From Dactylosporangium siamense (GTDB lineage: Bacteria; Actinomycetota; Actinomycetes; Mycobacteriales; Micromonosporaceae), in the NCBI RefSeq assembly GCF_016862795.1, contig NZ_BONQ01000056.1, positions 1 to 64,000 on the forward strand: DNA of 64,000 bases, given 5' to 3'. Below the pieces are notes generated by a model. The model was not told the origin of the DNA and ran no database searches. It worked only from the letters and a program-made list of their open reading frames with translations. The position numbers and the translations under genes were made by a program. Below are positions 1 through 64,000 of this stretch, one piece after another (positions within the stretch are counted from its first letter, which is position 1; the number at the start of each line of letters is the position of its first letter).

Positions 1-7
1 TGACAGC

Positions 8-49
8 CAGCCGGCCGGCACCGTTGTTCTCAACGGTGCCGGCCGGCTG
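8..49. terminator. Long perfect hairpin, probable terminator of an upstream gene
   Basis: A 19-bp perfect inverted repeat (8-26 with 31-49) closes a 4-base loop. It has no T-run, as is common for actinobacterial terminators. The right arm overlaps a sigma-28-like promoter at 30-56, so it could also influence transcription of the next gene. The gene it would terminate lies outside the window. Confidence 0.6.
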
Positions 50-56
50 CCGATCT
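30..56 (+). promoter_or_regulatory. Sigma-28-type promoter of the left-edge gene
   Basis: TCAA at 30-33, a 15-base spacer and GCCGATCT at 49-56. This is the same pair of boxes at the same spacing as the first flagellin promoter at 5775-5801. The -10 box ends 7 bases before the GTG at 64, so transcription would start at or next to that codon, giving a leaderless mRNA. The overlap with a strong hairpin arm is unusual. Promoter assignment is by motif only. Confidence 0.5.
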
Positions 57-63
57 CGTCGTT

Positions 64-420
64 GTGGACCGTGACACCGTCCCGCTCAGCCGCATCCTGG
101 TGCTCCTCGACCCCGACCTGATCGAGTCGGCGGCCGTCGTGCTGCTGGGGGCCCTTGAGGTGGCGACCGCGGTCCCCGGCGTCGAGCTGGCCCTGGTCGT
201 CCAGGGCGTCCCCGAGGTCACGCCGGCGATCGGGGATGCGATCGCCGGCGTGCTGGCGGAGCTGGCCGGGCGCCGGCCGCTTCCGGATGTCGTGGTCTAC
301 GGCGAGCCCGAGGGAGTCGCGCTGCCAGCGGCGGTCCGGGTCGCGCTCAGCCACGACCAGGCCGAGAACGCCCGCTCGGTGCTGACCCTCGCCCTGGCAT
401 ACGGACCCGCCCCGCTGTGA
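64..420 (+). CDS. Hypothetical protein, 118 aa, likely in the flagellar regulon
   Basis: I do not recognise the family. The protein is short, acidic and rich in Val, Ala and Leu, with alternating hydrophobic stretches that look like a small soluble alpha/beta fold. It has no signal peptide and no clear membrane segment. Codon third positions are strongly G/C, as expected for real genes here. GTG at 64 is the first possible start after an in-frame stop at 1-3. It lies directly after a sigma-28-type -10 box, suggesting a leaderless message and co-regulation with flagellar genes. The gene converges on the glycosyltransferase gene 11 bp downstream. A later in-frame start (around 103-112) is possible. 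Confidence 0.5.
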   Translation: MDRDTVPLSRILVLLDPDLIESAAVVLLGALEVATAVPGVELALVVQGVPEVTPAIGDAIAGVLAELAGRRPLPDVVVYGEPEGVALPAAVRVALSHDQAENARSVLTLALAYGPAPL

Positions 421-431
421 AACCCCGCAGC

Positions 432-2615
432 TCAGGCGTCGGCGAGCTCGATCGAGTCCGACACCCGCGGCGCGAGGATGCGCATCTCCTCCAGCACCGG
501 CGCGCTCTGCTCGTCGGGGACCGCCGACAGCGCCTCGCCCAGCAGCGGCAGCGCGGCCTCGTCGTGGAACATCTCCAGGGCGATCGCCGCCGCCAGGGTG
601 CGCTCCCGCGGGGTGCGCCGCGAGTCCTCGGACAGCGCCAGCAGCGTGCAGCGCTCGGCGAACCCGTGCTGGCGCAGCCGGGCGGACCATTCCATGGCAC
701 GGATGAGCGGGACCAGCCGGCCGACCCGGGCGGCGACGGTCAGCACGGTCGGCTCCCCGGGGTACCGCCGCCACAACGCTTCGAGGAGCTCGTCGGCGGC
801 CTCCGGTGGCGCCTCGGCGATGCCGAACAGCAGCCCGCGCAGCCCTTCCCGGGGCAGCAGCTCGGCGACCTCGGCCAGGCTGCCGTCGGCGGCGCCGAGG
901 ACCTGCGCCATCCGGGACACCGGCACCGGGACCCGCCCCTCGCGCAGCGACGTGCGCAGCTGCACCGCAGCCTCCTGATGCCGGTCCAGCCGGCTCAGCG
1001 CGTCGATGTGCAGCCCGGCGAAGCGGCCCCTGCCGACCCCGTACAGCAGGTCGTTCATGCCCGACTCCGGCAGGCGGGCGACGATCTCCAGGGCGCGCTC
1101 GTAGTCGCCCTCGGCGAAGCGGAGCTTGACCTCGTGCTCGTCGACCGTGAACGCGGTGCTGGCGACCCGGCGCAGCTCCTCGATGGTCTCGTTGGCCTCG
1201 GCGAGGCGGTTCAGGGCGAGGTACGCGTCCGCGAGGATCTTGAGGAACAGCACCTGGTGGCTGTTCTCCTTCGCCTGGGTGAGGCCGCGCCGGGAGGTTT
1301 CGATCGCCTCCTCGAGGTGGCCGGAGCCGATCTGGGCGCGGGCGAGATTGCCGACGGCGGTGATGCCGCTGACGTCCTCGGCGGCGAGGATGGCCAGGCG
1401 CAGGTTGCGTTCGGTCTTGCCCTTCACCGTGCGGCGCAGCGACGTGTAGCCGGTGTGGTCGATGACGAGCTCGGGCAGCTGCGGGCCGATCATGGCCTGG
1501 CCGGTGATCCGGTCGACGACCTGCTCGTGCAGCCGGCCGTACAGCCGCACCGGGGCCCGGCGGAACAGCCGCGGGTAGTAGATCGTGCTCGCGCCGGCGC
1601 CGCCCTCGTGCCCCTCCTGGTTGTCGATGGTGGCGAAGAAGGCCCTGGCGTCGCTTGCCGCGATGCTCGCCCGCACGACCCGAGGGTCGCCGGCGAAGAT
1701 CTCGTCCGCGTCGATCCAGAGGGCCCAGCGGCCGCGGCAGTGCTCCAGCGAGCGGTTGCGGGCGTCGCCGAAGTGCTCGTTCCAGAACCCCTCGATCACC
1801 CGCGCGCCGTGGGCCCGGGCGACCGCGACGGTGTCGTCGGTCGATCCGGTGTCGTACACCACGATCTCGTCGACCAGGTCGCGCAGCGCGTCGAGGGAGC
1901 GGCCGAGGACGTCCGCCTCGTCCTTGACGATCAGCGACGCGCTGAGCAGCGGTGCGTCCGGCGGGTCCAGGAAGTCGGCGCGCAGGCCGCACGACGGTGA
2001 CGCCACGTGCGCCACCAGCGCGGCGTGCGCGACGGTGATCCGGCCCTGCGCGGCGAGCCCGTCCCAGGGCAGGTCCGCGGTCGGGCCGCCGGCGATGGCG
2101 AGGGCGTCCCGGCGGATCGCCACGCACACCGGCCCGAGCCGGTCCACGTCGCTGAACTCGCCGCGGTGATCCTGCCGCCACTGCCGCGCGTAGGTCTTGA
2201 ACGCCGCCGCGCTGGTCATCGCGTGGTCCGGGAGGTGGGCCTGCTGCGGGCCGTAGGTGTGCTGGCAGCTGGGACCGGTCGCGACCACGGACGGGTCGTG
2301 GAACGGCTCCAGGACGGGGTCGAGCCAGTGCGCGGACACGATCACGTCGCCGTCGATCAGCACGACGATCGGGTGGCGGGTGGCGTCGAGGCCGGCGGCC
2401 CAGCGGTCGGCGACACCCGATCCCGCGGTCGGCTCGATCACCTTCAGCCACGCCTCGCCGCGCAGCTCGGCGTGCAGTTCGGGGCGGCCCGGGGGGAGGA
2501 CGCACACCACCTCGTCGCGCAGGCCGAGGGTGGACCGCAGCGACTGCAGGCAGGCGTGGAAGTCATCGGGGGTGCCCCCGGCGGCGACGATCACGGACAC
2601 CGGGATGTGGGTCAT
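432..2615 (-). CDS. Tandem GT2 glycosyltransferase with TPR tail, probable flagellin glycosyltransferase
   Basis: This 727-aa protein has two family-2 glycosyltransferase regions. The first (about 5-215) has a DGD motif (IDGDV) for nucleotide-sugar/metal binding. The second (about 226-420) begins SASLIVKDEAD, contains YDTGSTDDT and the DxD-like IDADEIF, and resembles SunS-type or flagellar glycosyltransferases. The remaining C-terminal half is helical and TPR-like (IGSGHLEEAIETSRRGL and related repeats). GT2-TPR proteins next to flagellin genes in other bacteria glycosylate flagellin or its chaperone-bound form. Its place directly after fliD-fliS and the FliT-sized gene supports that role, but the substrate is inferred. 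ATG at 2615 is preceded by a weak GCCGATGG box at 2633-2640. Confidence 0.75.
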   Translation of the reverse strand: MTHIPVSVIVAAGGTPDDFHACLQSLRSTLGLRDEVVCVLPPGRPELHAELRGEAWLKVIEPTAGSGVADRWAAGLDATRHPIVVLIDGDVIVSAHWLDPVLEPFHDPSVVATGPSCQHTYGPQQAHLPDHAMTSAAAFKTYARQWRQDHRGEFSDVDRLGPVCVAIRRDALAIAGGPTADLPWDGLAAQGRITVAHAALVAHVASPSCGLRADFLDPPDAPLLSASLIVKDEADVLGRSLDALRDLVDEIVVYDTGSTDDTVAVARAHGARVIEGFWNEHFGDARNRSLEHCRGRWALWIDADEIFAGDPRVVRASIAASDARAFFATIDNQEGHEGGAGASTIYYPRLFRRAPVRLYGRLHEQVVDRITGQAMIGPQLPELVIDHTGYTSLRRTVKGKTERNLRLAILAAEDVSGITAVGNLARAQIGSGHLEEAIETSRRGLTQAKENSHQVLFLKILADAYLALNRLAEANETIEELRRVASTAFTVDEHEVKLRFAEGDYERALEIVARLPESGMNDLLYGVGRGRFAGLHIDALSRLDRHQEAAVQLRTSLREGRVPVPVSRMAQVLGAADGSLAEVAELLPREGLRGLLFGIAEAPPEAADELLEALWRRYPGEPTVLTVAARVGRLVPLIRAMEWSARLRQHGFAERCTLLALSEDSRRTPRERTLAAAIALEMFHDEAALPLLGEALSAVPDEQSAPVLEEMRILAPRVSDSIELADA

Positions 2616-2661
2616 GCCGACACCATCGGCATTTTCAGGCGCGACAGGAGTGCTTTTCAGG

Positions 2662-2697
2662 TGCGGTTGTCAGCTGCGGTTGTCAGCTGCGGTTGTC
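2662..2697. repeat. 13-bp tandem repeat, 2.8 copies
   Basis: Copies at 2662-2674, 2675-2687 and the partial 2688-2697 are identical where they overlap. The array spans the 3' end of the small flagellar gene on the minus strand and runs into the spacer before the glycosyltransferase gene. The unit is not a multiple of three, so a copy-number change would alter the last codons and the stop. Confidence 0.8.
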
Positions 2698-3015
2698 TAG
2701 GAACACGGGCACGGAGTCGACCGCCTCGCGGTGCAGCCGGCCGACCAGCCGCGCCTGCTGGCGGTTGCCGGCCATCGCGATGGTCAGCTCCCGCGACAGG
2801 TCCAGTTGCCGCTGGACGAGCCGGCGGGCCCGGTCCGCGAGCGCGAGCGGCAGCGGCCCGAGACCGTCCGGCGGCGTGAACGTCACCGGTGTCACGGGCG
2901 CGGTCTCCAGCACGTCGCGGTGCCGCAGCAGCTGCTCGACCTCGTCCGCCTCCAGTTCCATCGCCTCCAGCGCGGCGACCCACGCGGTGTCCCACCCGTC
3001 GGGCGGGGACGTCAC
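2683..3015 (-). CDS. Small flagellar protein after FliS, FliT-like in position and size
   Basis: The 110-aa product is mostly helical, with charged heptad-like stretches (EADEVEQLLRHRDVLE and RARRLVQRQLDLSREL). GTG at 3015 overlaps the FliS stop by 4 bp (GTGA), so the two are translationally coupled. A longer open frame reaching 3183 lies inside fliS and is rejected as the start. Position (fliD-fliS-here), size and helical character fit a FliT-type export chaperone, but I see no diagnostic motif, so the function is inferred from context. The 3' end is formed by a 13-bp tandem repeat. Confidence 0.65.
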   Translation of the reverse strand: MTSPPDGWDTAWVAALEAMELEADEVEQLLRHRDVLETAPVTPVTFTPPDGLGPLPLALADRARRLVQRQLDLSRELTIAMAGNRQQARLVGRLHREAVDSVPVFLDNRS

Positions 3016-3398
3016 GGCCCGGCCCCGATCACCTGCGCCGCCGCCTCCCGCCACGCGTCGCGCAACTGCTCGGCGAAGCTCTGCACCGACTCGACCCTGC
3101 TCCGGTCGCCGGTCACGTTGGCCTGCACGAGTTCGGTGATCAGGAAGCTGTACAGCGAGGCCAGGCCGGGTCCACCGCTCCACGCGGTGGTGTCCAGCGT
3201 CGCCCGGAGCTCCATGATGATCTCCTGAGCGTGCTGCATCCGCCCTGATGCCGTCTGCCGGTCGCCCTGCTCGAGCGACTGACCCGCGATCATCAGGTCC
3301 AGCACGAGCCGGTCGTACAGCATCACCAGCAGCCGGGACGGGGGAGCGGTCGCGACGCTGTCACTGACGTAGCGGTTGCGCAGCGCTTGTGTGGTCAT
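3012..3398 (-). CDS. fliS: Flagellin export chaperone FliS
   Basis: This 128-aa protein has the FliS pattern: an N-terminal RYVSDSV segment, then PSRLLVMLYDRLVLDL and a four-helix body with AQEIIMELRATLD near residue 60. FliS binds the C-terminal D0 region of flagellin in the cytoplasm and delivers it to the flagellar export gate. Length matches the family. The ATG has a GGAG Shine-Dalgarno 6 bases upstream. It lies 30 bp after fliD and overlaps the next gene by 4 bp, so fliD-fliS-FliT-like form one operon. Confidence 0.93.
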   Translation of the reverse strand: MTTQALRNRYVSDSVATAPPSRLLVMLYDRLVLDLMIAGQSLEQGDRQTASGRMQHAQEIIMELRATLDTTAWSGGPGLASLYSFLITELVQANVTGDRSRVESVQSFAEQLRDAWREAAAQVIGAGP

Positions 3399-3428
3399 AC
3401 GTTCTCCAGGGCCTGAGGGGGTTTCGGC

Positions 3429-4796
3429 CTAGCCGAGTGAGGCGAGTTGTCCTGACAACCAGCTGCCCTGGTTCTTCAGCTTGCCCAGCGCGGTCTCCAT
3501 CGCGCCGAACTGTTTCTGCAGCGTCGCCTGGCGGGCCTGCAGCCGGACGTCCCAGTCGTCGACGCGGTGGTTGAGGTCCGTGATGGCGTCGTTGCCGCTG
3601 GTGATCAGGCGGGACAGCGTGCCGGTGTTGGTCTGCGTCGACTTGTCCGCCACGGCGGCCATCCTGTCGGCGAGGCCGGTCTTCAGGGTGACGTCGGTCT
3701 GCGCGGTGTCGGCGAAGAGCGCCTGCGTCTTCTCCGGGTCGGCGTTGAGGGCCGCGATGAACTTCGCCTTGTCGAACGTCAGCGTGCCGCTGCGGGTCAG
3801 CTCGATGCCGATCTCCTTGAAGCTGCCGCCGGCGGAGGTGCCGCCGGAGACGGTGTTCAGCACGCTGCTGGAGACGCTCGACATGATGCTGTTGCCGGCG
3901 AGCGGGCCACCGGCGACCGCGCCGCTCTTGTTCTTGGTCTGGGTGCCGATCTCCGACAGGGCCGTGTTCGCCGCGTCCACCATCGCCTGGACCTTGGCGG
4001 CGATGCCCTCGGTGTCACTGGCGACGGTGACCGTCACCGGCGGGTCGGTCTCCAGCTGCTTCTTCGTCGCGGTCACGGTCAGGCCGCCCATGAGGTCCTT
4101 GAACGTGTTCGTGGACGACGTCACGAGCAGCGGGGTCGCGGAGTCGCCGACGGCGAGCTCGGCGTCGGCGCCCTCGGAGACGGGGGTGACGTTGCCCAGG
4201 GCGGTGAACGGCGAGGTGTTGCCGTTCGGGAACTCGAACTTCGACAGTGCGCCGGTCGTGGTCGACGTGAGCTGCATCGTGTACTTGCCGGGGGAGACCT
4301 GGAAGGCGGTGGCCTTCACCCCGAGGTCGGGGGTCTTGTTGATCGCGTCGACGACGCCCTTGAGCGAAGGGTCGGCGACGTTGACCGTCTTGGGAACGCC
4401 GTTGACGTCGATCACGAACGACGGGTCGCTCATGATGGTGTCGGTGGTCGCGTCGACCGGGGTGCCGAAGACGACGGAGTGGGACGCGGCCAGCTTGTTC
4501 ACCCGGAAGGTCAGCGAGCCGCTCTGCGTGGCGCTCGACGCGGTGGTCGTGGCGGTGGCGGCGTCCGAGCTGGACGTGGCGACGCCGCCCTTCCAGGCGG
4601 TCGGGTCGGTGAGGACCTTGGCGGCGTCCAGCAGCCCCTTCATCTTGGCGTTGATGCCCTGATAGGCGGTGACGACCTTCTGCTGCGTGGTGATCTTGGT
4701 CTTGAGGGCGTTCTGTGGCGCCGCCTCGACCTGCATCAACCCGCTGATGACCGAGGAGGTGCTCATCCCTGAGATGAGGCCGTCGACGCTACCCAT
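3429..4796 (-). CDS. fliD: Flagellar hook-associated protein 2 (filament cap) FliD
   Basis: This 455-aa protein begins MGSVDGLISGMSTSSVISGL, the conserved FliD N-terminus, and ends with a helical region (GNDAITDLNHRVDDWDVRLQ) typical of the C-terminal coiled coil. FliD caps the growing filament and drives flagellin polymerisation. I place the start at the ATG at 4796 rather than 4817, because a perfect GGAGG lies 7 bases upstream and the family begins at that residue. The first flagellin gene lies upstream, separated by a hairpin at 4823-4852. No separate sigma-28 box is visible, so expression may come from read-through or an internal promoter. Confidence 0.93.
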   Translation of the reverse strand: MGSVDGLISGMSTSSVISGLMQVEAAPQNALKTKITTQQKVVTAYQGINAKMKGLLDAAKVLTDPTAWKGGVATSSSDAATATTTASSATQSGSLTFRVNKLAASHSVVFGTPVDATTDTIMSDPSFVIDVNGVPKTVNVADPSLKGVVDAINKTPDLGVKATAFQVSPGKYTMQLTSTTTGALSKFEFPNGNTSPFTALGNVTPVSEGADAELAVGDSATPLLVTSSTNTFKDLMGGLTVTATKKQLETDPPVTVTVASDTEGIAAKVQAMVDAANTALSEIGTQTKNKSGAVAGGPLAGNSIMSSVSSSVLNTVSGGTSAGGSFKEIGIELTRSGTLTFDKAKFIAALNADPEKTQALFADTAQTDVTLKTGLADRMAAVADKSTQTNTGTLSRLITSGNDAITDLNHRVDDWDVRLQARQATLQKQFGAMETALGKLKNQGSWLSGQLASLG

Positions 4797-4822
4797 GCTG
4801 GAACCTCCGTGAGACAAAGCGC

Positions 4823-4852
4823 GCGGGGAGGAAACCTGGGTCCCCTCCCCGC
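4823..4852 (-). terminator. Hairpin between flagellin 1 and fliD
   Basis: A 9-bp perfect GC stem (4823-4831 with 4844-4852) has a 12-base loop and lies just after the stop of the first flagellin gene. It probably attenuates transcription from the abundant flagellin mRNA into fliD. Confidence 0.6.
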
Positions 4853-4865
4853 CCTACGAGCGTTG

Positions 4866-5723
4866 TCAGCGCAGCAGTGACAACACGTTCTGCGGCGCCT
4901 GGTTGGCCTGGGCCAGCATGCTGGTGCCGGCCTGGGTCAGGATCTGTGATCTGGTGAAGGAGACCATCTCCTGGGCCATGTCCGTGTCCCTGATCCGGGA
5001 CTCGGACGCGGACAGGTTCTCCACTGCGACATTGAGGTTGTTGATGGTGTGCTCGAACCGGTTCTGGTACGCACCGAGCGTGGCCCGGGCGGTCGAGACC
5101 CCCTTGATCGCCGAGTCGATCGAGGTGATCGCGGCGGACGCGCCGGTCACCAGGTCGAGCCCGGCGACGCCGAGGCCGGTCGAGTCGAAACCGGTCACGC
5201 CGGTCACGCCGCCGAAGGCCGCGGTGCCGAGGCTGACCGTGATCTGGTCGGCGGACGCGGTGTTCGCGCCGACCTGGAACGTGCCGGTGTAGGACGTCGA
5301 AGGGTCGAGCAGGAGCTGCCCGCCGAACGCCGTCGTGGTGGCGATGCGGTCCAGCTCCTGGTTCAGCTGCACGAACTCGGTCTGCGCGGCGGTCCGTGCG
5401 TCCGAGTCCTGCGAACCCGTCGAGGCCGCCTGCACGGACAGGTCACGCATGCGCTGCAGGATGGAGTGCGTCTCGGTGAGCGCGCCTTCAGCGGTCTGCA
5501 CGACCGAGATGCCGTCCTGCGCGTTGCGCACCGCGACCTTCAGGCCACCGATCTGCGAGCGCAGGCCCTCACTGATCGACAGGCCGGCCGCGTCGTCCGC
5601 GGCCCGGTTGATCCGGAAACCCGACGACAGTTTCTCCAGCGACTTGCTCATCTGGTTGTCCGTCACGGACAGGTTCCGGTAGGAGTTCTGAGCGGCGATG
5701 TTGTTGTTGATCCGTAGACCCAT
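4866..5723 (-). CDS. Flagellin, copy 1
   Basis: This 285-aa flagellin lacks the large variable D2/D3 domains. The N-terminal D0/D1 region starts [20 protein letters not shown] and includes [20 protein letters not shown]; the C-terminal D0 ends [14 protein letters not shown]. It forms the extracellular filament after export by the flagellar type III system. It differs from copies 2 and 3 by scattered substitutions, for example LNQELD instead of LNAELD. Shine-Dalgarno AAGGAGG lies 7 bases from the ATG. A sigma-28-type promoter lies at 5775-5801 and a CsrA-type hairpin in the leader. Confidence 0.96.
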   Translation of the reverse strand: MGLRINNNIAAQNSYRNLSVTDNQMSKSLEKLSSGFRINRAADDAAGLSISEGLRSQIGGLKVAVRNAQDGISVVQTAEGALTETHSILQRMRDLSVQAASTGSQDSDARTAAQTEFVQLNQELDRIATTTAFGGQLLLDPSTSYTGTFQVGANTASADQITVSLGTAAFGGVTGVTGFDSTGLGVAGLDLVTGASAAITSIDSAIKGVSTARATLGAYQNRFEHTINNLNVAVENLSASESRIRDTDMAQEMVSFTRSQILTQAGTSMLAQANQAPQNVLSLLR

Positions 5724-5730
5724 GTCAGTT

Positions 5731-5762
5731 CCTCCTTGAGCTCGGTCCGGCCGTCCGTGGCC
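5731..5762 (-). promoter_or_regulatory. Predicted CsrA-binding leader of flagellin 1
   Basis: On the mRNA, a GGCC/GGCC stem (5759-5762 with 5749-5752) presents the hexaloop ACGGAC. A second ANGGA (AAGGA) forms the Shine-Dalgarno at 5731-5737. CsrA recognises ANGGA in hairpin loops and at ribosome sites. With csrA and fliW in the same cluster, translational repression relieved by FliW is likely. The stem is short, so support comes mainly from repetition in all three leaders. Confidence 0.55.
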
Positions 5763-5774
5763 TGTTCACGGAGC

Positions 5775-5801
5775 AGATCGGCCGAGCTCGCGGGGAGTTG
5801 A
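5775..5801 (-). promoter_or_regulatory. Sigma-28-type promoter of flagellin 1
   Basis: On the minus strand: TCAA (5798-5801), a 15-base spacer, and GCCGATCT (5775-5782). This matches the FliA/WhiG promoter class (TAAA/TCAA-N15-GCCGATAA). The predicted start lies about 45 bases before the ATG, leaving room for the structured leader. Confidence 0.8.
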
Positions 5802-5823
5802 GAAAGAACCGGTCGGCAACTGG

Positions 5824-5858
5824 CAGGGCACGGCGCCCTGGGTGGGTGCCGTGCCCTG
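5824..5858 (-). terminator. Terminator after flagellin 2
   Basis: An 11-bp perfect stem (5824-5834 with 5848-5858) has a 13-base loop, 34 bases past the stop of the second flagellin and upstream of the promoter of the first. Confidence 0.7.
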
Positions 5859-5891
5859 TCAAGCCCTCGTCAGGTCATCAACTCCAGCTCC

Positions 5892-6746
5892 TTAGCGCAG
5901 CAGCGAGAGGACGTTCTGCGGCGCCTGGTTGGCCTGGGACAGCATGCTGGTGCCGGCCTGGGTCAGGATCTGTGAGCGGGTGAACGACACCATCTCGGAG
6001 GCCATGTCCGTGTCCCGGATGCGCGACTCCGAGGCGGACAGGTTCTCCACGGCGGTGTTCAGGTTGTTGATGGTGTGCTCGAACCGGTTCTGGTATGCAC
6101 CGAGCGTGGCCCGAGCAGTCGAGACACCCTTGATCGCTGTGTCGATCGCGTCGATGGCCGCAGACGCGCCGCCCACGAGGTCAAGCGCGTTGACGCCGAG
6201 GCCGGTCGAGTCGAAGCCGGTGACCGCGACGCCACCGAAGGCGGCGGTGCCGAGGTTGACCGCGATCTGGTCAGCGGACGCGGTGTTCGCGCCGACCTGG
6301 AACGTGCCGGTGTAGGAGGCGGCCGGGTCGAGCAACTTCTGCCCGCCGAACGCCGTGGTGGTGGCGATCCGGTCCAGCTCAGCGTTCAGCTGAGTGAACT
6401 CGGTCTGCGCCGCCGTGCGCGCATCGGTGTCCTGCGAACCCGTCGACGAAGCCTGAACGGAGAGGTCACGCATACGCTGCAGGATGGAGTGCGTCTCGGT
6501 GAGAGCACCTTCAGCGGTCTGCACGACCGAGATGCCGTCCTGGGCGTTGCGCACCGCGACCTTCAGGCCGCCGATCTGGGACCGAAGACCCTCGCTGATC
6601 GAGAGGCCTGCCGCGTCGTCGGCGGCCCGGTTGATCCGGAAACCCGACGACAGCTTCTCCAGCGACTTGCTCATCTGGCCGTCCGTGACCGACAGGTTAC
6701 GGTAGGCGTTCTGAGCAGCGATGTTGTTGTTGATGCGAAGACCCAT
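5892..6746 (-). CDS. Flagellin, copy 2
   Basis: This 284-aa flagellin has the same D0/D1-only architecture as its two neighbours. It starts [20 protein letters not shown] and ends [14 protein letters not shown]. It is one residue shorter than the others in the middle segment (GGVAVTGFDS against [11 protein letters not shown]) and reads [16 protein letters not shown] near the C-terminus where the others have DTDMAQEM. It has its own promoter (6804-6830), a leader with a CsrA-type hairpin and a terminator, so it is an independent transcription unit. The separate units could allow different ratios of the three filament proteins. Confidence 0.96.
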   Translation of the reverse strand: MGLRINNNIAAQNAYRNLSVTDGQMSKSLEKLSSGFRINRAADDAAGLSISEGLRSQIGGLKVAVRNAQDGISVVQTAEGALTETHSILQRMRDLSVQASSTGSQDTDARTAAQTEFTQLNAELDRIATTTAFGGQKLLDPAASYTGTFQVGANTASADQIAVNLGTAAFGGVAVTGFDSTGLGVNALDLVGGASAAIDAIDTAIKGVSTARATLGAYQNRFEHTINNLNTAVENLSASESRIRDTDMASEMVSFTRSQILTQAGTSMLSQANQAPQNVLSLLR

Positions 6747-6752
6747 GAAGTT

Positions 6753-6791
6753 CCTCCTTGAATCGGGTCCGAATCCGGGCCATCCGTGGCC
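6753..6791 (-). promoter_or_regulatory. Predicted CsrA-binding leader of flagellin 2
   Basis: A GGCC/GGCC stem (6788-6791 with 6778-6781) carries hexaloop ACGGAU, and the Shine-Dalgarno AAGGAGG at 6753-6759 contains a second ANGGA. Spacing to the ATG is 6 bases. It has the same organisation as the leaders of flagellins 1 and 3. Confidence 0.55.
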
Positions 6792-6803
6792 TGGACGTAC
6801 TTC

Positions 6804-6830
6804 TCATCGGCGCTTCGCCTTGCTGCATAA
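6804..6830 (-). promoter_or_regulatory. Sigma-28-type promoter of flagellin 2
   Basis: On the minus strand: TTAT (6827-6830), a 15-base spacer, and GCCGATGA (6804-6811). The -35 box is the weakest of the three flagellin promoters, but the -10 and spacing are exact. Confidence 0.7.
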
Positions 6831-6878
6831 GGGTTCTGCGCAAAATTCCGGGAGAAGATCGGCCGGCGGAAACAGCGA

Positions 6879-6904
6879 CGGCGCCTCCGTGGGTGGAGGC
6901 GCCG
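6879..6904 (-). terminator. Terminator after flagellin 3
   Basis: A 10-bp perfect stem (6879-6888 with 6895-6904) has a 6-base loop, between the stop of the third flagellin and the promoter of the second. Confidence 0.7.
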
Positions 6905-6961
6905 CTGCTGCGTCATCACTGTGTCATCTGAGGAGGGTGGTGCGTGTCGGTGCGGTGCGGG

Positions 6962-7819
6962 CTAGCGCAGCAGGGACAGGACGTTCTGCGGCGCCTGGTT
7001 GGCCTGGGCCAGCATGCTGGTGCCGGCCTGGGTCAGGATCTGCGAGCGGGTGAAGGAGACCATCTCCTGGGCCATGTCCGTGTCCCTGATCCGGGACTCG
7101 GACGCGGACAGGTTCTCCACCGCGGTGTTGATGTTGTTGATCGTGTGCTCGAAGCGGTTCTGGTACGCACCGAGCGTGGCCCGAGCGGTCGAGACGCCCT
7201 TGATCGCGGTGTCGATCGCGGTGATGGCCGCCGAGGCGCCGGTCACCAGGCTGAGCGAGTTGACGCCGAGGCCGGTGGAGTCGAACCCGGTCACGCCGGT
7301 CACGCTGCCGAAGGCGGCGGTGCCGAGGTTGACCGCGATCTGGTCGGCCGTCGCGGTGTTGGCGCCGACCTGGAAGGTGCCGGTGTACGAACCCGCCGGG
7401 TCGAGCAGCTTCTGCCCGCCGAAGCTGGTCGTGGTGGCGATCCGGTCCAGTTCCGCGTTCAGCTGGGTGAACTCGGTCTGGGCCGCGGTCCGCGCGTCGG
7501 TGTCCTGCGAACCGGTCGACGACGCCTGCACGGACAGGTCACGCATGCGCTGCAGGATGGAGTGCGTCTCGGTGAGCGCGCCTTCAGCGGTCTGCACGAC
7601 CGAGATGCCGTCCTGCGCGTTGCGCACCGCGACCTTCAGGCCACCGATCTGGGACCGGAGACCCTCGCTGATCGACAGGCCGGCCGCGTCGTCCGCCGCC
7701 CGGTTGATCCGGAAACCCGACGACAACTTCTCCAGCGACTTGCTCATCTGGCTGTCGGTCACGGACAGGTTCCGGTAGGCGTTCTGGGCGGCGATGTTGT
7801 TGTTGATACGAAGACCCAT
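6962..7819 (-). CDS. Flagellin, copy 3
   Basis: This 285-aa flagellin starts [20 protein letters not shown] and ends [14 protein letters not shown], without D2/D3 insertions. Its middle segment ([20 protein letters not shown]) is closer to copy 1, while its LNAELD and [11 protein letters not shown] match copy 2. The trio therefore looks like a tandem array homogenised by recombination. Start, Shine-Dalgarno, leader hairpin and promoter follow the same layout as the other two. It is first in the array, directly downstream of the two sigma-28 genes. Confidence 0.96.
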
Positions 7820-7826
7820 GGTGATT

Positions 7827-7870
7827 CCTCCTTGATTCGGGTCGTGCTAAGCGGCCCGTCCTTGGCCCGC
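7827..7870 (-). promoter_or_regulatory. Predicted CsrA-binding leader of flagellin 3
   Basis: The mRNA segment from 7870 to 7851 folds into a GC hairpin whose loop shows AAGGAC, so the ANGGA consensus is kept although the base at N differs from flagellins 1 and 2. The Shine-Dalgarno AAGGAGG at 7827-7833 contains a second ANGGA. The stem has one G-G mismatch, or can slip to a 4-bp GGCC stem. Confidence 0.5.
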
Positions 7871-7879
7871 TCGCTCAAG

Positions 7880-7906
7880 ACATCGGCGTCCCGGCCCGAG
7901 GGATGA
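7880..7906 (-). promoter_or_regulatory. Sigma-28-type promoter of flagellin 3
   Basis: On the minus strand: TCAT (7903-7906), a 15-base spacer, and GCCGATGT (7880-7887). Confidence 0.75.
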
Positions 7907-7949
7907 GGAATCTGCTGGAGAAATTTTCCGCAACGCAACTACTACGCGA

Positions 7950-7980
7950 AGAGACCCGGTTCCGTGGGAACCGGGTCTCT
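7950..7980 (-). terminator. Terminator after the downstream sigma gene
   Basis: A 14-bp perfect stem (7950-7963 with 7967-7980) has a 3-base loop, two bases after the stop codon of the sigma factor at 7983. It isolates the sigma operon from the flagellin promoters. Confidence 0.8.
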
Positions 7981-7982
7981 GG

Positions 7983-8849
7983 TCAGGCGTGGAACGGGAT
8001 GCCCAGCGGCGTGGTGTGCGCCAGCCTGGTGGTCAGGTTGCCCTGATCCGCGATCTGGTTGTAGTACGCCTCGCGCCGGCGGGCGATGCAGCCGCCGGCT
8101 CGCTCCTGCGCGGCCATCAGCTGCGGGTCGAGGTGGTTGTTGAGCCCGTCGCGCAGCAGCACGAGGGCCTCGGAGCGCAGCTGGCTGATCCGGCTCTCCG
8201 TCACGCCCAGCTCCCGGGCGATGTCGTTCATCGGGCGTTCGTCGAAGAAGTACGCCGTGATGACCTGTCGCAGCCGCTCCGGCAGTGCGCCGATCGCGTG
8301 GTGCAGGTAGCCGATCTTCTCGCGGTGCAGGATCAGGTCCTCCGGGCCCGGGGTGCGCTCGGGGACGAGGTCCTCGGCGGTGCCGGCGGTGAACCCCTGC
8401 AGCGACAGCACGACCGCGCGCTGCACGTCCTCGCCGATCGCCTTGAGCTCCTCGGGTGCCACGCCGAGCGCCGCGGCCAGCTCCGCCTGGGTCGGGGTGC
8501 GGCCGAGGGTGGCGGTGAGCTCCTGCTGGGTGGTTTCGACCTTGCGGGCGCGGGTGCGGACGGATCGGCTGGCCCAGTCCAGGCCGCGCAGCTCGTCGAG
8601 GAGGGCGCCGCGGATGCGGGTGGTGGCGAAGCTGCCGAAGGGGATGCCGCGGCTGGGGTCGAAGCCCTTCGCGGCGTGTGCGAGCGCCGCCATGCCGGCC
8701 GAGACGAGGTCCTCACGGGACACGTGCGACGGCAGGCGGTTGAGCATCTCGCGGACGAGATGCCCGACGAGCGGCAGGTGCGCGCGGACGAGGTCCTCGC
8801 GCTCGCGGGCGGTGGTGCTGTGGAGCGTGTGGGTGGCGGTGGTGGTCAC
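7983..8849 (-). CDS. FliA/WhiG-family sigma-28 factor, paralogue A
   Basis: This 288-aa RNA polymerase sigma factor has region 2 (HLVREMLNRLPSHVSREDLV, then FGSFATTRIRGALLDELR), region 3 (TTQQELTATLGRTPTQAELA) and region 4 with the helix-turn-helix VTESRISQLRSEALVLL. This is the FliA/WhiG type that reads GCCGAT -10 boxes. I chose GTG at 8849 because AGAGG lies just upstream and the start context is identical in the paralogue; the open frame to 8933 gives an unlikely Cys-rich leader. It is second in an operon after paralogue B (gap 118 bp). Bases 8287-8714 are identical to 9302-9729 of the paralogue. Confidence 0.93.
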   Translation of the reverse strand: MTTTATHTLHSTTAREREDLVRAHLPLVGHLVREMLNRLPSHVSREDLVSAGMAALAHAAKGFDPSRGIPFGSFATTRIRGALLDELRGLDWASRSVRTRARKVETTQQELTATLGRTPTQAELAAALGVAPEELKAIGEDVQRAVVLSLQGFTAGTAEDLVPERTPGPEDLILHREKIGYLHHAIGALPERLRQVITAYFFDERPMNDIARELGVTESRISQLRSEALVLLRDGLNNHLDPQLMAAQERAGGCIARRREAYYNQIADQGNLTTRLAHTTPLGIPFHA

Positions 8850-8967
8850 GGCAACCTCTTCGTGGCAGGAGTGGGTCTTCGTGGGCCGGAGAACTCCCGG
8901 CAAGATCCAGCCTCTGTCACTTTGGGTACACAACTGGTCGCGCTTGGTTGCTAACTGGTTGTTGTCC

Positions 8968-9861
8968 TCAAGCCGCGTCGGGCAGCCCGATCACCGGCCC
9001 GGTGGTCGGCATCCCGAGCGCCGTGGTGTGCGCCAGCCGCGCGCTGAGGTCGCCCTGGCGCGCGATCTGGCTGTAGTACGCCTCGCGCCGGCGGGCCACG
9101 CAGCCGTTGCCCCGTTCCTGCGCGGCCACCATCAGCTGCGGGTCGAGGTGGTTGTTGAGCCCGTCGCGCAGCAGCACGAGGGCCTCGGAGCGCAGCTGGC
9201 TGATCCGCGACTCGGTGACGCCCAGCTCGGCGGCGATGTCGGTCATCGGCCGCTCCTGGAAGAAGTACGCGGTGACGACGTGCCGCAGCCGCTCCGGCAG
9301 CGCGCCGATCGCGTGGTGCAGGTAGCCGATCTTCTCGCGGTGCAGGATCAGGTCCTCCGGGCCCGGGGTGCGCTCGGGGACGAGGTCCTCGGCGGTGCCG
9401 GCGGTGAACCCCTGCAGCGACAGCACGACCGCGCGCTGCACGTCCTCGCCGATCGCCTTGAGCTCCTCGGGTGCCACGCCGAGCGCCGCGGCCAGCTCCG
9501 CCTGGGTCGGGGTGCGGCCGAGGGTGGCGGTGAGCTCCTGCTGGGTGGTTTCGACCTTGCGGGCGCGGGTGCGGACGGATCGGCTGGCCCAGTCCAGGCC
9601 GCGCAGCTCGTCGAGGAGGGCGCCGCGGATGCGGGTGGTGGCGAAGCTGCCGAAGGGGATGCCGCGGCTGGGGTCGAAGCCCTTCGCGGCGTGTGCGAGC
9701 GCCGCCATGCCGGCCGAGACGAGGTCCTCGCGGGACACGTGCGCGGGCAGCCGGCCGAGCATCTCGCGCACCAGGTGCCCCACCAGGGGCAGGTGGCTGC
9801 GCACGGCGGCGTCGAGCTCGGCGGCGCTGAACGAGGTCTGGGCTTCGGTGCTGACGGTCAC
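8968..9861 (-). CDS. FliA/WhiG-family sigma-28 factor, paralogue B
   Basis: This 297-aa sigma factor has the same domain order as its neighbour: region 2 with FGSFATTRIRGALLDELR, region 3, and the region 4 helix-turn-helix VTESRISQLRSEALVLL. It differs in the first 40 residues (VTVSTEAQTSFSAAELDAAV) and in the C-terminal tail (LGMPTTGPVIGLPDAA). The start is the GTG at 9861 with AGAGG upstream. A 29-bp stretch covering the start region (9857-9885) is identical to 8845-8873 of the paralogue. It is transcribed away from flgN. Either paralogue could drive the sigma-28-type promoters listed here; whether one serves sporulation (WhiG role) and one motility (FliA role) cannot be told from sequence. 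Confidence 0.93.
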   Translation of the reverse strand: MTVSTEAQTSFSAAELDAAVRSHLPLVGHLVREMLGRLPAHVSREDLVSAGMAALAHAAKGFDPSRGIPFGSFATTRIRGALLDELRGLDWASRSVRTRARKVETTQQELTATLGRTPTQAELAAALGVAPEELKAIGEDVQRAVVLSLQGFTAGTAEDLVPERTPGPEDLILHREKIGYLHHAIGALPERLRHVVTAYFFQERPMTDIAAELGVTESRISQLRSEALVLLRDGLNNHLDPQLMVAAQERGNGCVARRREAYYSQIARQGDLSARLAHTTALGMPTTGPVIGLPDAA

Positions 9862-9953
9862 GGCAACCTCTTCGTGGCAGGAGTTGGTCGAGAACCAGGC
9901 TCGGTGGCCACGGGTGCAGGTCGCGGTGACGCAAAGTTGCGGGGAGGTTGTAC

Positions 9954-9980
9954 TCAACCCTCGTATCGACCTGCCGACCT
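9954..9980 (+). promoter_or_regulatory. Sigma-28-type promoter of the flgN-flgK-flgL-fliW-csrA operon
   Basis: TCAA (9954-9957), a 15-base spacer, and GCCGACCT (9973-9980). The -10 has one change from GCCGATCT. The site lies 45 bases before the chosen flgN start and 93 bases from the divergent sigma gene. Confidence 0.7.
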
Positions 9981-10024
9981 ATGTGGGTGAAGCGATCGAT
10001 GACGTGGTGAAGGGCGGCACACGC

Positions 10025-10507
10025 ATGGGGCTGGCGGACCTCGCGAGCATCCTGTGGCGCGAGCGGGAGATGCTGGAGCTGCTGCTGTTCAAGCTCGAGG
10101 AGGAGCAGCTCGTCCTCGCGGGCGGACGCACCCGCTGGCTCGCGCACGCCACCCGTGAGGTCGAGGTCGTCCTGGAGGAGATCCGGCGCACGGAGGTCGT
10201 CCGCGCGGCGGAGGTCGAGGCGATCGGCGCCTCCCTCGGGCTCGGCCCGAACCCGAGCCTCACCCAGCTCGCCGAGGCCTCCCCGGCGCCGTGGTCAGAC
10301 CTGCTCAACCAGCACCGGATGGCGTTCCTGACGCTGACCGCCGAGGTCAGCGCGCTCGCCGAGGCCAACCGCGACATCCTCACCACCGGCGCGCGGGCCG
10401 CCCGCGAGACGATGCTGGCCGTCGCCGGATCCGTCGAGACCTACGGGCGGCGGGGGCAGACCGTCGGTTCGACCCCCCGCAACCGGCTGATTGACGAGGC
10501 GATGTAG
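10025..10507 (+). CDS. flgN: Flagellar hook-filament junction chaperone FlgN
   Basis: This 160-aa all-helical protein has an N-terminal coiled coil (WREREMLELLLFKLEEEQLV) and a second long helix (AFLTLTAEVSALAEANRDIL), matching FlgN, the cytoplasmic export chaperone of FlgK and FlgL. The family call rests on fold-like pattern and position directly before flgK. I chose ATG at 10025 because AAGGGCGG lies upstream. In-frame GTGs at 10004 and 10007 are alternatives, and the long upstream frame overlaps the divergent sigma gene. The flgK start follows its stop with no spacer. Confidence 0.85.
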   Translation: MGLADLASILWREREMLELLLFKLEEEQLVLAGGRTRWLAHATREVEVVLEEIRRTEVVRAAEVEAIGASLGLGPNPSLTQLAEASPAPWSDLLNQHRMAFLTLTAEVSALAEANRDILTTGARAARETMLAVAGSVETYGRRGQTVGSTPRNRLIDEAM

Positions 10508-11905
10508 ATGAGCACCTTCTCCGGCCTGAACAGCGCGCTGTCCGCCCTTTACGCGCAGCGCCGGGCGCTGGACATCACCGGCCAGAACGTCGCCAACGTC
10601 AACACCGAGGGCTACTCGCGGCAGCGGGTGGAGCTCTCCCCGGTCGAGAACGTGACCGAACCGGCCCGTTACTCGCTGTCCACCGGTGTCGGCGACGGCG
10701 TCAGGATCACCGGCGTCACCCGGCTGCACAACGAGTTCATGACCAACCGCACCCGGTCCGAGCACGGACTCAACGAGTACCTGCAGGCGCACAAGACCGT
10801 CTACGCCAACATCGAGCAGGCGCTCGGCGAGCCCAGCGACAGCGGCCTGCAGGCGCAGCTGTCGGAGTACTGGTCCGCCTGGTCCGACGTGGCCAACCGC
10901 CCCGGCGACACATCCGCCCGCACCGCGCTGCTCTCCCGCGCCAACACGGTCGCCGGCACGATGCGCACCACCCGCGCCAACCTCGGCGAGCTCTACACCG
11001 CCACCCGTGAACAGCTCGGCGCGGACGTCAACGTGGTCAACCAGACCACTGCGGGCATCGCCGACCTCAACGCCCGGATCTCCCTGGCCGGAGTCGCGGG
11101 CATGCCGACCAACGAGCTGTCCGACAAGCGCGACCAGCTGGTGCTGCGGTTGTCGGAGCTGACCGGCGCGACCGCCCGGACCAGACCGGACGGCAGCACC
11201 GACGTCCTGCTCGCCGGCGCCGTGATCGTGCAGGGTGACACGGTGCGCCAGTTGGAGGCGGTCGGCTCGCCCACCGTCGACGGGCGGGCCGCCGCACCAC
11301 CACAGGTGCAGTTCGTCGGCGGCGCCGTCGCCTCCATCACCAACGGCAAGATCGCCTCGCGGCTGGAGGCGCTCACCAAGACCATCCCGGACGCGGTGCA
11401 GGGCCTCGACAACGTCGCCGGCCTGCTCGTCTCGGCCGTCAACGCGCAGCACGCCCAGGGCTTCGACATCACCGTGGTGCCGCCGAGCACGGTCCCCACC
11501 CCGGTGCAGGGCGGCGCCTTCTTCTCGGGCACGGACGCCCGGACCATCGGCGTGGCGATCAGTGACCCGAGCAAGGTCGCCGCTTCCAGCACGGCCGTCA
11601 ACCCGTTCCAGGGCGACAACGCGATCGCGATGGCGGACCTGGCGAAGGAACCGAACGGCGCCGACGTCAGGTACCGCAACTTCGTGGTGGACACCGGCAT
11701 CGCGGCGCAGACGATCAACCGGCGCGCCGACGCGCAGCAGGTCATCTCCGACGACGTGACCTCGGCGGAGCAGGCCGAGTCCGGCGTCAGCCTGGATGAG
11801 GAGATGACCAACATGCTGCAGTTCCAGCGGGCGTACGAGGCGGCGGCGAAGGTCATCTCGGTGGTCGACACCACGTTGGACACGCTGATCAACATGAAAC
11901 GGTAG
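10508..11905 (+). CDS. flgK: Flagellar hook-associated protein 1 FlgK
   Basis: This 465-aa protein begins MSTFSGLNSALSALYAQRRA with the rod/hook signature GQNVANVNTEGYSRQRVEL. It ends with the conserved FlgK C-terminus LDEEMTNMLQFQRAYEAAAK and VVDTTLDTLINMKR. FlgK forms the first junction zone between hook and filament outside the cell. Length is slightly under that of enterobacterial FlgK, consistent with a reduced middle domain. Its ATG abuts the flgN stop (TAG ATG), so the two are co-translated. Confidence 0.95.
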   Translation: MSTFSGLNSALSALYAQRRALDITGQNVANVNTEGYSRQRVELSPVENVTEPARYSLSTGVGDGVRITGVTRLHNEFMTNRTRSEHGLNEYLQAHKTVYANIEQALGEPSDSGLQAQLSEYWSAWSDVANRPGDTSARTALLSRANTVAGTMRTTRANLGELYTATREQLGADVNVVNQTTAGIADLNARISLAGVAGMPTNELSDKRDQLVLRLSELTGATARTRPDGSTDVLLAGAVIVQGDTVRQLEAVGSPTVDGRAAAPPQVQFVGGAVASITNGKIASRLEALTKTIPDAVQGLDNVAGLLVSAVNAQHAQGFDITVVPPSTVPTPVQGGAFFSGTDARTIGVAISDPSKVAASSTAVNPFQGDNAIAMADLAKEPNGADVRYRNFVVDTGIAAQTINRRADAQQVISDDVTSAEQAESGVSLDEEMTNMLQFQRAYEAAAKVISVVDTTLDTLINMKR

Positions 11906-11916
11906 AGGGGGAACGG

Positions 11917-12807
11917 ATGCCCGGCTTCCGCGTCACGGAACGGTCCATGGCCAGCAACACGCTGGCGAACCTGCAGGTCAACCTCTCACGCAACCAGCAG
12001 CTGCAGGAGCAGCTCTCCAGCGGCAAGCTCATCACCAAGGCGTCGGACTCGCCCGGCGGCGCGGTGATCGCGATGCAGCACCGGGCGGACATGGAGACGC
12101 TCAACCAGTACTCCCGCAACGCCGACGACGGCATCGGCTGGCTGAACATGGCCGACACCGCGCTGCAGAGCGCGTCAACGCAGATGAACAAGGCCCGCGA
12201 GCTGGTGCTCTCCGGGCTGTCGAGCGGCGCGGCCGGCAGCGCGGAGGCGCGGGAGGCGATCGCCCTGGAGGTCGAGAACCTGCGCGACTCGATGATCAAC
12301 CTGTCGAACACCACGTTCCTCGACCGGCCGGTCTTCGGTGGCAGCACCCCCGGCGCCATCGCCTACGACAAGAACGGCGACTTCCAGGGCGATGACGGGA
12401 AGATCAACCGGACGATCAGCGGCAACGCCACCGTCCGGGTCGACACCAGCGGCGACGATGTCTTCGGCGCCGGCAACGGCAACGTCTTCAAGCTGCTCGG
12501 CCAGATCGCCGACGACCTGCGCAACAACCCCGCGGGGCTGCAGACCGACCTGGCCGGGGTCGACACGGCGCAGAAACGCATCCAGGCGGGCCTGTCCGGG
12601 GTAGGGTCCAGATCGAATCAGCTGTCCGAAATGCAACAAACAGCCCAGAACAGGGTGCTCGATCTGCGGGCGCAGCTCTCCGACGTCGAAGACATCGACC
12701 TGCCCAAGACGATCACCGAACTCGCTCTGCAGCAGACCGCCTACCAGGCCGCGCTCGCCGCCACCGCGAAGGTGATCCAGCCGTCGCTGGTCGACTTCCT
12801 GCGGTAG
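11917..12807 (+). CDS. flgL: Flagellar hook-associated protein 3 FlgL
   Basis: This 296-aa flagellin-like junction protein has N-terminal LANLQVNLSRNQQLQEQLSS and KASDSPGGAVIAMQHRADM, and C-terminal ITELALQQTAYQAALAATAK ending QPSLVDFLR. FlgL assembles between FlgK and the flagellin filament. ATG at 11917 has AGGGGG eight bases upstream and lies 11 bp after flgK. No D3-like insertion is seen. Confidence 0.94.
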   Translation: MPGFRVTERSMASNTLANLQVNLSRNQQLQEQLSSGKLITKASDSPGGAVIAMQHRADMETLNQYSRNADDGIGWLNMADTALQSASTQMNKARELVLSGLSSGAAGSAEAREAIALEVENLRDSMINLSNTTFLDRPVFGGSTPGAIAYDKNGDFQGDDGKINRTISGNATVRVDTSGDDVFGAGNGNVFKLLGQIADDLRNNPAGLQTDLAGVDTAQKRIQAGLSGVGSRSNQLSEMQQTAQNRVLDLRAQLSDVEDIDLPKTITELALQQTAYQAALAATAKVIQPSLVDFLR

Positions 12808-12838
12808 GCCGCGCCGCAAGCACACACGTGAGGAATCC

Positions 12839-13261
12839 ATGAGCGTCGCGACTGTGGGACACCCAGAGACCACCACGCTGCCGGTGATCGACTTCGTAGC
12901 GCCGATGCCGGGCTTCCCGGACGACCGCCGGTTCGTGCTGGTCCGCCTCGAGGACACCGGCATGCTGTACGCGCTGACCTCGGTCGACTCGGCCGGCCTG
13001 CGGTTCCTCGTGGTGCCGCCGGCGCAGTTCTTCCCCGACTACGCGCCGGAGATCGACGACGACGCGCTCGCCGCCCTCGGCGTCAGCGACGGCGAGGACC
13101 TGCTGGTCCTGCTCGTCGTCACCGCCGGCGACGGGGTCGAGGACGCCACCGTCAACCTGATGGCGCCGATCGTGCTCGACCAGCGCAGCCGCCGCGCCGT
13201 GCAGCTGGTCCTGAGCCGCAGTGGCCTGTCGGTGCGCCAGAAGCTCGTCGTCGTCGCCTGA
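12839..13261 (+). CDS. fliW: Flagellar assembly factor FliW
   Basis: This 140-aa protein matches FliW. It has the early [20 protein letters not shown] segment, then [20 protein letters not shown] and [20 protein letters not shown], the typical C-terminal beta-rich core. In Bacillus, FliW binds both flagellin and CsrA: free FliW sequesters CsrA so flagellin mRNA is translated, and secretion of flagellin releases FliW. ATG at 12839 has GAGGA upstream. The neighbouring csrA and the ANGGA-bearing flagellin leaders make the same switch likely here. Confidence 0.94.
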
Positions 13262-13332
13262 TCGGGTCTTCGCCATCGGCGGAACCGGCATATCGGGTAC
13301 TGTTCGCGTATCGCCCAGCGAAGGAGCGGCTT

Positions 13333-13575
13333 GTGCTCGTCCTGACCCGACGTCCCGGAGAAAGCGTGATGGTCGGTGACGACGTCGTCGTCACGGTGCT
13401 CGACGTGCGTGGCGACGTGGTGCGGTTGGGCATCAAGGCGCCGCGCAGCATCCAGGTCCACCGCGAAGAGGTCTACCGCGAGCTGCAGAAGGTCAACCGT
13501 GAGGCCGCGTCGCCCAGCGACGTCGCCGTGCGGGCCCTGAGCCGCATGCTCCGCGCCGACGTCGAGCAGCAGTAG
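13333..13575 (+). CDS. csrA: Translational regulator CsrA
   Basis: This 80-aa protein begins [20 protein letters not shown], the invariant CsrA beta-1 RNA-binding strand, followed by [20 protein letters not shown] and [11 protein letters not shown] with the conserved RNA-contacting Arg region. CsrA dimers bind ANGGA motifs and block ribosome access. The gene lies 71 bp after fliW; GTG at 13333 has AAGGAG 8 bases upstream. Its tail beyond residue 60 is longer than in E. coli CsrA, which is common in Gram-positive homologues. Confidence 0.95.
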
Positions 13576-13593
13576 CGGGTTAAACCCGACTTC

Positions 13594-13620
13594 TCAGGAC
13601 TTCCCCGCCGATGCCGATAG
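13594..13620 (+). promoter_or_regulatory. Sigma-28-type promoter of the chemoreceptor gene
   Basis: TCAG (13594-13597), a 15-base spacer, and GCCGATAG (13613-13620). The -10 is close to the ideal GCCGATAA. It lies 34 bases before the ATG at 13655. A TAAA at 13581 is too far away to serve as the -35. Confidence 0.65.
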
Positions 13621-13654
13621 GCCCGATGGGTAACGCCTCGAGAAGGGCACGTCC

Positions 13655-15256
13655 ATGGCCGCACTGCGCGGATGGGTACGAAACCGGCCGATCGTCGCCA
13701 AGCTCGGCGCGATCTTCATCGTTTCCCTCCTCACCGTCGTCGCGCTGCTCCTCGTCGGAGTCCGGGCGCTGTCCGACGGCGAGGAACGGGCCCGCCAGCT
13801 GGAGCAGGTCGGCCAGCTGACCAGGCAGACCCTCGAGGCGGACATGGCGCACGACGCCATCCGCGGCGACGTGCTCCGCATGCTCCTGGCCGCCTCCCGC
13901 GGCGGCGACGTCAGCGCCGAGGCCGCCGAGGTCAAGGCCGACCTCGCCGACCACAGCGCGATCCTCGGCGGGGTCGTCACCACCTTCACCGCGCCGGCCA
14001 TGGACGCCTCCGTCCAGGCGGCCGCGCGGATCGTCGCCCCGGCCATCGCGAACTACATCGACCTCGCCGGGCAGACCGTCACGGCCGCGATCGGCGGCGA
14101 CCGCGCTCCCGCCTCGTACGCCGCCTTCCAGACCGCCTTCTCCGAGGTGGAGGAGAAGCTGCCCGGCGTCAGCGACGCGCTCGAACAGGTCGCCGCGGCC
14201 GCCTCGAAGTCCGTGGGCGACGAGCGCGACCGGGCCGTGGTGATGCTCTCCACCGCCGGCCTCATCGGCCTGCTGCTCACCGCCGCGATCAGCTGGCTCG
14301 TCACGCGCGGCATCATCGTGCCGCTGCGGGACGTGTCGGTCGTGCTCAACGGCATGGCCGAGGGCGACCTCTCGCACACCTCGAAGGTCGACTCCACCGA
14401 CGAGGTCGGCCGGATGGCCCGCGACCTCAACCGGGCCATCGGCAGCGTCCGCGGCACCGTGCAGTCCCTGTCCACGTCGGCGCGCACCGTCGCCGCCTCC
14501 GCCGACGAACTGTCCGGCGCGTCGCAGCGGATCGTCTCCGCCGCCGCGCTCGCCAGCGACCGGGCCGGCGCCGCCAACCACGCCGCCGGCGAGGTCTCGC
14601 AGAACGTCGACACCCTGGCGTCGGCGAGCGAGGAGATGGGCGGCTCGATCGCGGAGATCTCCCGCAACGCCAACGACGCGCTGCGGGTCGCCGGCGACGC
14701 GGTCGCCATGGCCGACCAGACCAACACGATGATGTCCCGCCTGGGCGCCTCCTCCGTCGAGATCGGCAACGTGGTCAAGGTGATCACCTCGATCGCCGAA
14801 CAGACCAACCTGCTCGCCCTCAACGCCACCATCGAGGCCGCCCGCGCCGGCGACGCGGGCAAGGGCTTCGCGGTCGTCGCCGGCGAGGTCAAGGAGCTCG
14901 CCCAGGAGACCGCCCGGGCCACCGACGACATCAGCGGCCGCGTCGAGCAGATCCAGGCCGACACCGACCGGGCCATCGAGGCGATCAGCGAGATCGGCTC
15001 GATCATCGCCCGCATCAACGACTTCCAGGTCACCATCGCCAGCGCCGTCGAGGAGCAGACCGCCTCCACCCAGGAGAGCAGCCGGACCGTCACGGACGTG
15101 GCCACCCGCACCGGCGAGATCGCCGCCACCATCGCCGACATCGCCGACGTGGCCAACCGCAACACCGCCGAGGCCGACACCTCGCTGACCGCGGCCCGCC
15201 AGCTCGCCGGCATGGCCGAGGACATGAACGCCCTGGTGGCCCGTTTCCGTTTCTGA
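13655..15256 (+). CDS. Methyl-accepting chemotaxis protein
   Basis: This 533-aa chemoreceptor has a first membrane segment (about 15-35, [17 protein letters not shown]), an extracellular helical sensor of about 160 residues, and a second membrane segment (about 195-217, [18 protein letters not shown]). HAMP follows (about 218-270, [20 protein letters not shown]), then the cytoplasmic signalling domain with the highly conserved hairpin tip [20 protein letters not shown] and [20 protein letters not shown]. It would control CheA activity and flagellar rotation. A sigma-28-type promoter places it in the flagellar regulon. The sensor domain resembles 4-helix-bundle types, so the ligand cannot be predicted. 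Confidence 0.94.
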
Positions 15257-15302
15257 CCGAATCGCCAGACGTTACCGTCCGTTACGCCCGAGACTTGACA
15301 TC

Positions 15303-17354
15303 ATGCTCTACAGCGACGCTGACCTGCGGACGCTGAGCGCCCCGGACCGCTGGCGGCGCATCACGCCGTTCCTTTCCGTGGCGGTCCTCGCCTTCGGCAT
15401 GGCGCTCTTCCCGCCCAGAGTCGACCCGGTCGCGCTCGCCTGCGCCCTGCTCGTGCTCGTCCTGCTGCTCGGCCTCGTCGTCGTCGTGCCGTGGCGGCGC
15501 CTGCCGGCCATCTACGAGGCGATGCCACCGCTGGGCTTCTTCGGCGTCGTGGCGCTGCTCAACATCGCCGAGAGCGGCGAGGCCCCGGCCGGCTACGGCG
15601 CCCTCGCGCTGCTGCCCGTCTTCTGGCTCGCCCTGTATCACGGCCGCGCCGCCACCGCGATCGGCGTCGTGGCGCTCGCGGTGGTCTTCGCCGCCCCGAT
15701 GCTGCGCAGCCCGGAGGTCCTCGAACACGAGTGGCGCCGGGGGGTGCTCGTGTTCGCCCTCGGCGCCCTCATGGCCTCCGCGGCGCAGAGCTGGGTGCGC
15801 CGCAACCGTGCCAGCGCCGCCGAGCTGGCCGCCCGCACCCGCGAGGTCAGCCGCGAACGCGACTTCAACCGCGCGATCCTGGACAGCGCCGGCTTCCTCG
15901 TCATGGTGCTGGACACCGACGGCCGGATCACCGCCTTCAACCGCCGCTGCGAAGAGGTCACCGGGTTCACCGCCGCGGACGTCCTCGGCCAGCCCTTCTG
16001 GAGCGCCGGGCTGTCGCTCGACGACACCGGCCGGGCCGACGACGCCTTCGCCCACCTCACCGCCGACGCGTTCCCGAACACCTTCGAGAACGACTGGCTC
16101 GCCGCCGACGGCTCCCGCCACCGCATCGTCTGGAGCAACACCGCCCTCACCGACGAGCAGGGCCGCCTCACCCACGTCATCGGCACCGGCCTCGACGTCA
16201 CCGCGCAACGCCACACCGAGCGCCTCTTCGCCGACGTCCTCGCCGCCGCCACCGAACAGTGCATCATCGGCACCGACCGGCGCGGCACCGTCACCGTCTT
16301 CAACGCCGGCGCCGAACGCCTCCTCGGCCACCGCGCCCGGGACGTCGTCGGCACCGCCACCCTCGACCGCTTCCACCTGCCCGACGAACTGCCCGGCCTG
16401 GCCACCCTCTTCGGCCCGGCCCAGGCCGGCGACTCCGAACCCCGCGAATGGACCTACGTGCGGCACGACGGCACCCCGCTGCCCGTCGCCCTCACCGTCA
16501 GCGTCATCCGCGGCGAGTCCGGCGAGGTCACCGGATACCTCTCCGTCGCCCGCGACGTCACCAGGGAACGCCGCACCGTCGAGGCGATGCGCTACGCCCT
16601 GGACCGCGAACGCGCCGCCGCCGACCGCCTCCGCGAGCTCGACAAGGTCCGCGCCGACCTCGTCGCCACCGTCTCCCACGAGCTGCGGACCCCGCTCACC
16701 AGCATCCTCGGCAACGTCGAGGTCATCGTCGACGGCGACGCCGGCACCCTGCACGCGTCGCAGGCCCGCCTCCTCGCCGCGGTCGAGCGCAACGCCCGCC
16801 GGCTCCTCGCCCTCATCGAAGACCTCCTCATGCTCTCCCGCATCGAGGCCGGCCAGGTCAAAATCAACGCCCGCCCCGTCCACATCCGCACCGTCGTCTC
16901 CGGCGCCCTCGAAGCCCTCCAGGCCGTCCGCGGCCAGCGCGACGTCCACCTCGACATCGACCTGCCCGACCTCCCGCTCGTCGTGCACGGCGACCACGAC
17001 CAGCTCGAACGCGTCGTCATCAACCTGCTCGACAACGCCCTCAAGTTCACCGCCCCCGGCGGCAGCGCCAGCCTCACCGCCGACCTCGACGGCACCCAGA
17101 TCCGCCTCACCGTCGCCGACACCGGCATGGGCATCCCCGTGGACGAGATCGACCAGATCTTCGACCAGTTCTTCCGCTCGAGCCGCTCCGCCGAGCGCCA
17201 GAGCCAGGGCACCGGCCTGGGCCTCGCCATTACCAAGTCCATCGTGGAACGCCACGGCGGCCGCATCTGGGCCCGCCCCGCCCTCGGGCCCGGCACCGTC
17301 GTCACCTGCCTGCTCCCGCTCCACCAGGACGCCCCGGTCCCGGTCCGCACCTGA
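15303..17354 (+). CDS. Membrane-bound PAS histidine kinase
   Basis: This 683-aa kinase has several N-terminal membrane segments (about 22-165), then two PAS domains (about 185-300 with GRITAFNRRCEEVTGFTAAD, and 305-425 with GTVTVFNAGAERLLGH). HisKA has the phospho-acceptor in VSHELRTPLTS (about residue 459), and HATPase_c has an N-box NLLDNALKFT, G1 DTGMGIP and G2 GTGLGLAIT. All catalytic motifs are intact. It lies 46 bp after the chemoreceptor with no adjacent response regulator, so its partner is encoded elsewhere. Confidence 0.92.
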   Translation: MLYSDADLRTLSAPDRWRRITPFLSVAVLAFGMALFPPRVDPVALACALLVLVLLLGLVVVVPWRRLPAIYEAMPPLGFFGVVALLNIAESGEAPAGYGALALLPVFWLALYHGRAATAIGVVALAVVFAAPMLRSPEVLEHEWRRGVLVFALGALMASAAQSWVRRNRASAAELAARTREVSRERDFNRAILDSAGFLVMVLDTDGRITAFNRRCEEVTGFTAADVLGQPFWSAGLSLDDTGRADDAFAHLTADAFPNTFENDWLAADGSRHRIVWSNTALTDEQGRLTHVIGTGLDVTAQRHTERLFADVLAAATEQCIIGTDRRGTVTVFNAGAERLLGHRARDVVGTATLDRFHLPDELPGLATLFGPAQAGDSEPREWTYVRHDGTPLPVALTVSVIRGESGEVTGYLSVARDVTRERRTVEAMRYALDRERAAADRLRELDKVRADLVATVSHELRTPLTSILGNVEVIVDGDAGTLHASQARLLAAVERNARRLLALIEDLLMLSRIEAGQVKINARPVHIRTVVSGALEALQAVRGQRDVHLDIDLPDLPLVVHGDHDQLERVVINLLDNALKFTAPGGSASLTADLDGTQIRLTVADTGMGIPVDEIDQIFDQFFRSSRSAERQSQGTGLGLAITKSIVERHGGRIWARPALGPGTVVTCLLPLHQDAPVPVRT

Positions 17355-17395
17355 ACCCGGTTGCCGGCCCCGGCGCGGCCGCCGACCATGACGAG

Positions 17396-17848
17396 GTGAG
17401 CCGAAGCCTGCGCACCGATCCCCGGCCCCGCCAGGCGCTGCGCCGCGCCCCCGGGCTCGACCGGGTGCGGATCCACGTGCACGCACCGCGCCCCGGCTTC
17501 ACCCACCCGGCCAGCGGGCGGGACGTTCGCGAGGTGCTGGATGCTGTCGGGCCTTGGGCGTGGTACGGGCTACGCGCCGTCGAACTGCGCCAGACCGAGG
17601 ACTTCCACCCTGGACTGGTCGTCTACGGCCGCACCAGAGCACCGGGCGAGATCTTCCTCTACGAGCAACGGACGGCTTCGGCGTCGCGGGACTTCATGCG
17701 GTTCGACGTCCTGCTGCACGAGCTCGGCCATCACGTGCTCCAGCACCGGGCCCGGAAGGTCGGCAACGTGCAACGCACCTCGGATCACGAACGCTTCGCC
17801 GAATCGTTCGCCGCCCACTGGAAACCGATCGTCCAGGCCGCGCTGTGA
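17396..17848 (+). CDS. Small putative zinc metalloprotein with HELGHH motif
   Basis: The 150-aa product carries LLHELGHHVLQHRARK around residue 103, an HExxH zinc site, followed about 20 residues later by HERFAESFAAHW, where Glu or His could be the third ligand, as in minimal gluzincin-like proteins. There is no signal peptide, so it is cytoplasmic or released by another route. GTG at 17396 is the first start after the kinase stop; the same frame is open for about 1.9 kb upstream across the kinase gene, but that part is an antisense-like shadow. Shine-Dalgarno is weak. Family assignment is by motif only. Confidence 0.6.
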   Translation: MSRSLRTDPRPRQALRRAPGLDRVRIHVHAPRPGFTHPASGRDVREVLDAVGPWAWYGLRAVELRQTEDFHPGLVVYGRTRAPGEIFLYEQRTASASRDFMRFDVLLHELGHHVLQHRARKVGNVQRTSDHERFAESFAAHWKPIVQAAL

Positions 17849-17933
17849 TACTCGAACCGAGACTGACCGAGAGCGGCCGTCAACCGGTCATCGCGGTTCG
17901 CGCTCGAATGGGGCAGCCGGCATGCAGCGAGAC

Positions 17934-17969
17934 TTACAGGGCCAGGTCGTACTGGTACAGGTTGTACTT
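17934..17969 (-). repeat. Direct repeat of the glucosaminidase gene 3' end (left copy)
   Basis: 36 bases match 24178-24213 at 34 positions, in the same orientation. On the minus strand it reads as the last residues NLYQYDLAL and stop of the glucosaminidase at 24178. Similarity stops abruptly on both sides. It may be an attachment-site duplication bounding the 6.2 kb between the copies, or a scrap of a deleted paralogue. Confidence 0.65.
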
Positions 17970-17987
17970 CCTGCGCCGGGCCGGCTG

Positions 17988-18186
17988 CCTGCGCGAACGT
18001 CCGCTACAAGGCGTCTGAGCTGCCGGTACGGCTTTCATCGTTTCTCATGACGTTCGCCGAGCCTGCCCCGGCTGGGCCGACCATACCTACGGCGCGTTCC
18101 TGCCGAAGCATCGCAAGGGAAACCCGGGCGGCTACACGGCATACTTCTGCCAAAATCCTGACGGTACATACAGCCTGCTCCGGTGA
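17988..18186 (+). pseudogene. Decayed C-terminal coding fragment
   Basis: The stretch reads well in two frames that must be joined by a frameshift near 18060. The first frame gives ANVRYKASELPVRLSSFL; the second gives CPGWADHTYGAFLPKHRKGN, then GGYTAYFCQNPDGTYSLLR and a TGA at 18184-18186. The Cys/Gly/Tyr-rich text resembles a small secreted or toxin-tail protein. I do not recognise the family. No start or upstream portion is left. Confidence 0.3.
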
Positions 18187-18625
18187 ACCCCTCCAGCCCA
18201 AGGTGTCGTGGCGCTGCGGACGGCGCTCGGCACGGTGCTGTACGGGTCGATCTTGGTAACCCCTGACCGAGGGAGTCGCGGAAGTACGGCTTGGTGAAGC
18301 TGGATTCGTTGCTACACAACGGTTTTGGCTTCGCTGAGGTCCGGCTTGGTGCGGTCGGCTGCTGTACTTTGCTGCTGTACCCAGCCGCATGGCAGACCTG
18401 CAGATTGAGAGGCGCGATCGCGCGTCAGATCGGGCGCTCGGCAGTCCTGGTCTCACGTACGGCACTCATATTCGAAGGTCGTTGTGCGGGCCGGTTGCTG
18501 TCGTCGTTGCTGTCGGCTGGGCCGCGTGATGCAGAGCGGGCCCCGGAGATGAGCAGTTCATGTCGGGCAACCATCGCTGCTGGCCGAGTGGTGTATTCAG
18601 CAGATGCGAGGTTGGGGGATGGGCT

Positions 18626-19132
18626 ATGGCTGAGCCGGACGGGTTTCGTGACTATGTCGCGGCGCGGCAACGCGGCCTTCTGCGGGCTGCGTGGTTGATG
18701 ACCGGCGACTGGCACGCGGCCGAGGATCTGGTGCAGGCCACGCTGGTGCGTGTGTGGCCGCGGTGGATTCGGGTCGTCGAGGCTGGTGATCCCGATGCGT
18801 ATGTGCGCCGCGTGCTGGTCAACGTCTACTTGAGCGCGCGTCGGCGGCGTTGGCGCGGAGAGTACGCGACTGGCGAGTTGCCCGACTTGCCCACCGGCGC
18901 GGATGAGTTCGCGTCGGTGGACTTGCGCGACGCCGTCGCCCGCGCGTTGTCGGCGCTCGGTCGCCGCCAGCGTGCGGTCGTCGTACTGCGCTACTTCAAC
19001 GACCTGTCTGAGGCGCAGGTCGCCGCCGCGATGGGTTGTTCGGTCGGCACGGTCAAGAGCCAGTCGGCCAAGGCACTGGCCAAACTGCGGGTCGAGCTCG
19101 CGCCCGCTGCGATTTCCGGGGGTACACGATGA
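18626..19132 (+). CDS. ECF RNA polymerase sigma factor (SigE/SACE-like)
   Basis: This 168-aa ECF sigma factor has region 2 (RAAWLMTGDWHAAEDLVQAT with LVRVWPRW) and region 4 (ALGRRQRAVVVLRYFNDLSE, then helix-turn-helix AAAMGCSVGTVKSQSAKAL). I chose the ATG at 18626 because the frame upstream to 18560 lacks family similarity and a G-rich site precedes this ATG. The stop overlaps the start of the next gene by 4 bp (ATGA), the usual sigma/anti-sigma coupling. Confidence 0.9.
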   Translation: MAEPDGFRDYVAARQRGLLRAAWLMTGDWHAAEDLVQATLVRVWPRWIRVVEAGDPDAYVRRVLVNVYLSARRRRWRGEYATGELPDLPTGADEFASVDLRDAVARALSALGRRQRAVVVLRYFNDLSEAQVAAAMGCSVGTVKSQSAKALAKLRVELAPAAISGGTR

Positions 19133-20169
19133 ATCCTGCTGAGGTCACCACGAACCTGCACGCCGCGCTGGACGATCTTGCGCCGGAGCCGCCCGCCAGC
19201 CCGAGCCTGTTCGACCGCGTCCAGGCCGATGTCGCACGACGGCGCGCCCGCCGCGCAAGTGTGCTGTGCGGGTTGGTTGTGCTCGTACTCGCCGGTGGCA
19301 TCGGCGTTGCGGCACGCGATACGCCGGCCACCGTCGCACCCCGTGTGACCGAGACGTCTGGCACGACGGCAACCTGGGCCGCTGCGGACGCTGACGCCGC
19401 CCAGCGAGCCGACGCGTTCGTGGTGCCGGGCCCGGCCGTGCGTCAGAGCGCGCCACCGCCCGGGTCTCAGGAGATGGCTGGGCGTATGGCTCCTGCCGGA
19501 GACCGTCCGCACACGAGCGTGGTGACTCGCTGGTGGACCGTGCAGACGGCCCCCGCGACGCTGCAGGCGAGTCTGGACGGCTACCTGCCGGCCGGGGCCA
19601 CCGCCGCCGGATCGAGCTCCGGGCCAGGATCGTTCCTCCGAATGTACAGCTGGCCCGATCAGCCCGCGGTGCTGGTCGGACGGCAGCTCACCGTGCAGGT
19701 CGACACGACGCAGCAACCAATGCTCGTCCGCGTGGACGCCGAGGCAACCTGGTTGCCGACCCGGCCGGCGACCGCCCTGGTCCCGAGTGGCACCACGACA
19801 ATCACGGTCGTCCTGCACACGAAGAGCCCCGGTCTTGCTAACTCATCTATACCAGCCCGCACCTTCGGCCCGGTGACGGTCACGGATCGTGCACAGGTAG
19901 ACCAGGTGGTGGCGCTGGTCAATCGCCTGCCAATGGCTGCGGTTCGGGAGGGGATCGGTAATTGTCCGGCCGACCTCGGCGGCACGATGGAGGTGACCTT
20001 CACCGGACCCACCGGGATCGTCACCGCTCGACTTCGACTCACGCTCTCCGGCTGCCGCAGCAACCAACTGGAAATGCCGGACGGCATGGCGGTAGAACTC
20101 GCCAACGACGGCGTCAACGACCTGGGCAACACGATCCGCGGACTGCTCGGCCTCAACTGGACGTGGTAA
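19129..20169 (+). CDS. Single-pass membrane protein, probable anti-sigma factor of the ECF sigma
   Basis: This 346-aa protein has a cytoplasmic N-terminus of about 45 residues (LHAALDDLAPEPPASPSLFD), one membrane segment (about 46-65, SVLCGLVVLVLAGGIGVA) and an extracellular Thr/Ala/Pro-rich domain of about 280 residues. I see no HxxxCxxC zinc motif, so it is not a ZAS-type anti-sigma; its topology and translational coupling to the sigma gene support an anti-sigma or sensor role. The outer domain has a Cys pair (GNCPADLGG and LSGCRSNQLE) that may form a disulfide. Confidence 0.7.
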   Translation: MNPAEVTTNLHAALDDLAPEPPASPSLFDRVQADVARRRARRASVLCGLVVLVLAGGIGVAARDTPATVAPRVTETSGTTATWAAADADAAQRADAFVVPGPAVRQSAPPPGSQEMAGRMAPAGDRPHTSVVTRWWTVQTAPATLQASLDGYLPAGATAAGSSSGPGSFLRMYSWPDQPAVLVGRQLTVQVDTTQQPMLVRVDAEATWLPTRPATALVPSGTTTITVVLHTKSPGLANSSIPARTFGPVTVTDRAQVDQVVALVNRLPMAAVREGIGNCPADLGGTMEVTFTGPTGIVTARLRLTLSGCRSNQLEMPDGMAVELANDGVNDLGNTIRGLLGLNWTW

Positions 20170-20257
20170 ACCTGATCTGCATGGTTGCCTGCGCCTAAAC
20201 CAATACGGCAGTGACATTTCACGATTTATGGACACGCTTACTGATCTTCCTGCTGCT

Positions 20258-20273
20258 TGACACGTACGTGTCA
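20258..20273. promoter_or_regulatory. 16-bp perfect palindrome, operator-like
   Basis: TGACACGTACGTGTCA is a perfect palindrome in the 284-bp spacer between the anti-sigma gene and the IS element. It looks like a dimeric repressor operator, but no gene starts close downstream (the IS begins 180 bp later) and no regulator is encoded beside it. It may have served the region before the IS inserted. Confidence 0.35.
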
Positions 20274-20450
20274 CGCCCTCCGACTGCGGACGTACGGACA
20301 CTGCGCGGCGGGTATACCGGCCCTCGTCGTCGCTGAGCTGGCGGGCCCGAACAGGATCTGCCATCCGCACAGCCTGGACCCGGTTCACAGCGAATCCGCG
20401 AACGCTGACCGGTATGTCGCCCAACCCGGCCAACGTTCCCGGTCAGAGCA

Positions 20451-20478
20451 CTAGTGTCCTGCGTCAGAAATCCGTCGG
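20451..20478. repeat. Left inverted repeat of the IS630 element plus target CTAG
   Basis: This 28-bp sequence is perfectly inverted at 21566-21593. The first four bases are the CTAG target, whose central TA is the duplicated dinucleotide; the IS proper starts at 20454. Confidence 0.9.
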
Positions 20479-21590
20479 TTAAGTGGGAGTAGCATGGCGG
20501 GATGCCGAGGACCGGGCGTCCCACCGCCCCGCTGGTGTTGACCGATGAGGAGCGGGCAGTGCTGGTTCGCTGGTCGCGGCGGGCGAAGACGGCACAGGTC
20601 CTTGCGGTACGGGCGCGGATCATCCTGGCGTGCGCCGAGGGCGCCTCGAACGCGGATGTGGCAACGAGTCTGGGCGTGCATCCGGACACGGTCGGCAAAT
20701 GGCGCCGGCGGTTCGTGGCTGTCCGCCTGGACGGGTTGATCGATGAGCAGCGGCCGGGCCGGCCCCCGTCGATCGGTTTGGATCGCATCGAGCAGGTCGT
20801 GGTCACCACCCTCGAACAGACGCCGCGGAACGCCACGCACTGGTCGCGCAAGTCGATGGCGGCGCGGTCCGGGATGTCGAAGTCCACGATCGGCAGGATC
20901 TGGCGGGACTTCGGGTTGAAGCCGCATCTGGCGGACACGTTCAAGCTGTCCACCGATCCGCAGTTCATCGAGAAGGTCGTGGACGTTGTGGGCCTGTACC
21001 ACAACCCGCCGGAGCGGGCGGTCGTGCTGTGTGTCGATGAGAAGTCCCAGATCCAGGCCCTGGAACGGTCGCAGCCGGTCCTGCCGATGATGCCGGGCAT
21101 GCCTGAGCGGCGCACCCACGACTACCACCGCAACGGCATCACCAGCCTGTTCGCTACGTTCAACATCGCCGACGGCACCGTGATCCGCGAACTGCACCGC
21201 CAGCACCGCGCCGCAGAGTTCAAGAAGTTCCTGATCACCATCAACAAGACCGTGCCCGCCGACCTGGACGTGCATCTGGTCTGCGACAACTACGGCACGC
21301 ACAAGACCCCGCAGATCCGTGCCTGGCTCGCCCGGCATCCCCGCTTCCACATGCACTTCACCCCGACCGGCTCATCCTGGATCAACCAGGTCGAACGATG
21401 GTTCGGGTTCCTCACCGAGCAGAAGATCCGCCGAGGCACTCACAAGAGCGTCCAGTCGCTTGAGGCGGACATCCGGTCGTGGATCGCCGACTGGAACAGC
21501 AATCCGCGACCGTTCATCTGGACCAAGACCGCCGACGAGATCCTCGAGTCACTTGCACGATTTTGCCGACGGATTTCTGACGCAGGACAC
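20454..21590 (+). mobile_element. IS630-family insertion sequence, complete
   Basis: The element is 1137 bp, with terminal inverted repeats of 25 bp (28 bp with the target) and the TA duplication typical of IS630/Tc1-mariner at 20452-20453 and 21591-21592. The target was CTAG. One intact transposase gene fills it. The perfect repeats and intact frame suggest a recent or still active insertion. It separates the ECF/anti-sigma pair from the G1 peptidase gene. Confidence 0.92.
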
Positions 21591-21593
21591 TAG
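20502..21593 (+). CDS. IS630-family transposase
   Basis: This 363-aa transposase has an N-terminal helix-turn-helix region (GASNADVATSLGVHPDTVGK with WRRRF) and a DDE catalytic core: VLCVDEKSQIQALERSQPVL for the first Asp, LVCDNYGTHKTPQIRAWL for the second, and SSWINQVERWFGFLTEQKI for the Glu. It cuts and pastes the element at TA. The stop codon TAG is formed by the target TA and the next G, so the reading frame is closed by the flanking DNA and not by the IS itself. Confidence 0.95.
   Translation: MPRTGRPTAPLVLTDEERAVLVRWSRRAKTAQVLAVRARIILACAEGASNADVATSLGVHPDTVGKWRRRFVAVRLDGLIDEQRPGRPPSIGLDRIEQVVVTTLEQTPRNATHWSRKSMAARSGMSKSTIGRIWRDFGLKPHLADTFKLSTDPQFIEKVVDVVGLYHNPPERAVVLCVDEKSQIQALERSQPVLPMMPGMPERRTHDYHRNGITSLFATFNIADGTVIRELHRQHRAAEFKKFLITINKTVPADLDVHLVCDNYGTHKTPQIRAWLARHPRFHMHFTPTGSSWINQVERWFGFLTEQKIRRGTHKSVQSLEADIRSWIADWNSNPRPFIWTKTADEILESLARFCRRISDAGH
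21566..21593. repeat. Right inverted repeat of the IS630 element plus target CTAG
   Basis: Perfect inverse of 20451-20478. The last codons of the transposase are encoded inside this repeat. Confidence 0.9.
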
Positions 21594-21669
21594 TTGCTGT
21601 CAATGGACTCGGACGGTAAGTTCTTCATTGCCTTATGTGCATTGCCGAATGTAATCGACGGGGGTTGGC

Positions 21670-22779
21670 TTGCGCGTGTGGAAAACAGCTGCGCTGGGCG
21701 GCATCACTCTGCTGGTGACGCTGTCTGGCACCGTATTGGTCGATGAGCCGGCTTACAGCCACGCCGTGGCGGGCAACCCATCTGCGGCCAGTAACACTGC
21801 GGCGTGCACCCGGCCGTTCACAGTCGTCCAGACTTCTGCCATCGATGTCGCCGGCAACGTGGTCGCAAACCGGGCACTCGCTGGGCACGCAACCGAATAT
21901 ACCTACACAACCGGAACCGGGGACGACATCCGGGAGATCGCGCCGCCGGAAGGATGGTCGCCGCTGCGGGCCACCGATGCAGAGCTGGGGGCATACGGTT
22001 TCCCGCCGCGACCGGTCGATGCGCAGGGCCGCGCCGCCTGGGAAAAGACCATGGCAGGCTGGAAGCGGGCTGGCCGGCCGGAAATGTGCGGGACGGACGT
22101 GCAGGCCACCGTCACTCACACGGAACAAACTTCCAACTGGGCCGGTGGCATGGCGGTCAACGGAAGCGCCACCATATCGACGTTCACCACCGCAGAGGGG
22201 CGTTGGTACCAGCCGTCCTTCTCCAGCTACTGCGGCCTTTACGGAACGAGTTACGGAATTTGGTCGGGCCTCGGCGGGTTTAACCAAAATCGACTGATCC
22301 AGTCCGGCGTGGACAACAGTGGACTGGACCTCAACAGCAGCCAGATGTTCTGGGAGATGATCAATCCGAAGTACGATACCCACGAGGTCCGATGGACCGA
22401 CGTGACCGTACCCGCCAACCACCAGGTGCAGTCGTACGTGACATACAGCGGCGGCGAGGCCAGCATGTGGGTCGCGGACCTGACCGACGGCGTCAGCCAC
22501 GCCATCGTGGTGACGACCATACAAAACTATCTTGCATCGTCATTCTACGACGGCACCACGGCCGAGTTCATCACCGAGCCTGCAACGGTCAGTGGTACTA
22601 CTTTGCCCCTGTCGCGACCGGTCGGCGACCAGACCACCTATTACTACGCGACCGTCAACGGCCAGCCGATCGCGAACTTCTCGTCGTGGCGACTCCACCA
22701 AGGGCTTGGCGGCTGGATCCAGCTGTCTGGGTTCGATGGCATCCACGCATGGAACGACTTCTGGCGACACTGCACGTGA
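21670..22779 (+). CDS. Secreted G1-family (eqolisin-like) glutamic endopeptidase
   Basis: This 369-aa secreted protein has a signal peptide (about 1-30, VWKTAALGGITLLVTLSGTV) and a mature domain with G1 peptidase hallmarks: QTSNWAGGMAV, GRWYQPSF, WSGLGGFNQNRLIQSGVD, MFWEMI and TTAEFITEPA. In fungal eqolisins a Gln in the W-x-Q-P-like strand and the Glu of the AEWIxE strand form the catalytic dyad; WYQP and AEFITE supply equivalents here. The open frame starts at TTG 21670, and GTG at 21676 is an alternative. Codon bias is less GC-rich than in neighbouring core genes. It follows the IS by 76 bp. Confidence 0.8.
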   Translation: MRVWKTAALGGITLLVTLSGTVLVDEPAYSHAVAGNPSAASNTAACTRPFTVVQTSAIDVAGNVVANRALAGHATEYTYTTGTGDDIREIAPPEGWSPLRATDAELGAYGFPPRPVDAQGRAAWEKTMAGWKRAGRPEMCGTDVQATVTHTEQTSNWAGGMAVNGSATISTFTTAEGRWYQPSFSSYCGLYGTSYGIWSGLGGFNQNRLIQSGVDNSGLDLNSSQMFWEMINPKYDTHEVRWTDVTVPANHQVQSYVTYSGGEASMWVADLTDGVSHAIVVTTIQNYLASSFYDGTTAEFITEPATVSGTTLPLSRPVGDQTTYYYATVNGQPIANFSSWRLHQGLGGWIQLSGFDGIHAWNDFWRHCT

Positions 22780-22939
22780 CGCGGCAAACATGTCTCTCCT
22801 GACAGAGACGTGTAGGCGATCCGTTGGCCTTGACCAGATCTGTCTCCAGTGGCTCCGATGGGCGTCGTGCGGACACGGCGCGGTGGTTTGCTCGCGGTGA
22901 CCACTCACAGCGGTGGCGCCCTCACCGGTGCCAGGTTCT

Positions 22940-23009
22940 CGTGATTGCCGACCTCGTCAAGGTGGAGCGCCTCGCTGGACGAACGACCTTGACGAGGTCG
23001 GCAATCACG
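22940..23009. repeat. 24-bp perfect inverted repeat with 22-base loop
   Basis: Arms 22940-22963 and 22986-23009 are exact complements. The structure is longer than a normal terminator stem and has no T-run; it lies 160 bp after the peptidase gene. It could be a terminator, a small non-autonomous mobile element or a recombination site. Confidence 0.75.
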
Positions 23010-23184
23010 CAAGAGAAAACGGCGGCGGGGAGGGTGTTGCCGCACCGCAAGTTCCGCTCAAACCTTCAGTTGCTCCACCAGCCGACCTTCACGCCCTAGT
23101 CCTCGGCTTCGCCGGCGGCCGGGGCTTCGCTGTGTCTGTCGGTTAATCCTGCGTCGCTGATTCCGGTGCGGGCGCCGGGGCTTG

Positions 23185-23260
23185 CCTGCGCGTCGCCGAA
23201 GGCGTAAGCGCAGGTCGCGGAGCGACCCCGTGGCGCCACGGTGCGCCGCGTCAGCGGCGC
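23185..23260. other. Run of four consecutive hairpins
   Basis: Stems: 23185-23191 with 23208-23214, containing a nested 23194-23197/23201-23204 stem; 23213-23218 with 23222-23227; the palindrome 23229-23240; and 23243-23249 with 23254-23260. Dense folding in a gene-free stretch suggests a structured RNA or a dispersed repeat element. No known RNA family is recognised. Confidence 0.4.
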
Positions 23261-23366
23261 CTTGATCCCGTACAGAAAGTTCTCACACGATCTCTGTCCT
23301 CTGCTTGTCCGGTCTCGGGACCTGCGTGACAGATCGTTATCAGGAGGTGGGTGACACAACCCGGCG

Positions 23367-23867
23367 TTAGATCGTGATCGTGGGTACGTTGCCGCCTGGA
23401 CCGACGGCGAGCACCTCGTGAAGGCCTTCACGCAACGCGTTGAGTTCGTCCGCTGCGATGTCGAGACGCAGCGTCAGTTCTCGGGGCCACTCAAATAGAC
23501 GTTGGGCCTCGTCATTGAACGTAAGCACAAGATCCATGCCGTCGAAGCTGACGGAGAGCAGACCGCCATACAGGGTTGCGTGACTGGCCATCATCGTCAC
23601 CAGCGCATCGACATCGTCGCCGGGCTGGAACCTGGTCGGTGGGCCGTCAACGATGCAGTAGCCCCAGTCGCGATCCTCCTCATCGGCAAGCTGGAACTCG
23701 ATGTACCGTCTGCCTTCGGTGGAGTCGGCGAACAAGGCGACCGCCAAGTAGGCAATACCGGCCTCCTGCTTGGTGTAGCGGGTCACTGTCGACCGATAGA
23801 CGTTCCAGACCACTGGCGCGACCTCCATGACGGGAAGACAACCCAACCCGCAGTCCTGCAGGTCCAT
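23367..23867 (-). CDS. Immunity-protein-like protein (Imm10-type, tentative)
   Basis: The 166-aa product is acidic. The segments TEGRRYIEFQLADEEDRDWG, YCIVDGPPTRFQPGD, SHATLYGGLLSVSFDGMDLV and LFEWPRELTLRLDIAADELN recall the Imm10 family of polymorphic-toxin immunity proteins (beta-rich N-terminus, then a helix). No toxin gene is next to it; the decayed fragment at 17988 could be a leftover of one, but that is speculation. The start is uncertain: 23867 opens the frame, and ATG at 23828 (MEVAPVVWNV) is equally likely. Codon use is less biased than in core genes, suggesting transfer. Confidence 0.55.
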   Translation of the reverse strand: MDLQDCGLGCLPVMEVAPVVWNVYRSTVTRYTKQEAGIAYLAVALFADSTEGRRYIEFQLADEEDRDWGYCIVDGPPTRFQPGDDVDALVTMMASHATLYGGLLSVSFDGMDLVLTFNDEAQRLFEWPRELTLRLDIAADELNALREGLHEVLAVGPGGNVPTITI

Positions 23868-23929
23868 CGGGCCCCGGAGCCATCACTGCCTGTCGGTAGC
23901 TGATGGTCGTCTAGCCGGAAGCGTCACCA

Positions 23930-24104
23930 TGTGCGGACTCTTCGGTTGGACCGGTCTGCCCACCAACAACCGCTCCCGGAAAACAAGGGCTACCACGAGT
24001 ACGTCCACGGTGGCCGGAAAGCGGTGGACCGCACCCGTTCGCTGGTTGACCATGCACTCGGAACACAGCCGGCGGCGGCCACGCCCGGGGTGAACCGGGC
24101 ATGA
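23930..24104 (+). pseudogene. Possible remnant of an MCGLFGW-type protein
   Basis: The stretch starts with MCGLFGWTGLPTNN, which looks like the N-terminal Cys of a class II glutamine amidotransferase. A second frame then reads NKGYHEYVHGGRKAVDRTRS and continues to a TGA at 24102. Joining them needs a frameshift near 23975, and the whole is far too short for an active enzyme. The tail overlaps a hairpin, which lowers confidence. Confidence 0.25.
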
Positions 24105-24113
24105 CCGCCGCCG
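24070..24113 (-). terminator. Terminator of the glucosaminidase gene
   Basis: Outer stem 24070-24078 with 24105-24113 and inner stem 24083-24088 with 24095-24100 are separated by a 4 by 4 internal loop, 65 bp past the stop at 24178. Confidence 0.6.
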
Positions 24114-24177
24114 TGAGTGCCGTACCCAATTCTGTACCGGCGAGATCGCCGGATCGTTCCATGCCTGGTCAGAGGGC

Positions 24178-24213
24178 TTAGAGGGCCAGGTCGTACTGGT
24201 AGAGGTTGTACTT
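24178..24213 (-). repeat. Direct repeat of the glucosaminidase gene 3' end (right, native copy)
   Basis: This is the last 36 bases of the intact gene and matches 17934-17969 with two mismatches. It forms the right boundary of the accessory region. Confidence 0.65.
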
Positions 24214-25074
24214 GGTCATCAGGTTGACCAGCTTCGTGGTGTACAGCGGGTCGGTGGCGTAGCCGCCCTTGTGGACCTCGGCGATGAACTGGTTCGGGTC
24301 GGTCGTGTAGTTGAAGGCGGCCGCGTACCGGCTCAGGTTCTTCAGCGCCATGCCGTGGTCGGTGAAGGACGCCGCCGACGTGGCGTAGGTGCGGAAGGTG
24401 GCGACCGTGGTGCTGCAGACGCCCGCGGCGGTGCACTCCTGGGTGCTGTACGCGTGGCAGCCGGCCGCGTAGGAGCCCGGCGAGTTGTTGAAGCACTTCA
24501 TGCCGAAGAAGTTGCGGTCGTTCGCGGACAGTGAGCTGCGGCCCCAGCCGGACTCGAGGATGGCCTGGGCGAGGGTGACCGAGGTCGGCACCCGGGTGTC
24601 GCGCTGGCTCTGCTGGGCGGCGGGGATCGACGCGGCCAGGAACTGCTCGTTCGTCATCGTGCCGGTCGGGCCCGCGGGGACCGCTGAGACGGGCGCCGCG
24701 ACCACGGCCGGAGCCTGCGTGGGCGCCGGGGCCGGCGGGGCGATGACGCAGGTCGGCAGCTTGGGGTTGCCGGACACGTACGCGTGGGAGATGAAGTCAC
24801 CGATCGCGGTGCGGTCCCACTGGGCGGTGCGGCGGACGTTGCCGCGCAGGTACTGGCCGCTGACCTTGCAGGTGACCGTGACCTTCTGCTTGTTCTTGAT
24901 CGTGCGGGTCTGGGTGAACCAGTTGGCGGCACCGTTGCGGGCGGCGAGGGTGCCGTTGACACGGACGGAGATGACGGCGGCGTCGGCCGGGGCCGCTGCC
25001 ACGACGAGCGTCGTGGCGGTGGCGGCGAGCGTCATGGCAGGGACGAGGACGAACTGCTTGAGATTTCGCAACAT
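24178..25074 (-). CDS. Secreted glucosaminidase-domain protein (FlgJ/LytD-like)
   Basis: From the ATG at 25074 the product is 298 aa. It has a signal peptide (QFVLVPAMTLAATATTLVVA to ADA), a mature N-terminal beta domain of about 80 residues, a Pro/Ala linker (APPAPAPTQAPAVVAAP) and a C-terminal glucosaminidase domain with SVTLAQAILESGWGRSSLSA, NFFGMKCFN and TFRTYATSAASFTDHG. It probably cleaves peptidoglycan at N-acetylglucosaminyl bonds; FlgJ-type relatives open the wall for the flagellar rod, so a flagellar or spore role is possible. I chose 25074 over the ATG at 25089 because GGGAG lies 8 bases upstream. The leader can fold over this site. Confidence 0.85.
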   Translation of the reverse strand: MLRNLKQFVLVPAMTLAATATTLVVAAAPADAAVISVRVNGTLAARNGAANWFTQTRTIKNKQKVTVTCKVSGQYLRGNVRRTAQWDRTAIGDFISHAYVSGNPKLPTCVIAPPAPAPTQAPAVVAAPVSAVPAGPTGTMTNEQFLAASIPAAQQSQRDTRVPTSVTLAQAILESGWGRSSLSANDRNFFGMKCFNNSPGSYAAGCHAYSTQECTAAGVCSTTVATFRTYATSAASFTDHGMALKNLSRYAAAFNYTTDPNQFIAEVHKGGYATDPLYTTKLVNLMTKYNLYQYDLAL

Positions 25075-25124
25075 GAACTGATCTCCCATGAGGGGTGGGT
25101 GGTCCCCTCAAAGATCGCCAGTTC
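25075..25124 (-). promoter_or_regulatory. Leader hairpin covering the glucosaminidase ribosome site
   Basis: In the mRNA, GAACU/AGUUC and GAUCU/AGAUC base pairs close a stem around an inner GAGGGG/CCCCUC stem. The GGGAG Shine-Dalgarno lies at the base of the fold and would be partly hidden. This could be a translational control element; no known riboswitch signature is visible. Confidence 0.35.
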
Positions 25125-25177
25125 AGGTAGCGCGACCGGGTACGCGCCGGGTTGCCGACGCGTTGCCGCGGCCCTGG

Positions 25178-25963
25178 TCAGTTCGTGCCGTACTGCTGCT
25201 TCAACGTCAGGTAGTCGCCGAGGCCGAGCCCGCGGTACGCGGTGGAGCAGTCCGGAAGCCCGTCGGTCATCGTCAGGGCGCCGTGCTCGGCGAACGCCAC
25301 GTGCCCCAGCCCGAACGCGTGCCCGAACTCGTGCGTGACGGTGCCTTCCAGATCCCACCGCGACGAGCAGTCCGCCGGCGTGGTGGTGAAGAACAGGCCC
25401 TCGGTGTCGTCGATGAGGACGTCCGTCTCGACGCTGCGGCCGTTCTCCTTGCCGCCGAACCACCAGATGCAGGTGACGGCGAGCAGTCCCTGCTCCAGCC
25501 TGCCGAAGGAGACCGCGTTGTGCCCGTCCCGCTCGCCGCAACCACCGGCAGCGGTCACGCCGGCCTTATGGTCGGTGCGGCCGGCGTACGACTCCTGAAT
25601 GCCGAGGTTCGCCGGCAGGCCGCAGTCGTTGCGCCCGGTGTCCACCGTGGTGGCGGCGCTGCGCAGCGAGGCGACGACCGTTGCGCGGTCGCCGAGGTAC
25701 GCGGGGATCGTCTGCTCGTTGATCCGCCATCGCAGCTCGTTGCGCCACCGCATGCCGAGCCAGGTCCCCGCGGGGTCCGCGCACCGCCCGCCGGTGTCGG
25801 CGGCGCCCGCGGGCTCGCCGACCGGTGGACCCGGTATGACCGGCAACCAGCCACGCGCGACCGCGGAGCGTGACACGTTCATCGTCGCCGAGGGGGCCGT
25901 CAATGAACCGGCCACGAGGACCAGCGCGAGCAGCTTTGCCAGACCACTGTCGATCTTTGGCAC
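25178..25963 (-). CDS. Secreted matrixin-like metalloprotease
   Basis: From GTG 25963 the product is 261 aa. It has a signal peptide (LAKLLALVLVAGSLTAPSA) and a catalytic motif THEFGHAFGLGHVAF, the HExxHxxGxxH zinc site of metzincins, near residue 215. WRINEQTIP around residue 75 and several Cys pairs fit a matrixin fold. It probably degrades extracellular protein. The frame is open to 26026, but the extra residues lack signal-peptide character. Reads towards the glucosaminidase, with a 103-bp gap. Confidence 0.8.
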   Translation of the reverse strand: MPKIDSGLAKLLALVLVAGSLTAPSATMNVSRSAVARGWLPVIPGPPVGEPAGAADTGGRCADPAGTWLGMRWRNELRWRINEQTIPAYLGDRATVVASLRSAATTVDTGRNDCGLPANLGIQESYAGRTDHKAGVTAAGGCGERDGHNAVSFGRLEQGLLAVTCIWWFGGKENGRSVETDVLIDDTEGLFFTTTPADCSSRWDLEGTVTHEFGHAFGLGHVAFAEHGALTMTDGLPDCSTAYRGLGLGDYLTLKQQYGTN

Positions 25964-26181
25964 AGAATCATTCTGGTCCGCACGCCACCCTGAAGGGGTG
26001 ACTTTCCGCAAACAAGGTGCCGACATGGCTCGCTGGATGCCCTTCTGCCGCCCGCCGACACCTGCCTGGCAACCCCATGTCGGGCGATCATCCTCCCCTC
26101 ACCGCACCCTCATCGGACAGCGCCGGGCGATTACGTTCGGTCATGATTGGCGTACCGAAAGCCACCCAGGAGGAGTTGAGG

Positions 26182-26331
26182 ATGACGAACCTGATCGCCA
26201 AGCTGCACGCCCGTCTCGTGCGCGACGACCGCGGCGCCGCCACCCTGGACGTGGGCCTCGCCGCCGTCCTGGTCGGCATCACCTCCGTCGCCGCCGTCAC
26301 CCTGCTCGGCGGCGACATCTCCACCTGGTAG
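26182..26331 (+). CDS. Small Flp-pilin-like membrane peptide
   Basis: The 49-aa product has a charged N-terminus (LIAKLHARLVRDDRGAATLD), then one hydrophobic segment (VGLAAVLVGITSVAAVTLLG). DRGAATLDVGLAA resembles the Flp prepilin region (normally RGATAVEYGLLAA), with the processing-site Glu replaced by Asp. A perfect AGGAGG lies 9 bases before ATG 26182. No tad pilus genes are nearby, so it may be a stand-alone small membrane protein. Confidence 0.7.
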   Translation: MTNLIAKLHARLVRDDRGAATLDVGLAAVLVGITSVAAVTLLGGDISTW

Positions 26332-26350
26332 CCCCTGCGATCATGAGCCG

Positions 26351-26953
26351 ATGGAGGTCCAGCGCCACGGCGGCAAGCTGTATGAGTTCGCCTCGCTGCA
26401 CAGCAGCCCGGACAACGCCTGGGAGCACGAGCTGACCGGCCTGACCGGCGCCCCCGGCACCGGCCCGTGCCTCTCGATCGTGATCCCCGACGCGGCTCCG
26501 GACGACGGCCCGTTCACGCCGATGCCGGCCCGGCACGCCTTCGTGCGCGCCGGCGGTGGCCAGGTGCCGTGGCCCGTCCTCACCGAGTTCGTCGACCTGG
26601 TCCGGGCCGCCGGCGACCTGGTGGCGGAGCCGGTGCTCACCGCCGCCGACACCGCCCTCCCGCTGACGCTCAACGCCTGGGAGCACGACGGCCGGCGCTA
26701 CGAGGTGAACCAGTTCCATTTCGCCGACAACGGCTCGTGGTGCTATGAGCTGCACGAGGTCGTCCCGGACTCCACCGCCAACCACTACATCGACGTCCAG
26801 ATCCCGGACACCCAGCCGGACGGCGGCCCGTTCGTGCCTGCCCCGTCCGACCGCGTGACCCTGACGATGCACGGCGACTGGACCATCCCCTGGCCGGTCT
26901 TCGACCGCTTCCTCGCCGCGATCCGTGCCGCCGGCGACATCGTCGACCCGTAG
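26351..26953 (+). CDS. Hypothetical protein with two internal repeats
   Basis: This 200-aa soluble protein is built from two copies of a unit of about 95 residues. Copy 1 has NAWEHELTGLTG, IVIPDAAPDDGPFTPMP and VPWPVLTEFVDLVRAAGDLV; copy 2 has NAWEHDGRRYEVN, VQIPDTQPDGGPFVPAP and IPWPVFDRFLAAIRAAGDIV. The family is unknown to me. ATG 26351 lies 19 bp after the pilin-like gene, so the two may be co-transcribed. Confidence 0.75.
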   Translation: MEVQRHGGKLYEFASLHSSPDNAWEHELTGLTGAPGTGPCLSIVIPDAAPDDGPFTPMPARHAFVRAGGGQVPWPVLTEFVDLVRAAGDLVAEPVLTAADTALPLTLNAWEHDGRRYEVNQFHFADNGSWCYELHEVVPDSTANHYIDVQIPDTQPDGGPFVPAPSDRVTLTMHGDWTIPWPVFDRFLAAIRAAGDIVDP

Positions 26954-26974
26954 CCGCGCCGGTACGATCTGCCG

Positions 26975-27451
26975 ATGGTCGATGCCTCACCGGTGACCCG
27001 GTCGTCGTTGCGTCGGGTGCTACCGATCATGGCGCCGCGGCCCATGGTCGCGCTGCCGGCACGAACATGGTCCGGCGAGCAGTGGGAGCGCATCGGGCTG
27101 GGCTACCGGTCGCGGGACATGGACGAGAAGTGGAACGTGTTCGTCGAGGACCGGGTCGTGTTCGCGCACCGCAGCTGGACCGGTAGAGGCGTGTACGAGG
27201 CGTCGTTCGAGCCGGTCACCGGCGGGTGGCGCATCGCGGCGGGGGTCGTGGAGTCGGATCCTTCGCGGCACCGAAGCACCTCCGACGACTGGGAACGGGT
27301 GATGCTCGAACTCGTCCTCAGCGCGATCGTCCTCGGCGAACCGGCCACGGAACTGCGCGCCGAGCTGGTAGCGCTGACCGCTCAGAAGGCCGGCCGCACC
27401 GACCTCGAGGCCGGAGTATTCCTCCACAGCAACCTCGGCCTCAGGTCGTAG
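26975..27451 (+). CDS. Hypothetical protein, 158 aa
   Basis: I do not recognise the family. Visible features are WSGEQWERIGLGYRSRDMDE, KWNVFVEDRVVFAHRSWTGR, a beta-rich middle and a helical C-terminus (ERVMLELVLSAIVLGEPATE). It looks like a small cytoplasmic alpha/beta protein with conserved Trp and Arg. It lies 21 bp after the previous gene and is followed by a very strong terminator, so it is likely the last gene of a small operon. Possible starts: ATG 26975, or a later Met such as 27029. Confidence 0.65.
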   Translation: MVDASPVTRSSLRRVLPIMAPRPMVALPARTWSGEQWERIGLGYRSRDMDEKWNVFVEDRVVFAHRSWTGRGVYEASFEPVTGGWRIAAGVVESDPSRHRSTSDDWERVMLELVLSAIVLGEPATELRAELVALTAQKAGRTDLEAGVFLHSNLGLRS

Positions 27452-27458
27452 CCAGTTT

Positions 27459-27516
27459 CTGCACAAGCGGAAGGATCCCCGGTGTCCTGGGCCCGGGGAT
27501 CCTTCCGCTTGTGCAG
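27459..27516 (+). terminator. Strong hairpin terminator
   Basis: A 24-bp perfect stem (27459-27482 with 27493-27516) has a 10-base loop, starting 8 bases after the stop at 27451. Stem length is well above the usual. Confidence 0.8.
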
Positions 27517-27860
27517 GAGTTGCCGTGCCAGCAGGACAGTGTTCGATTCTGTAGCGCCAACCAACGTCTTGCCCGAAAAGAGGATCATGCGCTCGAACTG
27601 CGGATTCCTCACCGAGGGCGCGTGACGAATACCCCGATGCTCGAGCTACTGCGCACGTCAGTGACGAGCCCCTCACCGCCGACCTCTCCGTTCCAAACCG
27701 TGTGCGCTGCGTGGCAGTCAAGATCGACAGGTACGCGGCGGGTACAGAACGAGGCTCGCAACGCCAGGAAGTGATGAGCAGCGATGCGAGCCGTACCGGC
27801 AGGTCAACCGCTTCCGGCCGCGCGCTGTCCGCAGTCGACCCACGGCCCGCCGTGAGGTAC
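27517..27860. other. Gene-free spacer
   Basis: This 344-bp spacer has no supported gene. A GTTCGATTC string at 27539-27547 followed by CCA-like text resembles a tRNA T-arm, but no acceptor or D-arm partner exists. Short plus-strand frames lack start context. Confidence 0.55.
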
Positions 27861-28145
27861 TCACCCCTCATCCTCAGCCAGGTAGCCAAACCCGTCGCAC
27901 GTGGGACAGGGTCCGTAAGCGCTTCCCATTCCCTTACCCATGCCGGTGGTCTTCGTCATGCCTGGGAGCCGCGCAGCACCACGGCATTCCGGGCATCGGC
28001 GACGAACGCCATTCGAGCGAGACACAGGCGACTGTGCGTCCGGAGACTCTGACTCCACCCGTCGATGGTATGCACAGGGGAGGGCGGTGTGGACCTGAGG
28101 ACGCGCCGCCGTCGGAGTCAGGGCGCCCCGCTCGGCTGCCGTCAC
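27861..28145 (-). CDS. Small zinc-finger protein (DnaJ-type CxxC motifs)
   Basis: This 94-aa protein has a C-terminal half with two paired zinc-binding knuckles, CPECRGAAR and CPTCDGFGYLAEDEG, similar to DnaJ-type CxxCxG zinc ribbons. The N-terminal half is Arg/Ala-rich without a known domain. GTG at 28145 overlaps the stop of the upstream monooxygenase by 4 bp (GTGA), which supports this start and co-translation. A later start would give a shorter zinc-ribbon-only protein. Confidence 0.55.
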   Translation of the reverse strand: MTAAERGALTPTAARPQVHTALPCAYHRRVESESPDAQSPVSRSNGVRRRCPECRGAARLPGMTKTTGMGKGMGSAYGPCPTCDGFGYLAEDEG

Positions 28146-28447
28146 CCGATTCCCTTGCTGGGGCCGGGCGTCAGAAACTCAACGCGCGTCGAGGCGACGT
28201 AGCGATCGCGCTGGGCCAGGAAGTGCTGAACGTGCGGCTGCCGCTCGTGCTCCTCGAACGCCTCGCGATCGCGATACAGCTCGTAGAACACCCGCGCCAA
28301 CGGCTCGTCGTGGACGACGTGCGTCGCGTAGACGAGCGTGCCGGGCTCGCTTGTCCTGATGCCCGCGCCGGTGGTTGCCACGAGCTCGTCGAACGCTTCC
28401 GCGCTGCGTGCGTCCTTCAGGTCGAACCGGACGACCAGTGCGAACAT
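28142..28447 (-). CDS. ABM-family (antibiotic biosynthesis monooxygenase-like) protein
   Basis: This 101-aa dimeric ferredoxin-like fold is typical of ABM/YgiN quinol monooxygenases: FALVVRFDLKDARSAEAFDE at the N-terminus, EPGTLVYATHVVHDEP, FYELYRDREAFEEHERQPHV and YVASTRVEFL. The substrate is unknown. I use ATG 28447; the longer frame to 28504 adds a Cys/Trp-rich leader that does not fit the family. It is coupled by overlap to the zinc-finger gene. Confidence 0.85.
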   Translation of the reverse strand: MFALVVRFDLKDARSAEAFDELVATTGAGIRTSEPGTLVYATHVVHDEPLARVFYELYRDREAFEEHERQPHVQHFLAQRDRYVASTRVEFLTPGPSKGIG

Positions 28448-28507
28448 GTTCCACACCCTACGGCACGGTCCGGACCGGGCTGCACCGTCGCATTGCCAGG
28501 GCACAGC

Positions 28508-28545
28508 AGAACGCGGACCGGCAAGGGGGCGCCGGTCCGCGTTCT
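28508..28545 (-). terminator. Terminator of the LuxR-type regulator
   Basis: A 15-bp perfect stem (28508-28522 with 28531-28545) has an 8-base loop, 21 bases past the stop at 28566. Confidence 0.75.
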
Positions 28546-28565
28546 GTCAAACAGGGGGAAGAGGG

Positions 28566-29201
28566 TCAGGCGGCGTCCACCGAGACCAGGAGGCCCTGGT
28601 TGACGGCGGCCATGAGGGCCTGGGAGCGGTTGTTGACCCGGAGCTTGCTGTAGAGCCGGGACACGTACGTCTTGACCGTGGCTTCGGAGACGGCGAGGCG
28701 CTGGGCGATCGTCGGCAGGCTCAGGCCGTCGCGCATGAGGGACAGCACCTCCTGCTCGCGCTGGCTGAGCAGGCCGGTCTGGCCGCGGCGGCGGGACAGG
28801 GCGGAGGACAGGCCCGGCGCGGTGAAGGAGTGCGGGGCGACCGCCGCGTGGCGGATGGCGGCGAGCACGGAGGGGATCGGGGCGGCCTTGGTGACGTAGG
28901 CGGACAGGCCGGCGTCGAGGGCGCGGTAGAGGAGGTTGTCGTCGCTGACCGCGCTGAGCAGGACGACGCCGAGGTCGGGGCTGGAGGCCCGGAGCCGGCG
29001 GGCGAGGCCGATGCCGTCGCTGTCGGCGAGGGAGGCGTCGATGGTCACGACGTTGGCGCGGGTCTCGGCGACGACGCGTTCCGCCTCGGCGGCGCTGCCG
29101 GCCTCGCCGACCAGAGTGATGTCCGGGACGGTCGCCACGACACGGTTGAGACCGAGTCGGAGAAGGACGTGTTCATCGACGGCGACCAGTCGGATCGTCA
29201 T
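28566..29201 (-). CDS. LuxR-family response regulator
   Basis: This 211-aa protein has a receiver domain (1-120) followed by a LuxR helix-turn-helix (about 145-205, LLSQREQEVLSLMRDGLSLP with IAQRLAVSEATVKTYVSRLY). In the receiver the expected phospho-acceptor region reads VVTIDASLADSDGIG and the Lys is kept in AYVTKAAPIP; the acidic pocket is VDEH, not the usual DD pair, so phosphorylation may be altered. It lies 199 bp downstream of the GAF histidine kinase on the same strand and could be its partner. Confidence 0.88.
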   Translation of the reverse strand: MTIRLVAVDEHVLLRLGLNRVVATVPDITLVGEAGSAAEAERVVAETRANVVTIDASLADSDGIGLARRLRASSPDLGVVLLSAVSDDNLLYRALDAGLSAYVTKAAPIPSVLAAIRHAAVAPHSFTAPGLSSALSRRRGQTGLLSQREQEVLSLMRDGLSLPTIAQRLAVSEATVKTYVSRLYSKLRVNNRSQALMAAVNQGLLVSVDAA

Positions 29202-29400
29202 CTGGGCTCCTCAGGAAGGTGTGCCGTGGCCTGCACGTTTACGGCGTGGATCATTGCCAGGTAAGCGTCGCAGCCGGCACCGTGGAGTCGCCAGAGGCTG
29301 CAATTGACCTGCGCTCGTCCGCAACCGTGCTGCACCGCAGGACAATCGGACACCGGTGGACACCGTCCACCGTTCGGGTGGTTTCCCCGAAGGAACCAGG

Positions 29401-30633
29401 TCAGGGGCGGGGCAGGGTGATGCGCATCGTGGTGCCGCCGCCGGGGGTCTCGTCGATGACGAGGGTGGCCTCGTGGGCCTCCACGATGCGCTGGCAGGTG
29501 GCCAGGCCGATGCCGGAGCCCTCGACGTCGGTGCGCAGCCGGGTGAACATCTCCAGGACGCGGGGGCGGTCCTCGGCGGGGATGCCGACGCCGTTGTCGG
29601 CGATGGCGATGGTCCAGCCGTCGGGGGTCTCCGTGCCCGTGATCGCGATGTGGCAGTCGCGGCCGCGGTCGCGGAACTTCAGCGAGTTGCTGACCATGTT
29701 CTGGACGAGGACGCGGAGCTGGGTGGCGTCGCCGTACGCCATGGGCAGGGGACCGACGTCCACTGTCGCCTGGGCGGCCGAGATCGCCGCGCTGACGTCG
29801 TCGACGACCTGGTGGACGACGGCGCCGAGGTCGACCGGGGCGAAGGACGGGCGTCCACCGAGCGACGCGTGCGACAGGACGTCCTCGATCATGCGCCACA
29901 TGCGGGTCGCGGAGGACAGGGCCCGGTCGATGCAGCGCTTCGCGGTGGGGTCGGCCATGACCGCGTCGGTGTCGGCGAGCAGGGCCACGAAGCCCAGGAC
30001 GCCGGTGAGTGGGTTCTTCAGGTCGTGGCTGACCTGGCCGGCGAAGTGCTGCAGCGAGGCGTTGGAGCGCTGCAGCTCGCGGGTGGTGCGCTGGACCTTG
30101 TCGAGGGCGCTCTCCAGCAGCTGGCCGTGCCGGTGCAGGTCCATCACGTCCATGACCATGCGGGCCAGCTTGTCGAGGCCTTCGCGCTGCTGCGGGGTGA
30201 GGTGGTGCGGTTGCTGGTCGAAGACGCACAGCGAGCCCAGCACGTGGCCGTCCCGGTCGCGCAGGTGTGCGGAGGCGTAGAAGCGCACGTCGTCGATCTC
30301 GCCGGTGACGAACGGGTTGCGGGCGAAGCGGGCGTCGAGGGTCGCGTCGGGCACGACGACGGTCTCCGGCTCGACGATGCTGATCGCGCACATCGAGTCC
30401 TCGCGGGCGCAGACCCCGGCCTCGAAGCCGTACGCGGCCATCTGGTGCTGCTGGTCCGCGGAGATGATGTTGACGACCGCGTTCGGCACACCGCAGATGT
30501 AGGCGGCGAGCTCGACGACCGACGGCAGGTCCGGCAGCGGGGGAGCCCCGATGATGCCGAAGTCCGCGAGGGACCGCAGCCGGTCCTGCTCGTCGATCGG
30601 GACCGGGTAGGCGCGCGTCGTCGTACTGGTCAT
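29401..30633 (-). CDS. Cytoplasmic GAF histidine kinase
   Basis: This 410-aa kinase has a GAF domain (about 25-175, FYASAHLRDRDGHVLGSLCV) with Cys in GVCAREDSMCAISI that recalls redox or phytochrome-like GAFs. HisKA has phospho-acceptor His in GQVSHDLKNPLTGVLGFVAL, and HATPase_c has NMVSNSLKFRD, DNGVGIPAEDR and GSGIGLATCQRIVEAH. There are no membrane segments. GAF-first kinases of this kind often bind small ligands or sense light or redox state. It is followed by the LuxR-type regulator. Confidence 0.9.
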   Translation of the reverse strand: MTSTTTRAYPVPIDEQDRLRSLADFGIIGAPPLPDLPSVVELAAYICGVPNAVVNIISADQQHQMAAYGFEAGVCAREDSMCAISIVEPETVVVPDATLDARFARNPFVTGEIDDVRFYASAHLRDRDGHVLGSLCVFDQQPHHLTPQQREGLDKLARMVMDVMDLHRHGQLLESALDKVQRTTRELQRSNASLQHFAGQVSHDLKNPLTGVLGFVALLADTDAVMADPTAKRCIDRALSSATRMWRMIEDVLSHASLGGRPSFAPVDLGAVVHQVVDDVSAAISAAQATVDVGPLPMAYGDATQLRVLVQNMVSNSLKFRDRGRDCHIAITGTETPDGWTIAIADNGVGIPAEDRPRVLEMFTRLRTDVEGSGIGLATCQRIVEAHEATLVIDETPGGGTTMRITLPRP

Positions 30634-30664
30634 GGTGCCGACGATAGGCGCCGAAAGTTGCTGG

Positions 30665-31063
30665 TCAGCCCAGTTCGTACGCCAGCACCAGGGTGTGTGC
30701 GCCGTCCTCGGCGATCACGATCTCGCCGGCGCCGCTGATGCCGGTGAGCTCGTCGGTGCCGGTGTCGGGCACGATCGTCCAGGAGCCGCCGCGCTGCCCG
30801 CCGGAGCCGGTCGCGGTGTGGTGCAGCACGAAGGTGCCGGCCCGGCCGTGCAGGCTGCCGAGGAACCGCTCGAAGCCCACGTACGCCGCGGACCCCTCGA
30901 CCGCGGCGCCGCACATCAGGGTCTCGGCCTCGCTGGTGCCGATGAAGTCACCGGTGAACGTCTTGGTGATCCTGGTGCGGGACAGGCGGGCGCCGGGGCG
31001 CTCGTCGTACACGTCCTCTTCCCAGCCTTCGATACTGAACGGCGCGACGGCCTTGGTTCCCAT
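30665..31063 (-). CDS. DUF3224-family protein
   Basis: This 132-aa beta-barrel-like protein has the DUF3224 pattern: FSIEGWEEDVYDE, KTFTGDFIGTSEAETLMCG, AYVGFERFLGSLHGRAGTFV and GTDELTGISGAGEI. Function is unknown in the family. It lies between two kinase genes on the same strand. Confidence 0.85.
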   Translation of the reverse strand: MGTKAVAPFSIEGWEEDVYDERPGARLSRTRITKTFTGDFIGTSEAETLMCGAAVEGSAAYVGFERFLGSLHGRAGTFVLHHTATGSGGQRGGSWTIVPDTGTDELTGISGAGEIVIAEDGAHTLVLAYELG

Positions 31064-31099
31064 GCGCCACAGCCTGCCGCATGATCCTGACAGTTCGCG

Positions 31100-31855
31100 T
31101 CAGGAATGCGGCAGCGTGATGCTCACGGTGACGCCGCGCTGCTCCACCGACGTGAGCATGCCGCCGCCGTGCCGGGCGGCGATCTCCCGGCCCAGCATCA
31201 GGGCGAGCGCGCCGGTGCGGTGCTCGCCGGGGTGGTCCGGGTGCGGGATCCGCAGCGACAGCAGGCGTTCGGCGCTCAGCGGGCCGGCCACGGTGGCGAT
31301 CACCCGCACCGTCCAGACCCCGGCATCCCGGGAGGCCGTCACGGTGATCGGGCGGTCCGCGTCGTTCACCATGCCCGCGACGTCGACGGCGGTGCGCAGC
31401 AGCTGCCGCAGCAGCGGCTCGTCGCCGAAGAGGTAGGCGGCGTCCGGCACGTGCAGCGCCACGGCCAGCCCGCCGGTGACCTCGTTGAGCAGCGGGCGCA
31501 GGTCGACCCGCACCGCGTCGAGCGGGGCCTCGGCGGCCTCCAGCTCGGCCAGCAGCATGAGGTCGGCGACGGTGAGCTGCATGCGTTCGGCGTTGCGTCG
31601 GATCGCGGTCAGCGCGGCGTGCCGGTCGCCCGGGTCGAGCGTGAGGACGTCGTCCGGGGCGTCGAGCATGTTCGCGAACGTGATGATCGACGTCAACGGG
31701 GTCCGCAGCTCGTGCGCGGCCACCCGGATGAACTCGGTCCGCAGCTCGGTCATGCCCCGCCCGCCAGCGGCGGTCCCTGCCGCGTCGGCAAGAGCGGTCC
31801 CTACCGCGTCGGCTGATGCGGTGGTTTCGGTGGCGGTGTCGTCAGTGATGAGCAC
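31100..31855 (-). CDS. Histidine kinase with degenerate ATPase domain
   Basis: This 251-aa protein has a good HisKA domain (phospho-acceptor in RVAAHELRTPLTSIITFANM), but the ATPase domain has lost its motifs. The N-box Asn is missing (LLRTAVDVAGMVND), the G1 box reads IATVAGPLSAER where DxGxGI is expected, and only a weak G2 remains (RTGALALMLGREI). It probably cannot bind ATP and may act as a phosphatase, phospho-sink or partner of an active kinase. GTG 31855 opens the frame; ATG at 31753 is an alternative. It is divergent from the next kinase gene. Confidence 0.8.
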   Translation of the reverse strand: MLITDDTATETTASADAVGTALADAAGTAAGGRGMTELRTEFIRVAAHELRTPLTSIITFANMLDAPDDVLTLDPGDRHAALTAIRRNAERMQLTVADLMLLAELEAAEAPLDAVRVDLRPLLNEVTGGLAVALHVPDAAYLFGDEPLLRQLLRTAVDVAGMVNDADRPITVTASRDAGVWTVRVIATVAGPLSAERLLSLRIPHPDHPGEHRTGALALMLGREIAARHGGGMLTSVEQRGVTVSITLPHS

Positions 31856-31876
31856 CCCCTCGGTCCTCCGGAAACG

Positions 31877-31907
31877 TTACAGGACATGTCATTACATTGC
31901 GTAGGAT
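31877..31907 (+). promoter_or_regulatory. Candidate promoter of the kinase/OmpR pair
   Basis: A perfect actinobacterial -10 TAGGAT at 31902-31907 is preceded by TTACAG at 31877-31882 (19-base spacer). The -35 is weak. It lies in the 110-bp divergent spacer, giving a leader of about 50 bases. Confidence 0.4.
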
Positions 31908-31965
31908 ATGTGTGTACCGACAGTAAGCGACGGATGTCGCGAATGGCTGCCGGCCGAGGAGAGCT

Positions 31966-33867
31966 TTGCGTGGAGAGACCGACCGTCTGGTTGACACGGG
32001 CCTGATCGAGGGTGCCGTGGTCGACCTGGTGGTTCGTGCCGCGAACGCGACCACCGTGGTGGACGCGCAGCGCCTCGTCGCGCAGTTCCGGGGCTTCTCC
32101 GGGGTCCGCTCCGCCGAGATCGTCTCCGCGTTGACGCCCGTCGTCGGCGAGCTCGACCTCCTCGAACGGCTCCCGGTGGGCCCCGCGCAGTGGGGCCAGG
32201 AGCTGCGCGTCGAGTTCAGCGCCGCGCCGGCCCGCACGGAGCTGCGCGCCGCCGCCGCCGAGATCGCCGCCGCCGCCGACCGGGCCCTCGTCCAGCCCTG
32301 CCGGGCGGTGCCGCCGCCGCCGATGCTCGGCTCGCCGCTCGCGTGGGCGATCACCACCGGTGCGCGGGCGATGATCCTGACCGTCGATCCGGCCCGTGGC
32401 TGGAGCGCGCTGTCCGACTCGTTCGACACCGTGCTCGGGTACGACCGGCACAGACCCCCCGACTATCGCCTGATCGACCTGGTCCACCCCGACGACCGGC
32501 CCGCGGCCGTCGCCATGTTCCTCACCTGCTGCACCGGGCGACACCCGGCCGGCACCGTCGACCTGCGGCTGTGCACCGCGGCCGGGCGGTGGCGCACCGT
32601 GGAGGTCGTCGCCCGCAGCTTCGTCGACGACGCCCAGGTCGGCGCGGTCGTCTTCTTCGGCATCGACGTGACCCGCCAGCGCGAGACCGAGCGGACCGCG
32701 CGCGTCGAGCAGCAACGCCTCGCCCGGCTCGTCGAGACGATGGGCGACGGGCTGCTGCTGCTCGACGAGCGGGGCCGGGTCGGCCTGGCCAACCTCGCGG
32801 CACACCGGCTCCTGGACACCGGCCTGGCCGGCTCCACGGGGGAACACGATGACGACCCGCTGGACTGGGCCGCGGTCATCGGCCGCGCGATCGAGCGGCT
32901 CGGCGCCGACTCCACCCGCGTCGAGCGGCTGCGTGAGGCGTTCCGGCTGCGCAGCGCGATCGTCGGCGAGGAGATCCCGTTCGACGACGGCCGGGTCCTG
33001 GAGCTCGACCTGGTCCCGGTGGCCGGCCCCGGCGAGTCGGACTCCGGCACGCTGGTGCACATCCGCGACGTCACGGCCAGGGTCGCGGTGCGCCGTGGGC
33101 TGGAAGAACGCAGCCGGGGCCTGGAGGAGCGCAACCGGGCGCTGATCGAGGCGACCGCGCTGAACAACGAGTTCGTCGCCACCGTCTCGCACGAGCTGCG
33201 CGGCCCGCTGTCCTCGGTCGTCGCGTTCGCGCACCTGCTCGGCGATGCCGCCGCCGGCGACCTGTCCGAGGACCAGCGCACCTACCTCGACGTGATCGAC
33301 CGCAACGCCAACCGGCTGCTGCGCCTGATCGAGGACCTGCTGCTGCTGTCCCGGCTCGAGGCCCGCACGCTGCAGCTCAAACCGGTGCCGACCCGCCTGC
33401 CCGAGCTGCTCGCGGTCGCCGTCGCCGAGCGGACCCCGGCGGCCCTCGCCGCCGGCCTCGACCTGGTGCTCGACTGCGCCGACGGTCCCGAGCTGGTCTG
33501 CGACGACACCCGGGTGCACCAGGTCGTGGACAACCTGGTGAGCAACGCGGTCAAGTTCACGCCCAGCGGCGGCCAGGTCACCGTGCGGGCCGGGCCCGCC
33601 GGCGACGGATGGACGATCGCCGTGGCGGACTCCGGGGTCGGCATACCCGCGGCCGACCTGCCCAGGCTCTTCAGCGCATTCTTCCGCGGCTCCAACGTCG
33701 CCGCGGCAGTCGGGCGGCAGGTCATGCCCGGCACCGGGCTCGGGCTCGTGGTGAGCCGGGCCATCGTCGAACTGCACGGCGGCGGCATCAGCGTCGCCAG
33801 CACCGAAGGGGTCGGCACGACGGTCACGCTGTCGTTGCCTTCGCGACCAGCACGAAATGGGGGATGA
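31966..33867 (+). CDS. Cytoplasmic PAS histidine kinase
   Basis: This 633-aa kinase has an N-terminal region of about 120 residues of unknown fold, two PAS-like domains (about 125-235 with HPDDRPAAVAMF; 240-370 with MGDGLLLLDERGRVGLANLA), a short coiled coil and HisKA (VSHELRGPLSSVVAFAHLL). HATPase_c has NLVSNAVKFTPSGG, DSGVGIPAADL and GTGLGLVVSRAIVELHGG. It starts at TTG 31966 with AGGAG just upstream; no better start exists in frame. The stop overlaps the response regulator start (ATGA), so they form a two-component pair. Confidence 0.88.
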   Translation: MRGETDRLVDTGLIEGAVVDLVVRAANATTVVDAQRLVAQFRGFSGVRSAEIVSALTPVVGELDLLERLPVGPAQWGQELRVEFSAAPARTELRAAAAEIAAAADRALVQPCRAVPPPPMLGSPLAWAITTGARAMILTVDPARGWSALSDSFDTVLGYDRHRPPDYRLIDLVHPDDRPAAVAMFLTCCTGRHPAGTVDLRLCTAAGRWRTVEVVARSFVDDAQVGAVVFFGIDVTRQRETERTARVEQQRLARLVETMGDGLLLLDERGRVGLANLAAHRLLDTGLAGSTGEHDDDPLDWAAVIGRAIERLGADSTRVERLREAFRLRSAIVGEEIPFDDGRVLELDLVPVAGPGESDSGTLVHIRDVTARVAVRRGLEERSRGLEERNRALIEATALNNEFVATVSHELRGPLSSVVAFAHLLGDAAAGDLSEDQRTYLDVIDRNANRLLRLIEDLLLLSRLEARTLQLKPVPTRLPELLAVAVAERTPAALAAGLDLVLDCADGPELVCDDTRVHQVVDNLVSNAVKFTPSGGQVTVRAGPAGDGWTIAVADSGVGIPAADLPRLFSAFFRGSNVAAAVGRQVMPGTGLGLVVSRAIVELHGGGISVASTEGVGTTVTLSLPSRPARNGG

Positions 33868-34574
33868 TCGTGAGCCGACTTCTCGTCGTCGAGGACGATC
33901 CGGATATCGCCATGGCTCTGCGCCTTTTGCTGACGCGGGCCGGACACCAGGTCGCACATGCCAAGGACGGCAGGACCGGGCTCCGGGACGCCTACACGGA
34001 GCGTCCGGAGCTCGTCATCCTCGACATCGGCCTGCCCGGCATGGACGGATGGCAGGTCCTTGAGCGGCTACGGGACGTCAGCGACGTCCCGGTGCTGCTG
34101 CTGACCGCGCACGGGCAGGAGTCGGACAAGGTGCGAGGGTTACGCGGCGGCGCCGACGACTACCTCACCAAGCCGTTCACCAACGCCGAGCTCGTGGCCA
34201 GGGTGGAGGCGCTGCTGCGGCGCAGCGCCGGACCCGCGTCGTGGGCCGACGAGGTGTACGACGACGGCGTCCTGCGCATCGACCCGGCCGCCCGCCGCAC
34301 GTTTGTGGCCGGCGAGGAGGTGCGGCTCACGCCGACGGAGTTCCGGCTGCTCAACGTGCTCGTCCGGCACGCCGGCGCGGTGCTGTCGCCCAACCAGCTG
34401 CTCGCCCAGGCCTGGGACGACCCGACGGGGATCGGCCCGGAGCGGGTCAAGTTCGCGGTGCTGCGGCTGCGGCGCAAGCTCGGCTGGACCGACCCGGACG
34501 CCTCGCCGATCGAGTCGGTGCGCGGTTTCGGGTACCGGTACCGCCGCCCGGTGCTGGACCGGGCCGGCGAGTGA
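33864..34574 (+). CDS. OmpR-family response regulator
   Basis: This 236-aa protein has a receiver domain (SRLLVVEDDPDIAMALRLLL; phospho-acceptor Asp in LVILDIGLPGMDGW; Lys in DDYLTKPFTNAEL) and a C-terminal winged helix (VRLTPTEFRLLNVLVRHAGA to ESVRGFGYRYRRP). All receiver key residues are present. ATG 33864 overlaps the kinase stop by 4 bp. It is the direct partner of the upstream PAS kinase. Confidence 0.93.
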   Translation: MIVSRLLVVEDDPDIAMALRLLLTRAGHQVAHAKDGRTGLRDAYTERPELVILDIGLPGMDGWQVLERLRDVSDVPVLLLTAHGQESDKVRGLRGGADDYLTKPFTNAELVARVEALLRRSAGPASWADEVYDDGVLRIDPAARRTFVAGEEVRLTPTEFRLLNVLVRHAGAVLSPNQLLAQAWDDPTGIGPERVKFAVLRLRRKLGWTDPDASPIESVRGFGYRYRRPVLDRAGE

Positions 34575-34673
34575 CGTCAACCCAAGCGCAACTGGCCGGG
34601 ACCGGGGCGGGGGACCCGGGCCCGGCAACCTGATACATGGAAAGAGCAGCCAGCCCCAGGGAAGAGAGCCCAC

Positions 34674-35402
34674 ATGATCGACCTTGCCGCCGACGGCCAC
34701 GTCCACACCGCCTTCTCCTCCGGCCGGGACAGCGTCAGCGTCCTCGTGGCCAGCGCCGAGCAGGCCGGACTGACCGAGGTGACGTTCGCCGACCGCGTGG
34801 GACCCGACACGAGCTGGCTGTCGCCGTACCTGTCCTCCATCCAGCGCGCCCAGCAGCGCACCGACCTGGTCCTGCGCCGCGGCGTCGAGGTCGAGGCGAT
34901 CGGCATCGACGGCTGGCTGGCGTTCCCGTCCGACCTCAACGGCCTGGAGGTCATCTCCGTCGGCCTCAACCGCCTGCCGCTGCCCGCCGGGCTGCTCAGC
35001 CCCGACGCCGTGCGGGGCCTCATCGACAACGGCACCATGCGCGCCCTGGACGTGATCGACCAGGTCGTCACCGTGACCGGGCTCGCCGTGGAGCGGGTCT
35101 CCCGTTACGCGCCGACCCGCCTCGCCCGCCCCCTGGACTTCCTGGCGCGGGCCGGGATCGACGAGGCCGCGGTGCCGGACTCGGCGCTCGTGGAGCTGGT
35201 CGAGGCGTGCCGGGCCAACGGCACCGTCGTCGAGGTCAGCGAGCGGCACCGGCTGCCCGGGCTGCGTTTCGTCCAGGCGTGCGTCGAGGGCGGCGTGCGG
35301 CTGGTCGCGGTGAGCGACGGCGTCCGCGCGAGCGAGGTCGGCTACTACCGCTACGTCCGTGAGATCGCCGCGGCGCTGCACCGCTCGCCCGCCACGGCCT
35401 GA
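34674..35402 (+). CDS. PHP-domain phosphoesterase-like protein
   Basis: This 242-aa protein has the PHP signature AADGHVHTAFSSGRDSVSVL at the N-terminus (HxH metal ligands), TEVTFADRV and VVEVSERHRLPGLRF, and ends AVSDGVRASEVGYYRYV. PHP proteins hydrolyse phosphoesters (histidinol phosphate, nucleotides) using a metal cluster. Some expected His ligands are missing in the middle, so the activity is uncertain. It stands between two kinase genes on the same strand with 99-bp and 83-bp gaps. Confidence 0.8.
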   Translation: MIDLAADGHVHTAFSSGRDSVSVLVASAEQAGLTEVTFADRVGPDTSWLSPYLSSIQRAQQRTDLVLRRGVEVEAIGIDGWLAFPSDLNGLEVISVGLNRLPLPAGLLSPDAVRGLIDNGTMRALDVIDQVVTVTGLAVERVSRYAPTRLARPLDFLARAGIDEAAVPDSALVELVEACRANGTVVEVSERHRLPGLRFVQACVEGGVRLVAVSDGVRASEVGYYRYVREIAAALHRSPATA

Positions 35403-35450
35403 AACCGTCCTGCCGGAGTCATGCACCCGCCGTGATCCGCCCGAAACGGG

Positions 35451-35478
35451 CTGATCGCGGCGGGTCCGACTTTAGGAT
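35451..35478 (+). promoter_or_regulatory. Promoter placing the GAF-PAS kinase start at the mRNA 5' end
   Basis: TAGGAT at 35473-35478 is a perfect -10, with CTGATC at 35451-35456 as -35 (16-base spacer). Transcription would start at about 35485-35486, exactly at the GTG used here, implying a leaderless mRNA. Confidence 0.5.
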
Positions 35479-35485
35479 CGAAGAT

Positions 35486-37171
35486 GTGTCGAAGGATCGC
35501 GAACTCGTCCTCGTCTCCCTGTTACAGGAGGCGACCCGGATCGCGAACGAGGCCGACCACATCGCCGACGCCGGACTGCCCGTGATCCAGGCGGTCTGCG
35601 CCGCCACCGGCTGGAACGCCGGCCACCTGTGCCTGCCGGACGAGCGTGACCGCAGGGTCTTCGTGTCGACCGACATCTGGTTCGAGGACGTCCCCGGCTC
35701 CTTCGCCGGTCTGCGGGCGGCGAGCGAGGGGTTCCGCTTCACCTACGGCGGCGGCATCGTCGGCCAGGCGGCCCGCAGCGGCCGGCCCGTCTGGAGCCCG
35801 GACGTCGCCAGGGACGCGAACTTCATCCGGTCCCGGATCCCCGGCGCGATCGACGGGGTCGGCGCCGCCGTCGCCTTCCCGATCACCGCCCGCGGTGTCG
35901 TCTCGGCGGTGCTGGAGTTCTTCACCCATGAGCCGGCCGAGCCGGACCCGCGGCTGCTGGAGATCATGGCCGCCGTCGGCATCCAGCTCGGCCGGGTCGC
36001 CGACCGGATGGCCGCGACCCAGGCGCTGCGCTTCGGCGCGGAGCGGCTCGAACGCATCCTCGACAGCTGCGTCGAGGCGTTCGTCGCGATGGACGAGGGC
36101 GGGATGATCACCAGCTGGAACGCCGCCGCCGAGAAGGTCTTCGGCCTGTCGAAGGAGGAGGCGATCGGGCGCCGGCTGGCCGACACGATCGTGCCGCCAC
36201 GGTATCGCGAGGCCCACCACCTCGGCGTCGGGCGGTTCCTGACCACGGGCGAGAAGCACGTCCTGGACAACCGGATCGAGATCGAGGCGTGGCACGCCAA
36301 CGGCTACGAGTTCCCGATCGAGCTCGCCATCTGGGCGGTGCAGGACGCCATGCAGGGCTGGAGCTTCAACGCGTTCGTGCACGACATCACGGACCGCAAG
36401 CGCACCGAGGACGCGCTGCGCGCCGCCTACGAGCACGAGCGTGAGGCGGTCTCCCGGCTGCGCGAGCTCGACGTGGCCAAGAGCGACTTCGTGGCGACCG
36501 TGTCGCACGAGTTCCGCACGCCGCTGACCAACGTCATCGGCCACCTCGAGGTGCTCACCTCCGGCGACGCCGGCGAGCTCAACCCCGCGCAGGCCAGGAT
36601 GTTGCAGGTCATCGGCCGCAACTCCGACCGGCTGCGGGCGCTCATCGAGGACCTGCTCACCATCTCCAAGGTGGAGGCCGGGGTCTTCGACCTGGACCTC
36701 GTGCCGACCGACCTGACCGAGGTGCTCGTCGCGGCGCACGCCGCCGTCGGGCCACGGGCCAGGCGCCGCGACCACCGCCTGGAGCTCAACGTCGCGCCGC
36801 GCCTCGGCGCCATCGACGCCGACCCCGAGCAGCTCCAGCGCGCCCTGGTCAACCTGCTGGTCAACGGGATCAACTTCACCCCGGACGGCGGGCTCATCGA
36901 GATGGTCGCGAGGCTGGACGGCGACCACGTGCTGATCACGGTCCGCGACACCGGGGTCGGCATCGACCCGGCCGAGCAGGGGCAGCTGTTCACCCGCTTC
37001 TTCCGCGGTACGTTCGCGATCCGCGAGGCCGTGCAGGGCGCCGGACTGGGCCTGGCGATCACGAAGACGATCGTGGAGGGCCACGGCGGGGAGGTCGCCG
37101 TGGACAGTGTCGTCGGCGCCGGCACCACGTTCACGATCAGGATTCCGCGCGAGCGTCCTGTCTGGCTGTGA
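35486..37171 (+). CDS. GAF-PAS histidine kinase
   Basis: From GTG 35486 the protein is 561 aa. It has GAF (about 15-175, TGWNAGHLCLPDERDRRVFV), PAS (about 185-305, GMITSWNAAAEKVFGLSKEE) and HisKA (VSHEFRTPLTNVIGHLEVL). HATPase_c has NLLVNGINFTPDGG, DTGVGIDPAEQ and GAGLGLAITKTIVEGHGG. It has no membrane segments. I prefer 35486 to the GTG at 35432 because the promoter puts the mRNA start there. The last 35 bp overlap the end of the convergent glycosyltransferase gene. Confidence 0.88.
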   Translation: MSKDRELVLVSLLQEATRIANEADHIADAGLPVIQAVCAATGWNAGHLCLPDERDRRVFVSTDIWFEDVPGSFAGLRAASEGFRFTYGGGIVGQAARSGRPVWSPDVARDANFIRSRIPGAIDGVGAAVAFPITARGVVSAVLEFFTHEPAEPDPRLLEIMAAVGIQLGRVADRMAATQALRFGAERLERILDSCVEAFVAMDEGGMITSWNAAAEKVFGLSKEEAIGRRLADTIVPPRYREAHHLGVGRFLTTGEKHVLDNRIEIEAWHANGYEFPIELAIWAVQDAMQGWSFNAFVHDITDRKRTEDALRAAYEHEREAVSRLRELDVAKSDFVATVSHEFRTPLTNVIGHLEVLTSGDAGELNPAQARMLQVIGRNSDRLRALIEDLLTISKVEAGVFDLDLVPTDLTEVLVAAHAAVGPRARRRDHRLELNVAPRLGAIDADPEQLQRALVNLLVNGINFTPDGGLIEMVARLDGDHVLITVRDTGVGIDPAEQGQLFTRFFRGTFAIREAVQGAGLGLAITKTIVEGHGGEVAVDSVVGAGTTFTIRIPRERPVWL

Positions 37172-38672
37172 CGGGCTCCTCCGCCGTCTCCTGCGCCTTG
37201 TCCTGAGCCCTGTCCGGGACCGCCTGGGCGGCCGGGGCCGCCGGGGTCAGCACGGTCTGGAATCCGGTGCGGGTCATCTGGCCCCACTCGTGCTTGCCGC
37301 CGCGGATCGCGGCCCACATGCCCATCGTCCGCCAGAACGCGGTCAGCTGCCGGTAGCCGAAGTTCTCCAGCACCGAGGCCAGGACCGAGGCGATCAGGTC
37401 CGTCCAGCGGTGGTACCGATGGAACGAGTACTCCTCCACCGTCAGCGCGATGAGGTTGAGCAGCAGCGCGTAGCCGTACGCGACGGCGACGAACACCAGC
37501 GCGAACCGGGCGTTGATCGCGCCGACGTACAGGCCGAGGGGGACCAGGACCACCCCGGCCAGTTCGATGATCGGCGCGAGCAGCTCGAACAGCACGTAGT
37601 AGGGCATCGCGAGCATCCCGATCCGCCCGTACCTCGGGTTGAGGATCATGCCCCGGTGCTTGCTGAGGATCTCGGTGATGCCCCGGTGCCAGCGGCGGCG
37701 CTGCTTGCCGAGCACCTTGAGCGAGCTCGGCGCCTCGCTCCAGGACACCGGCTCGGCGACGAACACGATCCGGTAGTCGCGGCGCTGCCGGCGCAGGTGC
37801 CGGTGCAGCCGGACGACGAGCTCGGCGTCCTCGCCGATGCAGTCGTGGTCGAGGCCGCCGACCTCCACGAGCAGGTCCCGGCGGAAGATGCCGAACGCGC
37901 CGGAGATGATGAGCAGCCCGCCGATGCGCGACCAGCCGGTCCGGCCGAGCAGGAACGCCCGCAGGTACTCGACCACCTGCACCCTGACCAGCCAGTTGCG
38001 GGGCATCCGGACGTCGACGATCCGGCCGGCGACGACGGTGCAGCCGTTCGCGACCCGGATGACCCCGCCGGACGCGACGGTGCGGACCGGGTCGTCGGTG
38101 AACGGTTTCGCCACCGACAGCAGCGCCTGCGGGTCGAGCACCGAGTCCGCGTCGACCATGCAGACGAGGGGGTACTGGGCCACGTTGATGCCGGTGTTGA
38201 CGGCGTCGGTCTTCCCGCCGTTGTGCTTGCGGACCACGACGAGCGGATCGGGGCGCTCCCGCGGGACGTGCACCGACTGGATCTTGCCGCGGGTGGGCGT
38301 CGCGTCCGGCACCACCCGGGGCACCTCGACCAGCCCGAACTCCTGTCGCAGCCGCTCGAAGGTGTCGTCGGTGGACCCGTCGTCGATGACGATGACCTCG
38401 AACACGGGATACCGCAGCGCCAGCATCGCCTGGACCGACTGCACGATCCCGGCCGACTCGTTGTGCGCCGGCACCAGCACCGACACCGGCTGGGTCAGCG
38501 GGCTGCGGTAGGTCTCCTCGTGGCCGGCGAACGGCACCCGCCGCATGTGGTGCACGAACTCGGCCGAGGCGAGCACGATCAGCACCAGGTAACTGGAGTT
38601 GATGAGCAGGAAGTACGTCAGGATCACCACGTCCGTGACGGCCAGCACCTGCCGGACCCAGTCGGCGATCAT
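37137..38672 (-). CDS. Membrane family-2 glycosyltransferase (polysaccharide synthase type)
   Basis: This 511-aa protein has a first membrane segment (about 10-32), a cytoplasmic GT2 domain (SVLVPAHNESAGIVQSVQAM; IDDGSTDD; DADSVLD; acceptor-site GEDAELVVRLHRHLR; and QRRRWHRG, the processive QxxRW motif), then three or four C-terminal membrane segments (LFELLAPIIELAGVVLVPLG and following). The architecture is that of processive synthases that make and export a beta-linked polysaccharide, such as poly-N-acetylglucosamine or hyaluronan types. The ATG overlaps the stop of the HEAT-repeat gene. A biofilm or surface-polymer role is likely; the sugar is unknown. Confidence 0.87.
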   Translation of the reverse strand: MIADWVRQVLAVTDVVILTYFLLINSSYLVLIVLASAEFVHHMRRVPFAGHEETYRSPLTQPVSVLVPAHNESAGIVQSVQAMLALRYPVFEVIVIDDGSTDDTFERLRQEFGLVEVPRVVPDATPTRGKIQSVHVPRERPDPLVVVRKHNGGKTDAVNTGINVAQYPLVCMVDADSVLDPQALLSVAKPFTDDPVRTVASGGVIRVANGCTVVAGRIVDVRMPRNWLVRVQVVEYLRAFLLGRTGWSRIGGLLIISGAFGIFRRDLLVEVGGLDHDCIGEDAELVVRLHRHLRRQRRDYRIVFVAEPVSWSEAPSSLKVLGKQRRRWHRGITEILSKHRGMILNPRYGRIGMLAMPYYVLFELLAPIIELAGVVLVPLGLYVGAINARFALVFVAVAYGYALLLNLIALTVEEYSFHRYHRWTDLIASVLASVLENFGYRQLTAFWRTMGMWAAIRGGKHEWGQMTRTGFQTVLTPAAPAAQAVPDRAQDKAQETAEEPVTARQDARAES

Positions 38673-39769
38673 CGCGCGAGTTGCCGCAGGTCTTCGAGCT
38701 CGGCGGCCGCCAGGGCCTCGCGGGCGTGTGCCGCGCCGAGCAGGACCCGCTGGTCGTCCGGCTCGAGCTCGGCGCGGTGCTCCGCCGCCGTGAGGGCGGC
38801 CCGGCCGGCGCCGCCGAGCCGCAGCAGCGAGCGGGCCGCGTTGTGGGCCACCACGTATTCGATGTCGGACAGCAGCACGGTCAGCGCCGACGCGGCGGTG
38901 ACGGCGCCGAGCTCCCCGAGCGCCTTGGCGGCCTCCGCGCGCAGCACCACCGGCCGGTCCGGTTCGAGCGAGTCGAGCAGCGGCGCGAGGGCGGTGCGGG
39001 TGCCCAGCCGGCCGAGCGTCCGGGCGGCGCTGATCCGCACGTCGATGGACGGGTCGGCGCGCAGCGCGCTCTCCACCCGTACCGTGGCGCCCGCCGCACC
39101 GATGAGACCCAGCACCTCCGCGGCGGTGGCCCGGATCGGCGCCCGTGGATCGTCGAGGCTGGCCAGCAGCGCTCCCTGTGCGGCCGGGCCGAGCCTGGTC
39201 AGCGCGGTCGCGACGACCTGCTGCGGGACCATGCGCCGGCTGGCGAGGGTGGCGAGCAACGGCTGGGTCGCGCCGGAGTCGCCGATGCGGCCGAGCGAGC
39301 GGGCGGCGACCACCCGGACGTCGGGGTCGGGGTCGCCGAGCAGGTCGCACAGCGGCAGGAGGGCGTCCTTGCGGCCGAGGTTGCCCAGGACCTCGGCGGC
39401 CTGCGCGCGGGCGACCGGATCCCGGCGGCGCAGCCGGCTGCGGGCGCGCCAGGCGGCGCCGCGGCGCTCGAACACGTCGACGAGCGTGGTGTGCGCCTCG
39501 CCGCGGACCTTGCCGAGCAGGGCGATCGCGTTGGGCTCCACCGCCTGCCAGACCTCGTCGGAGAGCCGGACGAGGGCCTCGACCTGGTCGGGGTCGTCGT
39601 CGCCGGCGGCGATCGCGAGCAGCAGCTGGCGGGCCGGCTTGGCGAGCTTGGCGCGACGGGCCTCGCGGGCGCGGCGCACGGTCCGGCCGCCGACGATGAG
39701 GCCGCCGAAGACGAGGGCCGCGACGAGCAGGACCGCCAGCGCCACGATGGCGGCGCCGGCCAGCGTCAC
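38669..39769 (-). CDS. Membrane-anchored HEAT-repeat protein
   Basis: This 366-aa protein has one N-terminal membrane segment (about 5-28, AAIVALAVLLVAALVFGGLI) and a long array of HEAT/PBS-lyase-like repeats (ARAQAAEVLGNLGRKDALLP, VRVVAARSLGRIG, IRATAAEVLGLIGAAG, VRISAARTLGRLG, LRAEAAKALGELG). Such repeats are scaffolds for protein contacts. GTG 39769 overlaps the response regulator stop by 4 bp, and the stop overlaps the synthase start, so the three are tightly coupled. It may link the regulator to the synthase. Confidence 0.87.
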   Translation of the reverse strand: MTLAGAAIVALAVLLVAALVFGGLIVGGRTVRRAREARRAKLAKPARQLLLAIAAGDDDPDQVEALVRLSDEVWQAVEPNAIALLGKVRGEAHTTLVDVFERRGAAWRARSRLRRRDPVARAQAAEVLGNLGRKDALLPLCDLLGDPDPDVRVVAARSLGRIGDSGATQPLLATLASRRMVPQQVVATALTRLGPAAQGALLASLDDPRAPIRATAAEVLGLIGAAGATVRVESALRADPSIDVRISAARTLGRLGTRTALAPLLDSLEPDRPVVLRAEAAKALGELGAVTAASALTVLLSDIEYVVAHNAARSLLRLGGAGRAALTAAEHRAELEPDDQRVLLGAAHAREALAAAELEDLRQLAR

Positions 39770-40140
39770 GTCCGCATCCGCGCCAGCACGGCCTCGACGC
39801 GGCTCACCAGCTCCCGGGGGCTGAAGGGTTTGACGATGTAGTCGTCGGCGCCGGCGCCGAAGCCGACCTCGACGTCGCCCTCCTGGGCGCGCGCGGTGAG
39901 CAGGATGATCGGCAGCGCCTTGGTCCCGGCGTCCTGCCGGAGCTGGCGGCACACGTCGATGCCGGACATGCCGGGCATCATGACGTCCAGCACCACGAGG
40001 TCCGGCGGGTTCTGGGTCGCCTCGGTGAGCGCGGCGAGCCCGTTGTCGACGGCGACGACGTCGTAGCCGGCCTGTTCGAGCTTGAACGCGACGAGGTCCC
40101 TGATGTCCATGTCGTCGTCGGCGACCAGGATCGCGGTCAT
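39766..40140 (-). CDS. Stand-alone CheY-type receiver protein
   Basis: The 124-aa receiver has no output domain: MTAILVADDDMDIRDLVAFK, phospho-acceptor Asp in DLVVLDVMMPGMSGIDV, Thr in IILLTARAQEGD and Lys in DYIVKPFSPRELV. All key residues are present. I use ATG 40140; the frame to 40185 adds a poor leader. It is first in an operon with the HEAT-repeat protein and the polysaccharide synthase, so it probably controls the synthase by protein contact. Confidence 0.92.
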   Translation of the reverse strand: MTAILVADDDMDIRDLVAFKLEQAGYDVVAVDNGLAALTEATQNPPDLVVLDVMMPGMSGIDVCRQLRQDAGTKALPIILLTARAQEGDVEVGFGAGADDYIVKPFSPRELVSRVEAVLARMRT

Positions 40141-40212
40141 GGGTCCTCGCTCCCCTCGGGGTTGAGATTTCATGATATGTGGCATTTAGCCGTAATGTCG
40201 GGCGATCGAAAA

Positions 40213-40237
40213 GGGCGCCGGCCATCGGCCGGCGCCC
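40213..40237 (-). terminator. Terminator of the SRPBCC gene
   Basis: An 11-bp perfect stem (40213-40223 with 40227-40237) has a 3-base loop, 14 bases past the stop at 40251. Confidence 0.75.
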
Positions 40238-40250
40238 CCGTTCGTGAGAC

Positions 40251-40856
40251 TCAGAACCGCGTCTGCTTGGTGCGGGCCGCGTCCCGGTTCAGCGCGTGCT
40301 GCATCGGTCCGAGGTTGCCGGCGGCCGGCGGGCCCTGCGGCGGCCGCTCGTTGGTGGCGTGGGTGAGGCCGGAGGCCGAGGCGATGCCCCGCGCGATCGT
40401 CGCCGGCGTCGCGGTCACCGGCCGGTTGACGGTCGTCTTCGTCGCGGCCTCCTCGCAGAACCGCTTGAAGCCCTTCAGGTCGGCCTTGAGCCGCCGGTTG
40501 AGCACCTCGACGGCGTGCTGCTCGGTCGGCATCAGCTCCCGGGCGTCGATCTGCAGCTCCGCGATGACCCTGGTCATCCCGTCCGCCATCGGCTCCAGCC
40601 GCAGCGCCTCGCTGACCTGCGGGCCGTCGAGGGCCTCCCAGCACAGGAACTCGCCGGGGCGGGTCTCGGTGATCCGGGCGTCGAACTCGGCCCGGTTGCC
40701 GCCGATGTCCAGCACCATGTGCGCGGTCGAGGCGTCGATCGGCGCCATGCTCATCACGCCGGACATGAACTGGGGGTAGTTCTCGAAGTGGGTGAGCTGC
40801 TCGTACGCGACCCCGGCCGGGACGGCCACCTCGATGGACTCTCGCGCGGTGCTCAT
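40251..40856 (-). CDS. SRPBCC (polyketide cyclase/START-like) family protein
   Basis: This 201-aa protein has a helix-grip fold in the first 150 residues: STARESIEVAVPAGVAYEQL, HFENYPQFMSGV, DARITETRPGEFLCWEALDG and LNRRLKADLKGFKRFCEEA. The C-terminal 55 residues are a disordered Pro/Thr/Ala tail. The family binds hydrophobic ligands or acts as cyclase or membrane-stress factor. I use ATG 40856 with GGGGGG upstream instead of the frame start at 40889. Confidence 0.85.
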   Translation of the reverse strand: MSTARESIEVAVPAGVAYEQLTHFENYPQFMSGVMSMAPIDASTAHMVLDIGGNRAEFDARITETRPGEFLCWEALDGPQVSEALRLEPMADGMTRVIAELQIDARELMPTEQHAVEVLNRRLKADLKGFKRFCEEAATKTTVNRPVTATPATIARGIASASGLTHATNERPPQGPPAAGNLGPMQHALNRDAARTKQTRF

Positions 40857-40941
40857 GGTGGTCCCCCCTAGCTCTCGGATGACCAACACGGTACCGACGG
40901 GTACGCCCTAGTTGAGACCGATTCGCGGTTTCTGCAACGCC

Positions 40942-40971
40942 GATGGCCCCCGCGAGATCGCGGGGGCCATC
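40942..40971 (-). terminator. Terminator of the subtilisin gene
   Basis: A 13-bp perfect stem (40942-40954 with 40959-40971) has a 4-base loop, 20 bases past the stop at 40992. Confidence 0.8.
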
Positions 40972-40991
40972 AGTCACCGGGGGAGATGGGT

Positions 40992-42614
40992 TCAGACGGT
41001 CAGGGTCCAGGTGTCGAGCGTGCCCGTGTCGCCGGCGAAGATGTCGGTGACCTTCAGGGTCCACACGCCGTTGCGGGTCTCGCTGGACAGGTCGACGACG
41101 TAGGTGGCGTTGAGGTTGGCGACGTCGTCACCGGAGATCGAGCTCTTCAGCTTGTACGTGGTGCCGTCCGGGGCGACCAGGTCGATGCGCAGGTCGCCGC
41201 GGTCGGCGTGGCGCACGGCGACCTTGACGGTCGCGGCCTTGGCACCCGTGCCGGCGCAGTTGGCGATGGTGACCTTGCTGGAGACGGCGGCGCGGTCGGC
41301 GATGAACATGTCGGCGCCGTTGGTGCCCGGGGCGCAGGCGGCCGGCGTGGTCGGGGCGGGCGTGGTCGGGTTGGTGACCGGGGTGGTCGGGGTCGTCGGC
41401 GTGGTCGGGGTGGTCGGGGTGGTCGGCGCCGGGGCGGCGATCAGGCCGGCGGTGTTGAGCAGCTTGTTCGGCGAGCCGCTGCCGGCGCCCGTCACGACGT
41501 TGCTGACGGCGGCGTTGACCAGCGCGTCACGGACCTGCGCCGGGGTGGCCGTCGGGTGACCGGCCAGGTAGAGCGCGGCCGCGCCGGCCACGTGCGGGGT
41601 GGCCATCGAGGTGCCGCTCATCTTCTGCGTGCCGGTGTTGCTGCTGTTCGCGCTGGACAGGATGTTCACGCCGGGGGCGAAGATGTCCAGGCAGGAGCCG
41701 AAGTTGGAGAAGCTGGCACGGGCGTCCTTGCTGTCCGTCGCGCCGACGGTGATCGCCTCGGGCAGGCGGGCCGGGGACTTGGTGCAGGCGTTGGCGGAGT
41801 CGTTGCCGCCGGCGACCGCGTAGGTGACCCCGGACGCGATCGACCGCTTGACCGCGTCGTCGAGGGTGGAGCCGGCCGAGCCGCCCAGGCTCATGTTCGC
41901 CACGGCGGGCTTGACGGCGTTCTTCGTCACCCAGTCGACACCGGCGATGATCTGCGAGTAGGAGCCGCTGCCCTGGCAGTCCAGCACCCGGACGCCGACC
42001 AGCTTGACGTCCTTGGCCACGCCGTAGGTGGCGCCACCGATGGTGCCGGCGACGTGCGTGCCGTGGCCCTGGCAGTCGGTCGAGTCCGCGTCCTTGTCGA
42101 CGAAGTCGTAGCCGGACCGGGCCCGCCCGCCGAACTCCGAGTGGGTCGCCCGCAGGCCGGTGTCGATGATGTACGCCGTGACGTTGCTGGCCGGCCCGTA
42201 GGTGTAGGAGCCGTTCAGCGGCAGCGCCTGCTGGTCGATGCGGTCCAGGCCCCAGGTCGCGCTGGTCTGCGTGGTGGCCTCGATCTGGACGATGCGGTCC
42301 TGCTCGACGTACTTGACGGCCGGGTCGGCGGCGAGGCGGCGCGCGGCGGTCGAGCTCATCGAACCGGAGAAGCCCTTGACCGTGCTGTCGAACCGGGTGC
42401 TCACCGTGCCGCCGACCTTGCCCGCGAGGGCGTCGGACGTCGTCGTCGAGCCGTCCTTCAGGACCACGATGTAGCGGTCCTTGAGCGCCCCGTCCTCGCC
42501 GGCGCCGCGGACGGTGCCCAGTGCGGGGGCGGCCGAAGCGGTGGAGGCGAAGGAGAAGGCGCCGGCAGCGGCGGCGGTCATGGCCAGAACGGTGAGAACG
42601 CGGCGGTTCAGCAT
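40992..42614 (-). CDS. Secreted subtilisin-like serine protease with P domain
   Basis: This 540-aa protein has a signal peptide (RRVLTVLAMTAAAAGAFSFA), I9 inhibitor prodomain (DRYIVVLKDGSTTTSD; about 50-125) and S8 catalytic domain with Asp in AYIIDTGLRATHSEF, His in GHGTHVAGTIGG and Ser in SGTSMATPHVAGAAAL. A PTTP-repeat linker (TTPTTPTTPTTPTTP) and a C-terminal proprotein-convertase P domain (about 460-540, HADRGDLRIDLVAPDG and VVDLSSETRNGVWTLKV) follow. It is secreted and self-activating. I use ATG 42614 because the signal peptide starts there; the longer frame to 42794 is not protein-like. Confidence 0.94.
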   Translation of the reverse strand: MLNRRVLTVLAMTAAAAGAFSFASTASAAPALGTVRGAGEDGALKDRYIVVLKDGSTTTSDALAGKVGGTVSTRFDSTVKGFSGSMSSTAARRLAADPAVKYVEQDRIVQIEATTQTSATWGLDRIDQQALPLNGSYTYGPASNVTAYIIDTGLRATHSEFGGRARSGYDFVDKDADSTDCQGHGTHVAGTIGGATYGVAKDVKLVGVRVLDCQGSGSYSQIIAGVDWVTKNAVKPAVANMSLGGSAGSTLDDAVKRSIASGVTYAVAGGNDSANACTKSPARLPEAITVGATDSKDARASFSNFGSCLDIFAPGVNILSSANSSNTGTQKMSGTSMATPHVAGAAALYLAGHPTATPAQVRDALVNAAVSNVVTGAGSGSPNKLLNTAGLIAAPAPTTPTTPTTPTTPTTPVTNPTTPAPTTPAACAPGTNGADMFIADRAAVSSKVTIANCAGTGAKAATVKVAVRHADRGDLRIDLVAPDGTTYKLKSSISGDDVANLNATYVVDLSSETRNGVWTLKVTDIFAGDTGTLDTWTLTV

Positions 42615-42847
42615 ATGTCTACATCCCTTGCTTTCATGTTTTCCGGCATTGCCTTGCAGAAATAAGATTGCGGGCCGCCGGTGGTGCCCCCGGGACCCGT
42701 GCAGGTGCAGGGAAGTTGCGTGCGTTCCGGGGCTTCCGGCCGCGACGCCCCGCCGGCCGGTCCACGCCCCCGACGGCCTCTCCTTCCCCGACAACCGGCC
42801 GACGCCGACCGGTCGGAGCTCACCTCCGGTCGGCGGGCCCGCACAGC

Positions 42848-42886
42848 GGAAAAGCCCGCCCGGACGACGTCCGGGCGGGCTTTTCC
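42848..42886 (-). terminator. Terminator of the GH26-like gene
   Basis: An 18-bp perfect stem (42848-42865 with 42869-42886) has a 3-base loop, ending in a TTTT run on the minus strand. It lies 14 bases past the stop at 42900. Confidence 0.85.
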
Positions 42887-42899
42887 GTGCGGTGGGGAA

Positions 42900-44609
42900 T
42901 CAGAGCTTCACGTTGAAGCGCGGGTCGGCGGCGATCTTCTTGAAGCCGGCGAGGGCCTCCGGGGTGTCGTCCATGCGGATGTCGTGGCCGTTCTGGTCCT
43001 TCGCGGTCTCGAAGTAGACCAGGCCCTTGATCTGCGGCATCTTCGCCAGCTGCGGCAGGACGGTGGCGTACACGTCGGCCTTGTTCTTGCCCACGACCGT
43101 CGCCGACGAGTCGTAGACGCCCCACTCGGCGACCATGATCGGCTTGCCGGGGTGCTTGGTGGTGGCCCAGGTGTACCAGCCGGGGAACTTCGCCTTGTCG
43201 TTGGTGCGGTTCATCAGGTAGTTGAAGTCGCCGTAGTGGAAGCCGCCCGGCTGCGCGTTGTTGTACGTGTCCACGCCGACCCAGTCCACGACGTCGTCGC
43301 CGGGGTACAGGTCGCCCCACCAGGACGTGTTGTTCCACTTCTCGTAGTTCATGTAGGCGACGACGAAGACGGCGTTGGTGACCCCGTTGGCCTTCATGCG
43401 CAGCGCGGTGTGGCGGAACATCGCGGCGTAGTCCTTGGCGGTCATGCCGGAGCCGGCGGTGGCGTTGACGTCGTTCTCCGGCTCGTGGTGCAGGACCATG
43501 AAGAACTTCTTGGTGCCGTAGTTGGTCTTGATGTACGTGGAGAGCCGGTCGATGCGCGCGTCCTGGTCGCCGTTGGCGACGTTGGCCCACTTCGTGCCGT
43601 AGCCGACCTTCCAGTTCAGCATCAGGGTGCGGGGGCTGGCCGGGTCGCTGCTCATGGCGATCTCGTCCTTGGTCGGGAAGAGCTCGTCACCCTTGTGGTA
43701 CGTGTGGTAGATCGTCGACGTCCGGCCGGTCTTCTGCTCGAAGGTCTTCAGCGCCTCGTCGCGGGGCACGTCGGAGAAACCGCCGGCGGCGGCGCCCCAC
43801 AGCACGCCGCAGGACGGCACGAGCTTCGCGTCGACCTTGCACTCGGCCGGGGTGGTCGGGGTGGGCGTCGCCTCGACCGGCTTCGTCGCGGGCGGTGTGG
43901 TCGTCGGCGGCTTCGTCGCCGGGGGTGTGGTCGTCGGCTTCGTCGCGGGCGGTGTCGTCGTCGGGGGCTTCGTGGCCGGCGGTGTCGTCGTCGGGGGCTT
44001 TGTCGCCGGCGGTTTGGTGGCGGCCGGGCGGGTCACGGTGAGGGTCAGGGCGGGCTGGCCGGTGGTGGCCTCGGCCGACCTGAAGCGGGCCGGGCTGTTC
44101 GCGACCCGGGAGGTCACGGCGAACGTGTAGGTGCCGGCGCCCTTGACGATCGAGCTGACGTCGAAGGAGACCGCGGCCGCGTCGCTCTTCGGCTTGGCGG
44201 TGCTGACGGCCGCGCCGACCGCCGGGTCGTTCTTCGCCGAGAGGGCCTTCTCGGTCCACGCCGTGTCGGCGACCTTGCTGATCGTCAGCGCGTTCGGCAG
44301 GGTCTTGCTCTCGCGGGTCAGGACGACCTGGGCGCTCTTGACGGTCACGCCGGTGCCGGGGGACGGGACCGTGAACTTCAGGTAGGTGACCATCGTGTCG
44401 CTGCCGGAGCGGCCCGCCACCAGGGTGTCCGACGTGCCGAAGGTGTACGTCGGGCGGCTGCTGGAGCTGTAGCCGTCCTCACTCGCACCGGTGCGGACGA
44501 TGTCGGTGGTCTCGGCGCCGGCGGTGCCGGAGAAGGTCACGGTGCCGGCGGCGGCACCAATGGCAAGGGCGGCGAGCGGCATCAATGTGCGGGTGTGGCG
44601 GCGAATCAT
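42900..44609 (-). CDS. Secreted GH26-like glycoside hydrolase with DNRLRE-type N-domain
   Basis: This 569-aa protein has a signal peptide (LMPLAALAIGAAAGTVTFSG), an N-terminal beta-sandwich domain (about 35-190, DGYSSSSRPTYTFGTSDTLV; DNRLRE/CBM96-like) and a repetitive TKPPTTTPPA linker. The C-terminal catalytic barrel (about 265-569) has the acid/base candidate in FFMVLHHEPENDVN and the nucleophile candidate in MVAEWGVYDS. GH26 enzymes cleave beta-1,4-mannan or related glucans. It probably digests plant or fungal polysaccharide outside the cell. ATG 44609 directly precedes the Arg/His leader. Confidence 0.87.
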   Translation of the reverse strand: MIRRHTRTLMPLAALAIGAAAGTVTFSGTAGAETTDIVRTGASEDGYSSSSRPTYTFGTSDTLVAGRSGSDTMVTYLKFTVPSPGTGVTVKSAQVVLTRESKTLPNALTISKVADTAWTEKALSAKNDPAVGAAVSTAKPKSDAAAVSFDVSSIVKGAGTYTFAVTSRVANSPARFRSAEATTGQPALTLTVTRPAATKPPATKPPTTTPPATKPPTTTPPATKPTTTPPATKPPTTTPPATKPVEATPTPTTPAECKVDAKLVPSCGVLWGAAAGGFSDVPRDEALKTFEQKTGRTSTIYHTYHKGDELFPTKDEIAMSSDPASPRTLMLNWKVGYGTKWANVANGDQDARIDRLSTYIKTNYGTKKFFMVLHHEPENDVNATAGSGMTAKDYAAMFRHTALRMKANGVTNAVFVVAYMNYEKWNNTSWWGDLYPGDDVVDWVGVDTYNNAQPGGFHYGDFNYLMNRTNDKAKFPGWYTWATTKHPGKPIMVAEWGVYDSSATVVGKNKADVYATVLPQLAKMPQIKGLVYFETAKDQNGHDIRMDDTPEALAGFKKIAADPRFNVKL

Positions 44610-45026
44610 CTATGTGGGCCCTTCCGTGGATGGCGAATCCTGTGCAGCGGTGGTGCCGTCCGGGGTTGTCATCCGGACCTCCACAAGATTCGGCAACCCG
44701 GGTTACACCCCTGGTTCGCCGTGCGTTGCCGTTCGGGTGCCCGCCCTCCGGCCGTTCTGTCCACAGTGGACTTGCCAGGCGTGTACCGCGCTCATGGGCA
44801 GCTGGCCGGGCGGGTGGTGTCGAGAAGTTGCCGCGGGGGTATGTGACGTCCACCAGTGATGCATCGGACGAACGGCCAGAGTCGGCAACCTGCCAGTGAC
44901 CAAATGCCAACGCTTACGAACTAGTCGCTCAAATCAGGCGAACGTATTGTTAGGTGGGTAAGGCGCAACACCGGTAAAAGCCATATTTCATTCAGCAGCT
45001 GACCGCTTCGACTCGAGGAGACTGCG
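44610..45026. other. Divergent promoter region, no gene
   Basis: This 417-bp stretch lies between the GH26-like gene and the DUF7455 gene. No coding signal is seen. A TATTGT at 44946-44951 about 75 bp before the DUF7455 start may be a -10 box. GAGGAG precedes the ATG at 45027. Confidence 0.5.
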
Positions 45027-45245
45027 ATGACCCCGATGCTGATCTCGCGCCCGGCCGTTCACGTCGTCCCCGAGCTGACGGGGGAGCGCTGCGACAGCTG
45101 CGGTGCCGCCGCCAAGGCTCGAGTGACGTTCGGCGCCTCCGGCGACCTGTCGTTCTGTGGCCACCACACCAACAAGTACGCCGACCGGATCGCCGCCACC
45201 GCGGACAAGATCGTGGTCGAGGCGGGCTTCGACTGGCGCGGCTGA
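45027..45245 (+). CDS. DUF7455 small zinc-binding protein
   Basis: This 72-aa protein, widespread in Actinobacteria, has CDSCGAAAKARVTF followed by LSFCGHHTNKYADRI, which gives a CxxC...CxHH zinc site. Function is unknown. GAGGAG lies 9 bases before ATG 45027. Confidence 0.9.
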   Translation: MTPMLISRPAVHVVPELTGERCDSCGAAAKARVTFGASGDLSFCGHHTNKYADRIAATADKIVVEAGFDWRG

Positions 45246-45270
45246 CCACCTCGCAGGCACTTCGCAAACC

Positions 45271-45302
45271 AGGGCGGGCCTCCTCCGGTGGGGGCCCGCC
45301 CT
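45271..45302 (+). terminator. Terminator of the DUF7455 gene
   Basis: A 10-bp perfect stem (45271-45280 with 45293-45302) has a 12-base loop, ending in TTT. Confidence 0.75.
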
Positions 45303-45355
45303 TTGCGTGTGTGCGTGTTGTCCGTTAGCTGCCGAAAAATCGGATATGTGATAGC

Positions 45356-45361
45356 TAGCAT
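45356..45361 (+). promoter_or_regulatory. -10 box close to the GGDEF-EAL gene start
   Basis: TAGCAT ends 6 bases before the GTG at 45368. No clear -35 is visible. It suggests a leaderless or nearly leaderless mRNA. Confidence 0.4.
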
Positions 45362-45367
45362 TTGACC

Positions 45368-46846
45368 GTGCAGCGCAAGCCGAGTCCGCATCCCCGCCCT
45401 GTTCCGATGGCGGGCCGGCCCTTCGTGCCGCTCGCCGTCGCCGGCGTCTTTCTGGTGGCGTTCTCGGTGGCGGTGCCGGCGATGCTGCATCAGGCGCTGT
45501 CCGGCTTCGCGATGCTCGTCGCCCTCGGTGCCGCCGGCGTGGCCGTGCTCCTGGTGCGGCACCGGTCCGACCGGCTCAAGCGCTCCCTCGCCAGCTCCTC
45601 GGCGCGCAGCAAGGGCCTCGAACGGGAGCTGCGGCAGCGGGCCGGCCGGGATCCGGTGACCGGGCTGGCGAACCGGCGGCAGCTCACCGAGCGGCTCGAC
45701 CAGGTGCTCACCGGCGTCACCCCCGGCGTGACGGTCGCGCTGCTCGACCTCGACGGCTTCAAGGACGTCAACGACACGCTCGGCCACGCCGCCGGCGACG
45801 AACTGCTGGTGCAGGTGTCGCGGCGGCTGCGGGCGGCGCTGCCGGACGCCGACGTCCTCGCCCGGCTCGGCGACGACGAGTTCGCGGTCGTCTGGCGCGG
45901 CGCCGACCACGCGGTTGAGGACGCCCTCGCGCAGTTGCGGCCCTCGTACCCCGTCGCCGGGCGGCAGGTGCACCTCACCGGCAGCGCCGGGCTCGTCGCG
46001 ATCGGCGACCAGCGCAGCTCCACCGACGTGCTGCGCGACGCGGACCTCGCCCTCGACGCGGCGAAACACGCCGGCAAGGACAGGATCGTCCGGTTCGACC
46101 CGGACCTGCGCGCCGCCGCGGCCCGCCACCGCGAGCTGGCCGCCGGTCTGCGCCGGGCCCTCGCCGAGGACGAGTTCGAGCTGCACTACCAGCCGGTCGT
46201 GCGCCTCGCCGACGGCCGGATCACCGCGGTCGAGGCGCTGCTGCGCTGGCCGGCGGCCGGGGTGCCGCCGCTGGCGTTCATCCCGGTCGCCGAGGCCACC
46301 GGGCTGATCGTGCCGCTCGGCTGGTGGGTGCTGCGGCAGGCCTGCACCGACGCGCGCGCGTGGCACGAGCGCGACGGCGTCGCCGTCACCGTCAACGTCT
46401 CCGGGCACCAGCTGCGCGAGCAGGACTTCGTCGAGCGGGTCCTCGCCGTCCTCGACGAGACCGGCCTGCCACCCGCCGCGCTGGTCCTCGAGCTCACCGA
46501 GTCCGTCCTGGTCGACGACGCCGAGCGCACCGCACGCCTCGGCCGGCTGCGGGAGCGGGGGGTGCGCATCGCCGTGGACGACTTCGGCACGGGCTACTCG
46601 TCGCTGGCATATCTCGTACACCTCCCGGTCGACATTCTCAAGATCGACCGGACGTTCACCGCGTCAGGCGTCGACTCCACCCTGATGCGCGTCATCCTGC
46701 AGCTGGCGGAGGGGTTGTCGCTGCACACGGTGGCCGAGGGGGTCGAGACGGCCGCGCAGGCGACCGCCCTTCGATCGTTGGGGTGCCAGTACGCGCAGGG
46801 ATACCTGTACTCCCGGCCGGTCCCGGCGGGCTCGCTGTTCATGTGA
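45368..46846 (+). CDS. Membrane GGDEF-EAL protein, probable c-di-GMP phosphodiesterase
   Basis: This 492-aa protein has two N-terminal membrane segments (about 18-65), a GGDEF domain (about 85-235) and an EAL domain (about 240-490). The GGDEF signature reads ARLGDDEFAVVW, with Gly replaced by Asp, so cyclase activity is doubtful. The EAL domain keeps its motifs: VEALLRW, NVSGHQL, DDFGTGYSS, LKIDRTF and VAEGVET. It therefore most likely breaks down c-di-GMP, with the GGDEF domain perhaps as a GTP sensor. c-di-GMP normally opposes motility and supports polysaccharide synthesis, both represented in this window. GTG 45368 is preferred to TTG 45362. Confidence 0.9.
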   Translation: MQRKPSPHPRPVPMAGRPFVPLAVAGVFLVAFSVAVPAMLHQALSGFAMLVALGAAGVAVLLVRHRSDRLKRSLASSSARSKGLERELRQRAGRDPVTGLANRRQLTERLDQVLTGVTPGVTVALLDLDGFKDVNDTLGHAAGDELLVQVSRRLRAALPDADVLARLGDDEFAVVWRGADHAVEDALAQLRPSYPVAGRQVHLTGSAGLVAIGDQRSSTDVLRDADLALDAAKHAGKDRIVRFDPDLRAAAARHRELAAGLRRALAEDEFELHYQPVVRLADGRITAVEALLRWPAAGVPPLAFIPVAEATGLIVPLGWWVLRQACTDARAWHERDGVAVTVNVSGHQLREQDFVERVLAVLDETGLPPAALVLELTESVLVDDAERTARLGRLRERGVRIAVDDFGTGYSSLAYLVHLPVDILKIDRTFTASGVDSTLMRVILQLAEGLSLHTVAEGVETAAQATALRSLGCQYAQGYLYSRPVPAGSLFM

Positions 46847-46943
46847 TCTGTCGGCTGTGTGTTGTCACCCTGTCCGCAACCTGGTGGACACGGCGGTACA
46901 CCTCCGGGAGCGTCTGATTGGAGGAAGCCGAAGGGGGTACAAG

Positions 46944-47180
46944 ATGACGCCGCAGCTTCTGGAACACGTCCGGGCCGAAGCGCTGTTCGTGTCCGACGTG
47001 CAGTCCTCCGATCCGATGAGCCCCGAGCACATCCGCACGGCCGTGATGCGCAGTGTCCGGCGGCACGGGCCGCGGGGATGCGCCGCGCTGGTGGCCCACG
47101 AGTTCGGTGAGCACCCCGACACCGCGGTCAACCGGATGGGTTGGGTGCTGGGGGTCGTGCGGCTGGCGTACGCCGCCTGA
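46944..47180 (+). CDS. Hypothetical protein, 78 aa
   Basis: The small helical protein has RAEALFVSDVQSSDPMSPEH, IRTAVMRSVRRHGPRGCAAL and HPDTAVNRMGWVLGVVRLAY. Similar short proteins are common in actinomycetes, and I know no function. ATG 46944 has AAGGGGG nearby upstream; the longer frame to 46857 lacks coding character. Confidence 0.7.
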   Translation: MTPQLLEHVRAEALFVSDVQSSDPMSPEHIRTAVMRSVRRHGPRGCAALVAHEFGEHPDTAVNRMGWVLGVVRLAYAA

Positions 47181-47216
47181 GGGTTTCTGTCGTACCCCTG
47201 GGTGAGAATCCGGGGT

Positions 47217-48779
47217 ATGAGATTCGTCGAGCTGGCCTCCGTCTCCGCCGCTGTCGCGCGGACCTCGGGGCGCAACGCCAAGATCGACCTACTCGCCGAG
47301 GCGCTGCGGAAGCTGGACCCCGCCGAGGTTTCGCCCGGCGCCTCCTATCTGTCCGGTGAGCTGCGCCAGCGCCAGACCGGCGTCGGCTATGCGGCACTGC
47401 GGGAGCTCCCACCGCCCGCCGAGACCGCCTCGCTGTCGGTGACCGATGTCGACGAGGCCTTCGCGGCGATGGCGCAGCTGGCCGGCAAGGGCTCGCAGGC
47501 CGCCCGGCGGGATCGGGTCGCCGCCCTCTTCGGCGCCGCCACCGAGGCCGAGCGCCACTTCCTCATCGGCCTGCTCAGCGGCGAGCTGCGGCAGGGCGCG
47601 CAGGCCGGCCTCCTGGTCGACGCCGTCGCCCGCGCCTCCGGCGTCCCCATCGCGGCCATCCGCCGGGCGCTGCTGCTGGCCGGCGACCTGAAGATCGTCG
47701 CCGTCGACGCGCTGACCGCCGGCGCCGAAGCCCTGGACGCCTACCGGCTGACCGTCGGGCGCCCCCTCGCCCCGATGCTCGCGCAGAGCGCAGCGACCGC
47801 GACCGACGCCCTGGCCGACACCGGCGTCCCGGCCGCCGCCGACACCAAGATCGACGGGGTGCGGATCCAGGTGCACCGCGCCGGCGAGCAGATCGCCGTG
47901 TTCAGCCGCAGCCTCGACGACCTCACCGCCCGCGTGCCGATGGTCGTGGAGGCGGTCCGTGGCCTCGCCGTGTCCTCCGTGGTGCTCGACGGCGAGGCCG
48001 TCGGCGTCGACGACACCGGCCGGGCCGTGCCGTTCCAGGAGACGTCGAGCCGGGCCGCGCGCCGCGACGGCACCGCCGTGCTCCAGCCGTTCTTCTTCGA
48101 CATCCTGCACCTCGACGGCGTCGACCTGCTCGACGAGCCGGCGTCGGTGCGGTGGGCGGCCCTCGAACGGGTCGTGCCGGCACCGCTGCGGGTCGAGCGC
48201 GTCATGCTCGACACGGCGCAGGACGCCGAGCGGGTGTTCGCGGCCGCGGTCGCCGCCGGGCACGAGGGTCTCGTGGTCAAGTCCGCTGCCGCCCCCTATG
48301 ACGTCGGCCGGCGCGGCGCCGCCTGGGTCAAGGTCAAGCCCCGCCACACGCTCGACCTGGTCGTCCTCGCCGTCGAGTGGGGGCACGGCCGGCGCAAGGG
48401 CCTGCTGTCCAACCTGCACCTCGGCGCCCGCGACCCGCTGACCGGCGGTTTCGTGATGCTCGGCAAGACGTTCAAGGGCATGACCGACGAGATGTTGCGC
48501 TGGCAGACCGAGCGGCTGCGGGGCCTCGCCGTCGAGGAGTCGGAGTGGGTCGTCAAGGTCCGGCCCGAGCTGGTCGTCGAGATCGCGTTCGACGGGGTGC
48601 AGACCTCACCGCGCTATCCCGGCGGCGTCGCGCTGCGCTTCGCCCGCGTCCTGCGCTACCGGGAGGACAAGCGCGCCGACGAGGCCGACACGATCGACGC
48701 CGTCCGGGCCATCCACACGCCGCCCGCGGCGGGTGCGTCGCCTCAGGCGGGTGCGTCGCCTCAGGCGGGGGCGTCGTGA
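47217..48779 (+). CDS. lig: ATP-dependent DNA ligase
   Basis: This 520-aa protein has the N-terminal DNA-binding domain (FVELASVSAAVARTSGRNAK; SGELRQRQTGVGYA) and adenylation domain with the nucleophilic Lys in motif I DTKIDGVRIQVH. Motif III-V strands are VVLDGEAVGVDD, FFFDILHLDGVDL, EGLVVKSAAAPYDVGRRG and WVKVKPRHTLDLVVLAVEWG, and the OB domain has EIAFDGVQTSPRYPGGVALR. It joins nicks using ATP, probably in repair. The last 16 residues come from an 18-bp tandem repeat (AGASPQ units). ATG 47217 is preferred to GTG 47202. The 3' end overlaps the convergent SURF1 gene by 19 bp. Confidence 0.93.
   Translation: MRFVELASVSAAVARTSGRNAKIDLLAEALRKLDPAEVSPGASYLSGELRQRQTGVGYAALRELPPPAETASLSVTDVDEAFAAMAQLAGKGSQAARRDRVAALFGAATEAERHFLIGLLSGELRQGAQAGLLVDAVARASGVPIAAIRRALLLAGDLKIVAVDALTAGAEALDAYRLTVGRPLAPMLAQSAATATDALADTGVPAAADTKIDGVRIQVHRAGEQIAVFSRSLDDLTARVPMVVEAVRGLAVSSVVLDGEAVGVDDTGRAVPFQETSSRAARRDGTAVLQPFFFDILHLDGVDLLDEPASVRWAALERVVPAPLRVERVMLDTAQDAERVFAAAVAAGHEGLVVKSAAAPYDVGRRGAAWVKVKPRHTLDLVVLAVEWGHGRRKGLLSNLHLGARDPLTGGFVMLGKTFKGMTDEMLRWQTERLRGLAVEESEWVVKVRPELVVEIAFDGVQTSPRYPGGVALRFARVLRYREDKRADEADTIDAVRAIHTPPAAGASPQAGASPQAGAS
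48725..48778 (+). repeat. 18-bp tandem repeat at the ligase 3' end
   Basis: About three copies of an 18-base unit encode AGASPQ repeats in the ligase tail. The region lies in the overlap with the convergent SURF1 gene, whose own C-terminus is therefore also affected. Confidence 0.7.
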
Positions 48780-49546
48780 AGCTCGTCCAGCAGGTCCTCC
48801 GGCTCCGGGCCCCGTGCCTCGCGGCGGGCCAGGTAGCCGAAGCCGTAGAGGGTCAGCGCGGCGAGCAGCCACCACTGCAGCACGTAGCCGGCGTTCTGCA
48901 GGGCGTTCTGCTTCTCCGGCTTGACCGCCGTCAGGCCCGGCGCCGGCTGGTCGATGCTGACGTAGGCGTCGTAGATGGCGTAGGGCATCACTGGCGCGAT
49001 CGCCGACGGTGTGATCCGGCGGATCTCCAGGCGGCCGTTGACCTCCTTCGGCAGGCCGCCGCGGCTCTCCGCCGGCCGCAGCCGCCCGAGCACGGTCTGC
49101 TCGCCGTCCGGCGCGGCCGGCACCGTGGGCATCGCGAGCGCGCCGCCCTCGGCCGGCGCCACCCAGCCCCGGTCGACCAGCACCGCGGTGCCGTCGGCGA
49201 GGACCAGCGGGGTCAGCACCTCGAAGCCGACCCGGCCCTCCACCGTCCGCCCCCGCACGAGAATCTCGCGGGAGGCGTCGAAGCGGCCGACGACCTGCAC
49301 CCGCAACCACTCCGTGTGACCGCCGGGCGCCACGCCGACCGTGCCGGGCGCGCCGCCGGGGTGCGGCACCACGCCGGTCAGCGGCACCGGGGTGGCCGAC
49401 GTCCCCGCCGTGATCCGGGCGTTGATCGACGCTCGTTGGTGATAGCGGTCCAGCTGCCAGAAGCCCAGAAGCACCATCACCGTCGCCGCGGCGACGGTCA
49501 GCGCGGCGTAGCCGAGCCACCGAGGCGACGCGAGAAACCGGTACAC
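48761..49546 (-). CDS. SURF1-family cytochrome oxidase assembly protein
   Basis: This 261-aa protein has an N-terminal membrane segment (ALTVAAATVMVLLGFWQLDR with the typical LGFWQLDRYHQR), a periplasm-side domain (VQVVGRFDASREILVRGRTV, FEVLTPLVLADGTAVLVDRG) and a C-terminal membrane segment (LQWWLLAALTLYGFGYLARR). It helps insert heme a into cytochrome c oxidase. GTG 49546 is the first start before the membrane segment; the frame is open to 51868 across cobB only as a shadow. It is divergent from the cobB-like gene. Confidence 0.9.
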   Translation of the reverse strand: MYRFLASPRWLGYAALTVAAATVMVLLGFWQLDRYHQRASINARITAGTSATPVPLTGVVPHPGGAPGTVGVAPGGHTEWLRVQVVGRFDASREILVRGRTVEGRVGFEVLTPLVLADGTAVLVDRGWVAPAEGGALAMPTVPAAPDGEQTVLGRLRPAESRGGLPKEVNGRLEIRRITPSAIAPVMPYAIYDAYVSIDQPAPGLTAVKPEKQNALQNAGYVLQWWLLAALTLYGFGYLARREARGPEPEDLLDELHDAPA

Positions 49547-49642
49547 AACCAAGCACGGTATCCGGTGCGTTCCGGACAGTCGCTGTGGCGCCCACCCGGT
49601 ATCGTCCGGGACACACGTTTGCCCCAGCGCCAGAGGAGCATC

Positions 49643-52600
49643 ATGAGCACGATCCCGAGGCTGGTGATCAGCGCGCCATCCTCCGGTCACGGCAAGACTG
49701 CCGTCTCCGTAGGTCTGTTGTCCGCGCTGTCGGCCCGGGGTTACCGGGCCGCCGGATTCAAGATCGGCCCCGACCACGTCGACGCCGCCTACCTGGGCCT
49801 GGCCGCCGGCCGCCCGGGCCGCAACCTCGACCCGCGCATGATCGGCGCCAAGCGGATCGGCCCGCTGTTCGCCCACGGCGCCGGCTCGCTGGACATCGCC
49901 GTGGTCGAGGGCACGATGGGCCTGTTCGACGGGCTCGCCGGCCGCACCGACAGCGAGTCGACCGCCCAGATCTCGGGCCTGCTGCGCGCGCCGGTGGTCC
50001 TCGTCGTGGACGTCGGCGCCATGGGGCAGTCCGTCGCCGCGCTCGTGCACGGCTTCCGCGCCTATGACGAGCTGCTCTGGCTCGGCGGCGTCATCCTCAA
50101 CCGGGTCGCCTCCTCCCGGCACGAGCAGCTGCTCCGCGAGGCCCTCGACGACATCGGCGTGCCCGTGCTCGGCGCCCTGCGCCGCCACGCCCTCACCGAC
50201 ATCGGCGACGCCGGCGCGCCACTGCCGTCCCGGCACCACGGCGTAGCCCCCGTCGTGCACCACAACCTCGACGCGGTCCGCGCCGTCCGCCGCCTCGGCG
50301 AGGTCATCGCCGGCGCCGTCGACATCGACCGGACCATGGCCCTGGCCCGCTCCGCGCCCAGGCTCACCTCCGACCCGTGGAGCGCCGCCGAGGAGGTCGC
50401 CGCCGCGCGCACCGCCGAGCCGGCCGTGGCCCGCATCGGCCGCCGCCCCATCATCGGCGTCGCCTTCTCCTATCCGGAGACCGCCGAGCTGCTCACCGCC
50501 GCCGGCGCCGAGGTCGTCCCCTTCGACCCGCTGCGCGACGAGTTCCTCCCCGACGGCGCCGACGCCCTGGTCGTCGGCGGCGCCCTGCCCGAGTCCTATG
50601 CGGAGGAGCTGGGCTTCAACAGCCGCCTCCGCGCCGCCGTCGCCGCGCACGCCGCCGCCGGCAAACCGATCGCCGCCGAGGGCACCGGCCTCGTCTGGCT
50701 CTGCCGCGACTTCAACGGCCGCCCCATGTGCGGCGTCGTGGACGCCTCCGCCCGCGAGACTGACCTCGTCGTCCTCGGCTACCGCGAGGCCACCGCCCGC
50801 AGCTCGTCCGTCCTGCTGCCCGTCGGCGCCCAGGTCGTCGGGCACAAGATGCACCGCACCACGATCAGCCCCCGGGCCGGCCTGCAGGCTGCCTGGACCT
50901 GGGCCGGCGGCCCGGCGGAGGGCTTCGTGCACCGCGGCGTCCACGCCTCCTATCTCGGCCTGCACTGGGCCGGCACGCCGTCCATCGCGTCCCGCTTCGT
51001 GGCCGCCACCGGCGCCGCTGTCGCCCCTGCCCAGGGCCAGTGGACGACGCCCAGCGCCCACCCCTACGGCCGCCCGTCCGTCGTCCCGGCCGCCCAGGCC
51101 CCATCGGACAGCGGCTCGACGCTGCAGTTCCCGGCCGCGGCCCCGACCACCGCGGCCGGCGTTCCCGCCGCCGCCAACCTGTCGAAGACCGGCGTGCCCG
51201 GCCCGACCGTGCCCGACCCGGCACGCGGGCCGATCGACCCCGCCACTTCCGGCCCGGCTCCGGTCTCGGCTCCGGCTGCTTCCGGTCCGGCTCAGGTCTC
51301 GGCTTCGGCTGCTTCCGGTCCGGCTCCGGCTGCTTCCGGCGCGGCTCCGGCTGCTTCCGGCTCGGCTTCCGGCTTGGCCCCAGTTTCGGCTCCGGCTGCT
51401 TCCGGCTCGGTCTCGGCCCCGGTCGCTTTTGCCGCGCCTGGCGGCGTCCAGGCTGCTTTCGTTGCGCCTGGCGGCGTTCCGGCTGCCAGCCCGGTGTCGG
51501 TTCCCGGTCCGGTCTCGGCGCCCGGCGGGTTCGTCGCTTCGGCGCCGACGACCTATTCGCCGCCGGCCCCGGTCGTGGGCCCAGGCGCTGTGACGCCGGT
51601 CTCGGCCCCGTCCACATACTCGTCCCCGGCGCCGGTGTCGGCGCCGTCCAGCTATTCGTCGCCCGCACCGGGCCCGTCCAGCTACTCGTCCCCGGCGCCG
51701 GCCCCGTCCAGCTACTCGTCCCCGGCGCCGGCCCCATCCAGCTACTCGACGCCGGCGCCGGTGTCGTCCACCTACTCGTCGTCCGGGGCTTCGGCCGGTC
51801 CTGCCGGTTCGGTCTCGGCTCCGTCGGCGTACGCGGCGCCCGGCCCGGCCGCCGGCGCCCCTGCGCACGCACCAGCCGGACCCCGCCCGCCGGCCGCACC
51901 GGCGCCCGCCGGTCGCCCGCTGGCACCGACACGGTCACTCGCCGGCACGCCGGCGGAGGCGGCCGCGGGGGCCTGGACGGATCATCCGGCCGTAACCGGG
52001 TCGGGAAGCGAGGAGGCGCCGACCGCGGTCATGCAGACGACGGCGACCTCGGGCGCACCATCACCCGCAACCTCGTCCGGCGTCACCGGCGCTCAGTCCG
52101 GCGTCTGGTCCGGTGCCGCGTCCGGCGTCACCGGCGCCCCGTCTGGCGTCTCCGGCGCTCAGTCCGGCGTGTCGTCCGGCGTGTCGTCCGGCGCTCCGGC
52201 GGGCTCCACGACCGGCGCCTCGTCCGGCGTCTCGTCCGGCGTCTCCGGCGCTGCGGCGGGCTCCACGACCGGCGCCCCGTCCGGCGTCTCGTCTGGCGTC
52301 TCGTCTGGCGTCTCCGGCGCTCAGCCCGGCGTGTCGTCCGGCGCTGCGGCGGGCTCGACGACCGGTGCCGGCGGCGACGACGAGCTCGACGGGATCGCGT
52401 CGAGCCCGTTCGGCCCCACCAGTCGGGCCGGTGTCGCACTGGCGTCCGCCAGCCACGCAGCGAGCTCCGGCACCCAGCCGACGGGTTCGGGCACTGCGGT
52501 GGCGCCCGGGGTTGGGCCGTCCACCGCGGCTGTTGAGGCGAGCGTTAGGGTGCCTTCCACCCCGAACCCGCCCGCGCCGGCCTCCGGACTGCCATCGTCT

Positions 52601-53320
52601 GGGGTTGTGCCGACGACCGTCTCCGCTCCGCCCGTGTCCACCCAGTCCACGACCTCGCCGCCCACCGCCACGCGACCGCTGAGCGGCCGGGCCAGTGCCG
52701 CGAGCTCCGGCAGTGCCGCCTCTCCCGTGTCCGGAGCCGCCGTGATTGGCTCCGAGGCCGTCGGTGGGTCCACCGGCGGGGCCGATCCCGGGTCAGGGAC
52801 CGGTGCCTCGGGGTACCGGCCTGCGGAGGGCTCCGCGGCGCCGTCGGCGACATCGTCCGCCGTGCCGGTGTCGACGCCGCCGCTGAGCGGGCAGAGCGGG
52901 CACCAGTGGTCGAGCGCGCCGGCGACATCGTCCGCGGTGCCGGTCTCGTCCGCCCCGATGCCGACCGTCGCGGCGCCCGTGTCGGCGGCGCCGGCCGGGA
53001 TGACGGTGATTCCCGCCGCCGGGTCCGACCTGGTCGCGTCCGATGAGGCGCCGACCGCGTACCTGCAGCTTCCGGCCCAGGGGCACGACCCGCTCGGCGC
53101 CGCCGACCACAGCCCCGTCTCGGCACCGCCGGACTCCGGCACCGCGGCGCGTGGCGGCATGACCGGCGGGCCGGCGCGGGCCGCTGCGTCCGGGGAGCCG
53201 AGGCCCGGGCATTCGAGGTCCGGGGAGGGCGCGACCGGTGAGGCGGGGCGTGCCGGGGACGCCGGGGACGGGCCGCCGACGTCGGGGCCGCCCGCCGGCG
53301 GGGCGACGGAGGCCGCCTAG
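49643..53320 (+). CDS. cobB: CobB/CbiA-like cobyrinate diamide synthase lacking the glutaminase Cys, with long low-complexity tail
   Basis: This 1225-aa protein has two parts. Residues 1-460 match cobyrinate/hydrogenobyrinate a,c-diamide synthase: P-loop SAPSSGHGKTAVSVGLLSAL, FKIGPDHVDAAYLGLAAGRP, EGTMGLFDGLAGR, then a class I amidotransferase-like domain (GGALPESYAEELGFNSRL and VGHKMHRTTISPRAG). The usual catalytic Cys (AECxGL) is Gly here (AAEGTGLVWL, Gly347), so glutamine hydrolysis should be lost. Residues 460-1225 are an Ala/Ser/Pro/Gly/Thr tail with repeats (YSSPAPAPSS and SGVSSGVSGA types) that is not part of the family. ATG 49643 has AGAGGAG upstream. Cobalamin genes follow at 56-59 kb. 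Confidence 0.85.
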   Translation: MSTIPRLVISAPSSGHGKTAVSVGLLSALSARGYRAAGFKIGPDHVDAAYLGLAAGRPGRNLDPRMIGAKRIGPLFAHGAGSLDIAVVEGTMGLFDGLAGRTDSESTAQISGLLRAPVVLVVDVGAMGQSVAALVHGFRAYDELLWLGGVILNRVASSRHEQLLREALDDIGVPVLGALRRHALTDIGDAGAPLPSRHHGVAPVVHHNLDAVRAVRRLGEVIAGAVDIDRTMALARSAPRLTSDPWSAAEEVAAARTAEPAVARIGRRPIIGVAFSYPETAELLTAAGAEVVPFDPLRDEFLPDGADALVVGGALPESYAEELGFNSRLRAAVAAHAAAGKPIAAEGTGLVWLCRDFNGRPMCGVVDASARETDLVVLGYREATARSSSVLLPVGAQVVGHKMHRTTISPRAGLQAAWTWAGGPAEGFVHRGVHASYLGLHWAGTPSIASRFVAATGAAVAPAQGQWTTPSAHPYGRPSVVPAAQAPSDSGSTLQFPAAAPTTAAGVPAAANLSKTGVPGPTVPDPARGPIDPATSGPAPVSAPAASGPAQVSASAASGPAPAASGAAPAASGSASGLAPVSAPAASGSVSAPVAFAAPGGVQAAFVAPGGVPAASPVSVPGPVSAPGGFVASAPTTYSPPAPVVGPGAVTPVSAPSTYSSPAPVSAPSSYSSPAPGPSSYSSPAPAPSSYSSPAPAPSSYSTPAPVSSTYSSSGASAGPAGSVSAPSAYAAPGPAAGAPAHAPAGPRPPAAPAPAGRPLAPTRSLAGTPAEAAAGAWTDHPAVTGSGSEEAPTAVMQTTATSGAPSPATSSGVTGAQSGVWSGAASGVTGAPSGVSGAQSGVSSGVSSGAPAGSTTGASSGVSSGVSGAAAGSTTGAPSGVSSGVSSGVSGAQPGVSSGAAAGSTTGAGGDDELDGIASSPFGPTSRAGVALASASHAASSGTQPTGSGTAVAPGVGPSTAAVEASVRVPSTPNPPAPASGLPSSGVVPTTVSAPPVSTQSTTSPPTATRPLSGRASAASSGSAASPVSGAAVIGSEAVGGSTGGADPGSGTGASGYRPAEGSAAPSATSSAVPVSTPPLSGQSGHQWSSAPATSSAVPVSSAPMPTVAAPVSAAPAGMTVIPAAGSDLVASDEAPTAYLQLPAQGHDPLGAADHSPVSAPPDSGTAARGGMTGGPARAAASGEPRPGHSRSGEGATGEAGRAGDAGDGPPTSGPPAGGATEAA
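51250..52365 (+). repeat. Low-complexity repeat tracts in the CobB-like tail
   Basis: Clusters of degenerate repeats encode ASGPAP (51250-51410), YSSPAPAPSS (51600-51780) and SGVSSGVSGA (52075-52365) units. The reading frame stays open throughout. Composition is nearly all G/C at codon positions 1 and 2, with Ala, Ser, Pro, Gly and Thr. Confidence 0.7.
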
Positions 53321-53895
53321 TGTCGACCTGGTCGGTGGCGTTGCGCCGCTTCCCGTCGCTGTCGGTCCAGACGCCCAGGTTGTCGGTGCGGCCGTTGTGC
53401 GCCGACGACGACAAGCGGGTCGGTGAGATCTTCGCGGACCGTCTCGTGCGGCGGTGGCTGCCGATCGCGCAGGACGACAACAGCGAGTTCGACGGCTATT
53501 CGTGGTGCACGGAGCTGGCCGTGGAGCGCCGCGACAGCGGCGCCGGCGACCACTACGGCATCGTGCGACGCGAGGACGAGCGGCTCGTCGGCTGCCTCTG
53601 GACGAAGAACACCGACTGGCTGAACCGGTCGACGGAGATCGCATACGCGGTGGCCGCCGACGCCCGCGGCTACGGTGTCGCCCCCGAGGCGGTCGACGTC
53701 CTGGCGCTGTCGCTGCTGCTGGAGCACCGGTTCCAGCGGATCGAGCTGCGGGTCGCACCCGGCAACGTGGCGTCCCGGCGGGTGGCGGAGAAGGCCGGGT
53801 TCACGTATGAGGGCCTGATGCGCAACGCCGGGTCCCTGCACAGTGGCCGGGTCGACCTGGAGAGCTGGTCGCTGGTCCCCGCCGATATCCGCTGA
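53320..53895 (+). CDS. GNAT N-acetyltransferase (RimJ/RimL type)
   Basis: This 191-aa protein has the RimJ/L pattern: TPRLSVRPLCADDDKRVGEI, GIVRREDERLVGCLWTKN, EIAYAVAADARGYGVAPEAV, LEHRFQRIELRVAPGNVASR and VAEKAGFTYEGLMRNAG. It transfers acetyl from acetyl-CoA to an N-terminal amine of a protein or small molecule. GTG 53320 overlaps the last base of the cobB-like stop (TAGTG), so the two are translationally coupled. Confidence 0.88.
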   Translation: MSTWSVALRRFPSLSVQTPRLSVRPLCADDDKRVGEIFADRLVRRWLPIAQDDNSEFDGYSWCTELAVERRDSGAGDHYGIVRREDERLVGCLWTKNTDWLNRSTEIAYAVAADARGYGVAPEAVDVLALSLLLEHRFQRIELRVAPGNVASRRVAEKAGFTYEGLMRNAGSLHSGRVDLESWSLVPADIR

Positions 53896-54001
53896 CCGCA
53901 CCTGCCCCGCAGGTCGAGGTCACGGGCCGCACCGGAGCTTCGCCGCCGACGTGAAGCCGGCCTGCACAAGTGCCACGTGCGCCGGGCGATCCTGCCGCAA
54001 C

Positions 54002-54040
54002 CCGGAGGATCCCCGGGCCTCTGACCGGGGGATCCTTCGG
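54002..54040. terminator. Bidirectional terminator between the GNAT and PBP genes
   Basis: An imperfect stem of about 14 bp (54002-54016 with 54025-54040, one mismatch and one bulge) lies between convergent genes. Confidence 0.55.
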
Positions 54041-54106
54041 CCGGAGGACCGGCTGCGGGACGAGTTCGGCCGATCTGGCCGTGGCCCGGTGGTGAGGGTG
54101 TCGGGG

Positions 54107-56287
54107 TCAGCGGCGGGGTTTGAAGGCTCGAGGCTTCGCGTTCGCGCCGTAGGCGATCGTCGTGCTCGGTGGGGTGAACTGGCGCACGGCGGTGCCGGTC
54201 AGAGCGTCGCGGAGGGTCTCGGCGACCGTCTCGCGGGGTTTGCCGGCGTTGGCCGAGCCGACCCGGTGCAGCGGGTTGTCGGGGTCGGCGATGAAACCGG
54301 CGATCGTCAGGCCGGGCGTCATGCCGACGAACCAGGCGGCCCGGTTGTCGTCGGTCGTCCCGGACTTTCCGGCGACGGGGCGGCGGACGGTGGGGTACAC
54401 CTTCGACGCGGTGCCCCAGCCGCCGCAGTCGCCGGTGGCGGCCTTGAAGCCGGTGACGCATCGGGCCGCGTCGACCGCGCCCCGGGCCACGTCGGGGGAG
54501 AGGACGCGGGCGCAGCGCGGGGCGGCTACCGGCACACCTGCCGCATCCGTTGCCTCGGTGCCGTCGACCTGTCTGATCGAGGTGACGGGGATGGGTTCGC
54601 AGTGGATGCCGTCGGCGGCGACGGTGGCGAAGGCGCCCGCCATCTCCAGGGGGGTGGTGTCGGCCACGCCCAGGGTGAAGGCGCCCCACGTCTTCGCCTT
54701 CGCCGGGGAGGCCTGCAGCCGGTCGATGCCGGTGCGCCAGTGCAGGCCCAGGCGCTCCGCCATGCGGACCGCGGACTCGGCGCCGACGCGCTGTTCGAGC
54801 TGGACGAAGAAGGTGTTGACGGACTTGCCGAAGCCGGACCACATGGTCTGGCGGCCGGTCATGGAGTTGGAGGCGTTGGAGGGGCACCAGCTGTCGACGC
54901 CGCAGCGGGCCGGGCTGTCGCGGCCGGTCTTGTACTTCGACACGAAGGTCTTCGGGGAGTCGATCGCGGTCGACAGGGGCATGCCCTGTTCGAGGGCGGC
55001 GAGCAGCGTGAACATCTTGAAGGTGGAGCCGGCCTGGTAGCCGGCCATGTCGCCGCCGCCCAGCAGCGGGTTGACCGTGTTGGGGTAGTTGCCGCGGAGG
55101 CGTTTGCGCTGGCGGGGGTCGGAGTGCGGGCCGTTGCTGGCGCGGTCGAGGGAGTAGGTGCGGTTCACGGCCATGGCGCGGATGAGGCCGGTGCCGGGTT
55201 CGACGGCGACCTGGCCCAGGGCGTACGCGCTGCGGGTCTTCTCCCGCTTCAGCACCTGCGCCTGCGCGACGGCCTGGATGCGCGGGTCGAGCGAGGTGAC
55301 CACGGTGTAGCCGCCGCGGCGCAGCTTGTCCAGGCGCTCGTCGGAGGTGGCGCCGAGCCCGGGCTGGTTGCTCCACCAGGACCGGAACATCGCGCAGAAG
55401 AAGCCCCAGCCGGGCTGGGTGGCGAGGCAGTCGTTCGGCGGTTCGCTGAGTTTCAGCGCGATCGGGGTGGCCCGCGCGGCCGAGGCCGCCGCGGCGTCGA
55501 GGTAGCCGAGGTCGGCCATCCTGTCTATGACGTAGTCACGGCGGACGGTGGCGGCCGAGGCACCGGCGGCGGGGTCGTACGAGGACGGCGCCTGGACCAG
55601 GCCGGCCAGCAGGGCCGCCTCGGGGACGGTGAGGTCGGCGGGGCGCTTCGAGAAGTACACCTCGGCGGCGGCGAGGACGCCGTAGGCGCGGTGCCCGAAG
55701 TAGGCGACGTTGAGGTACCGCTCCAGGATCTCGGTCTTGCTCATGTGCTTTTCGAGCTCGATCGCGAGCTTCATCTCACGCAGTTTGCGGGCGCCGGTCT
55801 GCTCCGTCGCCTCGGAGACCTCGGCCGGGGTGTCGGCGCTGTCGCGCAGGACGTTGCGCACGTACTGCATGGTGAGCGTCGAGGCGCCCTGCGAGACGGC
55901 GCCGGCCTTCTGGTTGGCGACGAACGCGCGGGCGACGCCCTTGAAGTCGACGCCGTGGTGCTCCCAGAAGCGGGCGTCCTCGGCGGCGACGATGGCCTTC
56001 TGGATGTTGGGCGAGATCGTCTTGAGGGTGGTGTACGTGCGGTACTCCTCGTAGAACTGCGCGAGCAACGTCGTGCCGTCGGCGGCGTAGACGTGGCTGG
56101 TCTGCGCGGGCAGCGAGGAGCGCAGCGCGCCGACCGGGGTGGCGAGGGCGTCGGTGCCGCGCTTCACGCCGGCGCCGGTGAGGGCGACCATCGGATAGAT
56201 GAGCGCGGCGATCACGAGCCCGACGATGAGCCCGGTCCGGACGAGGGCCACGAATCCGCCGGCCACCCGGAGCGTGCGCGCGATCAC
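54107..56287 (-). CDS. Class A penicillin-binding protein (transglycosylase/transpeptidase)
   Basis: This 726-aa protein has one membrane segment (about 12-38), a GT51 domain (about 60-245: VAAEDARFWEHHGVDFKGVA, GASTLTMQYVRNVLRDS, KTEILERYLNVAYFG) and a transpeptidase domain with active-site Ser in AGSTFKMFTLLAALE, SVN in FGKSVNTFFVQLE and KSG in RPVAGKSGTTDDNR. It polymerises and crosslinks peptidoglycan outside the membrane. A possible -10 TAGCTT ends about 8 bases before GTG 56287, suggesting a short leader. It is divergent from the cobC-like gene with a 47-bp gap. Confidence 0.94.
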   Translation of the reverse strand: MIARTLRVAGGFVALVRTGLIVGLVIAALIYPMVALTGAGVKRGTDALATPVGALRSSLPAQTSHVYAADGTTLLAQFYEEYRTYTTLKTISPNIQKAIVAAEDARFWEHHGVDFKGVARAFVANQKAGAVSQGASTLTMQYVRNVLRDSADTPAEVSEATEQTGARKLREMKLAIELEKHMSKTEILERYLNVAYFGHRAYGVLAAAEVYFSKRPADLTVPEAALLAGLVQAPSSYDPAAGASAATVRRDYVIDRMADLGYLDAAAASAARATPIALKLSEPPNDCLATQPGWGFFCAMFRSWWSNQPGLGATSDERLDKLRRGGYTVVTSLDPRIQAVAQAQVLKREKTRSAYALGQVAVEPGTGLIRAMAVNRTYSLDRASNGPHSDPRQRKRLRGNYPNTVNPLLGGGDMAGYQAGSTFKMFTLLAALEQGMPLSTAIDSPKTFVSKYKTGRDSPARCGVDSWCPSNASNSMTGRQTMWSGFGKSVNTFFVQLEQRVGAESAVRMAERLGLHWRTGIDRLQASPAKAKTWGAFTLGVADTTPLEMAGAFATVAADGIHCEPIPVTSIRQVDGTEATDAAGVPVAAPRCARVLSPDVARGAVDAARCVTGFKAATGDCGGWGTASKVYPTVRRPVAGKSGTTDDNRAAWFVGMTPGLTIAGFIADPDNPLHRVGSANAGKPRETVAETLRDALTGTAVRQFTPPSTTIAYGANAKPRAFKPRR

Positions 56288-56334
56288 ATCTCCAAGCTAG
56301 GACAAATCGCCTCGCTGTACGCGACGATCGCCTG

Positions 56335-57336
56335 ATGCTGCGGTTCCATGGTGATGCCGAGGTCGCGCCGGGTCTGGTCGACCTGGCGGTCAACGTGCGA
56401 CAGGAGACGCCGCCGTCGTGGCTCACGGGCCCGATCGCGGCGTCGCTGGCGCACCTCGCGCGGTATCCGGATCCGGTGGAGGCGACGGCGGCGATCGCGG
56501 CGCGGCACGGGCGGCCGGCTGACGAGGTGCTGCTGACCGCGGGGGCCGCACAGGCGTTCACGCTGCTGGCGCAGGCGCTGCGGCCCGCGCACGCGGTGGT
56601 GGTGCATCCGCAGTTCACCGAGCCGGAGAGCGCGCTGCTGACCGCGGGCCACGCGGTGGACCGGCTGATCCTCGACGCCGAGGACGGATTTACACTGAAA
56701 AATCCGCCGGAATCGGCGGATCTCGTCATCGTCGGAAATCCCACCAATCCAACGTCATGTCTGCATAAATCAGCGCAAATCGCGAGCTGGGTCAGGGCAG
56801 GGCGGACGGTCGTCGTCGACGAAGCGTTCGCGGACACCGTCCCCGGGGAGCCCGAAACGCTCACCGGCAACCGCGACGTCGTCGTCATCCGGAGCCTGAC
56901 GAAGACCTGGGGCCTCGCCGGGCTGCGCATCGGCTACGTCCTGGGCCCCCGCGACCTGATCGCCGAACTGGCCCGCCACGCACCCCTGTGGAGCGTCTCG
57001 ACGCCCGCCCTGGCCGCCGCCCTCGCGTGCGCGTCGCCGCGCGCCGTGCAGACCGAGCGGGCCATCGCGGAGCGGCTCACCGCCGACCGGGACCACCTCG
57101 TCGCCGCGCTGCGCCGGGAAGGCGTGGCGGTCGCCGGTGTGCCCCGCAGCTCGTTCGTGCTGATCAGGGTCGCCGATGGCACGCGGGTCCGGGAGGCGCT
57201 GCGGGCCCACGGCTTCGCGGTGCGACGTGGCGAAACGTTCCCGGGACTGGGCCAGGACTGGTTACGTATTGCGGTGCGGGACACTGCCACGAGTGACGCG
57301 TTCGTCGCGGTGTTGTCGAAGGTACTGGGAGGGTGA
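56335..57336 (+). CDS. cobC: CobC-like PLP aminotransferase/decarboxylase (cobalamin side chain)
   Basis: This 333-aa fold type I PLP enzyme resembles CobC/CobD and HisC: LTAGAAQAFTLLAQALRPAH, VIVGNPTNPTS, VVVDEAFADTVPGEP and the PLP Lys in VIRSLTKTWGLAGLRIGYV. CobD-type enzymes decarboxylate threonine phosphate to aminopropanol phosphate for the nucleotide loop of cobalamin. Coupling by GTGA overlap to cobT supports that over a histidinol role. ATG 56335 starts the frame. Confidence 0.87.
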   Translation: MLRFHGDAEVAPGLVDLAVNVRQETPPSWLTGPIAASLAHLARYPDPVEATAAIAARHGRPADEVLLTAGAAQAFTLLAQALRPAHAVVVHPQFTEPESALLTAGHAVDRLILDAEDGFTLKNPPESADLVIVGNPTNPTSCLHKSAQIASWVRAGRTVVVDEAFADTVPGEPETLTGNRDVVVIRSLTKTWGLAGLRIGYVLGPRDLIAELARHAPLWSVSTPALAAALACASPRAVQTERAIAERLTADRDHLVAALRREGVAVAGVPRSSFVLIRVADGTRVREALRAHGFAVRRGETFPGLGQDWLRIAVRDTATSDAFVAVLSKVLGG

Positions 57337-58382
57337 GCATGCTTACGGAGACACTCGCGGCGATCCGGCCGCTCGACGACGAGGCGATCGCGGCGGCCAG
57401 GGCGCTGCAGGCCAGGCTGACGAAGCCACCGGGCTCGCTCGGTGCGCTGGAGATGCTCGCGGTGCGCCTCGCGGGGCTGGCCGGCGCGTGCCCGCCGCCC
57501 ATCCCGGAGCCCGCCGCGCTGGCGATCTTCGCCGGCGACCACGGGGTGCACGCGCAAGGGGTGACGCCGTGGCCGCAGGAGGTCACGGGGCAGATGGTCG
57601 CCAACTTCCTGGCCGGCGGGGCGGTCGTCAACGCGTTCGCCCGGCAGTGCGGCGCGACCGTCACCGTCGTCGACGTCGGCGTGAAGACCACCCTCGACCC
57701 GGCCAAGGGGCTGGAGCTGCGCAAGGTCCGGGCCGGCACCCGTGACCTCAGCGTCGAGCCGGCGATGACCCGCGAGGAGGCGCTGCAGGCCGTCGAGGTC
57801 GGCATCGAGATCGCCCAGAAGCTCGTCGACGAGGGCGCGAAGGTGCTGCTGACCGGCGACATGGGCATCGCCAACACCACCCCGTCGGCGGCGCTGATCG
57901 CCGCGTTCACGCACGCCGACCCGGCCGCGGTGACCGGCCTCGGCACCGGCATCGACAGCGAGACCCACGCCCGGAAGGTGGCGGTCGTCACGTCCGCGGT
58001 CGTCGCGCTGCACGCCGAGGACCCGGTCGACGTCCTCGCCGCCGTCGGTGGCCTGGAGCACGCCGCCCTCGTCGGCTACATCCTGCGCGGCGCGGCGCTG
58101 CGCGTTCCCGTGATCATCGACGGGGTCATCGCCGCGTCGGCGGCCCTCGCCGCCGCCGCGCTCGCCCCGGCCAGCACCGCGGCGATGGTCGCCGGGCACC
58201 GGTCGGCCGAACCCGGCGCCAGCGTGGCGCTCAGCTATCTTGAGCTGGAACCGCTCGTCGACCTGGGCCTGCGCCTGGGCGAGGGCACCGGCGCCGTCCT
58301 GGCGCTGCCGATCGTGGCCAGTGCTGTCCGCGTGTTGCACGAGGTAGCCACTTTCGACTCAGCTGGAGTTGCCCACAAGTGA
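57333..58382 (+). CDS. cobT: Nicotinate-nucleotide-dimethylbenzimidazole phosphoribosyltransferase CobT
   Basis: This 349-aa protein matches CobT: LTKPPGSLGALEMLAVRLAG, AIFAGDHGVHAQGVTPWPQE, GEGTGAVLALPIV, TGDMGIANTTPSAALIA and GLGTGIDSETHARKV. The catalytic Glu is in the GEGTG motif near the C-terminus. It makes alpha-ribazole phosphate for the lower ligand of cobalamin. GTG 57333 overlaps the cobC-like stop; ATG 57339 is an alternative. Confidence 0.95.
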   Translation: MSMLTETLAAIRPLDDEAIAAARALQARLTKPPGSLGALEMLAVRLAGLAGACPPPIPEPAALAIFAGDHGVHAQGVTPWPQEVTGQMVANFLAGGAVVNAFARQCGATVTVVDVGVKTTLDPAKGLELRKVRAGTRDLSVEPAMTREEALQAVEVGIEIAQKLVDEGAKVLLTGDMGIANTTPSAALIAAFTHADPAAVTGLGTGIDSETHARKVAVVTSAVVALHAEDPVDVLAAVGGLEHAALVGYILRGAALRVPVIIDGVIAASAALAAAALAPASTAAMVAGHRSAEPGASVALSYLELEPLVDLGLRLGEGTGAVLALPIVASAVRVLHEVATFDSAGVAHK

Positions 58383-59581
58383 ACCCATACCCCCTCGGTC
58401 TGGTGCTCAACGGTTTGCGTGTCCTGGTGGTCGGCGGCGGTGCCGTGGCCACCAGGCGCGTTCCCGCGCTGCTCGACGCCGCCGCGGACGTCGTGCTGGT
58501 GTCACCCCACATCACCCCGGCACTGCGGGCGCACGTCGACGCCGGCCGGGTCACCTGGCGCGCCCGGCGCTTCGAGCCGTCCGACATCGACGACGCGTGG
58601 CTGGTCCACGTGGCGGTCAGCGACCCCGACGCGGCGGCCACGATCAGCGACCTCGCGGCGGCCCGCCGGGTCTTCTGCGTCCGTGCCGACGACCGCCACG
58701 CCGCCACCGCCTGGACCCCGGCGGTGACCCGGCAGGGGCCGGTGACCGTCGCCGTGCTCGGCGGGGGCGACCCGGCCCGTTCCGTCGCCGTCCGTGACGC
58801 GATCGGCGAGCAGCTCGCCGCCGGCGCGATCGTGGCCGCCACCCCGCCCGAGGCCGCACCCGGCCGGGTCGCGCTGGTCGGCTCCGGCCCCGGCGACCCG
58901 GAGCTGCTGACGGTCCGGGGGCGCCGGCTCCTGGCCGCCGCCGACGTGGTCGTCATCGACCGGCTCGCCGCCGGGCTCCTGCTGGACGAGTTGCGGCCCG
59001 AGGTCGAGCTGTTCGACGCCTCGAAGATCCCCTACGGCCCGTCGGCCGCGCAGGAGGAGATCAACCGGGTCCTCGTCGACCGGGCCCGGCAGGGGAAGTT
59101 CGTGGTCCGGCTCAAGGGCGGCGACCCGTACGTCTTCGGACGTGGCGGCGAGGAACTGCTGGCCTGTGTGGCAGCCGGGGTGCCGGTGAGCGTCGTGCCC
59201 GGCATCAGCAGCTCGATCGCGGTGCCCGCCGCGGCCGGCATCCCGATCACCCACCGGGGGCTGGCGCACGAGTTCACCGTCGTCTCCGGGCACCTCGCGC
59301 CGACCCACCCCGAGTCGCTGGTCGACTGGGCCGCCCTCGCCCGGCTGCGGGGCACCCTGAGCATCCTGATGGGCCTGAAGAACCTCCCGGCGATCGCCTC
59401 GGTCCTGCAGGAGCACGGCCGGGCGCCGGACACCCCGGTCGCGGTGATCCAGGAGGGCACGACCCGCGGCCAGCGGGTGGTGCGCGCGCAGCTGTCCACG
59501 GTCGCGGACGCGGTGAAGGAGGCGGCGCTGCGCCCGCCCGCGGTCATCGTCGTGGGCCCGGTCGTCGACGCCCTGACATAG
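58379..59581 (+). CDS. cysG: Siroheme synthase-like, uroporphyrinogen-III methyltransferase (CysG/CobA fusion)
   Basis: This 400-aa protein has two parts. The N-terminal part (about 1-150) resembles the precorrin-2 dehydrogenase/ferrochelatase region (VLNGLRVLVVGGGAVATRRV, AVSDPDAAATISDLAAAR). The C-terminal part is the SAM uroporphyrinogen-III C-methyltransferase (RVALVGSGPGDPELLTVRGR, VRLKGGDPYVFGRGGEELLA, VPGISSSIAVPAAAGIPITH, TLSILMGLKNLPAIA). It makes precorrin-2 for siroheme and cobalamin. GTG 58379 overlaps the cobT stop by 4 bp. Confidence 0.93.
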   Translation: MNPYPLGLVLNGLRVLVVGGGAVATRRVPALLDAAADVVLVSPHITPALRAHVDAGRVTWRARRFEPSDIDDAWLVHVAVSDPDAAATISDLAAARRVFCVRADDRHAATAWTPAVTRQGPVTVAVLGGGDPARSVAVRDAIGEQLAAGAIVAATPPEAAPGRVALVGSGPGDPELLTVRGRRLLAAADVVVIDRLAAGLLLDELRPEVELFDASKIPYGPSAAQEEINRVLVDRARQGKFVVRLKGGDPYVFGRGGEELLACVAAGVPVSVVPGISSSIAVPAAAGIPITHRGLAHEFTVVSGHLAPTHPESLVDWAALARLRGTLSILMGLKNLPAIASVLQEHGRAPDTPVAVIQEGTTRGQRVVRAQLSTVADAVKEAALRPPAVIVVGPVVDALT

Positions 59582-59593
59582 CCGTTTTGCTCA

Positions 59594-59642
59594 TGATCCG
59601 GAAGACCTGTGCACCCAGGGGTACACAAGGTCTTCCGGATCA
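59594..59642. terminator. Bidirectional terminator
   Basis: A 14-bp perfect stem (59594-59607 with 59629-59642) has a 21-base loop, between the convergent cysG-like and trehalose genes. Confidence 0.75.
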
Positions 59643-59649
59643 CGGGACG

Positions 59650-62202
59650 TTACGAGCGGTCGAGCTCCAGCGCGCAGCGGATCAGACCCAGGTGCGAGTA
59701 CGCCTGCGGGTGGTTGCCCAGGGCGCGCTCGGTCAGCGGGTCGTACTCCTCCGGCAGCAGGCCCGTCGGGCCGGCGCACTCGATGAACTGGGCGAAGAGC
59801 TCCTCCGCGTCGGCCCGGCGGCCGGTGCGCAGGTACGCCTCGATCATCCACGTGGTGCAGAGGTGGAAGCCGCCCTCGACGCCGGGCAGGCCGTCGTCCC
59901 AGCGGTACCGGTACACCGTCGGGCCCTCGCGCAGGTCGGCCTCGACGGCCAGCACCGTGGCCAGGAAGCGCGGGTCGTCGTCGGAGAGCAGACCGGACAG
60001 CCCGATCCACAGCACCGACGCGTCCATCTCGTCGTAGCCGTAGGCCACGGTGTAGGCGCCGAGCTTCTCGTCCCAGCCCTTGTCGAGCACGTTCTCGGCG
60101 ATGGTGGTGCGCAGCGCCCGCCACGCCTCCGGCACCGCCCGGCCGGCCCGCTCGAAGAGCTGGATGCCCCGGTCGACGGTCATCCAGCACATGACCTTCG
60201 AGTAGACGTAGTGCCGGGGTCGCCGGCGCGCCTCCCAGATGCCGTGGTCGGGCTCGTGCCAGCGCCGCTCGACCGCCTCGACCATCGCCTCCATGAGCGC
60301 GAAGTCGCCGGCCTCCGGCGGGCGGAGCTCGGCGAGGGTGGTCACCAGGTCGGCGACCGGGCCGAACACGTCGAGCTGCACCTGGCCGTTGGCGGCGTTG
60401 CCGACCCGCACCGGGCGGGAGCCCGCGTAGCCGGGCAGCGCCTCGATGACCGCCTCCGGGCCGAGCTCGGTGCCGTCGAGGTTGTACAGCGGGTGGAGCC
60501 GCTCCGGGTGCCCGTCGGTGTTGTCGGCGACCTTCAGCGTCCACCGCAACAGCGACTCGGCCTCCTCGGTGGAGCCGAGGTCGACGAGGGCCTTGGCGGT
60601 CAGCGACGCGTCGCGCAGCCAGCAGTACCGGTAGTCCCAGTTGCGGGACCCGCCGACCTCCTCCGGCAGTGAGGACGTCGCCGCGGCCAGGATCGCCCCG
60701 GTCGGCTTGTGCCACAGCCCGCGCAGCGTGAGCGCGCTGCGCTTGACCAGGTCACGGGCGACCGACGGCAGCTTCAGCGCGTCGGACCAGTCCCGCCACG
60801 CGGCCTCCGCGGTGATCTGCCGCTCGTCGAAGCGCTCCTGCGGCGCCTCGATCGAGTCGGTGCCCAGGCGCAGCTCCAGCATGGCGCTGCCGCCGGTGGC
60901 GCCGAGGTCGACCGTCGCCCGCGCCAGGTCGCTGTGCCCGTCGGAGCTGATCTCCCACTCGATGCCGGGGGAGTAGAGCACCATCGGCTCGTTGGAGCCG
61001 AGCACCAGCAGGCCCTCGTCGCCGATCGGCTGCAGCCGGATGTGCACCTGGCCGAAGTCCGGGCGCGGCACGAAGTCGATCCGGGCCCGGGAGCTGCCCG
61101 ACAGCACCCGGATGAGCGAGTTGCCGGTCGGGTGGTGGTCCAGCCAGTCGGTGACCGTCAGCCCCGACCAGCGGGTCTCCACGGTCATCGTGCCCGGCCG
61201 GTACCGCTGGCCGAGCGGGATGCCACCGCGCTCCGGCTGGACCGTGAAGTGGCCCGCCGCGGTGTCGCCGAGCAGGTCGGCGAAGACCGCGCCGGAGTCC
61301 GGCTTCGGGTGGCACAGCCAGGTGACCCTGGCGGCCGGCGTCAGCAGGGCGACGGTGTGCGTGTTGGACAGCATCGAGTGCCGCTCGATCGGCACTGCCT
61401 GCTCGCCGAACAGCCAGCGCCGCCGGGTGTGCAGCAGCAGCTCCAGCACGCCGACGGCCACCTCGGCGTCGGTGATGCTGAAGCGGGCCTGGGTCTCGCC
61501 GGCACCGACCTTGATGCCGAGGTCGGGCCCGTGCAGGTGGGCGAAGGCCTTCTCGTCGGTCGCGTCGTCGCCGAGGTACACGATGGCGCTCGCCGAGACC
61601 TGCATCCGCAGCGCGTCGACGGCGAGGCCCTTGTCGGTCGGCACCACCGACAGCTCGATGACCTCCTTGCCGGTGGTCACCTCGATGTCGGGCCACAGGG
61701 CCGCACCGCTGCGGACCGCGTCGAAGACCCGCCCGGCGACGTCGCGGGGGGCGGCGCGGGTGTGCACCGCGACGCTGGCCGGCTTCGCCTCGAGGCGGAC
61801 CCCCGGCTGGTCGCGGCAGATCGCGTTGAGCGCCGCGTGCAGCTCCGCACGTCGCTGCTGGCGCTCCGGTGGCAACTCGTCGACATAGCCGACGTCGAAC
61901 TCGGAGCCGTGGCTGCCGACCAGTCGCACCTCGGCGGGGAGGCGGGACAGGGCGGCCAGGTCGCGCAGCGCGCGACCTGAGATCACGCCGACGGTCGTCT
62001 GCGGCAACGAGGACAACGCGCGGACGGCCGCTACGGATTCTGGGCTGGGTGTCGCCTTCGTTGGGTCGGCGACGATGGGCGCGAGGGTGCCGTCGTAGTC
62101 ACATGCCACCAGGAGGTTCGGCACGCGGGCGACGCGCAGCACCGCCGCGCGGAGGTCCGGGTCGAGCGAGAGGACGGTGCCTGTCGCCGAGTGTTGGTTC
62201 AT
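59650..62202 (-). CDS. Trehalose-6-phosphate phosphatase fused to GH15 glycoside hydrolase
   Basis: The 850-aa fusion has two parts. The N-terminal HAD phosphatase (about 25-265) has nucleophile DYDGTLAPIV, VGVISGRALRDL, SHGSEFDVG and YLGDDATDEKAF, as in OtsB. The C-terminal GH15 domain (about 275-850) has TVETRWSGLTVTDWLDHHP, DYRYCWLRDASLTAKALVDL, DGIWEARRRPRHYVYSKVM and GLLPEEYDP. GH15 proteins of this type in actinobacteria can act as trehalases. One polypeptide could therefore both finish and recycle trehalose. I use ATG 62202 (MNQHSATGTVLS); the frame to 62256 adds a Ser/Thr leader. otsA lies 81 bp upstream. Confidence 0.92.
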   Translation of the reverse strand: MNQHSATGTVLSLDPDLRAAVLRVARVPNLLVACDYDGTLAPIVADPTKATPSPESVAAVRALSSLPQTTVGVISGRALRDLAALSRLPAEVRLVGSHGSEFDVGYVDELPPERQQRRAELHAALNAICRDQPGVRLEAKPASVAVHTRAAPRDVAGRVFDAVRSGAALWPDIEVTTGKEVIELSVVPTDKGLAVDALRMQVSASAIVYLGDDATDEKAFAHLHGPDLGIKVGAGETQARFSITDAEVAVGVLELLLHTRRRWLFGEQAVPIERHSMLSNTHTVALLTPAARVTWLCHPKPDSGAVFADLLGDTAAGHFTVQPERGGIPLGQRYRPGTMTVETRWSGLTVTDWLDHHPTGNSLIRVLSGSSRARIDFVPRPDFGQVHIRLQPIGDEGLLVLGSNEPMVLYSPGIEWEISSDGHSDLARATVDLGATGGSAMLELRLGTDSIEAPQERFDERQITAEAAWRDWSDALKLPSVARDLVKRSALTLRGLWHKPTGAILAAATSSLPEEVGGSRNWDYRYCWLRDASLTAKALVDLGSTEEAESLLRWTLKVADNTDGHPERLHPLYNLDGTELGPEAVIEALPGYAGSRPVRVGNAANGQVQLDVFGPVADLVTTLAELRPPEAGDFALMEAMVEAVERRWHEPDHGIWEARRRPRHYVYSKVMCWMTVDRGIQLFERAGRAVPEAWRALRTTIAENVLDKGWDEKLGAYTVAYGYDEMDASVLWIGLSGLLSDDDPRFLATVLAVEADLREGPTVYRYRWDDGLPGVEGGFHLCTTWMIEAYLRTGRRADAEELFAQFIECAGPTGLLPEEYDPLTERALGNHPQAYSHLGLIRCALELDRS

Positions 62203-62283
62203 GTCCGGCCTGTTCGTGGGAGCGATGGAGGTCGATGAAGCGATTGACGTGCACACGGCGGTGCAAGGGCGGGCGTGTGGAGG

Positions 62284-63684
62284 TCAAGATGCTGCGCCGA
62301 GAGCGTCCAGAAACGCGTCCGCCCAGGCGCGGACATCGTGTGAGCGCAGGTGGGAATGCATAGCATGCATCCGTTTGCGCCCTTCGACCGGGTCTACGTG
62401 GATTGCGCGCATGAGGGCGTCTTTCACCCCGTCGAGGTCGTGCGGATTGCACAGGAACGCCTGACGCAGCTCGGCCGCCGCGCCGGCGAATTCCGACAGC
62501 ACGAGGGCGCCGCCGCCGTCGGCGCGAGCACCGACGTATTCCTTGGCAACCAGATTCATGCCGTCCCTCAGCGGAGTCACCATCATGACGTCGGCCGCGA
62601 CGTACAGCGCGGCCAACTCAGCCCGACTGTACGACTGATGGAGATAGTGCACGGCCGGTTGGCCAACTCGTCCGTACTCCCCATTGATCCGCCCGACCTC
62701 ACGTTCAACGTTCACCCGCAGCGTCTGGTAGTGCTCCACCCGCTCCCGACTCGGCGTAGCCACTTGTACCATCACCGTCTCCGGTGCCGTGAGTCGCCCA
62801 TCCGACAACAATTCGCGAAAAGCCTTCAGCCGCCGCTCGATCCCCTTGGTGTAGTCCAGTCGGTCCACCCCGAGGATGATGGTCTTCGGCTCACCCAACT
62901 CCGTCCGGATCGCCTTGGCCCTGGCCTGCACTTCCGGCGAGCCGGCGAGCCGCTCCATCTCCTCGACGTCGATGGAGATCGGGAACGCCTCGGCCCGCAC
63001 CGTGCGGCCCTCCCACTCCACGACGCCGCGCCGCACGCGGGTGCCCAGCAGATGTCGGGACAGTTGGACGAAGTTCTGTGCGCCGAGTGGCCGTTGGAAA
63101 CCAACCAGATCGGCACCGAGCAGACCCTTGAGAAGTTCCGCCCGGCGGGGTAGTTGCATGAAGAGTTCGACCGGGGGGAATGGAATGTGCAGAAAAAACC
63201 CGATCTTGAGATCGGGTCGGGTCTCGCGCAGCAGGGCCGGCACGAGCTGCAGCTGGTAGTCCTGGATCCATACGGTGGCGCCGGGTGCCGCGTCGTCGGC
63301 GACGGCCTTGGTGAACCGCTCGTTGACCAGCCGGTACGACTCCCACCATCGTCGTTTGAAGATCGGTGTCTCGACCGCGTCGTGGTACAGCGGCCACAGG
63401 CTGGAGTTGGAGAAGCCCTCGTAATACCGCTCGACCTCACCCGCGCTGAGCGCGACCGGGTGCAGCTTCACCCCGCCGGCCTCGAACGTCTCCTCCGGAA
63501 GCTGCGAGTCCCCGGTGCCGCCCGACCAGCCCACCCACGTCCCGTTGCGCTGCTGGAGCACCGGCTCGAGCGCGGTGACCAGGCCTCCTGGGCTCCTGCG
63601 GAAGCTGACCTCGCCGTCCGGCCCGACGACCTTGTCGACCGGCAGCCGATTGGCGACCACCACGAATGCACTGTTTCCAGCCAC
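62284..63684 (-). CDS. otsA: Trehalose-6-phosphate synthase OtsA
   Basis: This 466-aa GT20 enzyme has the OtsA pattern: [77 protein letters not shown] and [17 protein letters not shown]. It makes trehalose-6-phosphate from UDP- or GDP-glucose and glucose-6-phosphate. GTG 63684 has GGAGG 9 bases upstream. It is followed by the phosphatase/GH15 fusion, completing the pathway. Confidence 0.95.
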
Positions 63685-63794
63685 GTGTCGTGTCCTCCCC
63701 CTGGGTGATCCACCCTCGTACTTTCAGCCTACTGATCCCCGAAGGGGCCCGGCAGCATGCAGCGTGCTGGCTCACAGGTGCGATCCTGCTGGGC

Positions 63795-64000
63795 ATGTCC
63801 TCGCACGATGCCTACGGCGAACCCGAACGGGGCAGGACCTTCACGGTCGTCCTGCTCGCGTTGCTGATCCTGACCGTTATCGGGGCTTTGTTCGGGTTCG
63901 TGCTGGGTCGTCGGAGCGACGGCGACACAACGTCGGGCGCCGGTAACGCACAGTCTCCAGGACCATCGACGGCCGTCACAACGCAGGGTGCTCCGACGGC
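63795..64000 (+). CDS. Membrane protein, N-terminal part, cut by window edge
   Basis: The frame starts at ATG 63795 (SSHDAYGEPERGRTFTV) and remains open to the window end, 68 residues. It has a short charged N-terminus, one membrane segment (about 18-40, VVLLALLILTVIGALFGFVL) and then a Ser/Thr/Gly/Pro-rich external stretch (GDTTSGAGNAQSPGPSTAV). The function cannot be told from this part. Confidence 0.65.
   Translation, partial: MSSHDAYGEPERGRTFTVVLLALLILTVIGALFGFVLGRRSDGDTTSGAGNAQSPGPSTAVTTQGAPT

Follow-up and report, generated by a model that had tools for sequence, protein, structure and literature searches.

The 64,000-nucleotide stretch of Dactylosporangium siamense DNA analysed here (the window) carries flagellin genes in the same cluster as csrA and fliW, which raises the question whether the flagellin mRNAs of this soil actinomycete are under CsrA-FliW control. 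A preliminary description of the locus had proposed such control on the basis of paired ANGGA motifs in the leaders of three flagellin genes.

Paired ANGGA motifs in the flagellin cluster

The three flagellin genes of the window all lie on the minus strand and are supported by Pfam: gene 1 (285 aa; Flagellin_N and Flagellin_C) at 4866..5723, gene 2 (284 aa) at 5892..6746 and gene 3 (285 aa) at 6962..7819. As proposed, each leader has two ANGGA motifs, one in the loop of a hairpin and the other within the Shine-Dalgarno (SD) sequence. The hairpins, also on the minus strand, read GGCC[ACGGAC]GGCC for flagellin 1 (candidate upstream CsrA site; 5749..5762, loop ANGGA at 5754-5758), GGCC[ACGGAT]GGCC for flagellin 2 (6778..6791, loop ANGGA at 6783-6787) and, with one internal G-G mismatch, GGGCC[AAGGAC]GGGCC for flagellin 3 (7853..7868, loop ANGGA at 7859-7863). 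The SD is AAGGAGG in all three cases (5731..5737, 6753..6759 and 7827..7833, minus strand). Loop and SD motifs are separated by 16, 23 and 25 nt in flagellins 1, 2 and 3, in agreement with the 16-25 bases first estimated, and the site-to-site distance is 21-30 nt in the leaders of this genome. The count of three paralogues is right for the window and too low for the genome, as a fourth flagellin gene (L141) lies unlinked on a different contig; its leader also combines a loop ANGGA with an SD ANGGA, and both GGA sites, in the hairpin loop and over the SD, are thus found in 4/4 flagellins detected in this genome. As any AAGGAGG contains ANGGA, the SD motif is present as described and yet provides no evidence by itself in a single genome; its value as a candidate site comes solely from relatives, in which ANGGA is retained with a different variable base.

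For folding, we assumed that the mRNA starts 6 nt after GCCGATNN, and the inferred leader length is about 45-54 nt. In folds of this inferred mRNA, the mean unpaired probability of the loop ANGGA is 0.97, 0.86 and 1.00 for flagellins 1-3 and 1.00 for the fourth leader, and the SD ANGGA is mostly unpaired too (0.57-0.81), which argues against an SD-sequestering hairpin. An attenuator was rejected as well, as no T run follows the stems of this genome. An alternative flagellin 1 structure, obtained from an 80-nt fold that included upstream DNA, was misleading: the upstream part contains the probable promoter, and the structure disappeared on refolding from the assumed mRNA start. Probable -10 elements, of sigma-28 type for flagellin 1, were located on the minus strand at 5775..5782 (GCCGATCT), 6804..6811 (flagellin 2, GCCGATGA) and 7880..7887 (flagellin 3, GCCGATGT), the last with a probable -35 element, CCTCA, at 7904-7908. 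The same strand carries two copies of a sigma-70 family factor in the flagellar cluster (7983..8933, with Pfam Sigma70_r2/r3/r4, and 8968..9957, also by Pfam) and the flagellin chaperone gene fliS (3012..3398; PF02561).

Both partners of the proposed control are identified by Pfam in the window, on the plus strand, as the preliminary description had indicated. The csrA gene (80 aa, GTG start, 13333..13575; PF02599, E 6.4e-25) is the single csrA match in the genome, and fliW, the expected CsrA antagonist, is located at 12839..13261 (PF02623, E 7e-33). The fliW product matches the FliW chain of the FliW-CsrA entry 5dmb (E 6.9e-21); CsrA residues 2-74 align with its CsrA chain (5dmb_D), and the 80-aa protein has the C-terminal extension. 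L4 and R44, which are RNA-binding residues of CsrA (PMC7652899), are both present; across 55 loci, position 4 is L in 52/55 and position 44 is R in 51/55. V51 and N55 are required for FliW binding in Campylobacter jejuni CsrA (PMC7829508); the corresponding positions, matched by residue number rather than by alignment, are L51 and N55 in the window CsrA and, across the 55 loci, L (33), I (16) or V (6) at 51, with N55 in 49/55. A flagellin-domain match was found in 121 genomes, or 116 once five below the cut-off were omitted. A search of 80 of these, all of the class, for csrA and fliW found both genes in 74/80, and the same six genomes lack both.

Conservation and covariation among Actinomycetes

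Leaders from related genomes, suggested earlier as a check, were compared after exclusion of flagellin matches that had less than 40% identity to flagellin 3, lacked a nearby start codon or were preceded by less than 80 nt. The resulting 200 leaders include 162 distinct ones, of which 151 were kept (leaders shorter than 70 nt or containing N were removed, then redundant ones). They come mostly from named Actinomycetes loci and same-class genomes, with some metagenome assemblies named to phylum and one record labelled unverified Bacillus, the class of named records being taken from the record name. ANGGA is enclosed in a hairpin of -3 kcal/mol or better in 149 of the 151 non-redundant leaders (93/95 once collapsed at 60% identity), versus 478/3020 shuffled leaders and 233/3000 random windows. 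Two loci named Actinoplanes/Amorphoplanes (L009, L072) have the hairpin. Leaders of other genes seldom pass the same test (flgL 6/55, flgK 7/70, fliD 5/116, fliS 1/71, fliW 0/28, sigma factor 2/23, csrA 14/50). The SD region contains ANGGA in 145/151 flagellin leaders, versus 50/258 for generic SD genes, 45/116 for fliD and 22/71 for fliS, and both sites occur together in 143/151. These frequencies make it very improbable that the leaders combine a plain 5' stability hairpin and a plain SD, with ANGGA arising by chance, even though GC-rich DNA readily forms GGCC stems and an AAGGAGG sequence is an ordinary SD.

The preliminary description had named loss of the loop ANGGA with retention of flagellin and csrA as evidence against CsrA control. 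Within the class, such loss is limited to the two remaining leaders, one of Dactylosporangium vinaceum (L005/L133) and one of Modestobacter (L022), and other flagellins in the genomes concerned keep the site. One of these paralogues has retained the stem and lost the loop site, and is a natural mutant.

Stem letters vary with compensation across leaders while loop letters are constant. In an alignment of 118 leaders (A1, which retains two misaligned rows, L048 and L058), stem cells are paired in 88.8% of cases, versus 61.4% in shuffled and at most 51.2% in slid alignments, and the covariation score of 0.581 compares with 0.159 after shuffling and with no more than 0.160 after sliding. One of the five measures shows no excess, namely the count of pairs in which both partners have changed (6, versus 5.8 in shuffles). 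In a separate covariation analysis, mutual information does not exceed the highest permutation for stem pairs 1 and 8, and stem pair 3 is formed in only 74%. As the stems compensate while the loop stays fixed, the pattern points to a protein that binds an RNA loop and not to a DNA operator. A DNA operator or promoter part would account for the position of the inverted repeat directly downstream of a promoter-like element (SCGAW occurs 15-45 nt ahead of the loop in 117/148 leaders, at a distance of 22-24 nt in 83 of these, versus 723/5000 random windows). With a DNA-binding dimer, however, one would expect the arms to be constrained, and we give this explanation hardly any probability. The loop closing pair is C-G in 141/151 leaders, in keeping with the SELEX consensus RUACARGGAUGU and with the ANGGAN hexaloop to which RsmE binds (PMC7652899).

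Distribution beyond flagellin leaders and beyond the class

In the D. siamense genome, model R1 matches the four flagellin leaders with E-values from 3e-12 to 1.8e-7 (flagellin 1, 1.8e-7; flagellin 2, 5.1e-10; flagellin 3, 3.1e-12; each of these three leaders is itself in the model), and the next match has an E-value of 0.007. As 150 of 14808 first-look candidates were scored, restriction of the element to flagellin is unproven for this genome. Over 296 genomes of the phylum, with stricter filters, ten genomes have R1 matches at E 1e-4 or better, and these adjoin a flagellin only in G000, G048 and G739. G030, matched earlier, was lost in the stricter run, and the G114 flagellin has no match at E <= 0.1 though its leader reads GGGGC[AAGGAT]GCCCC. 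R1 is thus insensitive beyond near relatives, and leaders were inspected directly instead.

Outside the class, 53 leaders from 41 of 47 genomes were reduced to 51, of which 28 have the hairpin and 23 do not, a figure for the hairpin lowered by doubtful starts or non-flagellin entries (L275 at 3633, L276, L258 at 713). As csrA and fliW are each present in 46 of these 47 genomes, the CsrA-FliW pair does not demand the hairpin. The loop site is therefore not obligatory everywhere, being absent from two paralogues in the class and from up to 23/51 leaders outside it. Among class genomes without csrA and fliW, two of one genus (G378 and G269, 7.6 and 9.2 Mb) have flagellin-like genes in which no ANGGA hairpin was seen by eye in one leader each; these genes look like orphans, and they make a weak csrA-less control. 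G032 has only a divergent flagellin match (E 3.9e-13), and G450, G023 and G370 are incomplete (82, 80 and 63%); G450 and G023 have the hairpin, and their csrA is probably missing through an assembly gap.

A scan of window positions 4000-14000 against Rfam revealed neither a CsrB-type match (E <= 1) nor a family matching the leader element (E <= 0.5); a CcsR1 match was at chance level (E 0.63, 19.1 bits versus a gathering score of 65.3). The leaders thus contain a covarying RNA element without an Rfam family match in the stretch scanned.

A probable CsrA-FliW switch on flagellin translation and its known counterparts

Taken together, the conservation of the leaders, the stem covariation and the co-occurrence of csrA and fliW support the proposed control of paralogous flagellin mRNAs, and the leaders are very probably two-site CsrA targets of a partner switch on flagellin translation of the Bacillus/Campylobacter type. 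A CsrA dimer would hold the 5' hairpin by its ANGGA loop on one face and the ANGGA of the SD on the other, which would keep ribosomes off all four flagellin mRNAs. While the hook is unfinished, cytoplasmic flagellin would hold FliW, leaving CsrA free to repress; once flagellin is exported, the released FliW would bind next to the RNA pockets of CsrA, and translation would begin. For binding and repression by CsrA, antagonism by FliW and the checkpoint itself, we argue by analogy with Bacillus subtilis and C. jejuni. Conservation of the hairpin suggests that flagellin synthesis waits until the flagellum can take up the protein.

Bound CsrA might mainly stabilise or activate flagellin mRNA: CsrA is also able to activate, and a hairpin this close to the inferred 5' end could protect the mRNA. 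Alternatively, the four leaders might serve as a sponge that titrates CsrA away from other targets; a precedent is the C. jejuni flaA leader, which is repressed by CsrA and partly titrates it (PMC4894983). We consider both unlikely: ANGGA at the SD is the geometry of translational repression, and no other such leader stands out among the scored candidates of the D. siamense genome, so that there is perhaps little to titrate for.

The proposed two-site CsrA-FliW switch bears on how filament synthesis is gated in zoospores of Actinoplanes, and the GGA of one hairpin loop provides a concrete mutable site for this question. Flagellar genes of Actinoplanes missouriensis have been reported to be transcribed simultaneously, with no checkpoint at the level of transcription. 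We suggest, tentatively and as somewhat less probable than not, that a CsrA-FliW switch on all flagellin mRNAs might be the missing filament-assembly checkpoint of zoospore-forming actinomycetes, with CsrA now a dedicated flagellin regulator and the loop closed further in Geodermatophilaceae, where csrA would repress itself, as its own leader carries two sites with the same geometry as flagellin leaders. Natural mutants, namely the paralogue with a retained stem and a lost loop, and deep lineages with csrA and fliW and without the hairpin, could reveal the contribution of the upstream site beyond that of the SD site.

These leaders add to an already known type of control. In searches of open-licence literature, we found no binding or comparative study of actinobacterial flagellin leaders, and CsrA control of Kineococcus radiotolerans flagellin was proposed in 2008 (PMC2587704). 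That proposal concerns the same phylum, a csrA gene in a motility island and a 9-of-12 match to the Bacillus SD site BS2; unlike the present case, it deals with one gene and the SD site only, the available text names no hairpin site and gives no comparative test, and "fliW" is absent from its main text (PMC2587704).

The hexaloop of hcnA is likewise closed by a C-G pair. RsmE and hcnA share the ANGGAN hexaloop type with the present leaders (PMC7652899), but hcnA is a gammaproteobacterial target and the antagonists are sRNAs, not FliW. The C. jejuni flaA leader, 45 nt long, forms two stem-loops that contain ANGGA; the second covers the ribosome site, and compensatory changes are seen (PMC4894983). 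It resembles the present leaders in its short length, in the ANGGA loop of its first stem-loop, in the ANGGA over the ribosome site and in the compensatory changes, but its second site is also in a stem-loop (PMC4894983), whereas the SD ANGGA is mostly unpaired here. Finally, B. subtilis CsrA-FliW-Hag likewise combines csrA with fliW and two sites in a flagellin leader, one over the SD (PMC7652899, PMC6529632). It differs from the present system in having one flagellin mRNA instead of four; here, the host is an actinomycete, CsrA binding is predicted, and a near-uniform C[ANGGAY]G hexaloop hairpin lies close to the inferred mRNA start.

Flagellin leaders of Dactylosporangium siamense

The preliminary description had proposed paired CsrA-type ANGGA sites, one in a hairpin loop and one in the Shine-Dalgarno (SD) sequence, in the leaders of the three flagellin genes of the window (4866..5723, 5892..6746, and 6962..7819, reverse strand), and this holds: each leader carries a GC hairpin with ANGGA in its loop and an AAGGAGG SD, with 16, 23, and 25 nt between the two sites for flagellins 1, 2, and 3. 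The genome (12.7 Mb, 296 contigs) contains a fourth, unlinked flagellin (L141:2363-3220, contig 77; 285 aa from its ATG), with 98% identity across the segment aligned to flagellin 3. In its leader, GGGCC[AAGGAC]GGCCC is followed by AAGGAGG, and this gene too has a GCCGAT element of its own, so that both ANGGA sites are present in all four flagellin leaders found in this genome. The closest relatives of flagellin 3 are Dactylosporangium flagellins (87-93% identity), and an unlinked flagellin occurs in D. vinaceum too (locus L007).

Pfam matches within the window also confirm the proposed location of csrA and fliW in the flagellin cluster, where they lie on the forward strand with flgK and flgL. 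The reverse strand carries fliS (3012-3398), the flagellins, and two sigma-70 family genes, all matched by Pfam, together with a gene at about 3429-4793 that was called fliD-like on the basis of its sequence and position. In Actinosynnema pretiosum, the order is fliS-fliD-flagellin-fliA-flgN-flgK-flgL-fliW-csrA, with a single flagellin (excerpts of PMC9019756). The tandem sigma-factor genes (7983-8933 and 8968-9957) share 90.6% identity over 889 aligned nt, and a stretch of 428 nt is fully identical, pointing to a recent duplication or to gene conversion.

Of 148 leaders, 117 have a GCCGAT-like element (SCGAW) 15-45 nt 5' of the loop (83 of these at 22-24 nt), compared with 723 of 5000 random windows; some 20 nt farther 5', the majority letters are CCTCA (7880-7887 and 7904-7908 provide an example in the window). 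These elements probably represent an actinobacterial flagellar sigma promoter, in which case transcription would begin a few bases 5' of the hairpin and the leader would measure about 45-54 nt. When only this predicted mRNA is folded, the loop ANGGA is open at 0.86-1.00 in all four D. siamense leaders and the SD ANGGA is mostly open (0.57-0.81).

A covariance model of flagellin leaders (R1) was searched against the D. siamense genome, scoring 150 of 14808 first-look candidates. The four flagellin leaders were matched at E 3e-12 to 1.8e-7; as they had been included in the model, the test lies not in these scores but in the gap below them, the next match having E 0.007. Among 14 genomes without a flagellin match, the best E was 0.001 to 0.072 in 12 and none reached E <= 0.1 in two; the next match in D. 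siamense is at the level of these genomes.

Conservation and covariation of the leader hairpin

Leaders were collected from 80 loci of named records and from genomes of the class Actinomycetes, yielding 151 after removal of near-duplicates (three from the window, 93 from named-record loci, and 55 from other class genomes, including L141). In 149 of them (93 of 95 after collapsing at 60% identity), a hairpin with a folding energy of -3 kcal/mol or lower encloses an ANGGA at -72 to -19, versus 478 of 3020 dinucleotide-shuffled leaders and 233 of 3000 random windows. The same test gave 6/55 for flgL, 7/70 for flgK, 5/116 for fliD, 1/71 for fliS, 0/28 for fliW, and 2/23 for sigma genes, and a raised 14/50 for csrA. 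The alignment of relatives' leaders that had been proposed as a check thus supports the claim, with stems that covary as described below.

ANGGA lies near the SD in 145 of the 151 leaders, versus 50 of 258 generic genes with an SD; counts for cluster genes are 6/53 (flgL), 2/70 (flgK), 45/116 (fliD), 22/71 (fliS), 31/50 (csrA), 3/28 (fliW), and 0/23 (sigma). Of these 145 leaders, 92 have A at the variable base, 28 have G, and 25 have C. At this position, a C disrupts base pairing with 16S rRNA and a G weakens it; the A and GGA therefore seem to be maintained by something besides ribosome pairing.

Covariation was evaluated on 118 aligned leaders against shuffled partners, a control that kinship of the sequences may inflate, and against slid stems, which preserve relatedness. 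Stem cells are paired in 88.8% of cases (61.4% shuffled, at most 51.2% slid), the covariation score is 0.581 (0.159 shuffled, at most 0.160 slid), and 184 stem cells show changes on both sides (versus 56.4). As for the fifth measure, 6 pairs carry some change in each partner, a count that does not rise above the shuffles (5.8). Mutual information reaches 0.55-0.98 for stem pairs 2-7 (permuted maxima at most 0.16) and does not exceed permuted maxima for pair 1, a nearly constant C-G, and pair 8; pair 3 is formed in 74%. The loop is constant as ANGGA, with a C-G closing pair in 141 of 151 leaders. Judged from these substitution patterns, the conserved element is an RNA, not a DNA site.

Leaders lacking the loop site and csrA leaders

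The two exceptions among the 151 leaders are a D. vinaceum flagellin (L005 at 11047) and the second flagellin of a Modestobacter (L022 at 8701), both genomes having other flagellins with the loop site. The D. vinaceum leader (L005 before 11047, the same gene as L133 before 1488) retains the GGCC stem and the SD ANGGA with GCGCGA as its loop, and is, by sequence, a natural loop mutant. Outside the class, the hairpin is found in 28 of 51 leaders and the SD ANGGA in 45 of 51, while of the 47 genomes that match a flagellin domain there, csrA was found in 46 and fliW also in 46. The SD site is thus the more widespread element; the hairpin site is an added feature, close to fixation among the Actinomycetes leaders seen. 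In family f62, outside the class, the hairpin is absent from all five loci (no ANGGA there in L231, L232, L236, and L237; below threshold in L234); each of these genomes yielded a csrA match, and four of them a fliW match. Loss of the loop ANGGA with csrA kept, which the preliminary description held to count against the proposal, is therefore seen in the two paralogues and some outside-class leaders, and the site is kept in the other 149.

Two large genomes (G378 and G269) carry flagellin-like genes (L144:2653-3579 and L161), and neither csrA nor fliW was found there; inspection of both leaders by eye revealed no ANGGA hairpin.

A two-site csrA leader with the geometry of flagellin leaders occurs in 11 of 15 loci assigned to Geodermatophilaceae by genus name (L022, L030, L041, L046, L048, L055, L056, L058, L059, L070, and L073), three others having a doubtful start codon. 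The upstream ANGGA, often GCC[ACGGAC]GGC, is at -32 to -39 and the SD site is ATGGAG (ACGGAG in L073), suggesting that CsrA may repress its own mRNA in those Geodermatophilaceae. The window csrA leader has AAGGA at the SD only.

CsrA, FliW, and comparison with known systems

csrA and fliW were found together in 74 of 80 class genomes matching a flagellin domain, and neither was found in the other six; one csrA was found in D. siamense. Both window proteins align to their counterpart chains in the FliW-CsrA entry 5dmb. For CsrA, the alignment spans residues 2-74 and extends past the chains 7yr6_E (55 residues) and 1y00_A (61 residues). The window CsrA has the RNA-binding residues L4 and R44 (PMC7652899), and L51 and N55 at positions equated by number with FliW contacts in C. 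jejuni (PMC7829508).

Most probably, a CsrA dimer would bridge the loop and the SD (site-to-site distance 21-30 nt in the D. siamense leaders) and block ribosomes. Cytoplasmic flagellin would hold FliW; upon flagellin export, freed FliW would bind CsrA and release the mRNA. The proteins and the sites are seen in the sequence; binding, repression, and FliW antagonism are inferred from the parts consulted of work on B. subtilis (PMC7652899, PMC6529632) and C. jejuni (PMC4894983). In 2008, the flagellin of Kineococcus radiotolerans was suggested to be under CsrA control via an SD site (PMC2587704), and in 2015 Actinobacteria were named as possible FliW users (PMC4682653), both as excerpted. Among the matches listed in the open-licence literature, which includes few subscription journals, we recognised no hairpin, covariation, or CsrA binding for actinobacterial flagellin leaders. 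The element bears on what gates filament synthesis in Actinoplanes zoospores, a checkpoint question left open by a 2021 review, and the natural mutants add a second point of interest. In excerpts of PMC7652899, RsmE structures contain an ANGGAN hexaloop, the loop type of these leaders, and the CsrA SELEX consensus closely matches their ANGGA loop.
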